37,300 bases of DNA from Lachnoclostridium sp. An196 (GTDB lineage Bacteria > Bacillota > Clostridia > Lachnospirales > Lachnospiraceae), in NCBI RefSeq assembly GCF_002160135.1, contig NZ_NFJZ01000018.1:1-37300 (forward strand), given 5' to 3'. The notes beneath the pieces are model-generated. The model was given only the letters and a program-made list of their open reading frames with translations, was not told where the DNA came from and did no database searches. The translations under genes and the position numbers were made by a program. This document shows positions 1 to 37,300 of this stretch, piece after piece (within the stretch, counting starts at the first letter, position 1; each line of letters opens with the position of its first letter).

Positions 1-34
1 CAGGGTATAATAAGAAAAGATCCTGAGAGGATAA

Positions 35-106
35 TCCTCGATAGCTCAATGGTAGAGCACTCGGCTGTTAACCGAGTTGTTGTAGGTTCGAGCCCTACTC
101 GGGGAG
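35..106 (+). tRNA. tRNA-Asn (anticodon GTT)
   Basis: A cloverleaf can be drawn. The acceptor strands are TCCTCGA (35-41) and TCGGGGA (99-105) with discriminator G106. The anticodon GTT lies at 67-69 in a CTCGG/CCGAG stem, and the T arm holds GGTTCGAGCC. CCA is not encoded. It sits 15 nt upstream of tRNA-Cys, so the two are probably cotranscribed. Confidence 0.96.
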
Positions 107-121
107 TTTCTAATTAAATAC

Positions 122-192
122 GGCGACATGGCCAAGTGGTAAGGCAAAGGTCTGCAACACCTATATCACCAGTTCGAATCTGGTTGTCGCCT
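122..192 (+). tRNA. tRNA-Cys (anticodon GCA)
   Basis: The acceptor strands GGCGACA (122-128) and TGTCGCC (185-191) pair, with discriminator T192. The anticodon GCA is at 154-156 and the T loop TTCGAATC is canonical. CCA is not encoded. A hairpin terminator follows within 6 nt, so this is the last gene of a small tRNA operon. Confidence 0.96.
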
Positions 193-197
193 CTTTG

Positions 198-224
198 AAA
201 CCCGAAAGTGATCTTTCGGGTTTT
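198..224 (+). terminator. Rho-independent terminator of the tRNA operon
   Basis: An 11-bp stem AAACCCGAAAG / CTTTCGGGTTT closes a TGAT loop at 209-212 and ends in a short T run. It lies directly after tRNA-Cys. Confidence 0.85.
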
Positions 225-244
225 ATGTTACCTGAAAATATTTG

Positions 245-283
245 CCGGAAACGAAAGAACCTGTTTTGTTTCCGGTATTTTTT
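245..283 (+). terminator. Second hairpin with T-rich tail in the response-regulator leader
   Basis: CCGGAAAC (245-252) pairs with GTTTCCGG (268-275) across a 15-nt loop and is followed by TATTTTTTT. The loop word CCTGTTTT (260-267) can also pair with AAAACAGG (288-295), so an alternative fold exists. It may be a backup terminator or an attenuator. I cannot tell which. Confidence 0.45.
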
Positions 284-360
284 ATATAAAACAGGAAACG
301 CAAACAAATCTTTAACATTTGGGTGATATGATTTGATAAAAGAGTCAGGAGGCATGTAAT

Positions 361-891
361 ATGTTTAAAATACTGCTGGTAGAAGACGATCGGGAGCTGA
401 ATAAAACGGTATGCGCTTATCTGGAACAGAACCAGGAGATTCCGATTCTGTTTATGACGGCGCGGGATGATTTCACGTCTAAACAGAGAGGTTTCCGTTC
501 GGGGATTGACGACTATATGGTAAAGCCGGTGGATCTGGAGGAAATGCTGCTCCGGATCGAGGCATTGCTTCGCAGGGCAAAGATCGCGGTCAGTAAAAAA
601 CTGACGGTAGGAGATGTGTTTCTGGATGCGGAAGAACATACGGCATATCTGAAGGGCGAAGAGATCCCGCTGACAGTCCGGGAGTTCAATCTGATCTATA
701 AGCTTCTGTCTTATCCGAAAAAAACATTCACCAGATCTCAGCTTATGGATGAATTCTGGGACAGCGCTTCTTCTTCCGGTCCGCGAACGGTGGATGTATA
801 TATGACAAAACTGCGGGATAAGTTTTCAGACTGTGACGATTTTGAGATCGTCACAGTGCATGGGCTGGGGTATAAGGCGGTATTGAAATGA
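361..891 (+). CDS. OmpR/PhoB-family response regulator lacking the phosphoacceptor segment
   Basis: This is a 176-residue protein preceded by AGGAGG. Residues 1-24 are the beta1-alpha1 start of a receiver domain, with the acidic pair D9 D10. Residue 25 onward resumes at beta4 (IPILFMTA at 27-34), followed by the conserved Lys in MVKP. The C-terminal half is a complete winged-helix DNA-binding domain, with TVREFNLIYKL, RTVDVYMTKLR and the closing VHGLGYKA. OmpR-family regulators are usually about 225-235 residues. The missing ~50 residues would hold beta2, beta3 and the aspartate phosphorylated by the kinase. The reading frame is kept. Its stop overlaps the kinase start (ATGA), as in an intact operon. 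The DNA-binding half may still work, but phosphorylation control cannot be normal. The deletion is inferred from family architecture. Confidence 0.9.
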   Translation: MFKILLVEDDRELNKTVCAYLEQNQEIPILFMTARDDFTSKQRGFRSGIDDYMVKPVDLEEMLLRIEALLRRAKIAVSKKLTVGDVFLDAEEHTAYLKGEEIPLTVREFNLIYKLLSYPKKTFTRSQLMDEFWDSASSSGPRTVDVYMTKLRDKFSDCDDFEIVTVHGLGYKAVLK

Positions 892-1954
892 AAAAAGGCT
901 GGTTGTTTGCGCTGCGGCGGTATTTTATATTTTTTATTTTGATGGCTTTCATTATTACATGCTGTATGCTGCTTTTTTTAAATACCTTGATGAGAGTAAC
1001 GGGCATAGAGCTTACAGAGGAGAAGATATCGTATGCGGCGCAGATCACATTTGTCAATATCCTGTTTCTGAGCCTGCTGTGTACGATCGCCGACGGGGTG
1101 AGGCGCAGGCTTACTGTGGAGCGTCCTGTACGAAGAATCCTGAAGGCTGCCGAGCAGATTATGGAGGGAGACTTTTCCGTGCGGATTCAGCCGTTTTACG
1201 GGCCGGACAGTGTCAATGAATTTGATGTGATCGTTGATTATTTCAATAAAATGGCACAGGAACTGTCCGGAACGGAGACGCTGCGGATGGATTTTATTGC
1301 CAATGTATCCCATGAATTAAAGACACCGCTGGCTGTGATCCAGAATTACGGCACCATGCTTCAGCGGCCGGGACTTTCAGAAGAAAAACGGATAGAATAC
1401 GCCGGCGCTGTGGCTGACGCGGCGCGCAGACTTGCGAGTCTGATCACCAATATATTGAAATTAAATAAACTGGAAAATCAGCAGATCTATCCGGTGGCGG
1501 AGACCTATGATCTGGGAGAACAGCTCTGCGAATGTCTGTTGTCCTTTGAAAATGCATGGGAGAAAAAAATCTGGAGATCAACACAGACATAGAAGAGGGC
1601 GTTATGGTGGATATGGATGCGGAACTTCTCAGTCTGGTCTGGAATAATCTGTTCTCCAATGCCATCAAATTTACCGAGGCAGGGGGTATGGTAACACTCT
1701 CTCTGAAATCGGAAGGAGAAGATGCGGTTGTACAGGTGACGGACACCGGCTGCGGGATTCAGCCGGAAGTAGGGGCGCATATCTTTGAAAAATTCTACCA
1801 GGGTGATACGTCGCACGCTTCACAGGGAAACGGGCTGGGCCTGGCGCTGGTGAAGCGGGTTGTAGACATTATCGGCGGCGATATCTCGGTCAGCAGCCAG
1901 GTAGGGAAAGGCAGCACATTTACGCTAAAGCTGCGAAAGAAAGGAAAATCATGA
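888..1954 (+). pseudogene. Sensor histidine kinase, frameshifted in an A7 run
   Basis: Two reading frames together make one kinase. The first (888-1592) has two membrane segments near residues 10-32 and 48-65, a HAMP region (VERPVRRILKAAEQI) and the H box VSHELKTP. The second carries the ATPase domain, with N box WNNLFSNAIKFT, G1 DTGCGI, F box FEKFYQGD and G2 GNGLGLALV. It ends at 1954. The frame changes by -1 at the A7 run 1563-1569. An eighth A would restore an uninterrupted WEKKNLEI reading. No other domain is missing. It follows the response regulator by a 4-nt overlap and is the presumed cognate kinase. It could be a true mutation, a sequencing error in the homopolymer, or a phase-variable tract. 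Confidence 0.88.
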
Positions 1955-2334
1955 TGGAAAATAAAAAAGAAACTTTTGAATATACCTATTCGGCAAAACA
2001 ACAGCAGGAAATAGAGAATATCCGGAAGAAATATCTGCCGAAGGAAGAAGACAAGATGGAGCAGCTGCGGAGACTGGACCGGAGCGCCACGAAAAAGGGA
2101 ACTATGGTGTCGATTATTCTGGGAACTGTGAGCACCCTGATTCTGGGAGTGGGGATGTGCTGTACCATGGTCTGGTCGGAAAACTGGTTTGTTCCGGGGA
2201 TCATCATAGGTTTTACAGGGATTGCCGGAATCGCTGCCTCTTATCCGTTATACCGTTCTATTACGCGAAGGGAACGCAAAAAACTGGCTCCGCAGATCCT
2301 GAAGCTGACGGAGGAACTGTCGAAGCCAGAGTAG
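1951..2334 (+). CDS. Small two-helix membrane protein of the two-component operon
   Basis: This is a 127-residue protein whose ATG overlaps the kinase stop (ATGATGG at 1951-1957), so it is translationally coupled. Residues 1-48 are charged and helical (KQQQEIENIRKKYLP). Two hydrophobic segments follow at about 52-72 and 79-98, separated by a short loop, and then a basic tail (RRERKK). I recall similar proteins in Lachnospiraceae as uncharacterised membrane proteins with unhelpful automatic names. No catalytic motif is visible. The position suggests a role linked to the adjacent signalling pair, but this is only context. Confidence 0.8.
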   Translation: MMENKKETFEYTYSAKQQQEIENIRKKYLPKEEDKMEQLRRLDRSATKKGTMVSIILGTVSTLILGVGMCCTMVWSENWFVPGIIIGFTGIAGIAASYPLYRSITRRERKKLAPQILKLTEELSKPE

Positions 2335-2338
2335 TGGG

Positions 2339-2692
2339 TTATAAGATATTAAGACTGGAGATCCAGTCGGCAAGATCACTTTGCGCGTCGGCTGCATGAT
2401 TGCGGGAGACGGAAAGCCCGTTGTCCAGCACGGTTCCGCCGGTCAGATCAGCGATCTGCCGTGCCGCTTCTTCGGTATTTCCCGTGTTGGAAAAATATGC
2501 GATCAGGATATTCTGAGCGGAGGAGTCATTGTCGGAAGGAGCGGCATCTGTTTCCGGGGCGGTGCTCGCCGGAAACGCCGCGCTGGTGCTTCTGCTGGAG
2601 AAAACGCCTCTGAACGAATATGGACTGTCCGATAAAAGAGTAGAAAAACTTTCCTGAGATATATTGACGCAAAGATATTGATATGATATCAT
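2339..2692 (-). pseudogene. Flavodoxin-like protein with internal deletion
   Basis: On the minus strand, a Ser/Thr/Pro-rich stretch leads into NILIAYFSNTGNTEEAA, the FMN phosphate-binding loop that opens a flavodoxin domain. About 12 residues later the sequence jumps to VLDNGLSVSRNHA...WISSLN, the C-terminal helix region of the family. About 95-100 central residues that normally contain the FMN ring-binding loops are absent, so cofactor binding is not expected. The reading frame is preserved. No signal peptide or lipobox remains, although secreted relatives have one. The apparent ATG at 2690-2692 lies inside the divergent operon's -10 region, so the 5' end looks damaged too. The gene faces the two-component operon tail to tail. 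Confidence 0.75.
2664..2692 (+). promoter_or_regulatory. Promoter of the SPFH operon
   Basis: TTGACG (2664-2669) and TATCAT (2687-2692) are separated by 17 bp, 28 bp upstream of the SPFH start. A palindrome covers the -10 element. Confidence 0.7.
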
Positions 2693-2707
2693 TTTAATAT
2701 CATATCA
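2679..2707. promoter_or_regulatory. Palindromic operator candidate over the SPFH promoter
   Basis: TGATATGATAT (2679-2689) and ATATCATATCA (2697-2707) form a perfect 11-bp inverted repeat around a 7-bp spacer. It covers the -10 and probable start of transcription and ends at the ribosome site. The second gene of the operon encodes a ribbon-helix-helix protein, a class that usually binds such sites to repress its own promoter. Confidence 0.65.
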
Positions 2708-2719
2708 GGAGGCGTAAAT

Positions 2720-3736
2720 ATGCAGGAAAAGATTTTGAAAAATAAGAAAAACGGAATGGCGATGCTGATTTTGTGGGTGCTGGTGTACGCGGCGGCTTTG
2801 GCGGGGACCATTTTCAGCGCGATCATGGTGGACAATGAAGGAGGAGCCGGATTTATCGCGTTGATGGTGATCTGTATCATCTGGCTGGCAGTGGGCTGGC
2901 TGCCGTTTCTGGGCCTGAAGATTCTGAAACCGCAGGAAGCTCTGGTACTGACTCTTTTCGGTAAATACGTAGGGACACTGAAAGAGGAAGGATTTTACTA
3001 TGTGAATCCGTTCTGTTCGGCAGTCAACCCGGCGGCAAAGACCAGACTGAACCAGAGCGGCGATGTGAATCCGGGAACCGCAGTGCTTCAGGCAGGACAC
3101 GCGGCCGCTGCGGAGACATCCGGAAAGAAGATCTCTCTGAAGATCATGACCCTGAATAATAACCGGCAGAAGATCAACGACTGTCTGGGCAATCCGGTGG
3201 AGATCGGGATCGCGGTGATGTGGCGTGTGGTGGATACGGCGAAGGCGGTCTTCAGCGTAGACAATTATAAAGAATATTTATCTTTGCAGTGCGACAGCGC
3301 GCTCAGAAATATTGTCCGCATCTATCCCTACGATACGGCGCCCGATGTGGATACCACAGGAGACGGGATTGCCGACGAGGGCAGCTTAAGAGGCTCCAGC
3401 GAGGTGGTGGCGGCCAGAATCCGGGATGAGATCCAGCAGAAGGTGGCAGGCGCCGGACTGGAGATCCTGGAGGCGAGGATTACTTATCTGGCATACGCGC
3501 CGGAAATTGCCGCGGTGATGTTGCAGAGACAGCAGGCATCTGCTATCATAGATGCAAGGAAAATGATCGTGGACGGAGCGGTAGGTATGGTAGAGCTTGC
3601 GCTGGAGCGCCTGAATGAAAAAAATGTGGTGACGCTGGATGAGGAGAGAAAGGCGGCGATGGTCTCCAATCTCCTGGTAGTATTGTGCGGCAATCACGAT
3701 GCTCAGCCGGTCGTCAACTCGGGAAGCCTGTACTAA
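2720..3736 (+). CDS. SPFH / band-7 domain membrane protein
   Basis: This is a 338-residue protein with AGGAGG 8 nt before its ATG. Two hydrophobic segments lie at about 12-35 and 44-66. An SPFH domain follows: KPQEALVLTLFGKYVGTLKEEGFYYVNPF, the VEIGIAVMWRVVDTAKAVF strand, and the helical part with LRNIVRIYPYD, then IRDEIQQKVAGAGLEILEARITYLAYAPEIAAVMLQRQQA. These are typical of the flotillin/prohibitin superfamily, which forms membrane scaffolds or rings. It is full length. A ribbon-helix-helix gene follows after 1 nt and an uncharacterised membrane protein after that, a grouping I recall from other Clostridia. The cellular role is not established. A near copy of its 3' coding end occurs at 4768-4809. 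Confidence 0.9.
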   Translation: MQEKILKNKKNGMAMLILWVLVYAAALAGTIFSAIMVDNEGGAGFIALMVICIIWLAVGWLPFLGLKILKPQEALVLTLFGKYVGTLKEEGFYYVNPFCSAVNPAAKTRLNQSGDVNPGTAVLQAGHAAAAETSGKKISLKIMTLNNNRQKINDCLGNPVEIGIAVMWRVVDTAKAVFSVDNYKEYLSLQCDSALRNIVRIYPYDTAPDVDTTGDGIADEGSLRGSSEVVAARIRDEIQQKVAGAGLEILEARITYLAYAPEIAAVMLQRQQASAIIDARKMIVDGAVGMVELALERLNEKNVVTLDEERKAAMVSNLLVVLCGNHDAQPVVNSGSLY

Positions 3737-3737
3737 G

Positions 3738-3941
3738 ATGGCAGATTCCCCGAAGAAACAGATTCCGCTTCGCCTTTCCGAAAAATTGTACCGTGACATT
3801 GCCGCCTGGGCGGAGGATGATTTCCGTTCGGTCAACGGGCAGATCGAATACCTGCTGACAGAGTGTGTGCGGCAGAGGAAAAAGAACGGGAAGTATGTCT
3901 CGGAAGAACTGGATAAACCGCTGGACATACATATTGAGTGA
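3738..3941 (+). CDS. Ribbon-helix-helix (Arc/CopG-like) DNA-binding protein
   Basis: This is a 67-residue protein that starts 1 nt after the SPFH stop. The sequence KKQIPLRLSEKLYRDIAAW gives the short DNA-contacting strand (IPLRL), followed by two helices ending in SVNGQIEYLLTECVRQRKK, the usual shape of an Arc-type repressor. An upstream in-frame start at 3699 lies inside the SPFH gene and is not needed. It probably acts as a dimer that represses its own operon through the palindrome at 2679-2707. That is inference from fold and position. Automatic annotation sometimes calls relatives PTS ascorbate components, which the sequence does not support. Confidence 0.82.
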   Translation: MADSPKKQIPLRLSEKLYRDIAAWAEDDFRSVNGQIEYLLTECVRQRKKNGKYVSEELDKPLDIHIE

Positions 3942-3973
3942 TCAGCTTTGCAGAAAGGGAAGAATCTTAAGGC

Positions 3974-4765
3974 ATGAAGATCTGGGTGTCTCCGGACAAA
4001 GAAAAAAACAGATACAGGGGCGGTGCCGCTCTGAAAGCAGCAGGCATTGCGGTTGTGATGATGGCGCTGACAGTGATTACTGTCGCGCTGTCTTTTTTCC
4101 TGTCCGCTTCTTTCGGAATTTCCAGAGAACAGATTCTTATGACAGGATGCATCCTGACGGTCCTTTTCGGGGTCTGGCTGTCCGTCCGGCTGGGGAACCG
4201 GGTCCTGCGGGACGCGCAGATCTTTTTCACCGATGACGACGGGCGCCTGTATGTTCTGGACGCGCGTCTGTTCATACAGTACAGGCGGGGCTTTCCGGGT
4301 TTCGCGCGGATGGATCGGGATATGCGGAAGGAAAAAGAAGCAATCCTGCAGCAGATGAGAAAAGAACATCTGATGCCTGCCGGGGCAGTGGAGATCGTGA
4401 AAGTAGACAGTATGCGGGAACGAAGCCGGAATTACTCGCTGGTCTGCCGGGTAAAATACGGTCACGGGGGTACGGGAAGGCGTACTTATCTCCTGGCAAA
4501 AGGTTATGAAGATGAGCGTGGACTTTTGTGGGAACTGGAACGGAGAAAATCCTGGCAGCCGGCGCTGGAAATGAGAAAAGACCATACGTCCGCGTATATC
4601 CTGATCAGTGTCCTGCTTTTCGCAGTGTGTACCGGTCTCTGTATCCTGAGCCATCCGTCGGTGGCGTATCTGCCGCAGACCATTTATTTTCCATGTCTGG
4701 GACTGGATTTTGTTTTTATCTGGATATTGGTGTACCTGGTTATAAAGCGGCGGCGCGGGGAGTAG
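3974..4765 (+). CDS. Uncharacterised multi-pass membrane protein
   Basis: This is a 263-residue protein. Hydrophobic segments lie near 21-44, 54-70, 207-225 and 235-257. The central soluble part (about residues 75-200) is rich in charge and contains DDDGRLYVLDARLF and a long basic helix RMDRDMRKEKEAILQQMRKE. The gene follows the ribbon-helix-helix gene by 32 nt and is probably in the same transcript. I do not recognise a family motif. Its constant company with an SPFH protein would fit a partner in the same membrane assembly, but nothing in the sequence proves this. Confidence 0.75.
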   Translation: MKIWVSPDKEKNRYRGGAALKAAGIAVVMMALTVITVALSFFLSASFGISREQILMTGCILTVLFGVWLSVRLGNRVLRDAQIFFTDDDGRLYVLDARLFIQYRRGFPGFARMDRDMRKEKEAILQQMRKEHLMPAGAVEIVKVDSMRERSRNYSLVCRVKYGHGGTGRRTYLLAKGYEDERGLLWELERRKSWQPALEMRKDHTSAYILISVLLFAVCTGLCILSHPSVAYLPQTIYFPCLGLDFVFIWILVYLVIKRRRGE

Positions 4766-4767
4766 TA

Positions 4768-4809
4768 TGACGCTGGATGAGGAGAGTAAGACGGCGATGG
4801 TCTCCAATC
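4768..4809 (+). repeat. 42-bp near-copy of the SPFH gene 3' region (other copy 3630-3671)
   Basis: Bases 4768-4809 match 3630-3671 at 40 of 42 positions, and both encode (V/M)TLDEE..AMVSN. The copy begins 3 nt after the membrane-protein stop, and the similarity stops abruptly at 4809. It looks like the remnant of a second SPFH-type gene or of a duplication, now fused to unrelated sequence. The 4810-4949 stretch shows no gene I can support. Confidence 0.85.
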
Positions 4810-4949
4810 GCCAATCCACGAAAGCTGATGCGACAATGCTGAAGTTACTGATACATAACATTGATAAAATAGGGACCGTTAATAAGCGTTTTTTGAGGAT
4901 TAAATGCGTATTTTCATCATCCATATCAGCATATTTTAAAAATAATTCG

Positions 4950-4978
4950 TTGTTATTTATCGAAAAATTGATTATACT
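4950..4978 (+). promoter_or_regulatory. Promoter of the toxin-antitoxin pair
   Basis: TTGTTA (4950-4955) and TATACT (4973-4978) are 17 bp apart, 33 nt before the antitoxin ATG. Confidence 0.7.
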
Positions 4979-5011
4979 ATTGATGAGAAAAGATGAAAGG
5001 AGTAGATGCAC

Positions 5012-5191
5012 ATGGCAACACAGAGTATTAAAAAGAACATTGTAATCCATGACAAAGACTCCGCTACCGCTTTTGTGGAGGCACTGGAAAAGGCCGCAGC
5101 CATTGCGACGAAACCTGTTTCCCGTAACTATAGCGTAAAGGAATTAAAAGGAACTGAAAATATTAAAGCTTTTTTCGGAGATAAACTATAA
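5012..5191 (+). CDS. Putative antitoxin of a GNAT-type toxin-antitoxin pair
   Basis: This is a 59-residue protein. ATG 5012 is chosen over ATG 5006 because AAAGGAG (4996-5002) lies 9 nt before it and only 3 nt before the other. The sequence is a charged N-terminal strand (KKNIVIHDKDSA), a helix AFVEALEKAAAIA, and an extended C-terminal tail with VKELKGTENIKAFFG. It is not a classical ribbon-helix-helix protein. I recall such small proteins directly upstream of GNAT acetyltransferase toxins in Clostridia. The stop overlaps the toxin start (TAATG), as expected for a coupled pair. It is intact although its partner is broken. Function is inferred from the neighbour. Confidence 0.7.
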   Translation: MATQSIKKNIVIHDKDSATAFVEALEKAAAIATKPVSRNYSVKELKGTENIKAFFGDKL

Positions 5192-5387
5192 TGGATTATA
5201 TAGAGCTGAATCTTTTAGAAATGCTCGACATATACGGAGAGGATAAGCTGCAGTCTATCCTCTCCCGTTTCATATGTCCCCAAAATATAGATGTGGAAAA
5301 TTTTATACAGTCAAAGGCTATTGGCTTTGCCCGACAGCGGCTTGCAATGACCTATTGGTACAGATGCTGAAATATTTCAGAGACTAG
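5191..5387 (+). pseudogene. GNAT-family toxin reduced to its two ends
   Basis: The frame from ATG 5191 encodes MDYIELNLLEML...ILSRFICPQNIDVENFI...AMTY, the N-terminal part of GNAT toxins found beside such antitoxins. It stops at 5370 after 59 residues. In the next frame, TTG at 5355 onward reads LVQMLKYFRD and stops at 5385-5387, which resembles the C-terminus of the same family. About 100 central residues, including the acetyl-CoA binding segment, are gone. The junction is TATTGG (5353-5358). One more T would join both ends in frame as TYLVQML. This gene cannot make an active acetyltransferase. The assignment rests on recalled family ends rather than an alignment. Confidence 0.72.
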
Positions 5388-5438
5388 AAAAGAGGAAGAT
5401 GTCTGCTCTAAGTAAACAAAATATCTTCCTCTTTTTTA
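5388..5438 (+). terminator. Terminator after the toxin remnant
   Basis: AAAAGAGGAAGAT (5388-5400) pairs with ATCTTCCTCTTTT (5423-5435) across a 22-nt loop and runs into T-rich sequence. Between here and 5583 I see no gene. Confidence 0.8.
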
Positions 5439-5583
5439 TTTCCTTCTTCGTTCCATTTCTTCTTCCGCACCATCTGTAGCAAAGGCTTCCCGCTCTTTCT
5501 GGCAAGGCCAATAAAACCGTCCGGGACTGCCGGATGGGAGGTGTATGGGATTACAAAAATCCTTTCTAAGAAATGGCGGCATA

Positions 5584-5612
5584 TTGATTTGTGTATGGTC
5601 TCATGATAAGAT
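5584..5612 (+). promoter_or_regulatory. Promoter of the flippase gene
   Basis: TTGATT (5584-5589) and TAAGAT (5607-5612) have a 17-bp spacer, and an upstream TG gives an extended -10. Confidence 0.6.
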
Positions 5613-5673
5613 AAATAAAGTTCTTCACGGGAAGAATTGCCTCTAACGTAATGAATTGAAGGTTGCCTGAGAG

Positions 5674-6984
5674 ATGAAGCTTTTAAAAAAAGACAGTGAT
5701 TTTATAAAAATATTATCAAACACGGCATGGATGGTATTCGACAAAGTATTTCTGCTGGTGCTGAGCCTGTTTGTCTCCGTAAAGATCGCCAATCATTACG
5801 GAGCGCTGGGATATGGCTCGTATCAGTACGCGGTCAGCATTGTGGCTGTTTTTGAGATCCTGACCACATTTGTGGACGGCCGGGTGGTGAAGAAAAAGTA
5901 CCTGGACCATGACCCGGAGACCGTGGTGCTGACAGGAACCATGGCCCGGATTCTGCTCTCGGTATTTTCTATTTTAATGGGAATCGTCTTTATTCTGATC
6001 TACAGGGACGGTCCGGAATTTACCGTGATCTTTATGCTGCTTCTGATCAATATGGCGCTGGGCAGCATCAAGTTCGGAATGGCGAACCGTTTCGAGTATC
6101 TGATGAAGTCGAAAAAAGTGGTGATCGCGTCCGATCTGGCGGCATTGACCGCGTCGGTGCTTCAGCTGGTTGCGGTACAGTATTCCTGGCCGCTTACCGC
6201 GCTGGCGCTGATCGCGCTTACCTCGACGCTGATCAGCTTTTTCATCATCTGGATACAGTATAAAGCAGAATTCGGCCGTTTAAAGCCGGAGCTTCTGGAC
6301 AAAGACCTGCTGAAACATATGCTGAAAGAGAGCTTCCCCCTGGGGATAGCCGGTTCCTGCGGCGTGATATATACCCGGTGCGACAGCATCATGCTGGGAG
6401 CCATGATGACTTCCGCGGAGGTGGGGATTTATTCCATTTCTGTCAGCCTGATCAATATTGTGCAGATCGCCATCGCGCCGATCCGAGAATCGGTATTTCC
6501 CATGCTGCTGCATCTGTATGACTCTGACCGGAAGCAGTATGCGGAGCGGTATATACAGATCTCCAGTATCCTGACCTGGGTCTACATCGCAGGCGTTGCT
6601 TTTTCTTTCGTAATACTGCCGTACGCGTTCCGCTTCCTGAATGAGGAATACGCGCAGGCATTTCCGGTATACCGGCTTCATGTGCTGGGAACCTTTTTCA
6701 TGTATAACGCGGCTCTCCGCGCCGGACACTTTACGGTGATTAACCGGAGCAGCATTCTGACCTGGTCACAGATCGTCAGCGTGATAGCCAATGTAGTAAT
6801 GAACTTTTTTATGATTCAGGTATGGGGAATGTACGGAGCGGCCCTGGCAACTGTGATTACGCAGGCGGCGTCCCTGATGTTTATCAACCTGTTTTTCCAG
6901 AAAGAAGGACGGGAAGTATTTATGTGGCAGGTGAAGGCGCTGAATCCTCTCTGCATTTTCAGATTTCTGAAATCAGTCAGGTGA
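5674..6984 (+). CDS. Polysaccharide flippase of the MOP/Wzx family
   Basis: This is a 436-residue protein made almost entirely of membrane helices, roughly twelve. It opens with FIKILSNTAWMVFDKVFLLVLSLFVSVKIANHYGALGYGSYQYA, the usual start of oligosaccharide flippases (Polysacc_synt fold), where the YGALGYGSY-type loop is conserved. Such proteins move lipid-linked sugars across the cytoplasmic membrane. No glycosyltransferase genes lie beside it, so the substrate cannot be predicted and this is an orphan flippase rather than part of a capsule locus. A weak AAGG lies 11 nt before the ATG. The next gene begins 17 nt after its stop. Confidence 0.88.
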   Translation: MKLLKKDSDFIKILSNTAWMVFDKVFLLVLSLFVSVKIANHYGALGYGSYQYAVSIVAVFEILTTFVDGRVVKKKYLDHDPETVVLTGTMARILLSVFSILMGIVFILIYRDGPEFTVIFMLLLINMALGSIKFGMANRFEYLMKSKKVVIASDLAALTASVLQLVAVQYSWPLTALALIALTSTLISFFIIWIQYKAEFGRLKPELLDKDLLKHMLKESFPLGIAGSCGVIYTRCDSIMLGAMMTSAEVGIYSISVSLINIVQIAIAPIRESVFPMLLHLYDSDRKQYAERYIQISSILTWVYIAGVAFSFVILPYAFRFLNEEYAQAFPVYRLHVLGTFFMYNAALRAGHFTVINRSSILTWSQIVSVIANVVMNFFMIQVWGMYGAALATVITQAASLMFINLFFQKEGREVFMWQVKALNPLCIFRFLKSVR

Positions 6985-7001
6985 GGACGGCGGAAGTAAA
7001 G

Positions 7002-7658
7002 ATGATCCGAGTATTTAGCATGAGTGTAAACGGCAAAGATTTTCTGGACAGCGACTGGACGCCGTATTTATCGGAAGAGAGAAAGAGAGCGGCGGCGCGG
7101 CGCAGGCAGACGGACGCCAGGCAGCAGTATCTGGGAGCGGAGGCGCTTGTGAACCGCGCCCTGGAGATCGTCGGAGCGGATGTGAGACTGCCGGCACGTT
7201 TTGTCAGGACTCCGTACGGCAAGCCGTATCTGGAGACTCAGTGCGGATTTTTCGTCAACTGGTCACATTCCGGAGAATACGCGGTCTGCGCTGTGTCGGA
7301 TCTGGAGGTGGGGATTGACATTCAGGAGATGTCAAAAACTCCGGGTGAAAGGCTGATACGCAGGATCCTGCGTCCTTCGGAATATGAGGAGTGGGAGCGG
7401 GAACCCCGGGAGAAACAGACGGAAACTTTTTACCGTTATTGGACCGCAAAAGAGAGTTTCCTGAAGATGAAAGGGACCGGATTTTATGCTCCGCTGGATT
7501 CTTTTGCGGTGCGGCTTCGGGGAGATGGGGCATCTGTCCGGGAACTGAAAGGAAACACGGAATACGTCTGCCGGTTTCTGCCGTTTGAAGATCCGGGATA
7601 TCTGGCGGCTGTGTGTGGGGAGGATATGGAGACGGCTCCGAAAATAGAATACTTATAA
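7002..7658 (+). CDS. Sfp-type 4'-phosphopantetheinyl transferase
   Basis: This is a 218-residue protein. It transfers the phosphopantetheine arm of CoA to a serine of a carrier protein. The N-terminal half has SEERKRAAARRRQTDARQQYLGAEALV and the family KPYL and NWSHSGEYAVCA elements. The Mg/CoA motifs are GIDIQ (104-108) and WTAKESFLKMKGTG (147-160, with K150 and E151). The second metal-ligand position is Gln108 where Sfp has Glu, a variation noted but not necessarily inactivating. ATG 7002 starts the homologous region, and an earlier in-frame start at 6822 lies inside the flippase gene. No carrier protein, NRPS or PKS gene is nearby, so the target is unknown. Confidence 0.9.
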   Translation: MIRVFSMSVNGKDFLDSDWTPYLSEERKRAAARRRQTDARQQYLGAEALVNRALEIVGADVRLPARFVRTPYGKPYLETQCGFFVNWSHSGEYAVCAVSDLEVGIDIQEMSKTPGERLIRRILRPSEYEEWEREPREKQTETFYRYWTAKESFLKMKGTGFYAPLDSFAVRLRGDGASVRELKGNTEYVCRFLPFEDPGYLAAVCGEDMETAPKIEYL

Positions 7659-7670
7659 GGAGGGGTTGCG

Positions 7671-8390
7671 GTGGAGGAGAAACTGGAGATTTTAAAACAA
7701 TGGGTAAATGAGAGCGCGCGCATGGTATTTTTCGGGGGAGCAGGCGTTTCCACCGAGAGCGGGATACCGGATTTCCGGAGCGTAGACGGCCTTTATCATC
7801 AGCAGTATGATTATCCGCCGGAAACGATCCTGAGCCATACATTTTATATGCGGAAACCGGAAGAATTTTACCGGTTTTACCGGGCGAAGATGCTGGCTCC
7901 GGATGCGAAACCCAACGCTGCCCACCGGAAGCTGGCCCAGTGGGAGCAGGAAGGAAAGCTCAGCGCGGTGGTAACGCAGAATATTGACGGACTGCATCAG
8001 GCGGCGGGCAGCCGGAAGGTTTATGAACTGCATGGTTCCGTGCGCAGAAATCATTGCAGGAAATGCGGCGCGTTTTATGATCTTGATTACATGCTGCGCA
8101 CAACGGGGATTCCCCGCTGCGAAAAATGCGGAGGAATCATCAAGCCGGATGTGGTGCTGTATGAGGAAGGACTGGATCAGGCCACATTGAACGGCGCTGT
8201 CAGGGCGATCGGGAATGCGGATTTGCTGATCGTAGGAGGCACGTCTCTGACGGTCTATCCGGCGGCAGGACTGATTGACTATTATGACGGAGACCGGCTG
8301 GTGCTGATCAACAGGTCTGTAACGCCCTTGGATTCCAGGGCGGATTTATTGATCCAGGGAAGTATCGGGGAGATCTTCAGTCAGCTATAG
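7671..8390 (+). CDS. cobB: NAD-dependent protein deacylase of the Sir2 family
   Basis: This is a 239-residue protein starting at GTG 7671 after AAGGAGG. It removes acyl groups from lysine using NAD+. The motifs appear in order: GAGVSTESGIPDFRS (23-37) for NAD binding, TQNIDGLH (102-109), catalytic His121 in ELHGS, four zinc cysteines C129/C132 and C150/C153, and GGTSLTVYPA near residue 200 for the Rossmann fold. The length is normal for bacterial sirtuins. It follows the phosphopantetheinyl transferase by 12 nt and precedes DUF951 by 13 nt, so these are likely one transcript. The acyl specificity is not evident from the sequence. Confidence 0.94.
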   Translation: MEEKLEILKQWVNESARMVFFGGAGVSTESGIPDFRSVDGLYHQQYDYPPETILSHTFYMRKPEEFYRFYRAKMLAPDAKPNAAHRKLAQWEQEGKLSAVVTQNIDGLHQAAGSRKVYELHGSVRRNHCRKCGAFYDLDYMLRTTGIPRCEKCGGIIKPDVVLYEEGLDQATLNGAVRAIGNADLLIVGGTSLTVYPAAGLIDYYDGDRLVLINRSVTPLDSRADLLIQGSIGEIFSQL

Positions 8391-8403
8391 ATTGGAGGAG
8401 CGT

Positions 8404-8586
8404 ATGGAATATCAGGTAGGGGATATTGTAAAACTGAAAAAACCGCATCCCTGCGGAAGCCAGGAATGGGAAATTCTGCGCGTGGGCGCGGATTTTCGTC
8501 TGAAGTGTCTGGGGTGCGGACACCAGGTTATGATACCGAGAAAATTGGTGGAAAAGAATACCCGCGGAATTCGAAAAAAAGCTTGA
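8404..8586 (+). CDS. DUF951 family protein
   Basis: This is a 60-residue protein starting at ATG 8404 with GGAGG in front. The sequence MEYQVGDIVKLKKPHPCGSQEWEILRVGADFRLKCLGCGHQVMIPRKLVEK is a small beta-barrel with one CGS and one CLGCG cysteine group, the hallmark of the DUF951 family of Firmicutes. Members commonly sit just upstream of rpsF, as here. The function is unknown. The conserved cysteines could bind a metal, but only three are present. The rpsF promoter overlaps its last codons. Confidence 0.88.
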   Translation: MEYQVGDIVKLKKPHPCGSQEWEILRVGADFRLKCLGCGHQVMIPRKLVEKNTRGIRKKA

Positions 8587-8611
8587 AAATCCAGGGAAAT
8601 TATGTTATAGT
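8583..8611 (+). promoter_or_regulatory. Promoter of the rpsF-ssb-rpsR operon
   Basis: TTGAAA (8583-8588) and TATAGT (8606-8611) have a 17-bp spacer, with TG at 8603-8604 giving an extended -10. The -35 lies inside the DUF951 stop region. Confidence 0.8.
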
Positions 8612-8617
8612 AGGATC

Positions 8618-8703
8618 TCGTGATATATTATGGCTCCACAGGAGCAACATTCCTTGCGCATCGGCTACAAGAGGTGCGCCAGAGACCAGAAGGAGGAAAA
8701 AGC
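8618..8703 (+). promoter_or_regulatory. Structured leader of rpsF
   Basis: The leader has a hairpin GCTCC / GGAGC (about 8632-8645) and a second stem GCGCA (8656-8660) / TGCGC (8675-8679) ahead of AGGAGG. Leaders of rpsF are known in several phyla to bind the S6:S18 complex for feedback control. I do not see a clear match to that motif's CCG bulge, so the assignment is tentative. Confidence 0.4.
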
Positions 8704-8991
8704 ATGAACAAATACGAACTTGCACTTGTTGTGAATGCAAAAATCGAAGATGACGAAAGAGCAGCGGCCGTAGAGAAAGCGAAAGAGATTATCACTCGTT
8801 TCGGCGGCGTTGTGACGGAAGTGGAAGATGCGGGCAAGAAGAGACTCGCATATGAGATCCAGCATATGAAAGAGGGATTCTACTACTTCATCCAGTTCGA
8901 CGCTCCGTCTACCTGCCCGGCAGAAGTAGAGAGACGCGTACGTATTCTGGATAATGTCATCCGCTATTTGTGTGTTCGCAAAGACGCATAA
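8704..8991 (+). CDS. rpsF: 30S ribosomal protein S6
   Basis: This is a 95-residue protein, the normal length. The ferredoxin-like fold is recognisable: MNKYELALVVNAKI, then GKKRLAYEIQHMKEGFYYFIQFDAP and the closing RVRILDNVIRYLCVRKDA. ATG 8704 follows AGGAGGAAAAAGC. S6 binds 16S rRNA together with S18 on the platform of the small subunit. Its partner S18 is encoded two genes downstream, with the single-strand binding protein between them, the classic bacterial arrangement. Confidence 0.97.
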   Translation: MNKYELALVVNAKIEDDERAAAVEKAKEIITRFGGVVTEVEDAGKKRLAYEIQHMKEGFYYFIQFDAPSTCPAEVERRVRILDNVIRYLCVRKDA

Positions 8992-9017
8992 GAAGAGCAT
9001 ATAAGAGGTGATTGTTA

Positions 9018-9467
9018 ATGAATAAAGTAATCTTGATGGGACGTTTGACCAGGGATCCGGAAGTCCGTTATTCCAGCGGAGAGACAGCGACGGCGGTTGC
9101 CAGATTTACGCTGGCGGTGGATCGCAGATTTGCCAGAAGAGACAGTGACCAGACAGCTGATTTTATCGGCTGCGTGGCATTTGGCAGAAATGCAGAGTTC
9201 ATTGAGAAATATTTCCGCCAGGGGATGCGCGTGACGATCTGCGGCCGTATCCAGACCGGCAGTTATACGAACCGTGACGGACAGAAAGTATATACCACAG
9301 ATGTGGTGGTGGAGGAGCAGGAGTTTGCAGAGAGCAAAGCCGCTTCAGAAGCGAACCGGAATGCGGGCGGATACCAGAGCGCACCGGCGCCGAGTCCGGC
9401 GTCAGCGGTGGGAGACGGTTTCATGAATATTCCGGACGGGATCGATGAGGAATTGCCATTCAATTAA
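9018..9467 (+). CDS. ssb: Single-stranded DNA-binding protein
   Basis: This is a 149-residue protein. The OB fold covers residues 1-105 (MNKVILMGRLTRDPEVRYSS, then FIGCVAFGRNAEFIEKYFRQG and RIQTGSYTNRDGQKVYTTDVVVEEQEF). A flexible Gly/Pro/Ala linker follows. The partner-binding tip reads EELPFN, one residue longer than the usual ending in PF. ATG 9018 follows AGAGGTG. It coats single-stranded DNA in replication and repair and is cotranscribed with rpsF and rpsR. Confidence 0.96.
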   Translation: MNKVILMGRLTRDPEVRYSSGETATAVARFTLAVDRRFARRDSDQTADFIGCVAFGRNAEFIEKYFRQGMRVTICGRIQTGSYTNRDGQKVYTTDVVVEEQEFAESKAASEANRNAGGYQSAPAPSPASAVGDGFMNIPDGIDEELPFN

Positions 9468-9508
9468 CAATCGGGAATGATAAAGATTTGTGAGAAGGAG
9501 GAACCATC

Positions 9509-9772
9509 ATGGCTTACACGAAAAATGAAAAAGGCGATGCTCCGAAGATGAGAAGGGGCGGACGCAGAAGAAAAAAAGTATGTGTATTCTGCGGCAAAGA
9601 GAACAATGAGATTGATTACAAAGATGTAAATAAATTAAAAAGATACGTTTCCGAGAGAGGAAAGATCCTTCCGAGAAGAATCACCGGAAACTGTGCAAAG
9701 CATCAGAGAGCTCTGACTGTAGCTATCAAGAGAGCAAGACACATTGCGCTGATGCCGTATATTGCAGAATAA
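9509..9772 (+). CDS. rpsR: 30S ribosomal protein S18
   Basis: This is an 87-residue protein, normal in length, with the basic N-terminus [17 protein letters not shown], the core [50 protein letters not shown] and a short tail. Two Cys residues (CVFC) lie near residue 25-28, plus one at GNC, so it is the zinc-type (C+) form or close to it. It ends the operon, and a strong terminator follows 11 nt later. Confidence 0.97.
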
Positions 9773-9783
9773 GAACAACTTTT

Positions 9784-9820
9784 CGGGCACCGCTGCTATC
9801 CTGGGCGGTGCCCGTTTTTC
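9784..9820 (+). terminator. Terminator of rpsF-ssb-rpsR
   Basis: A 10-bp GC-rich stem CGGGCACCGC / GCGGTGCCCG (9784-9793, 9805-9814) is followed by TTTTT. Confidence 0.93.
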
Positions 9821-9829
9821 ATCTTAAAC

Positions 9830-9858
9830 TTGTCCCCCCGTATATAAGATGGTATAAT
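9830..9858 (+). promoter_or_regulatory. Promoter of the gdpP-rplI-dnaB operon
   Basis: TTGTCC (9830-9835) and TATAAT (9853-9858) have a 17-bp spacer. The transcript would begin near 9865 and carry a ~140-nt leader. Confidence 0.75.
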
Positions 9859-9875
9859 GTACAAATAAGCAATGA

Positions 9876-9974
9876 GCAGTGCGAAAGACGGTAAAGTCAG
9901 GCGCGTCATGCTTGCATGAAAGCGGCTGATTTTAGCGGATTTCATAGGGCGAAGCGGAGTCGAGCGCGCACTGC
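9876..9974 (+). promoter_or_regulatory. Closed multi-stem element in the gdpP leader
   Basis: GCAGTGCG (9876-9883) pairs perfectly with CGCACTGC (9967-9974) and encloses 83 nt. Inside lie a TCATGC-TT-GCATGA hairpin and a short GAC/GTC stem. It starts about 11 nt after the predicted transcription start and ends 28 nt before the gdpP ATG. It does not match a riboswitch class I can name. It could be a regulatory RNA or a dispersed intergenic repeat. Confidence 0.55.
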
Positions 9975-10002
9975 AGGGTAAATTACGGATAAGGAAAGTG
10001 CT

Positions 10003-12039
10003 ATGAATAAAAAAGCAGATTTGAAAGGACCGCTCCGATTATATATGAGATGGCCGTTTTATCTGACCATTTTGCTGGTTGGCATGTGCGTTGCCGTGTA
10101 TCTGGCAAATTCCACGGCAGGGATTGTGGCAGCTCTTTTTGTATTGGTATATGCGGTCATAGCGGGCGCGCTGTATCTTCGGAATCGGTCAGCCATCTAT
10201 AAAGAAATGGTATCATTTGCCACACAGTATGGACAGATTCAGAAGACTTTGTTGAGGGATCTGGCGATTCCTTATGCCCTGATAGGAACCGACGGCAAGC
10301 TGATCTGGATGAATCAGGAGTTTATGAGCGTCACGGGGAAAAATCGCAGGTATAACCGAAGCATCAACACAATATTTCCCGAGCTGAACCGGGGAGTGTT
10401 CCCGTCGGTCGAGGTCCCGGATGTGTCGGTGGACCTTCAGTATGGAGAAGCCGATTACCGGGTAGAGATGAAGCTGATCTCGGTGGATTACGCATTAGAG
10501 GGACAGGAACTGATTGAAGAGGCTATAGACCGGATGATCGCAGTCTATCTGTTCGATACGACGGAGATTAACCGTTGTATACGGGAGAACCGGGAACAGC
10601 GCATGGTAGCGGGTCTGGTCTATATTGACAATTACGATGAAGCTCTGGAGAATGTGGAAGACGTCCGTACTTCTCTGCTGGTGGCTTTGATCGAACGTAA
10701 GATCAACAAATATTTTAATGCCTACGACGGCATTGTCCGGAAGCTGGAAAAAGACCGGTTTTTTGTGGTTATGCAGGAAAAGGCGCTGGAACAGATCCGG
10801 GAAAACAAGTTTGATCTGCTGCAGGATATCAAGACGGTAAATATCGGCAATGAGATGGCGATTACTCTGAGTATCAGTATCGGTTCAGGGGGAAATACCT
10901 ATATGGACTGCATGGAATATGCCCGCAGCGCCATGGATCTGGCTCTGGCCAGAGGCGGCGATCAGGCGGTGGTGAAGACCAAGGATCAGATCACTTACTA
11001 TGGCGGTAAGACGCAGCAGGTGGAAAAGAGCACCAGAGTCAAGGCCAGAGTCAAGGCACAGGCGTTCCGGGAGATCGTCGAGACCAAGGATAAAGTCGTG
11101 GTTATGGGGCACAAGATGACGGATGTGGATTCCTTTGGGGCTGCGGTCGGCATCTATCGAGCGGCGAAAACACTGAATAAAAGAGCCCATATTGTGGTCA
11201 ACGATGTGACGACTTCTGTACGTCCCATGCTGGACGTGTTCCTTGAAGCCAATAATTCAGAACAGGGGATTGTAATAAACAGCAGCCAGGCAAAAGAAGT
11301 CGTGGACCGGAATACAGTGGTGGTTGTGGTAGATACGAACCGTCCCAGTTATACAGAGTGCGAGGATATTCTGCGGATGACGCCTACCGTGGTGGTTTTT
11401 GACCATCACCGGAGAGGCAGTGAGATTATCAGTCACGCGGTGCTCTCATATATTGAACCAAACGCTTCGTCTGCCTGTGAGATGGTGGCGGAGATCCTTC
11501 AATATTTCGCGGATAATATCCGGCTGAAGGGCGGAGAAGCGGATTGTATCTATGCGGGCATGATTATCGATACGGATAATTTCCTGACGAAAACCGGAGT
11601 GCGTACATTTGAAGCGGCGGCGTTCCTGCGCAGGTGCGGCGCGGATGTGACCAGAGTGCGCAAATTATTCCGAAGCGATATGGCGGAATACAAAGCAAAA
11701 GCGGAGACTGTACGTCATGCTGAAGTATACCGGGGATTCGCGCTGTCGGTCTGCCCGAGTAAAGGGCTGACCAGTCCTACGATCGTAGGCGCACAGGCAG
11801 CAAATGAACTTCTGGATATCAGAGGAGTGAGAGCGTCCATCGTTCTTACAGAATATAATGGAAAGATTTATGTCAGCGCCCGTTCTATCGACGAAGTCAA
11901 CGTACAGGTGATTATGGAGAAGATGGGCGGCGGCGGCCATCTGAATATGGCAGGCGTGCAGCTGGAATGTTCGTTGGATGAGGCCATGAAACAGGTGAGA
12001 GAGATGCTGGACAGCATGTTTGCGGAAGGAGACTTGTGA
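10003..12039 (+). CDS. gdpP: Cyclic-di-AMP phosphodiesterase GdpP
   Basis: This is a 678-residue membrane enzyme that hydrolyses c-di-AMP to pApA. It has two membrane helices at about 15-55, a PAS-like region around 85-135, a degenerate GGDEF domain around 180-310 that lacks a GGDEF signature, then the DHH/DHHA1 catalytic part from about 360: [29 protein letters not shown] and, near 642, the [10 protein letters not shown] nucleotide loop. The length is typical. It is directly followed by rplI with a TGATG overlap and then dnaB, the usual Firmicutes order. c-di-AMP controls potassium and turgor homeostasis. The long structured leader is the only unusual point. Confidence 0.95.
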
Positions 12040-12485
12040 TGAAAGTGATATTATTGGAAGATGTAAAATCTCTGGGGAAAAAGGGACAGATCGTGGATGT
12101 GAGCGACGGGTATGCCAGAAATTTTATTCTGGCTAAAAAGCTTGGTCTGGAGGCTACATCCAAGAATCTGAACGACCTGAAACTGAAGAAAGCGCATGAG
12201 GATAAGCTGGCTGCGCAGAGACTGCAGGAGGCAAAAGATTTCGCAGCGAAGCTGGAAGGTCTTCAGGTTACGCTGAAGATAAAAGCCGGAGAAGGAGGAA
12301 AACTGTTCGGTTCTATTTCTTCCAAGGAGATTGCGGAAGCAGCCAAAGAACAGCTTGGCCTGGAGATTGATAAGAAAAAACTGGTGCTGCCTAATCCGAT
12401 TAAGGCGATCGGAACGACGGATGTGCCGGTGAAGCTGCATCCTCAAGTGACAGGTGAATTAAAAGTGATCGTGCAGGAAGCATAA
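12039..12485 (+). CDS. rplI: 50S ribosomal protein L9
   Basis: This is a 148-residue protein. [30 protein letters not shown] is the signature N-terminal domain. A long helix follows (residues about 41-75), then the C-terminal domain with [17 protein letters not shown] and [17 protein letters not shown] 12039 overlaps the gdpP stop (TGATG), indicating coupling. L9 binds 23S rRNA near the L1 stalk and affects translational fidelity. Confidence 0.97.
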
Positions 12486-12502
12486 GACGGGAGAGACGTA
12501 AG

Positions 12503-13852
12503 ATGGAAGAAGCGCTGATCAAGCGTGTCATGCCTCATGATGAGGAAGCGGAAAGTTCTGTGATCGGAGCAATGCTTCTGGATAATGAAGCGATCATGGT
12601 TGCGTCGGAGATGATCACGGGTGAGGATTTTTATCAGAAACAGATGGGCTTGGTCTATGACACCATGGTTGAGCTGTATAATGCCGGAAAACCTGTAGAA
12701 CCGGTCATTCTTCACACCAGTCTCCGTGAGAAGGGAATCCCGGAAGAGATGTGCGGGGTGGATCAGATTCTGAGATGGATGGATCAGGTGACGACTTCCG
12801 CAAACATCAAATATTATGCGGAAATCGTGGCGGAAAAATCGGTGGCAAGGCGTTCCATCCGGATGTTGGAGGAGAACGCCAATACTTTATACATGGGCTC
12901 CGAGAAACTGGAGGATACTCTGGCGGATCTGGAAAAAAAAGTTTTCGATCTGGCTCAGAGAGGAAACGGAAGCGAGTTTGTACCGATTCGTCAGGTCGTG
13001 ATCAACGTCATGAAAAAAATCGACGCGGCTTCCAAGACCAGAGGCCGCGTAACCGGACTGGAGACCGGATTTATGGATCTGGATTATAAGACTTCAGGCC
13101 TGCAGCCCTCGGATCTGATCCTTGTGGCAGCCCGTCCGTCCATGGGCAAAACGGCGTTTGTGCTGAACATTGCCCAGCATATGGCGTTCAAGAAGAATCT
13201 TCCGGTGGCTATCTTCAGTCTGGAGATGTCCAAGGAACAGCTGGTGAACCGTCTGCTGTCTCTGGAATCCCACGTGGACGCACAGAAAATCCGGACCGGC
13301 CGGCTGACGGACGAGGAATGGATGAATCTGGTGGAGGGATCGGCAAATATTGCCAATTCCAGGCTGGTAATCGACGATACGCCAGGCATTTCACTGCCGG
13401 TGCTGCGTTCCAAATGCAGAAAACTGAAGATGGAACAGGATATTCAGATTGTGATCATCGACTACCTGCAGCTGATGAGCGGTACGAATAACAGCAGCGC
13501 GGCGTCCAGGCAGCAGGAGATCTCTGATATTTCCAGAGGACTGAAGGCGCTGGCGAGAGAACTGAATGTGCCGGTGGTGGCCTTGTCCCAGCTCAGCCGG
13601 GCGGTGGAGCAGAGGCCGGATCATCGCCCGATGCTTTCCGATCTGAGAGAGTCGGGAGCCATCGAGCAGGATGCGGATGTGGTCATGTTCCTCTATCGGG
13701 AAGGATATTACAACCGGGATCTGTCAGAGGCGGAGCAGAGAGTGGCGGAAGTAATTGTTGCCAAACAGAGAAACGGCCCGATTGGTACGGTTAACCTGTT
13801 GTGGATTCCGGAATTGACCAAGTTCAGCGATATGGATCGGAGTCCAGCCTAA
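12503..13852 (+). CDS. dnaB: Replicative DNA helicase DnaB
   Basis: This is a 449-residue protein. The N-terminal domain opens with MPHDEEAESSVIGAMLLD, which helps make the primase-binding collar. The RecA-like motor has Walker A in ARPSMGKTAF (about 208-217), Walker B in IVIIDYLQLM and the Arg-rich SDLRESGAIEQDADVV motif. It unwinds DNA at the fork as a hexamer. It lies 17 nt after rplI, in the same operon. The length is standard, with no intein or insertion. Confidence 0.97.
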   Translation: MEEALIKRVMPHDEEAESSVIGAMLLDNEAIMVASEMITGEDFYQKQMGLVYDTMVELYNAGKPVEPVILHTSLREKGIPEEMCGVDQILRWMDQVTTSANIKYYAEIVAEKSVARRSIRMLEENANTLYMGSEKLEDTLADLEKKVFDLAQRGNGSEFVPIRQVVINVMKKIDAASKTRGRVTGLETGFMDLDYKTSGLQPSDLILVAARPSMGKTAFVLNIAQHMAFKKNLPVAIFSLEMSKEQLVNRLLSLESHVDAQKIRTGRLTDEEWMNLVEGSANIANSRLVIDDTPGISLPVLRSKCRKLKMEQDIQIVIIDYLQLMSGTNNSSAASRQQEISDISRGLKALARELNVPVVALSQLSRAVEQRPDHRPMLSDLRESGAIEQDADVVMFLYREGYYNRDLSEAEQRVAEVIVAKQRNGPIGTVNLLWIPELTKFSDMDRSPA

Positions 13853-13870
13853 AGAAAACAGCATGGATGT

Positions 13871-14449
13871 ATGATGACAGAATATAAGATTACGGACGGA
13901 GAACGCGGGATCTTCGTCCGCATTATTTATTCCGGAAGGCGGAGCATGGGATTGGAGATCCTGCCGTCCGGAGATGTGCTTGCTCGCATGCCCCGCTGCG
14001 TCACAGACGTAGAAGCGATAAAATTTATCGAAAAGCACAGAGAATGGATTCTGGAAAAACTTTCAGCATGGAGACGGCAGGAAAAAGGAAAGATGACGAC
14101 CGGTGCGACGCCGGTATCCTGCCTGACAAATGAGGAAATGGAAAAGATCAAAAACAGGATCGCCGGAAGAGTCGTCCATTATGCGAAAATAATGGGAGTG
14201 ACGTTCGGAAATATTACAATCCGCAATCAGAAAACCCGTTGGGGAAGCTGCAGCTCCAAAGGGAATCTGAATTTTAACTACCAGCTTTACTATCTGCCGG
14301 AGGAACTGCTGGATTATGTGGTGGTACATGAGCTGGCGCACCGCAGACATATGAACCATTCGGCAGAATTCTGGCGGGAGGTGGAGCGGTGGTATCCGGG
14401 ATATCGGGAAGCGCGGATGCGTTTGAAAGAGATCCGGTTGGAAATGTAA
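13871..14449 (+). CDS. YgjP-like metal-dependent hydrolase (DUF45)
   Basis: This is a 192-residue protein, 18 nt after dnaB. The N-terminal strand region RRSMGLEILPSGDVLARMPR is followed by the family core ITIRNQKTRWGSCSSKGNLNFNYQL and the zinc site VVHELAHRRHMNHSAEFW, where HELAH plus a later His matches the M48-like WLM/SprT group. YgjP relatives are predicted metallopeptidases of poorly known function. ATG 13871 or the next ATG at 13874 could be used. It probably rides on the gdpP-dnaB transcript. Confidence 0.88.
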   Translation: MMTEYKITDGERGIFVRIIYSGRRSMGLEILPSGDVLARMPRCVTDVEAIKFIEKHREWILEKLSAWRRQEKGKMTTGATPVSCLTNEEMEKIKNRIAGRVVHYAKIMGVTFGNITIRNQKTRWGSCSSKGNLNFNYQLYYLPEELLDYVVVHELAHRRHMNHSAEFWREVERWYPGYREARMRLKEIRLEM

Positions 14450-14464
14450 AAAAAGATTTTCCAC

Positions 14465-14493
14465 TTGTATATTGTGTCCATTTATATTAAAAT
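14465..14493 (+). promoter_or_regulatory. Promoter of the ferredoxin gene
   Basis: TTGTAT (14465-14470) and TAAAAT (14488-14493) have a 17-bp spacer, 52 nt before the ATG. Confidence 0.6.
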
Positions 14494-14544
14494 ATGTGGA
14501 GAACCAGCCTAGAGCGTTCAAATTGTATAAGGAGGATGAGTATC

Positions 14545-14718
14545 ATGGCATACGTTATTTCTGATGAATGTGTAGCTTGCGGCTCCTGCGCAGATGTTTG
14601 TCCGGCAGAAGCGATCTCTGAAGGAGATGGAAAGTATGTAATCGACGCAGATGCATGCCTGGACTGCGGAACCTGCGAAGCAGAGTGCCCGACCGGAGCG
14701 ATTTCTGCAGGTGAATAA
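14545..14718 (+). CDS. 2[4Fe-4S] clostridial-type ferredoxin
   Basis: This is a 57-residue protein. It has two CxxCxxCxxxCP motifs, CVACGSCADVCP and CLDCGTCEAECP, in the two-fold repeat characteristic of clostridial ferredoxins, each binding one [4Fe-4S] cluster in exchange with the other half. ATG 14545 follows GGAGGATG. It has its own promoter and a hairpin downstream, so it is monocistronic. It would serve as the general low-potential electron carrier of an anaerobe. Confidence 0.96.
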   Translation: MAYVISDECVACGSCADVCPAEAISEGDGKYVIDADACLDCGTCEAECPTGAISAGE

Positions 14719-14743
14719 TGAGAATTCTTTATGAGACAGAGAG

Positions 14744-14769
14744 ATACCCCGCAGTTTTCTGCGGGGTAT
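14744..14769. terminator. Bidirectional hairpin between ferredoxin and the MerR-like gene
   Basis: The perfect 11-bp stem ATACCCCGCAG / CTGCGGGGTAT has a TTTT loop. No long T run follows on either side. Its position between convergent genes suggests termination for both. Confidence 0.7.
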
Positions 14770-14788
14770 TGCTGTACCTGTCTGATAT

Positions 14789-15394
14789 TTATTCTGTAAC
14801 AGTATCTTTTTTCGCGCCGAAGAACCAGGATTTTTTTCGTGGTTCCTTAATCTTGGCCGCTTTGATCTTTGGCTCTTTTTCTTTTTTTCGGGCTTTTCTG
14901 CCGAGTTTTTTTCGTTCCTCCTGCGAAGAGCGGATCAGCTCGTCCAGTTTTCGGTAATGCGTCTCTTCCCGTTCCTCCTGCAGGCGGAACAAATAGTCCA
15001 TTTCTTTGACTACCTGTGTGGAGACTTGATGACTGAGCTCTTTGCCCATCTCCTGCTGGTTTTCCCGGATAGCCTGAGAGACGACCTTTCCAAGAATCAG
15101 CTGAAACTGTTCCATTTTGTCGTTTACAGGTTCCGGTTCACGGACAACGACGGGTGGTACTTTTCCTTGTTCCATCTCAGGCAAAAGCGCTTTAATGGCT
15201 TTTAACTGAAGCCCCTGTTCTTTCAGCGCCTTGATCTGATGGAATATGCGGATGTTCTCTTCTGTATAACAGCGATGACCCATTTCGTTGCGTTCTACCG
15301 GGAGTTCTAATTCTTCTTCCCAGTAGCGGAGAACGTGAGCTTCTACGTCCACCATTTTTGCAGCGTCGGAGATCATGTAACGCCTGGTATCCAT
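14789..15394 (-). CDS. MerR-family transcriptional regulator
   Basis: This is a 201-residue protein. The N-terminal winged helix reads MDTRRYMISDAAKMVDVEAHVLRYWEEELELPVERNEMGHRCYTEENIRIFHQIKALKEQGLQL, a standard MerR DNA-binding domain. The middle is a long predicted coiled coil (residues about 95-160). The tail is very basic (ERKKLGRKARKKEKEPKIKAAKIKEPRKK). There are no metal-binding cysteines, so it is not a metal sensor. The second ATG (15394) is used because GGTGGAGGG lies 6 nt before it. It is divergent from the DUF1858 gene. The ligand is unknown. Confidence 0.86.
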   Translation of the reverse strand: MDTRRYMISDAAKMVDVEAHVLRYWEEELELPVERNEMGHRCYTEENIRIFHQIKALKEQGLQLKAIKALLPEMEQGKVPPVVVREPEPVNDKMEQFQLILGKVVSQAIRENQQEMGKELSHQVSTQVVKEMDYLFRLQEEREETHYRKLDELIRSSQEERKKLGRKARKKEKEPKIKAAKIKEPRKKSWFFGAKKDTVTE

Positions 15395-15433
15395 ACACAT
15401 CCCTCCACCTGTGAAATTGTACGATTCTTATAA

Positions 15434-15461
15434 ATTATATCATACTCCCTTGATTTTGCAA
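15434..15461 (-). promoter_or_regulatory. Promoter of the MerR-like gene
   Basis: On the minus strand, TTGCAA (15461-15456) and TATAAT (15439-15434) have a 16-bp spacer. Its -35 overlaps the spacer of the divergent promoter at 15450-15478. Confidence 0.6.
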
Positions 15462-15478
15462 GTGAATGGGGTTATAAT
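15450..15478 (+). promoter_or_regulatory. Promoter of the DUF1858 gene
   Basis: TTGATT (15450-15455) and TATAAT (15473-15478) have a 17-bp spacer. It is interleaved with the divergent MerR-gene promoter, so both could be read out competitively. Confidence 0.72.
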
Positions 15479-15523
15479 GTCGGAAGGTAACTATTCGACA
15501 ATTTATGCAGGAGGTTATTGAAT

Positions 15524-15727
15524 ATGGCTAAGATTTCTAAAGATATGATCATCGCCGATCTGGTAAAGATGGATCAGAATATTATACCGATTCTTATGAG
15601 AGAGGGAATGCACTGTATCGGCTGTCCGTCCGCGCAGGGAGAAAGCCTGGAAGAGGCTGCCCTGGTTCATGGCATGAACCCGGATGTGCTGGTTGCGAGA
15701 CTTAACAACTTTCTTGGAGAAGAATAA
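15524..15727 (+). CDS. DUF1858 domain protein
   Basis: This is a 67-residue protein, with GGAGG 10 nt before the ATG. ISKDMIIADLVKMDQNIIPILMREGMHCIGCPSAQGESLEEAALVHGMNPDVLVARLNNFL is a complete DUF1858 domain. The CxxC in HCIGCP is the presumed redox or metal site, and the family is described as disulfide-containing and linked to hybrid-cluster-type proteins. It stands alone here with its own promoter and terminator. Its role is unknown. Confidence 0.88.
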   Translation: MAKISKDMIIADLVKMDQNIIPILMREGMHCIGCPSAQGESLEEAALVHGMNPDVLVARLNNFLGEE

Positions 15728-15748
15728 TCGGTTCTGAAGAGTAAAAAC

Positions 15749-15800
15749 ACCGCAGAGTCTTTTCCCTTATGGGGATCAGTCTCTGCGGTTTCTGTTTTCT
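15749..15800. terminator. Terminator between the DUF1858 gene and mecA
   Basis: ACCGCAGAG (15749-15757) pairs with CTCTGCGGT (15781-15789). The T-rich tail TTCTGTTTTCT serves the plus strand, and the A-rich left side serves the convergent mecA gene. Confidence 0.8.
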
Positions 15801-15816
15801 GGTACGTTGTTTCCCG

Positions 15817-16551
15817 TTAGATTCTGGAAAGTGATTCCAAAGCGTTCTGCCTGAGCAGAAGTGTATAATGCTCTGACATATAGGCTTCATTGGCGGGCGT
15901 GTATTTTCCGCTGGAACCATATTCCGACAGAATATTGCATACTTTGTTGAACTCTTCCGGAGTGTGGCCGGACTTGGAGACAACCAGATGGAACTGGCCG
16001 TTTTCAGGGTTCTTATAAAGACGGTTATCGCCGTGATAGATATCCCGGAGAATCCTGGCAGCCTCCAGCAGCGGTCCCATTTGAGGAAACAGATAAAGTT
16101 TCTGAAGATTCAATTCGCTGGCGATTTCAGCAGCCTGCTGATCTCGGTTATCTTTGGGCGTATTCTTCAGACGGTGCTCGATCAGTTTCTGGAACAGATC
16201 GAGTACCTCATCCGCGCCGTCGGGAAGAAAATCCTTGACATGATCATCCTGCGGATCCGGAGATCCCTGGGAGAATCTGGAAAAACGGGTGTCCAGCTCC
16301 TCCGGATCGGATACTTTGGTAATATCTAATATAATGCACTCATTGGGCATAGGTATCGCTTCGATCATTAACGGAATGTTGTCAGCCTCGAATCCAAACT
16401 GATGGGAAGCCTGTTCCATCATATCCCTGAAAAGGGAACGGGCTTTCTCCGAACCGTAGGCAATCTCGCTGAGTTTCATATGACGGACCTCCAGGTCATC
16501 ACGGGTCAGTGTACAACGTATTTTGTTTTCATTGATTTTTTCAATTCTCAT
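15817..16551 (-). CDS. mecA: Adaptor protein MecA
   Basis: This is a 244-residue protein. The N-terminal substrate-binding part MRIEKINENKIRCTLTRDDLEVRHMKLSEIAYGSEKARSLFRDMMEQASHQFGF matches the MecA family. A linker rich in Asp and Gln follows, then the C-terminal ClpC-binding domain with LYLFPQMGPLLEAARIL and NGQFHLVVSK. MecA delivers substrates to the ClpC unfoldase and, in Bacillus, regulates competence. It is monocistronic on the minus strand. Confidence 0.92.
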   Translation of the reverse strand: MRIEKINENKIRCTLTRDDLEVRHMKLSEIAYGSEKARSLFRDMMEQASHQFGFEADNIPLMIEAIPMPNECIILDITKVSDPEELDTRFSRFSQGSPDPQDDHVKDFLPDGADEVLDLFQKLIEHRLKNTPKDNRDQQAAEIASELNLQKLYLFPQMGPLLEAARILRDIYHGDNRLYKNPENGQFHLVVSKSGHTPEEFNKVCNILSEYGSSGKYTPANEAYMSEHYTLLLRQNALESLSRI

Positions 16552-16585
16552 GCGATCACAACCTGTTGATTTTATAGTTTAATAT

Positions 16586-16614
16586 AGTATAAACAAAAAA
16601 GGAAAATATGTAAA
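16586..16614 (-). promoter_or_regulatory. Promoter of mecA
   Basis: Read on the minus strand, TTTACA (16614-16609) and TATACT (16591-16586) have a 17-bp spacer, about 35 nt before the ATG. Confidence 0.72.
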
Positions 16615-16667
16615 GTCTGGGTACTTGTGAAAAAAAGGAAAAAATCTGAAATTTTTATGAAAACGCC

Positions 16668-16695
16668 TTGAAAAACAGCAGCCGATATGTATAAT
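16668..16695 (+). promoter_or_regulatory. Promoter of the GH18 gene
   Basis: TTGAAA (16668-16673) and TATAAT (16690-16695) have a 16-bp spacer. It implies an unusually long leader of about 315 nt. Confidence 0.65.
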
Positions 16696-16701
16696 GAAGC
16701 T

Positions 16702-17018
16702 GTAAGTCTTTATTCTTAATTCTTTTCACAGATCGTGAAAGTTTCCATTGTTTAAGGTACATAAGGGGGGATGCGGAAATCGCTGCCTGCATGCCATAAT
16801 ATATCACGAATCTTCCTTTTGGAATGTGTGCAGACGGCAGAGAGACAGGGACAGAGCTGTCAGGGGAAAGGGGTATATGACAGATTTTTATGAAGAAAAG
16901 TTTATCTGTGTCCAAGATTGTTGTGGTAGGAATGGCGGCTTTGTGGTAAAATCGACTTTATAGGAACGGATTATGAGGCGACAAGCCCGTGTACATAAGA
17001 AAAATCTGGAGGGTACCG
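16702..17018 (+). other. Long untranslated leader with a possible 19-codon ORF
   Basis: No known gene is visible in these ~317 nt. ATG 16890 opens a 19-residue frame (MKKSLSVSKIVVVGMAALW, stop 16947-16949) that looks like the start of a signal peptide. An overlapping 28-codon frame begins after AAAGGGG at 16876. Either may be a leader peptide or the stump of an eroded secreted protein. Confidence 0.35.
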
Positions 17019-18785
17019 ATGGCAAGAAGAGAGAGACAGGAGAGGGAGATCCGTGAGCGAAGAAGACCCAGGAAAAGAAGACGGCGGCTGAATCCGAAAG
17101 CAGTTCTGGTTCTGGCAGGGATTCTTCTGGTTCTGGCAGTCTGCCTGTTCATAGGCGGAAGGATGCTCTACGAGAGATATTCGCCGTCGAAAGAGATGGC
17201 AGATCTCAACGAGTATTTTCAGTTGACGGACGACCAGGATATGGCGGTGATACTGAATGACGAGATATTGGAGGATAAAGCCCGGCTGATCGACGGCAGG
17301 GTATATCTGAATGTGGAGACGGTGTACCAGTATCTGGACGAGCGTTACTACTGGGATGCTGCGGAGAATCTGTATCTCTATGCGCTGCCGACGGAACTGG
17401 TCAGCGTGGGTGTGGGCAGCAGCGAGTATACGGTAGCCAGATCCACTCAGAGTGTCGATTACGTAATCCTGCGTGTTGATGGAAGCAATGCTTATGTGGC
17501 GGCTGATTTTTTGAAAAACTATACAAATTTCACATACGAGTTCTGGGAGGAGCCTAACCGTGTCTATATTGTAAATGAGTTTGGAACGCGCGATGTGGTG
17601 ACGGCCCAGACCAATGCTCCGGTGCGGTATAAAGCCGGCATCAAAAGCCCCATTCTGACAAATGTTGAGAAGGGAACGGTGCTCTATAAGCTGGAGGAAC
17701 CGGAGGAGATTGATGAATGGACCAGAGTGTTGACACCGGACGGATATATCGGCTATATCCGGGACGGCAAGATATCGGGAGTTACTCAGACGACGATTGA
17801 AGAGCCGGAGTTTGAGGAACCGGAATATACCAGCATCTCCAAAGACTATAAGATCAATCTGTCCTGGCACCAGGTGACCAATCAGGACGCGAACGGACAA
17901 CTGCTGAACCGTATTGCCAATACCAAAGGACTGACGACGATTTCTCCCACCTGGTTTTCCATCGCAGATACAGACGGCAATATTTCTTCTCTTGCCAGCC
18001 AGGAATATGTAAACTATGCTCATCAGCAAGGGTTGGAAGTTTGGGCGCTGGTAGATAACTTTACAGAGGGTGTGAGCACCTATGAGACACTTTCCAGGAC
18101 GTCCAGCCGCCAGCGGCTGGTGAATCAGCTGATTGCAGCTGCGATCCAGTACGGGCTGGACGGCATCAATGTGGACTTTGAGATGATCACAGAGGACTGC
18201 GCGAGAGCATATATTGAGTTTATCCGGGAATTGTCGATTATGTGCCGGATTAACGGAATCGTTCTTTCTGTGGACAATTATGTGCCGACAGCGTCTTCCG
18301 ATCATTATTCCAGGGAGGAACAGGGAGTCTTTGCGGATTATGTGATCATTATGGGGTATGATGAGCACTACGCAGGGTCGGAGGAGGCCGGATCAGTGGC
18401 ATCCTATAGCTTTGTGGAAAATGGTATTCAGAAGACTCTGGAAGAAGTGCCGGCAGAAAAGGTCATCAACGCGGTTCCGTTCTATACCCGTTTCTGGAAG
18501 ACTGATCCGGATGGTACGGTGAGCAGCGAAGCGCTCGGCATGGATTCCGCGGATGAACGTCTGGCCAACAATGGAGTAGAGGCTGTGTGGGATGAAGAAA
18601 CCCGGCAGTATTACGCAGAATTTGAATATGAAGGAAGCACTTATCAGATCTGGCTGGAGGAAGAGCGTTCCATCGAAGAAAAGATGGGGCTGATCCGGGA
18701 GCATAATCTGGCAGGTGTGGCATCCTGGCGGTTGGGTTATGAGCGCTCCACTATCTGGGATGTGATCCTGAGATATGTGAATTAA
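17019..18785 (+). CDS. Membrane-anchored GH18-family cell-wall hydrolase with SH3 domain
   Basis: This is a 588-residue protein. ATG 17019 is chosen because GGAGGG precedes it. A very basic cytoplasmic tail leads to one membrane helix at about 28-48, so the rest is outside. Next comes a beta-rich stalk resembling the copper-amine-oxidase N-terminal-like domain (about 60-190) and a bacterial SH3-like segment (about 200-255, with ILTNVEKGTVLYKLEE). A GH18 domain (about 290-588) carries the catalytic DGINVDFE motif at residues 381-388, with Glu388 as the proton donor. Relatives such as YdhD and SleL act on peptidoglycan or spore cortex. The neighbouring amidase gene supports a wall role. The exact bond cleaved is not predictable. 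Confidence 0.88.
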   Translation: MARRERQEREIRERRRPRKRRRRLNPKAVLVLAGILLVLAVCLFIGGRMLYERYSPSKEMADLNEYFQLTDDQDMAVILNDEILEDKARLIDGRVYLNVETVYQYLDERYYWDAAENLYLYALPTELVSVGVGSSEYTVARSTQSVDYVILRVDGSNAYVAADFLKNYTNFTYEFWEEPNRVYIVNEFGTRDVVTAQTNAPVRYKAGIKSPILTNVEKGTVLYKLEEPEEIDEWTRVLTPDGYIGYIRDGKISGVTQTTIEEPEFEEPEYTSISKDYKINLSWHQVTNQDANGQLLNRIANTKGLTTISPTWFSIADTDGNISSLASQEYVNYAHQQGLEVWALVDNFTEGVSTYETLSRTSSRQRLVNQLIAAAIQYGLDGINVDFEMITEDCARAYIEFIRELSIMCRINGIVLSVDNYVPTASSDHYSREEQGVFADYVIIMGYDEHYAGSEEAGSVASYSFVENGIQKTLEEVPAEKVINAVPFYTRFWKTDPDGTVSSEALGMDSADERLANNGVEAVWDEETRQYYAEFEYEGSTYQIWLEEERSIEEKMGLIREHNLAGVASWRLGYERSTIWDVILRYVN

Positions 18786-18805
18786 AGGGTACGGGAATAG
18801 GAAAA

Positions 18806-18849
18806 CTGCCGCCGCATATACTTTTAGAGAGAGTATGTGCGGCGGTTTT
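18806..18849 (+). terminator. Terminator of the GH18 gene
   Basis: A 14-bp stem from CCGCCGCATATACT (18809-18822) to AGTATGTGCGGCGG (18832-18845), with one G-T pair, ends in TTTTC. It finishes 3 nt before the amidase ATG. Confidence 0.8.
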
Positions 18850-18851
18850 CT

Positions 18852-19568
18852 ATGTGGAAAAAAGAGCATCTGGAACTGATTATGTCGGTGGCGCTGATCC
18901 TGTGCGCATTCCTTCTGGCCGGAAGAGGCTGGGAGATGGCGTTGGGGGAACGGGTAACGGAGGGGACAGATCAGAAAGTGGTGGTTGTAGACGCCGGCCA
19001 TGGAGGACGGGACCCCGGCAAGGTGGGAGTGGACGGATGTCTGGAAAAAGATCTGAACCTGGAGATCGCGAAAAAAGTACAGGCGATCCTGGAGCAGCAG
19101 GATATAAAGGTGATCATGATCCGGGATACGGACAAAGGACTTTATGAGGAGCAGACCTCCAATAAGAAGGTACAGGACATGAAGAACCGCTGCGCCCTGA
19201 TCAATGAGACCGAGCCGGACTGTGTGGTCAGCATCCACCAGAACAGTTACCACGAAGAATACGTAAGCGGGGCTCAGGTCTTTTACTACAGCAGTTCTGC
19301 CGAAGGGGAAGCTCTGGCGGAAGCACTGCAGAGCGAATTGATCTCCTATGCGGATCCGGAGAATCATCGTCAGGCAAAAGCCAACGACAGTTACTATTTG
19401 CTGAAAAAGACAGAAGCGCCCATCGCCATTGTGGAATGCGGATTTTTAAGCAACTGGGAAGAGGCGGCGAAACTGCAGGATGACGGATATCAGAGCAGGG
19501 TCGCCTGGGCCGTTTCTATGGGGATTCTGACGTATTTGAACGGATTCGTTGATTTTTCTGTTCCCTGA
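18852..19568 (+). CDS. cwlD: N-acetylmuramoyl-L-alanine amidase, CwlD-like
   Basis: This is a 238-residue protein. A signal-anchor helix (about 8-28) is followed by the Amidase_3 domain: VVVDAGHGGRDPGKVG with the first zinc His, EKDLNLEIAKKV with the zinc Glu, SIHQNS with the second zinc His, and IVECGFLSN with the catalytic Glu. CwlD in spore formers trims peptide side chains on the way to muramic-delta-lactam in the cortex. The start is uncertain. ATG 18852 lacks a clear ribosome site because the upstream terminator occupies the space, and GTG 18837 inside that hairpin is the alternative. The gene symbol rests on domain layout and size. Confidence 0.82.
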   Translation: MWKKEHLELIMSVALILCAFLLAGRGWEMALGERVTEGTDQKVVVVDAGHGGRDPGKVGVDGCLEKDLNLEIAKKVQAILEQQDIKVIMIRDTDKGLYEEQTSNKKVQDMKNRCALINETEPDCVVSIHQNSYHEEYVSGAQVFYYSSSAEGEALAEALQSELISYADPENHRQAKANDSYYLLKKTEAPIAIVECGFLSNWEEAAKLQDDGYQSRVAWAVSMGILTYLNGFVDFSVP

Positions 19569-19612
19569 TGTTACACTGTGAAAAACAGCAGTGAAGAAAT
19601 CAGGTGAAAACA

Positions 19613-20662
19613 ATGGTGACAGAAGTAATCAAAATAGACAGAGATCATCCGGATATGAGTGCGTTTGAGAAGGCAGGGAGGATCCTGAAAGAGGGCGGCC
19701 TGGTAGCATTTCCTACAGAGACTGTTTACGGTCTGGGCGCCGATGCTCTTGACGAGGAAGCTTCCCGCAAGATTTATGAGGCCAAGGGAAGACCGTCTGA
19801 CAATCCGCTGATCGTGCACATTGCCAGGATGGAAGATCTGGAAAAGATCGTAAAAAAGGTGCCGGAAGAGGCGGTAAAGCTGGCACAGCGCTATTGGCCG
19901 GGACCGATGACACTGATCATGGAAAAAAGCGAATGCGTGCCCTATGGAACCACAGGAGGTCTGGATACCGTGGCGGTGCGTATGCCTTCCGATCCGGTGG
20001 CCAGAGAATTGATCTTACAGGGAGGCGGTTATGTGGCGGCCCCCAGCGCCAATACCTCGGGGCGTCCGAGCCCGACCACTGCCCGGCACGTATATGAGGA
20101 CATGGAAGGGAAGATCCCTCTGATCCTGGATGGCGGACCGGTGGAGATCGGTTTGGAGTCCACCATCGTGGATCTGACGGAACGCATCCCAACGATCCTG
20201 CGTCCGGGCTATATCACCCTGGAGATGGTGCGCGAGGTCCTGGGAGAAGTGCAGATGGACAAGGGATTGATCTCGTCAGATTCCAGTGTCCGCCCGAAGG
20301 CGCCGGGTATGAAATACCGTCATTACGCGCCGAAGGCGGATCTGAAGATTGTAGAGGGACCTATGGAGAAGGTGATCGCCTATATTAATGAGAAAGCTTC
20401 CGACAAAAAGCGGCCCGGAATTATCTGTACGGAGGAGACCAGGAGCCGGTATCTGTACGGAGATGTGAAATGCATCGGTTCCCGGACTGATGAAAATGCC
20501 ATCGCCAGCCACCTGTTCGCTATCCTGAGAGAGTTTGATGAGGATGAAGTAGACGCCATTTATTCAGAATCTTTCGAGTCCCCGGGGCTGGGACAGGCTA
20601 TCATGAACCGACTTTTAAAAGCGGCGGGACACCAGCGTGTGGACGTCTCGCAGAAAGTATAA
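19613..20662 (+). CDS. L-threonylcarbamoyladenylate synthase (Sua5/YwlC)
   Basis: This is a 349-residue protein. It makes threonylcarbamoyl-AMP from Thr, bicarbonate and ATP for the t6A modification of tRNAs reading ANN codons. The YrdC domain (about 15-205) has GGLVAFPTETVYGLGADA, KGRPSDNPLIVHI, RYWPGPMTLIM and APSANTSGRPSPT. A linker with KAPGMKYRHYAPKADL leads to the C-terminal Sua5 domain (about 240-345), so this is the long form. ATG 19613 is used because AGGTG lies 7 nt before it; GTG 19604 is the alternative. Confidence 0.93.
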   Translation: MVTEVIKIDRDHPDMSAFEKAGRILKEGGLVAFPTETVYGLGADALDEEASRKIYEAKGRPSDNPLIVHIARMEDLEKIVKKVPEEAVKLAQRYWPGPMTLIMEKSECVPYGTTGGLDTVAVRMPSDPVARELILQGGGYVAAPSANTSGRPSPTTARHVYEDMEGKIPLILDGGPVEIGLESTIVDLTERIPTILRPGYITLEMVREVLGEVQMDKGLISSDSSVRPKAPGMKYRHYAPKADLKIVEGPMEKVIAYINEKASDKKRPGIICTEETRSRYLYGDVKCIGSRTDENAIASHLFAILREFDEDEVDAIYSESFESPGLGQAIMNRLLKAAGHQRVDVSQKV

Positions 20663-20689
20663 AAGCCATATATACAGGAGGATAAGAAA

Positions 20690-21319
20690 ATGTCAAAGAT
20701 TACTGTTATGGATCATCCGCTGATTCAGCACAAAATCGGGATCATCCGGAGGAAAGAGACCGGATCCAAAGATTTCCGCCAGTTAATCGGGGAGATCGCC
20801 ATGCTGATGTGTTATGAGGCGACACGGGATCTGAAGCTGTCAGACGTGGAGATTGAGACGCCCATGTGCGCCATGACGGCGAAAGAACTGGCCGGGAAAA
20901 AACTGGCGGTTGTGCCGATCCTGCGTGCCGGACTGGGCATGGTGGACGGCATGCTGACCATGATTCCTGCGGCAAAGGTGGGACATATCGGGCTGTACCG
21001 CAATGAAGAGACGCTGGAGCCGGTGGAATATTACTGCAAGCTGCCCCAGGACTGCGCGGAACGTGAGGTTTTTGTGGTGGATCCCATGCTGGCTACAGGC
21101 GGTTCTTCTTCTGCGGCTATTGCAATGCTGAAAGAAAAAGGAGTGCGCCATATTCGGTTTATGTGTATTATCGCGGCGCCGGAAGGCGTAAAAAGGATGC
21201 AGAAAGAACATCCGGATGTGGATCTGTACATCGGAGCTCTGGATGATCATCTGAATGAGCATGGTTACATCGTACCCGGACTGGGAGATGCCGGAGACCG
21301 CATTTTTGGAACGAAATAG
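20690..21319 (+). CDS. upp: Uracil phosphoribosyltransferase
   Basis: This is a 209-residue protein, the normal length. [26 protein letters not shown] is the typical N-terminus, [15 protein letters not shown] is conserved, [18 protein letters not shown] is the PRPP-binding loop, and the family's [12 protein letters not shown] end is present. It salvages uracil to UMP. It has AGGAGG 9 nt before the ATG and lies between Sua5 and dCMP deaminase in one nucleotide-metabolism operon. Confidence 0.97.
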
Positions 21320-21327
21320 GAGGAACT

Positions 21328-21813
21328 ATGGGAAATAAAAGAACGGACTATATTACCTGGGATCAGTATTTTATGGGAATCGCGAAGCTGTCAGCCATGA
21401 GATCCAAGGATCCCAATACCCAGGTAGGGGCGTGTATTGTAAGTCAGGACAACAAGATCCTTTCCATGGGTTATAACGGATTTCCCAGAGGATGCGACGA
21501 TGATGAATTTCCCTGGAACCGGGAAGGGGATCTTTACGACAGTAAATATGCGTATGTCACCCACAGCGAGCTGAATGCGATACTGAATTACCGGGGCGGC
21601 AGCCTGGAGGGGACAAAGCTTTATGTGACGCTGTTTCCATGCAATGAATGCGCGAAGGCGATCATTCAGGCGGGAATTGCCGAAATCGTATATGCAGACG
21701 ACAAATATAACGGTACGCCCGGTACGCTGGCTTCCAGAAGGATGCTGAAGGCGGCGGGCGTGAAGCTTTCTGCGTATAAAAATCTGGGACGGCAGGTTAC
21801 ATTAGAATTGTGA
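21328..21813 (+). CDS. dCMP deaminase
   Basis: This is a 161-residue zinc enzyme of the cytidine/deoxycytidylate deaminase family. It has WDQYFMGIAKLSAMRSKDPNTQVGACIV, then the zinc/proton-shuttle motif HSELNAI and PCNECAKAII with the two zinc cysteines. HSE replaces the more common HAE, as in many Firmicutes dCMP deaminases. It makes dUMP for dTMP synthesis. It begins 8 nt after upp, with GGAGG in the gap. A palindrome follows its stop. Confidence 0.92.
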   Translation: MGNKRTDYITWDQYFMGIAKLSAMRSKDPNTQVGACIVSQDNKILSMGYNGFPRGCDDDEFPWNREGDLYDSKYAYVTHSELNAILNYRGGSLEGTKLYVTLFPCNECAKAIIQAGIAEIVYADDKYNGTPGTLASRRMLKAAGVKLSAYKNLGRQVTLEL

Positions 21814-21819
21814 CAAAAA

Positions 21820-21839
21820 ATTGTTAATTGATTAACAAT
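21820..21839. repeat. Perfect palindrome after the dCMP deaminase gene
   Basis: ATTGTTAAT (21820-21828) and ATTAACAAT (21831-21839) flank a 2-bp centre. The loop is too short for a good terminator and the site lies just upstream of the V-ATPase promoter, so a protein-binding operator is an alternative. Confidence 0.6.
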
Positions 21840-21845
21840 CGTTTA

Positions 21846-21874
21846 TTGCCGACCGGAAAATCCTGTGCTATAAT
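21846..21874 (+). promoter_or_regulatory. Promoter of the V-ATPase operon
   Basis: TTGCCG (21846-21851) and TATAAT (21869-21874) have a 17-bp spacer, with TG at 21866-21867 giving an extended -10. Confidence 0.8.
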
Positions 21875-21886
21875 ATGTGAAAATAT

Positions 21887-21944
21887 CAAAAACAGAGAGT
21901 CATGCTTTCGTGCTTAGGTGCAAATGCATGACTTTGGATTTTTG
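21887..21944 (+). promoter_or_regulatory. Structured leader RNA of the V-ATPase operon (riboswitch candidate)
   Basis: CAAAAA (21887-21892) pairs with TTTTTG (21939-21944). A 5x5 internal loop CAGAG / TTGGA follows. Then AGTCATGC (21898-21905) pairs with GCATGACT (21926-21933) under a 20-nt loop. The fold starts about 6 nt after the predicted transcript start. A compact stem, internal loop and stem at this position is what a small riboswitch looks like. The class is not established here. Confidence 0.55.
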
Positions 21945-21989
21945 TGGGTATCATGGAAACAAAAAGCTTAAGTATAAGGTGGTGAAAAT

Positions 21990-22298
21990 GTGCTGGAAGA
22001 TACTTTAAGATCGGTGAAGGAGGCAGAGGCAAAAGCCGGTCAGACTGTCAGGGAAGCGGAAAGCAAGGCGGAGGCGATCCTGGCGGAGGCAAGGGAAAAG
22101 GCTCAGCAGATGAGCGAAGACGCTTCTCTGAGAGCGAAGGCCAGAAAGCAGAAAGAGCAGGAGGAAGCTCAGGAAGAAGGAGCAAGACGTCTGAAAGAGG
22201 CGGAGGAAGAAGCGAAGAAAGAAGTGGAAGCGCTGCGGAGTCTGGCAGCCTCCAAACGGGAGGAAGCCGTGGAAGCCGTAATTTCCGCATTGATTTAA
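21990..22298 (+). CDS. V-type ATPase peripheral-stalk subunit (G/H-like, first gene of the operon)
   Basis: This is a 102-residue protein with GTG start 21990 and AAGGTGG upstream. Nearly the whole sequence is one Ala/Glu/Lys-rich heptad helix (EAEAKAGQTVREAESKAEAILAEAREKAQ...), the form of the peripheral-stalk subunit that pairs with subunit E. It corresponds by position to ntpF of Enterococcus hirae. It holds the catalytic head against the membrane part during rotation. The low-complexity helix makes the identification depend on operon position. Confidence 0.82.
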   Translation: MLEDTLRSVKEAEAKAGQTVREAESKAEAILAEAREKAQQMSEDASLRAKARKQKEQEEAQEEGARRLKEAEEEAKKEVEALRSLAASKREEAVEAVISALI

Positions 22299-22329
22299 CG
22301 ACACCGGATAAGGAAGGAGGGATGTGGAT

Positions 22330-24830
<2,501 letters not shown>

Positions 24831-24856
24831 CGGATAAAAAGAAGGAGTGCTTAAGA

Positions 24857-25450
24857 ATGACCGGACTGGAAAAGATAATCAACCGGATTCAGGAAGAAGC
24901 AGACGCCGCCGCAGCCGGCAGACTGGAAGCGGCAAAAGCGGAAGCAGACCGGATACTTGCAGAGGCGAGGACTGTCTGTGATTCCGTGGATGCAGAGACA
25001 ACAGAGAAAATTACGGCGATGAAGGCGAGTTATGACAGCCGGGTAGCTTCTTCGGCAGAACAATCCAGAAAGCTGGCTCTTCTGCGCGCCAAGCAGGAGA
25101 TTATCGCGGAAGTTCTGGAGGAAGCTTTGGAGCGGCTGAGGAAAGAAGATACGGCTGGTTATTTCCTGAATATGGAAAAAATATTAAAGAAATATGTACT
25201 GCCGGAAGATGGGGAAATCTATTTTTCGGCAAAAGATCTCGAGAGAATGCCGGATGGATTTGAGAAGAAGATTCAGGCGGCGGCGAGAGAGAAAGGCGGG
25301 AGCCTGGTGCTTCAGAAGGAGCCGAAAGACATTGCAGACGGTTTTCTGCTGGTTTACGGCGGTGTGGAGGAAAACTGCACATGGGAGGCTCTGATGGATG
25401 CGAAGAAAGACAGGCTTCAGGACAGAGTGAACGAGATTCTGTTCATGTAA
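24857..25450 (+). CDS. ntpE: V-type ATPase subunit E
   Basis: This is a 197-residue protein. A long N-terminal helix (TGLEKIINRIQEEADAAAAGRLEAAKAEADRILAEA) is followed by a globular end with YFSAKDLERMP and IADGFLLVYGGVEENCTWEALMDAKKDRLQ, the family signature. It pairs with the first gene product to form the outer stalks. AAGGAG lies 9 nt upstream. The length is normal. Confidence 0.92.
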   Translation: MTGLEKIINRIQEEADAAAAGRLEAAKAEADRILAEARTVCDSVDAETTEKITAMKASYDSRVASSAEQSRKLALLRAKQEIIAEVLEEALERLRKEDTAGYFLNMEKILKKYVLPEDGEIYFSAKDLERMPDGFEKKIQAAAREKGGSLVLQKEPKDIADGFLLVYGGVEENCTWEALMDAKKDRLQDRVNEILFM

Positions 25451-25480
25451 CAGACGATTCGCGTAAGAAGGAGGGTTATG

Positions 25481-26452
25481 ATGTCAAAAAATCAATACGC
25501 CTATGCAGTCGCGCGAATCCGTGCCCTGGAAGTCTCTCTGTTTTCCGCGTCGACCATTGAACAGCTGATAGCCTGTAAAGAGGAAGAGGCATGTCTGCGC
25601 TTCTTGGCGGATAAAGGCTGGGGCGGACCGGACGTGCCGCTGGAAGCTGATGCGATTCTTGGAAGGGAGCGGGAAAAGATCTGGGAGACCATCGGTGAAA
25701 TGCATGTGAACATGGATGTATTCGACGTATTGTCTTATACCAGCGATTTCCATAACCTGAAGGCGGCAGTGAAAGAAGTATGCACCGGGAAGAGCGGGGG
25801 TACAGTCTTCTATGAGAGGACGAGGATCCCGAAAGAAGAGATGCTCAGGATTATTCGTGAAAAAGATTATGGAGCTTTGCCGGAGTCTATGCGGGAAGCG
25901 GCGGCGGAAGCAGTGGATACTCTGCTGTGTACCGGTGACGGGCAGCTCTGCGATGTGATCATCGACCGGGCGACGATGGAAGCGATCTTGGATGCAGGAG
26001 AAAGATCCAAAGAAGAGGTGGTCCGGGACTACGCCAGGTCTACGGTGGCGGTAACAAATATCAAGATCGCCGTCCGCTGCGCCAGGACCGGAAAGTCACT
26101 GGAATTTATGAGACGCGCCATGGTTCCATGTCCGGGACTGGATGTGGAACGGCTTGCCCATGCGGCGCTTGCCGGAGAAGAATCCGTGATAGAATATCTT
26201 CAGGCGGAAGGCTTTGGGGAGGCGGCGGACGCTCTGAGGGAGTCCGCATCGGCGTTTGAACGGTGGTGTGACAACCGGATAATCCACGCGATCCGACCTC
26301 AGAAATACAATTCATTTTCGGCGGGGCCGCTGGTAGCGTATGTGATCGCGAGAGAAAATGAAATTAAAACGGTGAGAATCATCCTGACCTGCAGGCAGAA
26401 CGGCCTGCCGGATGAGGCGATCCGGGAAAGGATAAGGGAGATGTATGTATAA
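25481..26452 (+). CDS. ntpC: V-type ATPase subunit C (d-like)
   Basis: This is a 323-residue all-helical protein. It starts SKNQYAYAVARIRALEVSLFSASTIEQLIA and has the family VRDYARSTVAVTNIKIAVRCARTGKS and RENEIKTVRIILTCRQNGLPDEAIRERIREMYV near the end. It links the central stalk to the c-ring. The second ATG (25481) is better spaced from GGAGGG than 25478; both are plausible. It overlaps the next gene by 8 nt. Confidence 0.93.
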   Translation: MSKNQYAYAVARIRALEVSLFSASTIEQLIACKEEEACLRFLADKGWGGPDVPLEADAILGREREKIWETIGEMHVNMDVFDVLSYTSDFHNLKAAVKEVCTGKSGGTVFYERTRIPKEEMLRIIREKDYGALPESMREAAAEAVDTLLCTGDGQLCDVIIDRATMEAILDAGERSKEEVVRDYARSTVAVTNIKIAVRCARTGKSLEFMRRAMVPCPGLDVERLAHAALAGEESVIEYLQAEGFGEAADALRESASAFERWCDNRIIHAIRPQKYNSFSAGPLVAYVIARENEIKTVRIILTCRQNGLPDEAIRERIREMYV

Positions 26453-26765
26453 GATAGCAGTCGTCGGGGCGTATGACAGTATCTACGGCTTTGCCGCGCT
26501 GGGGCTGGATACATTTCCGGTATCCGATCCGCAGAAGGGTGAGGAAACGCTGCATCGGCTGGCATCGGGTAAATACGCGGTGATCTATGTGACAGAAGCG
26601 CTGGCGGCGGAGATTCCCCATGCCATAGAAAGATATCGGGAGCAGACACTTCCGGCGGTGATCCAGATCCCCGGTGTGGCCGGGAATACGGGAGCAGGCG
26701 TGGCCGGAGTAAAGAAGTCTGTGGAACAGGCGGTAGGTTCTGATATCTTGTTTGGAGAACAGTAG
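26445..26765 (+). CDS. ntpG: V-type ATPase subunit F (central stalk)
   Basis: This is a 106-residue protein with MYKIAVVGAYDSIYGFAALGLDTFPV at the start and a central YAVIYVTEALA strand, the CheY-like fold of subunit F. The QIPGV motif is in place. It binds subunit D in the rotor. In E. hirae the same position is called ntpG, so symbols differ between species. It overlaps ntpC by 8 nt. Confidence 0.9.
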   Translation: MYKIAVVGAYDSIYGFAALGLDTFPVSDPQKGEETLHRLASGKYAVIYVTEALAAEIPHAIERYREQTLPAVIQIPGVAGNTGAGVAGVKKSVEQAVGSDILFGEQ

Positions 26766-26783
26766 AAGGAGGTACTCCATTTC

Positions 26784-28550
26784 ATGAGTAAAGGTACGAT
26801 AAAGAAAGTGGCCGGCCCGCTGGTGATCGCGGAAGGCATGCGAGACGCCAACATGTATGACGTGGTGCGTGTGAGCAGCCAGCGGCTGATCGGTGAGATT
26901 ATCGAGATGCATGGAGATCAGGCTTCCATTCAGGTATATGAGGAAACTGCGGGGCTCGGGCCGGGGGAACCGGTTGAGTCTACGGAGATGCCTTTGTCTG
27001 TGGAGCTTGGCCCGGGGCTGATCGCCAGCATCTATGACGGTATTCAGCGTCCGTTGGACGAGATTATGAAAATCTGTGGAAATAATCTGCAGCGGGGAGT
27101 AGAGGTGCCGTCGCTGGACCGTCAGAAAAAGTGGAATTTTGTTCCTGCGGCAAAAGTCGGGGACGAGGTAGAAGCAGGAGACATCATCGGTACTGTACAG
27201 GAAACATCGGTGGTGGAGCAGCGTATTATGGTCCCCTATGGAGTCAAAGGAAAGATCAAGGAGATCAAGGCAGGAGATTTTACGGTGGAAGAGACTGTGG
27301 CGTCTGTGGAGACTGCGGAGGGAATCCGGGAGATCAGCCTGATGCAGAAATGGCCGGTCCGTAAAGGACGTCCCTATAAGAAGAAGCTTCCGCCTGCCAT
27401 GCCGCTGGTCACAGGGCAGAGAGTAATCGACGCGTTCTTCCCCATCGCCAAAGGCGGTGTGGCAGCAGTGCCGGGACCTTTTGGAAGCGGCAAGACGGTG
27501 ATTCAGCATCAGTTGGCAAAATGGGCGGAAGCAGACATTGTGGTATACATCGGCTGCGGAGAGCGCGGCAACGAGATGACGGACGTGCTGAATGAGTTCC
27601 CGGAACTGAAGGACCCGAAAACCGGGAAATCCCTGATGGAGAGAACGGTGCTGATCGCCAATACTTCCGACATGCCGGTGGCCGCCCGTGAGGCGTCCAT
27701 TTATACAGGAATTACGATTGCCGAATACTTCCGTGACATGGGATATTCGGTGGCGCTGATGGCAGATTCCACATCCCGTTGGGCAGAGGCTCTGCGCGAG
27801 ATGTCTGGCCGTCTGGAAGAGATGCCGGGTGAAGAAGGCTATCCGGCGTATCTGGGATCCCGTCTGGCGCAGTTTTATGAACGCGCCGGTCATGTGATCA
27901 ATCTGGGGAAAGATGGAAGAGAAGGCGCTCTTTCGGTAATCGGCGCCGTGTCCCCGCCCGGAGGAGATATTTCAGAACCGGTGTCCCAGGCGACTCTGCG
28001 CATCGTCAAAGTGTTCTGGGGACTGGATTCCAATCTGGCGTACAAACGCCATTTCCCGGCAATCAACTGGCTGACCAGTTATTCTCAGTATCTGGACAAT
28101 GTCTCCGGATGGTTCGGGCAGAATGTCTCCGAAGAATGGATGGAGGACCGTCAGAAAATGATGCGGCTGCTTCAGGAAGAGGCGGAACTGGACGAGATCG
28201 TGCAGATGGTAGGTATGGACGCGCTGTCCGCGCCTGACAGGCTGAAGATGGAGGCTGCCCGCTCTATAAGAGAGGATTTTCTGCATCAGAATTCATTCCA
28301 TGAAGTAGACACTTATACGTCTCTGAGAAAACAGCTTCTGATGATGAAACTGGTGCTGGCATATTATGAGAAGGCTGCAGAAGCGCTGCAGAACGGGGCG
28401 AAAGTTCATGATTTGATCAATCTGCCCGTGCGCGAGCAGATCGGGCGTTTTAAATACACACTGGAAGAAAACGCGGAAAAAGAGTATGCAAATGTGATGA
28501 GTACGCTGGAAATCCAGACAAAAGACGCATGCGGAAAGGAGGACTTGTAA
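26784..28550 (+). CDS. ntpA: V-type ATPase catalytic subunit A
   Basis: This is a 588-residue protein. The Walker A motif GPFGSGKTV is at about residues 231-239, and the V-type-specific non-homologous insert lies before it. [52 protein letters not shown] and the [15 protein letters not shown]-like [11 protein letters not shown] element follow. It hydrolyses or makes ATP in the hexameric head with subunit B. AAGGAGG is upstream. It ends immediately before ntpB (0-nt gap). Confidence 0.97.
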
Positions 28551-29924
28551 ATGCCGAAAGAGTACAGAACCATACAGGAAGTGGCCGGTCCTCTGATGCT
28601 GGTACAGGGAGTAGAAGGCGTTACTTATGATGAACTGGGAGAGATCGAGCTGGTGAACGGGGAAACCCGGCGGTGCAAAGTGTTGGAGGTGGACGGCACC
28701 AATGCGCTGGTACAGCTTTTTGAGAACTCTACAGGTATTAACTTGTCCAACAGTAAAGTACGTTTCCTGGGAAGAGGCATGGAGTTGGGCGTATCGGAAG
28801 ATATGCTGGGACGCGTTTTTGACGGTATGGGACGTCCGGCCGATGACGGCCCGGAGATCCTGCCGGAAAAACGGATGGATGTCAACGGTCTGCCCATGAA
28901 TCCGGCAGCCAGAAGCTACCCCAATGAGTTTATACAGACCGGTATCTCCGCCATCGACGGGCTGAATACGCTGGTGCGCGGACAGAAGCTGCCGATCTTT
29001 TCCGCATCCGGTCTGCCCCATGCGCAGCTGGCCGCTCAGATCGCCAGACAGGCGAAAGTGCGCGGCAAAGACGAAAAATTTGCCGTGGTATTTGCTGCCA
29101 TGGGTATCACTTTTGAGGAATCCAATTATTTTGTGGAGAGCTTCCGAGAGACCGGCGCCATTGACCGTACCGTGTTATTCATGAACCTGGCGAATGATCC
29201 GGCGGTGGAGCGTATCGCCACACCGCAGATGGCCCTGACAGCGGCGGAGTATCTGGCATTTGACAAAGATATGCATGTGCTGGTTATTCTGACAGACATT
29301 ACCAATTATGCGGACGCGCTCCGTGAGGTATCCGCTGCCCGCAAGGAAGTGCCGGGACGCCGCGGATATCCCGGTTATATGTACACCAGTCTGGCGGGAA
29401 TCTACGAACGCGCCGGACGTCAGAGAGGCAAGGAAGGTTCCATCACCATGATTCCGATCCTGACCATGCCGGAGGATGACAAGACCCATCCGATCCCGGA
29501 CCTGACCGGATACATCACGGAAGGCCAGATCATCCTGAGCCGTGAGCTTTACCGCAAGGGTGTGAATCCGCCTATTGATGTGCTTCCGTCTCTGTCCCGT
29601 CTGAAGGACAAGGGTATCGGAGAAGGGAAGACCAGAGCGGATCATTCCAATACCATGAACCAGCTTTTCGCGGCGTATGCCCGCGGTAAAGACGCCAAAG
29701 AGCTGATGACGATCCTGGGAGAAGCGGCGCTGTCCGATATAGATTTGATTTACGCAAAATTTGCGGATGAATTTGAGAAGGAATATATATCCCAGGGCTT
29801 CCAGTCAGACCGCAGTATTGAGGAGACGCTGGATATCGGATGGAAACTTCTTTCGATTCTGCCCAGAAGCGAGCTGAAGAGAATCGACGACAAGTTCCTG
29901 GATCAGTACTACGGCAAAGTGTAA
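28551..29924 (+). CDS. ntpB: V-type ATPase regulatory subunit B
   Basis: This is a 457-residue non-catalytic nucleotide-binding subunit. It lacks a Walker A loop, having instead [21 protein letters not shown] at that place. It keeps [68 protein letters not shown] and [18 protein letters not shown]. The ATG directly follows the ntpA stop, with AAGGAGG inside the ntpA end. It is full length. Confidence 0.97.
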
Positions 29925-29943
29925 GGAAAAGAGGTGACTGGAC

Positions 29944-30627
29944 TTGGCATCTAAACAGGTGAACCCTACCCGGATGGAGTTGGGGCGCCAGAAGAAAAAA
30001 CTGGCGACGGCAACCAAAGGCCATAAGCTTCTGAAGGATAAGCGGGATGAACTGATGCGCCAGTTCCTGGAACTGGTCCGTGAAAATATGGCGCTCCGGC
30101 AGCGGGTGGAAGCGGGGATCCGCAGCGCGAATATCAATTTTGTCGTGGCGAAGGCAGCCATGTCGGAAGAAACGTTGCATACAGCGCTGATGGCGCCCAA
30201 GCAGGAAGTCTACCTGGATGTGGATAATAAAAATGTCATGAGCGTGGATATTCCGGTATTTGACTATAAGACCAGGACCGCGGATGAGAACGACATCTAT
30301 TCTTACGGATTTGCCTTTACGTCCAGTGATCTGGACGACGCGGTAAAATCCCTGGCAGATATCCTGCCGGATATGCTGCGGCTTGCGGAGACCGAGAAAG
30401 CGTGCCAGCTTATGGCGTCGGAGATCGAGAAAACCCGCCGGCGCGTGAACGCGCTGGAGCATGTGATCATTCCCGAGGCACAGGCGAATATCAAATACAT
30501 TACCATGAAACTGGATGAGAATGAACGTTCCACCCAGATCCGGCTGATGAAAGTAAAGGATATGATGCTGGAAGAGGCGCATCATTACAAAGAAAAGCAG
30601 GCGGCATACGCCGCGGAAGAAGCGTAA
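29944..30627 (+). CDS. ntpD: V-type ATPase subunit D (central shaft)
   Basis: This is a 227-residue protein with TTG start 29944, set by AGAGGTG upstream and by the family start MASKQVNPTRMELGRQKKKLATATKGHKLLKDKRDELM. Two long antiparallel helices (1-80 and 140-215, the latter with ACQLMASEIEKTRRRVNALEHVIIPEAQANIKYI) form the shaft that turns inside the head. It ends the operon. No ntpH or ntpJ homolog follows. Confidence 0.95.
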   Translation: MASKQVNPTRMELGRQKKKLATATKGHKLLKDKRDELMRQFLELVRENMALRQRVEAGIRSANINFVVAKAAMSEETLHTALMAPKQEVYLDVDNKNVMSVDIPVFDYKTRTADENDIYSYGFAFTSSDLDDAVKSLADILPDMLRLAETEKACQLMASEIEKTRRRVNALEHVIIPEAQANIKYITMKLDENERSTQIRLMKVKDMMLEEAHHYKEKQAAYAAEEA

Positions 30628-30631
30628 AAAT

Positions 30632-30659
30632 ATGGGAGAGCCCGAAAGGGCTCTCCCAT
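30632..30659. terminator. Terminator hairpin after the V-ATPase operon
   Basis: A perfect 12-bp stem ATGGGAGAGCCC / GGGCTCTCCCAT closes a stable GAAA tetraloop. The tail is poor in T, but the place between convergent units and the strength of the stem argue for a bidirectional terminator. Confidence 0.8.
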
Positions 30660-30665
30660 TTGCCG

Positions 30666-31395
30666 TCACGATAAATCCTCTTTGGCCATTTTCAGAAATT
30701 CTTCCATGGCGCGTGTCACGTACTTCCCCTTTTTATGATAGAAATAGATCGTGCGCACAGACAGAACGGGATCCATCCGGAAGAAAAAGGTGTCTGGGCC
30801 GGCAGGCGCTTTTCGGATCAGGGTATCGCTGACAAACGTGATTCCCATTCCGTAGCAGGCCAGATGATAGGCGGTAGCCTGCTGATCCAGCTCCAGGATG
30901 ATATCCGGTGAAAATCCCTGCTGCCTGCACAGCATATCTGCGCATCGGCGGGTGTCATTTCCGCGCCGGAGGAGCAGGAACGGAGCATGCTCAAACGTCT
31001 GCAGGCATATCTGAGGATCATCAGGATTTTTGTGGCGGTTTTCCAGGATATCTGCGGATAAAACGGCTGATGCAGGAAGGCAGGACGTAGGACGCGAAAA
31101 GATTGCTGGCGCCGATGGACAGCTGCCCGGTCTGGAGCTCATTTTGACCATTTATAAAATTTTCAAACTCATTTTGGATATCCATGATTTTTTCCGCGCA
31201 GCGGATATATTCACGGCCGCAGTCCGTCAGCCGGACCGGGGCAGTACTGCGGTCGAAGAGCGGCGCGCCGATGCGGTTCTCAATCTTCTTGACGGCGGCG
31301 CTCAGCGAGGGCTGCGATATATACAGATTCTGCGCGGCTTTGGAAAAACTTCTCTCTTTGTACACTTCATAAATATAATGCATTCCCTGGAACAT
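30666..31395 (-). pseudogene. LysR-family regulator with internal deletion and frame change
   Basis: The minus-strand frame from ATG 31395 gives a complete winged helix (FQGMHYIYEVYKERSFSKAAQNLYISQPSLSAAVKKIE...PLFDRS) and the start of the effector domain (LSIGASNLFASYVLPSCISRFIRRYPG). It then stops at about 31021. The adjacent frame resumes with DILENRHKNPDD and runs to 30666 through FLLLRRGNDTRR and GMGITFVSDTLIRK, the second half of the same domain. About 70 residues between are missing against a family length near 295-300. The join lies on AGATATCCTGGA, which can encode RYPG in one frame and DILE in the other. It is divergent from the aspartase gene, its likely target. Confidence 0.85.
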
Positions 31396-31487
31396 ACGCG
31401 CTCTCCTTTTTGTGTGAATTCCGCCAGTATATAGTGCGGGTAATTCCAAGATCAGTATATGGGAACAGAAGGTTCAAGTCAATCGTC

Positions 31488-31507
31488 ATATAGATAAATA
31501 TCTATAT
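31488..31507. promoter_or_regulatory. Palindromic LysR-type operator candidate upstream of aspA
   Basis: ATATAGATA (31488-31496) and TATCTATAT (31499-31507) form a perfect inverted repeat with a 2-bp centre, in the gap between the LysR gene and aspA. It contains ATAG and CTAT half-sites of the kind LysR regulators use. A weak promoter (-10 TATAAT at 31534-31539, poor -35 TTATAA) lies just downstream, suggesting an activated promoter. Confidence 0.6.
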
Positions 31508-31588
31508 AATTTATAAACTAATTGGTATTTGAATATAATCCTGCCTGCGCATCCAATGATAGAAGCAAAAGGACAGGAGGATATACAG

Positions 31589-32860
31589 ATGAGATATCGG
31601 ACAGAAACAGATTCCATAGGGAGCAGAGAAGTGCCGGAGAACGCGTATTATGGCATACAATCCATGCGCGCGGCAGAAAATTTCCGCATGACAGGGCTGC
31701 ATATTCATCCGGAAATGATCCGCAGCATGGCGGATGAGAAAGCGGCTGTAGCGGTTACCAACTATGAGACGGGAGCCCTGGATGAGGAAAGAGAAAAAGT
31801 GATTCTCCGCGCATGTGCAGAGATGAAGGAGGGCAGGTTTGACAGTGAGATTATTGTGGATCCGATCCAGGGAGGCGCAGGTACTTCATTAAATATGAAC
31901 GTGAATGAAGTCCTGGCAAACCGTGCCATAGAATTGCTGGGAGGGATCAAGGGGGATTATAAAAGGGTTCATCCCAATGATCATATCAACATGTCCCAGT
32001 CCACGAACGATGTATTTCCCACAGCCGGCAAAATAGCCGCCTGCCGCCTTGTGCAGAAGGCGGAAAAAGAACTGAGGAGACTTCACAAAGCGCTGGAAGA
32101 AAAATCTGTCGAATTCTATCCGGTCATCAAGATGGGAAGGACACAGCTTCAGGACGCGGTACCCATCCGTCTGGGTCAGGAATTTGCATCCTATGCGGCG
32201 GCTGTGGGAAGAGATATAAGGCGCATGGAAACGGCAGCGGGGGAAATGCGGACTTCCAATCTGGATCCTTTCGCAGCGGTATCCGGGAGCGTAAAAGCCT
32301 GTGCGGTTACATTGTCCAAAATAGCCAGCGACCTGCGCCTGATGTCATCGGGCCCGAGGACCGGCCTGGGAGAGATCCTGCTTCCCGGTAAGCAAAATGG
32401 ATCCTCGATCATGCCGGGAAAAGTCAACCCGGTGATTTCGGAAGTGGTCAATCAGGCAGCCTTTCAGATCTTCGGCAATGATGTGACGATTACGCTGGCG
32501 GCGGAATCGGGGCAGCTGGAGTTGAACGCTTTTGAACCGGTAATATTCTATAACCTGTTCCAGGCTGTTGACCTGCTGGGACATGCCGCCGCGACATTTA
32601 CAGACAACTGTATCTGCGGAATACAGGCAGATGCCGCCCGGTGCAAGGCTATGGTAGAAAACAGTGTGGGGACAGCGACTGCTCTGTGCCCGTATCTGGG
32701 ATATACGAAGGCTGCTGAGATTGCCAAGAAAGCGGTGAGAGAAAACAGGAATCTCCGGGAACTTGTTTTAGAGGAGAGATTGATGGATGAGGAAGAACTT
32801 GATAGAGTTCTGGATCCTTATGCGATGACAGAGCCGGGGATACCGGGGAAAATGGATTAG
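31589..32860 (+). CDS. aspA: Aspartate ammonia-lyase lacking an internal segment
   Basis: This is a 423-residue protein. ATG 31589 follows AGGAGG; the earlier in-frame ATG has no ribosome site. It belongs to the aspartase/fumarase superfamily: GGAGTSLNMNVNEVLANRAIE (95-115), SQSTNDVFPTA (136-146), GRTQLQDAVP (183-192), and the catalytic loop GSSIMPGKVN (271-280). Aspartase turns aspartate into fumarate and ammonia. The family is about 465-478 residues. Here EMRTSNLDPF (219-228) directly joins two regions that relatives separate by some 45-50 residues containing the conserved GATAxGTGxN element. The frame is intact, so a product can be made, but substrate binding should be impaired. A fumarase role cannot be excluded. 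Confidence 0.85.
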   Translation: MRYRTETDSIGSREVPENAYYGIQSMRAAENFRMTGLHIHPEMIRSMADEKAAVAVTNYETGALDEEREKVILRACAEMKEGRFDSEIIVDPIQGGAGTSLNMNVNEVLANRAIELLGGIKGDYKRVHPNDHINMSQSTNDVFPTAGKIAACRLVQKAEKELRRLHKALEEKSVEFYPVIKMGRTQLQDAVPIRLGQEFASYAAAVGRDIRRMETAAGEMRTSNLDPFAAVSGSVKACAVTLSKIASDLRLMSSGPRTGLGEILLPGKQNGSSIMPGKVNPVISEVVNQAAFQIFGNDVTITLAAESGQLELNAFEPVIFYNLFQAVDLLGHAAATFTDNCICGIQADAARCKAMVENSVGTATALCPYLGYTKAAEIAKKAVRENRNLRELVLEERLMDEEELDRVLDPYAMTEPGIPGKMD

Positions 32861-32885
32861 GCAGAATATCAAAAAAGAGCCACCC

Positions 32886-32914
32886 TTGACGATAGCAATG
32901 ATGGCGCGTAATAT
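32886..32914 (+). promoter_or_regulatory. Promoter of the AlbA_2 gene
   Basis: TTGACG (32886-32891) and TAATAT (32909-32914) have a 17-bp spacer, 47 nt before the ATG. Confidence 0.7.
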
Positions 32915-33795
32915 TGTTTATGAGAGCCGGGGAGACACAAGAGTGAGGGGGGCCATATTGAATGATTGATCGATTGATTGCAGAAGCAACAGAATGTGAT
33001 TTCAAAGTTGCTGTAGAAACAAAAAAGCCAAAAAGTTGGCTGAAAAGTGTCAGCGCCTTTGCAAATGGAGTAGGCGGTTCCTTGATCTTTGGAATTGATG
33101 ACAGCAAGAATGTTGTCGGACTTGCCGACCCACAAGTAGAGGCCGAAGCTATCAGTCGTTTGATTAAAGAGCGTATTACACCGTATCCGAACTTCATTCT
33201 GAAGCCAGAACATGAAAACGAAAAAGATATTCTAGTGTTGACAGTATTTCCGGGACGGACCACTCCCTACTATTATAAGGCGGATGGTGTTCGGGAGGCG
33301 TATATCCGTCTGGGCAATGAAAGTGTTGTTGCTCCCGACCATGTATTAAACCGGTTGCTGTTGAAGGGTATGAATTTGAGTTATGACTCGTTACTCTCAT
33401 CCTATGATTTCCAGGACTACTCCTTTTCCAAACTCCGCGAGAGATACAAAGTGTGGACGGGAAATAGCATGGATGAAAAGCTGTTTGATTCTTTTGAAAT
33501 CAGAGATGAAACAGGAAAGTTGACAAATGCAGGTGCTCTGTTGGCGGATGATTCACCAATTCGAAATTCCAGACTATTTTGCACGCGGTGGGGTGGCCTG
33601 GATAAAAGCGGCGGTTTGGTAGACGCACTGGACAGTGCCGAGTATGCGGGTAGCCTGATCATTTTGCTCAATGAGGGGGTGAGTTTCATTAAGCGGAACA
33701 TGAAAACTATGTGGAAGAAAACGGCGACATCCAGAATCGAAATGCCGGATTATTGTGAGCGCAGTTTTTTTGAAAGTTTAGTCAATGCCCTGATC

Positions 33796-33801
33796 CATCG
33801 T
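33796..33801 (+). repeat. 6-bp direct repeat CATCGT at the left edge of the element
   Basis: CATCGT at 33796-33801 is repeated at 37295-37300, exactly outside both terminal arms. It marks either a duplicated target site or the crossover spacer of a tyrosine recombinase. Confidence 0.75.
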
Positions 33802-33854
33802 TTATGGAAAGCTTTCCATAACCGGTGTTATGTGAAGTTAATAGTTATGCAAAG
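33802..33854 (+). repeat. Left end: four recombinase arm copies
   Basis: In order: TTATGGAAAG (33802), its inverse CTTTCCATAA (33812), spacer CCGGTG (33822-33827), TTATGTGAAG (33828), linker TTAATAG, TTATGCAAAG (33845). The first two form a perfect 20-bp palindrome. The second and third form an inverted pair around 6 bp, as in a tyrosine-recombinase core. Confidence 0.85.
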
Positions 33855-33860
33855 GAAGTT

Positions 33861-33889
33861 CTTGTTTTATCGGAAACAAGGGCTTTTTT
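33861..33889 (+). terminator. Terminator just inside the left end of the element
   Basis: CTTGTTT (33861-33867) pairs with AAACAAG (33874-33880), then GGCTTTTTT. It would stop transcription entering from the host gene. Confidence 0.7.
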
Positions 33890-33929
33890 CTTTCTTTAAC
33901 TTAGCATAAAATCATGATACCTTCAAGAG

Positions 33930-33956
33930 ACAACCACTTATGGTATGAGTGGTTGT
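33930..33956 (+). promoter_or_regulatory. Hairpin before the first recombinase gene
   Basis: ACAACCACT / AGTGGTTGT with a 9-nt loop ends 9 nt before the AAGGAGG ribosome site. A control element for recombinase expression is possible. Confidence 0.45.
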
Positions 33957-33980
33957 AATAAACTCAAGGAGGTTTTCGTG

Positions 33981-35198
33981 ATGAAAACAAAAGATTTACC
34001 AGAGATAACCTCGGCTTTATACGAAAAGTTAAAAGCAGATGGTTACAGCGCCACAGTTCTCGACAACACCCGTTGGATACTGGGGCATTTCGAGAATTAC
34101 TGCCGCAGGAATGGGATCCCTGAAATCACAGTCCCAGTGGCCGCTGTTTTTGTACAGGATTGTTTTGGCTTTGACTATTACAATCTTACGGCACGGATGC
34201 AGTCGGTACTGCGCCGTCCCCTTATGATCCTGATCGAATTCGAGGAATCCGGGAACTATCTCAAAACACATCAGAAAGGTTCTACAACGGAGATCCCTCT
34301 CATTTACAGAGAGCTTTTTCTGGAATACCGTGACGTGATTAATGCTACTTCTTTAAGCCAGAACTCTAAGGAACGAAAGCTGTGGATATTTGTGAAGTAT
34401 TTCGGATATCTGGAACAAAAGGGAATCCTGAAAACAACGGATATCCCTTTTCAGGCCGCCCATGAATATATCAACAGCCTTACCTCTTTTGCGCCTGCAA
34501 CGATCCGGTGTATCAAAACAGTGCTCCGTGAAATCTATGACTGGATGTTTTCGCGCAGCTATACGCCTTACTCCGGCAGGCAGATCTTTCCGATGATCCG
34601 GAAAGATCCCCGGAATAAACTTTTATCCTATTATTCAAAAGAAGAAATCGGGCAGATGCTTTCCTGCATTGACACGGAAACACCTTCCGGCAAATGTGCC
34701 TACAGCATGATCTGTCTCCTGGCTTACCTGGGTATGAGGGCCGGAGACGTGATCAGGCTGAAATTTTCTGATATTAACTGGGAAACGGGAACAATCCATT
34801 ATCAACAGCAGAAAACAGGGAATCCTCTGTCCCTCCCCCTGACCGACGAAGTGAAGTATCCGCTGCTTGATTATATCAAAAACGGACGCCATGAGAGCAC
34901 CGATCCGGAATACATTTTTGTTACCATGTATGCGCCATACACAAAATTTAACAGCACCTCCTCCCTTTACCATCTGGTTGAAAAATGCATGAAAACCGCA
35001 GGCATTAACTATGAAGGAAGGCATCATGGCCCCCATGCCCTCCGACACAGCCTGGCAACAAACATGATGTCGGAAAATGTGCCGATCAGTGCAATCGCGA
35101 ACATACTGGGACATTCCAGTACAAGAACAACCGAAATCTATCTTACGGTGGATGAGACCCACCTGAAAGAACTTTCACTGGAGGTGCCCTGTGTCTAA
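33981..35198 (+). CDS. Tyrosine recombinase, first of the trio (RitA-like)
   Basis: This is a 405-residue protein. ATG 33981 is set by AAGGAGG; an earlier in-frame ATG at 33945 lies in the hairpin. An N-terminal SAM-like/core-binding region (about 1-200) precedes the catalytic domain. The active-site residues are visible: Arg253 in LGMRAGDVI, HALRHSLA (His-x-x-Arg), LGHSSTRTTEIY with the nucleophile Tyr387. It is longer than its two partners, as in described RIT elements. The last 8 nt overlap the next gene. The three proteins probably act together in integration and excision. Confidence 0.92.
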   Translation: MKTKDLPEITSALYEKLKADGYSATVLDNTRWILGHFENYCRRNGIPEITVPVAAVFVQDCFGFDYYNLTARMQSVLRRPLMILIEFEESGNYLKTHQKGSTTEIPLIYRELFLEYRDVINATSLSQNSKERKLWIFVKYFGYLEQKGILKTTDIPFQAAHEYINSLTSFAPATIRCIKTVLREIYDWMFSRSYTPYSGRQIFPMIRKDPRNKLLSYYSKEEIGQMLSCIDTETPSGKCAYSMICLLAYLGMRAGDVIRLKFSDINWETGTIHYQQQKTGNPLSLPLTDEVKYPLLDYIKNGRHESTDPEYIFVTMYAPYTKFNSTSSLYHLVEKCMKTAGINYEGRHHGPHALRHSLATNMMSENVPISAIANILGHSSTRTTEIYLTVDETHLKELSLEVPCV

Positions 35199-36201
35199 AA
35201 CAATGAAAAAAGGAAATGAGCTGCCGCAGTTTACAGGGCCATTCCGGGAGCTGATCCCGGCATATATCTCTTACAAAAGAGCACAGGGTTATAAGATTGG
35301 TGATCCGATTGTTTACCGGCTGAGGGAGATGGATTTGTTCTTTAAAGACAGAGGTATTATGGACATACGGATCACCCGTGAAATGTACGAGGAATGGACT
35401 TCCCATAAACCACCTGAAAAAGAGCAGAACATTCAGAAACGGCGGTCTGCCATATGTGGTTTTGCAAAGTACCTTGTATCCTGTGGTTATCCTGACATTT
35501 ACACCGGACAGGATGATACCCGCATTTTTAAAAGGGATTTTATCCCATATGTTTTTACAGATGAGGAAATCTGCCGGATGTTCCGTGTGCTGCAAGGGTA
35601 CTGTGAAAAATCGCCTGGGTATGAGAATGATGCATTCCGTATGGCAATGCTGCTGTATTATTGCTGTGGTTTCAGAAAATCTGAGGTACTTGATCTCCTG
35701 ATGCAGGATGTCGATTTCCAGACAGGTAAAATTTGTATCCTGAATGGAAAAAATGACGTGAGCCGTATCGTTGTTGCATCCGATACGCTCCTGTTGGAAC
35801 TGAAAGGTTACAGAGATAAATATCTGTCATTTGAAAAACAGGAGGACTACCTCCTGCAGGGGATGAAGGGAAAACGTTATGGCGAATCCACCCTTTACAA
35901 CCGCTTCCATCAGCTTTTGTCAGATGCAAAAATCCCACCGCGAAAAGACGGAGGACGGCAGCGTCTGCATGACATACGCCATACGTTCTGCGTCAGGGCA
36001 TTGGAACAGATGCAGGAAAAAAGCTTTGACCTGTACACGTCCCTTCCGCTTCTGTCGCGTTATCTTGGACATAAACACATCACAGAAACGGAGTATTACC
36101 TGCGGCTGCTGGAAGAACACTTTGGCGGGATACTGGAACAGTCGGATTCCTGCCATCCGGGGATATTTCCGAAAGAGGAAGGCGGTGATATAGATGGATA
36201 A
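35191..36201 (+). CDS. Tyrosine recombinase, second of the trio (RitB-like)
   Basis: This is a 336-residue protein starting at GTG 35191 with GGAGGTG upstream, inside the end of the first gene (8-nt overlap). The catalytic residues are Arg in CCGFRKSEVLDL, HDIRHTFC, LGHKHITETEYYL with the tyrosine nucleophile. The N-terminal core-binding part (1-110) is complete (RELIPAYISYKRAQGYKIGDPIVYRLREMD). No frameshift is seen, so the enzyme is probably active. It ends in an 8-nt overlap with the third gene. Confidence 0.92.
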   Translation: MSKTMKKGNELPQFTGPFRELIPAYISYKRAQGYKIGDPIVYRLREMDLFFKDRGIMDIRITREMYEEWTSHKPPEKEQNIQKRRSAICGFAKYLVSCGYPDIYTGQDDTRIFKRDFIPYVFTDEEICRMFRVLQGYCEKSPGYENDAFRMAMLLYYCCGFRKSEVLDLLMQDVDFQTGKICILNGKNDVSRIVVASDTLLLELKGYRDKYLSFEKQEDYLLQGMKGKRYGESTLYNRFHQLLSDAKIPPRKDGGRQRLHDIRHTFCVRALEQMQEKSFDLYTSLPLLSRYLGHKHITETEYYLRLLEEHFGGILEQSDSCHPGIFPKEEGGDIDG

Positions 36202-37201
36202 GAACCGCTTCTCTTACCATCTGACGAAATATTTCGCTGAATACCTTCCAAAACAGACTGCGGCATCTCCTAATACAATCCGCTCTTACCGTGATACGTT
36301 TGTACAGCTCATGGAATTCTATAAGACAGAATACCGGCTGCCTCCCGAAAAGCTGGAATACAAAGAATTCAATGCCGAACGGATCGAAAGCTTTCTTGTC
36401 TATCTGGAGGAAGTACGCAAAGTCAGTGTCAGCACGAGAAACCAGCGTCTGGCCGCAATCCATGCCTTCTTCCGATATCTCCAGTACCGCGACCCTGCCG
36501 GGTTTGAACAGTGTGCGCAGATACTTACTGTTCCGTTTAAGAGAGCCCCTGTCAAACCGATGAATTACATGAGCGCCGAAGAAGTGCGGCTGCTTTTTTC
36601 GATTCCCGACCAGAAGAAAGATGACCAGCTGCGGGATCTGGCGATCCTGGTATTACTTTATGAAACAGGGGCCAGGGTGCAGGAACTGATCGACCTTATT
36701 CCTCCAAGCATCCGCTTTTCATCAACGGTTACAGCGGAACTTCATGGAAAGGGAAACAAAACAAGGTTCGTGCCTGTCAATGCGGATGCCGCCGCGATTG
36801 TCAGGAATTACATCCGCCGGTGTAACCGGATAAATGCAGACGAGCCATTGTTCGTAAACCGCAAAGGCGAGAAACTCACCCGTGCAGGAATACAGTACAT
36901 CATAGATAAGTATGTGTCAACTGCCCGAAGGTTAAGACCGGATATGTTCAGAAACAGAGTAACCAACCACTGTTTTCGCCACAGCAAGGCAATGCATTTG
37001 TTAGAGGCTGGTGTGAACCTGATATACATTCGTGATCTGCTGGGACATACATCTGTAGTCACAACGGAGATTTATGCGAAAACAAATCCAAAGATTAAGG
37101 AAGAACAGTTGAAAAAGCATAGCGCCTCTGTGAAAACAGCGCATAAATACAGCCAAAAACAAAAGGAGGATTTGATTGACTGGTTGAAAAACAACCTGTG
37201 A
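36194..37201 (+). CDS. Tyrosine recombinase, third of the trio (RitC-like)
   Basis: This is a 335-residue protein with ATG 36194 inside the end of the second gene and GGAGG-like GGCGGTGAT upstream. It is the most XerC/D-like of the three: a core-binding domain with TIRSYRDTFVQLMEFYK and RNQRLAAIHAFFRYLQ, then YETGARVQELIDL (Arg), GKGNKTRFVPVN (the beta-hairpin Lys region), NHCFRHSKAMHLLEAGVNLIYIRDLLGHTSVVTTEIY with all remaining catalytic residues. The stop is at 37199-37201, 11 nt before the right-end arm array. Confidence 0.93.
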   Translation: MDKNRFSYHLTKYFAEYLPKQTAASPNTIRSYRDTFVQLMEFYKTEYRLPPEKLEYKEFNAERIESFLVYLEEVRKVSVSTRNQRLAAIHAFFRYLQYRDPAGFEQCAQILTVPFKRAPVKPMNYMSAEEVRLLFSIPDQKKDDQLRDLAILVLLYETGARVQELIDLIPPSIRFSSTVTAELHGKGNKTRFVPVNADAAAIVRNYIRRCNRINADEPLFVNRKGEKLTRAGIQYIIDKYVSTARRLRPDMFRNRVTNHCFRHSKAMHLLEAGVNLIYIRDLLGHTSVVTTEIYAKTNPKIKEEQLKKHSASVKTAHKYSQKQKEDLIDWLKNNL

Positions 37202-37212
37202 GATGCTAAAAT

Positions 37213-37294
37213 TTATGCAAAGTAAAAACTGCCGGATTTCCCATAAAACCAATGGATTCGGCAGTAACTTTGCATAACTATTAACTTTGCATAA
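37213..37294 (+). repeat. Right end: three arm copies and a long stem-loop
   Basis: TTATGCAAAG (37213-37222) pairs with CTTTGCATAA (37268-37277). Inside that, ACTGCCG (37228-37234) pairs with CGGCAGT (37259-37265), giving a long stem. Linker CTATTAA and the terminal arm CTTTGCATAA (37285-37294) follow. The stem may also stop transcription of the recombinase operon. Confidence 0.82.
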
Positions 37295-37300
37295 CATCGT

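Follow-up and report, generated by a model that had tools for sequence, protein, structure and literature searches.

A three-recombinase element within an AlbA_2 gene

The window, i.e. the whole 37,300-nucleotide stretch analysed, represents an entire contig (C10) and ends inside a repeat. Close to this end, the 5′ half of a target gene (gene A; 32962..33801, plus strand, 280 aa), encoding an AlbA_2 domain (PF04326, E 2.2e-21), breaks off at ...VNALI-His-Arg. Its 3′ half, which matches PF13749 (E 1.9e-27), was located on contig C22, and when the halves were rejoined a 481-aa ORF was obtained. The insertion in an AlbA_2 gene that had been claimed in an earlier note was confirmed, with the split falling between the AlbA_2 and HATPase_c_4 (PF13749) parts.

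Downstream of the split, the plus strand carries three tyrosine recombinase ORFs in tandem, each matching PF00589: ritA (33981..35198, 405 aa, or 417 aa if the upstream ATG at 33945 is used), ritB (35191..36201, 336 aa, GTG start) and ritC (36194..37201, 335 aa). The sizes, and the overlap of exactly 8 nt at both the ritA/ritB and ritB/ritC joints, are those described in the earlier note. Its inverted ends were likewise found (32 nt at 91% complementarity; 25/28 in register) and, as it had stated, they enclose no cargo, only the three recombinase genes. The left terminal arm, TTATGTGAAGTTAATAGTTATGCAAAG (33828..33854), contains the half-site TTATGNNAAG twice in direct orientation, at a distance of 17 bp, and the right terminal arm (37268..37294) is an inverted copy of it.

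Two features can be added to what had been reported previously, a palindrome and a second core. A perfect 20-bp palindrome, TTATGGAAAGCTTTCCATAA (33802..33821), which we propose as an arm common to two recombination sites, directly follows an outer 6-bp core, CATCGT (33796..33801), formed by the His-Arg codons of gene A. On its other side is an inner 6-bp core, CCGGTG (33822..33827; CACCGG when read outward from the element), which was not used in this copy. CATCGT recurs as the element-side core, where the element meets the 3′ half of gene A (37295..37300). The inserted unit comprises the palindrome (20), the inner core (6), the body (3467) and one core (6), giving 3499 bp. The extent previously assigned, 33802–37300, is exact to the base; homologues of gene A in four genomes of the same genus cross the joint with a single 6-bp core.

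Recombinases and assignment to the RIT class

Alignments of 36 RitA, 31 RitB and 35 RitC sequences, the window's own included, were used to inspect the residues that we take to be catalytic. Those of RitA (R253, K278, H352, R355, H378 and Y387 in the 405-aa numbering), RitB (R162, K187, H260, R263, H294 and Y303) and RitC (R161, K186, H259, R262, H285 and Y294) are invariant or nearly so. The catalytic sets are in place, as had been noted.

By comparison, the element is a RIT transposon, a member of an established class. Gene order, overlaps (about 4–8 nt in the class), size, inverted ends, the two helical N-terminal domains of RitA and the extra C-terminal helix of RitC all support the label. 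Matches by tblastn and profile come in the right order; no family tree underlies the assignment. The features of the class (~3.5 kb, inverted ends of 28–34 bp and an end palindrome) are met by 3499 bp, 25/28 bp and positions 33802–33821, respectively. The trio of Cupriavidus necator pHG1 (L078) has the same ritA-ritB-ritC order, short overlaps, a length of ~3.5 kb and inverted ends; one of its ends bears a 20-bp palindrome with mirrored 6-bp cores, whereas its targets differ from those of the present element. RitA of RIT elements has two sequential core-binding domains and RitC an extra conserved C-terminal helix, according to the accessible text of PMC8138268. In the predicted structure of RitA (mean pLDDT 85.7, pTM 0.59), two four-helix units (6–90 and 107–191) precede the catalytic domain; that of RitC has a helix at 321–334, with a mean pLDDT of 65–78 over the last blocks, and L331 is nearly invariant in the RitC alignment. 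The view that this layout belongs mainly to other phyla stands insofar as most RITs are alpha- or beta-proteobacterial, but Firmicutes are named as well in what is accessible of PMC3414803. Neither outcome that had been put forward as refuting the earlier reading, grouping of the proteins with unrelated single integrases or the same 3.5 kb at this place in all relatives with the gene uninterrupted elsewhere, was seen in these comparisons.

Two copies in one genome

The element is present twice, its ends being common to contigs C10, C22, C1 and C12. The pairs C10–C22 (copy A) and C1–C12 (copy B) were assigned from gene continuity, without reads. Each copy interrupts an AlbA_2-HATPase_c_4 gene of its own, the break falling at the same His-Arg codons in both, and the two copies face opposite ways. 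The outer, inner and element-side cores are CATCGT, CACCGG and CATCGT in copy A, and CACCGG, CATCGT and CACCGG in copy B, so the inner core of copy A is identical to the used core of copy B. Cyclic permutation of a single circle, right end-[CATCGT]-palindrome-[CCGGTG]-left end, gives both copies, and it is likely, as judged from these arrangements, that one entered via the right core and the other via the left.

The suggestion that the element may be mobile in this lineage was upheld at the level of sequence. Recent movement is supported by the 109-bp ends, identical between the two copies in two different genes, by the insert-free homologues of gene A in four genomes of the genus, and by relatives' junctions at the same codons of other AlbA_2-HATPase_c_4-type genes. 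Movement itself was not observed: this support comes from sequence only, with no read, circle or excision product, and a search of viral contigs for an exact pattern describing circle joints of this type gave no match.

A proposed twin attachment site around one palindrome

We have high confidence that the element is explained by a circular form carrying a twin attachment site around one palindrome, a model derived from the sequence comparisons. The circle joint would read right-end arm, core R (CATCGT), 20-bp palindrome, core L (CCGGTG), left-end arm, and each core, together with one element arm and one palindrome half, would constitute a complete site with 10-bp inverted arms and a 6-bp spacer. 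Recombination with a target core could then take place at either core, the target core lying within a conserved codon motif (here the His-Arg of NAxxHRDY in AlbA_2-HATPase_c_4 genes), and the choice of core would set the orientation of the element. Following integration, the palindrome would adjoin the 5′ gene half and the bare element end the 3′ half. The native 6 bp of the target would be retained at the element-side junction and the carried-in 6 bp left at the palindrome side, such that each element end would preserve the 6 bp of its most recent target, and the inner core left unused would record an earlier site. The circular intermediate, the roles of the enzymes and the core-transfer rule are inferred parts of this model.

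Junctions in the AlbA_2 clade are as the model would have them. All 8 palindrome junctions follow an NxxxH-X 5′ half, and all 9 bare-end junctions begin with His-(Arg/Lys), 8 reading H(R/K)xY and one HREEY; seven insertions run one way and six the other (L042 counted for both ends). Two further target families (L081/L083 and L086/L226) contain the element in either orientation, and in each of them the palindrome keeps to one side of the target. L226, which has an internal deletion and a single palindrome, took the place of L224 in the latter comparison; L224 was rejected as the second orientation for the L086 target because both of its ends carry a palindrome and adjoin the same part of the target. 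The constant gene half and both orientations, like the two copies, the palindrome and its spacing, are established at the level of sequence. When genomes of the order were searched, the palindrome pattern was found in 8 of 392, the source genome counted, and the reversed pattern occurred 0 times among the matches listed. Separately, the pattern was seen at L060, L061, L062/L075 and L064 with no RIT genes within the fetched stretch.

Cores and their inferred transfer

Within an element, the inner and the outer core match at 4.36 of 6 bases, compared with 1.60 across loci. Their differences fall on third codon positions in 21 of 36 cases (binomial p 0.002), as counted over 23 entries picked for a clear open frame across the joint, two of them from L042; outside the AlbA_2 clade, 10 of 17 differences do so in 15 elements (p 0.04). 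The inner core that was not used still resembles target codons and is apparently a relic left by a previous insertion. In both copies of this genome the outer core matches the element-side core; they therefore provide no test of the core-transfer rule, and the rule is inferred from two clear cases in relatives: L092 has native GGTGGC at the element side (3/3 intact homologues), as does L226 with TCGACA (homologue L223). The opposite assignment, native core at the palindrome side and carried core at the element side, had been derived from L044, L074 and L063 and is contradicted by these homologues. Intact homologues of the L159, L176 and L156 targets were sought in plasmids without a match, and a search for one of the L088 target returned L088 itself only. 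Strict core identity does not hold as a general rule either: the outer core equals the element-side core at 14 of 39 palindrome ends, these being the ones, out of 53, with the other end located. Some of these rows are doubtful (e.g. L148 and L154), and L042 and L071 give two each.

Test of the palindrome rule on RIT trios

The rule was fixed on the discovery loci and then applied to RIT trios of viral contigs. A palindrome with 6-bp spacing was found in 25 of the 36 test clusters with both ends readable and was missing from the other 11; it lay at the ritA end in 12 hits, at the ritC end in 13 and at both ends in none. L129 is the same as contig L048, known earlier through its palindrome, and the count without it is 24/35; another hit, L134, looks like chance. 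When the spacer was varied over all 41 clusters, a length of 6 gave 27 matches and lengths of 0–5 and 7–15 gave 0–2. Controls matched in 5/820, 16/820 and 6/820 cases and dinucleotide shuffles in 18/1110 (range 0.6–2%); unrelated integrase loci, for which a longer stretch was scanned, matched in 3/23. Looser criteria recovered three of the 11 misses (L162, L169 and L193).

In the discovery set, no palindrome was present at L068, L082, L084, L091 and L093, that of L080 has two mismatches, and at L085, L089, L090 and L096 the opposite arm was not found. L080 and the palindrome-free discovery loci were kept apart from the 36 test clusters. Left out before counting were L087, with no annotated trio, L094, with no trio, and L076, L077, L081 and L111, which are truncated, disrupted or lack a complete trio. 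Palindromes at both ends of L042, L095 and L224 would need rearrangement or an assembly mixture. For RITs as a class, we consider it likely that the palindrome is common to two complete, usable recombination sites, making up a two-slot site.

Alternative explanations

An element with one ordinary attachment site per end might simply carry the palindrome as a terminator or regulatory hairpin. The palindrome is indeed extragenic and might fold into a hairpin, and the accessible part of Van Houdt et al. 2012 (PMC3414803) notes a palindromic sequence without a role. A regulatory hairpin would, however, hold a fixed place relative to the genes, and this is disfavoured by the near-even occurrence at either element end (12 versus 13) and by the same target half adjoining the palindrome in all eight clade junctions, with 6 bp on either side; we consider this explanation quite improbable. 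The constant target half would also fit a palindrome that pre-existed in the target, as a docking site or the scar of an earlier element. Such an origin is scarcely credible given that no palindrome occurs in the homologous genes of four sister genomes or in intact homologues of the L092 and L086 targets, and that the palindrome sequence changes symmetrically between element lineages.

Were the twin sites real, the orientations could still have arisen by inversion of the body in place, as the inner and element-side sites are in inverted orientation and recombination between them would invert it. Starting from the same circle, and with the core rule holding, this predicts an outer core of CATCGT in copy B; CACCGG, the core of the other slot, was observed, and inversion appears unlikely. 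Misassembly of a single element could simulate both the second copy and the cyclic permutation, a suspicion raised by the position of all four junctions at contig ends and by the body being held only once. One copy would have two flanks only, whereas four different flanks rejoin into two AlbA_2-HATPase_c_4 ORFs, and an artefact is highly improbable.

Relation to known systems

The twin attachment site on a circular form, the reading we prefer, was not found described in the open-access RIT literature, the two founding RIT papers excepted, as far as its accessible text goes. In that literature, RIT ends, target choice and movement are without a mechanism. The accessible text of PMC10214605 has target specificity and movement as not formally tested, and that of PMC3414803 stated in 2012 that RIT ends misfit usual recombinase sites. 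A twin-core site would give exact ends and a circular joint predicted to the base, and the 6-bp cores could account for the ‘sequence variation at the ends’. If the model is true, the element could enter targets in either orientation, each end would retain, as a 6-bp address, the most recent target on its side, and the inner core of a RIT could be read as the mark of a previous target. A pair of linked sites whose arms differ may also explain why a RIT could require several recombinases. As a guess, weakly inferred and without binding data, RitA may span the doubled half-sites of the element ends, with RitB or RitC on the palindrome arms.

Several systems share parts of this arrangement, as described in the accessible portions of PMC10214605 and PMC5385486. 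Strand-biased circularizing elements (SEs) also have a 6-bp spacer and a few selected targets, and they leave a carried core on one side with the native core on the other (PMC10214605), an arrangement only inferred for RITs from the two cases in relatives. They encode IntA, Tfp, IntB and Srap, and their circle joint has a single spacer, whereas the present element encodes three recombinases and its circle joint would, on the model, have two spacers with a palindrome between them; intA, tfp, intB and srap are absent between its ends, where only the three full recombinase genes occur. The Tn554 family shares tyrosine recombinases, a specific target and, if the inferred core rule holds, 6 bp copied from the donor site, but has TnpA, TnpB and TnpC with one large recombinase, and a palindrome is unmentioned in the accessible text (PMC10214605). 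That gene set, with its large TnpB, is not met by recombinases of 405 (417), 336 and 335 aa. GInts also have three integrase-type genes, but within a four-gene ginABCD operon on genomic islands (PMC5385486, PMC10214605).

RitC gave the best of the three scores against the XerC and XerD models, yet remained below the Xer cut-offs. The dif site has a 6-bp spacer between short inverted arms, a likeness to the proposed sites of this element, and the TTATG arms may resemble dif. For the RitA model, the top structural matches were XerA structures, with XerH and others lower.

Two copies of the RIT element and their junctions

The earlier note's description holds for the three recombinase genes and their catalytic residues, for both 8-nt overlaps and for the inverted ends. 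For RitA, the closest named matches were from Candidatus Blautia merdipullorum (93%), Candidatus Lachnoclostridium stercoravium (97–98%, partial) and an unnamed Lachnospiraceae (77%), from which we infer that the host probably belongs to the Lachnospiraceae. The genome comprises 3.25 Mb in 30 contigs, and the window is one complete contig, C10 (37,300 bp). The final 109 bp of the window occur twice more in the genome, where they open contig C22 and close contig C12. The 109 bp starting with the inner core (33822–33930), the 6 bp between palindrome and element body, were found again at the start of C1. These four distinct flanks imply two element copies, the second (copy B) lying in a different AlbA_2–HATPase_c_4 gene. 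Rejoining C10 and C22 gave a 481-aa AlbA_2–HATPase_c_4 protein, and C12 and C1 gave another; this pairing was based on gene continuity, and the copies were compared over their 109-bp ends only, the body sequence being present once in the assembly. In both genes the break separates NAL(I/V)-His-Arg from Asp-Tyr, and copy B, unlike copy A, is inverted relative to its gene. Adjoining the target gene, positions 31529–32860 hold an ORF whose motifs we take to resemble class II fumarase/aspartase; adjacent to it on the opposite strand is presumably, again from motifs, a LysR-type regulator.

Copy A reads 5′ half–CATCGT–TTATGGAAAGCTTTCCATAA–CCGGTG–body–CATCGT–3′ half, and copy B, in element orientation, 3′ half–CCGGTG–body–CATCGT–palindrome–CCGGTG–5′ half. 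As far as sequence can tell, the two are two cuts of a single circle, body–CATCGT–palindrome–CCGGTG, and the entry core is the right one for copy A and the left one for copy B. Insert-free gene A sites, also suggested for inspection in relatives, do exist: homologues in four genomes of the genus span the joint without the element, with 92 (G717), 91 (G715), 79 (G721) and 78 (G320) of 120 bp identical and CACAGA, CATCGC, CACCGC and CACCGT, respectively, as the core. If the native target core stays at the bare element end, a single jump from A to B or from B to A would account for all six cores; it would need one coincidence (or preference), whereby the carried core equals that of the new target. 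The direction of such a jump cannot be told from the cores.

Target side and element orientation

In the clade of the window's element, the palindrome follows the target 5′ half (NxxxH-X) at all eight palindrome junctions. Eleven bare-end junctions were collected, two of which end at a contig end; all nine readable ones go on with His-(Arg/Lys), as H(R/K)xY in eight and HREEY in one (L014). Seven insertions have one orientation (A, L044, G268, G373, G201, G029 and L042 left) and six the opposite (B, the older RIT of G067, L043, L045, G269 and L042 right). The inner cores of this clade lie outside any gene, and all eight start with CAY, followed by an Arg or Lys codon in seven and ACG in one.

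In other families, loci L081 and L083 have their elements in intron genes of one kind, and L086 and L226 in PDDEXK nuclease genes of one kind (label taken from the L223 annotation); within each pair the elements are oppositely oriented, with the palindrome on the same target side. Eight rejoined target proteins were searched against Pfam and seven matched: IstB, IstA-like transposase, amidoligase, C5 DNA methylase, Asn synthase, group II intron reverse transcriptase and RitC-like recombinase. The eighth (L069) is presumably Rpn-like, by motif only. The RitC-like target (L155, palindrome near 2637) is broken near its catalytic HxxRH motif, and RIT elements can therefore themselves be RIT targets. 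In G067, contig C28 carries a second RIT (L071:5749–9238), a distant one with palindromes at both ends; it adjoins the C-terminal ritC piece of an older RIT from the window's clade and was apparently inserted into that ritC.

Loci L042, L095 and L224 have a palindrome at each end and inverted copies of one target part outside (L224 by eye), which would need either an assembly mixture or recombination of two copies in opposite orientation; the source of L224 is a complete plasmid. At L118:8242 and L122:8135, a palindrome with two cores lies between one RIT end and an apparent end of a different RIT.

Cores resemble target codons

The opposite end was located for 39 of 53 palindrome ends. In these 39, the outer core (between target and palindrome) was identical to the element-side core in 14 and to the inner core in 9, and inner and element-side cores were identical in 11; mean agreement was 4.69, 4.36 and 4.15 of 6, respectively, against a baseline of 1.60 for outer versus inner cores across loci. 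Among 23 entries whose target frame was clear, not all independent, outer–inner differences fell on third codon positions in 21 of 36 cases (first, 9; second, 6; binomial p = 0.002), and outer versus element-side differences in 15 of 23 (p = 0.003). Given this third-position excess, the inner core resembles the equivalent codons of a different member of the target gene family, an inference from sequence comparison. Where close intact homologues could be identified, the native core is, on that comparison, retained on the element side: L092 has GGTGGC there, as in three of three intact homologues, and GGGGGT on the palindrome side; L226, an internally deleted element, has TCGACA, as in homologue L223, and TCGATG.

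A core and the two 10-bp arms around it would form one standard tyrosine recombinase site, in which two short arms surround a 6-bp spacer. The right and left element ends each carry a pair of direct half-sites spaced by 17 bp, which would give the joint six half-sites, arranged in mirror order. In a structure model, RitA shows two helical units in its N-terminal part and might bridge the doubled half-sites, and RitB or RitC might bind the palindrome; both assignments are guesses. The core placement in L092 and L226 fits two descriptions in PMC10214605: the 6-bp "fingerprint" and "footprint" of strand-biased circularizing elements, and the reported copying of 6 bp by Tn554. No model with two cores around one palindrome was found in the passages of open RIT papers that a search by term brought up; this search did not cover Van Houdt 2009 and Ricker 2013, which may say more about the palindrome.

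Distribution of the palindrome

A search of 392 genomes of the order for palindrome, 6 bp and TTATG (in the terminal arm; ≤2 mismatches) matched 8, the source genome included; the reversed pattern was not among the matches listed. Four of the other seven have a RIT trio on site (L059, L063, L065, L066; RitA identity 25–35%), and three have none within the stretch examined. L064 (G548:C1 near 1436693) and L060 show the pattern without RIT genes in that stretch, a possible remnant, non-autonomous relative or chance match.

The palindrome also occurs in plasmid RITs of Cupriavidus, Rhodococcus, Agrobacterium, Rhizobium, Novosphingobium, Ancylobacter, Caballeronia and Ruminococcus. The opposite-end arm was not located in four palindrome-bearing plasmid RITs (L085, L089, L090, L096), and the palindrome was looked for and not found in RITs L068, L082, L084, L091 and L093. 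In Rhodococcus opacus pRho-VOC14-L (L219/L225), ~2.4 kb, possibly cargo or a nested insertion, separates it from the ritA match. L082 and L095 (GenBank MT838034 and MT839266) are short "Bacteriophage sp." records consisting mostly of a RIT trio.

For the test set, the rule was fixed beforehand: a 20-bp palindrome (≤2 mismatched pairs), a 6-bp spacer and an arm matching at ≥4 of 5 positions. RIT trios retrieved from IMG/VR contigs by protein profile numbered 63; clustering at 95% identity gave 41 clusters, of which 36 had two readable ends. Among these 36, the palindrome was confined to the ritA end in 12 and to the ritC end in 13, lay at both ends in 0 and at neither in 11; because L129, one of the 12, had already been met via the palindrome itself, 24 of 35 count as new evidence. 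Another of the 12, L134, has a GC-rich sequence, lacks a matching arm at the opposite end and is probably a chance match. Across all 41 clusters, a 6-bp spacer gave 27 matches, and spacers of 0–5 and 7–15 bp gave 0–2. Control windows were positive in 5/820 (inside genes), 16/820 (far flanks) and 6/820 (base shuffles); dinucleotide shuffles gave 18/1110 in a run with other cluster representatives, 25/37 of which were positive, and unrelated integrase loci 3/23 (longer stretch, both directions). In three of the misses, L162, L169 and L193, the cores are fully mirrored around a palindrome that carries 3 mismatches.
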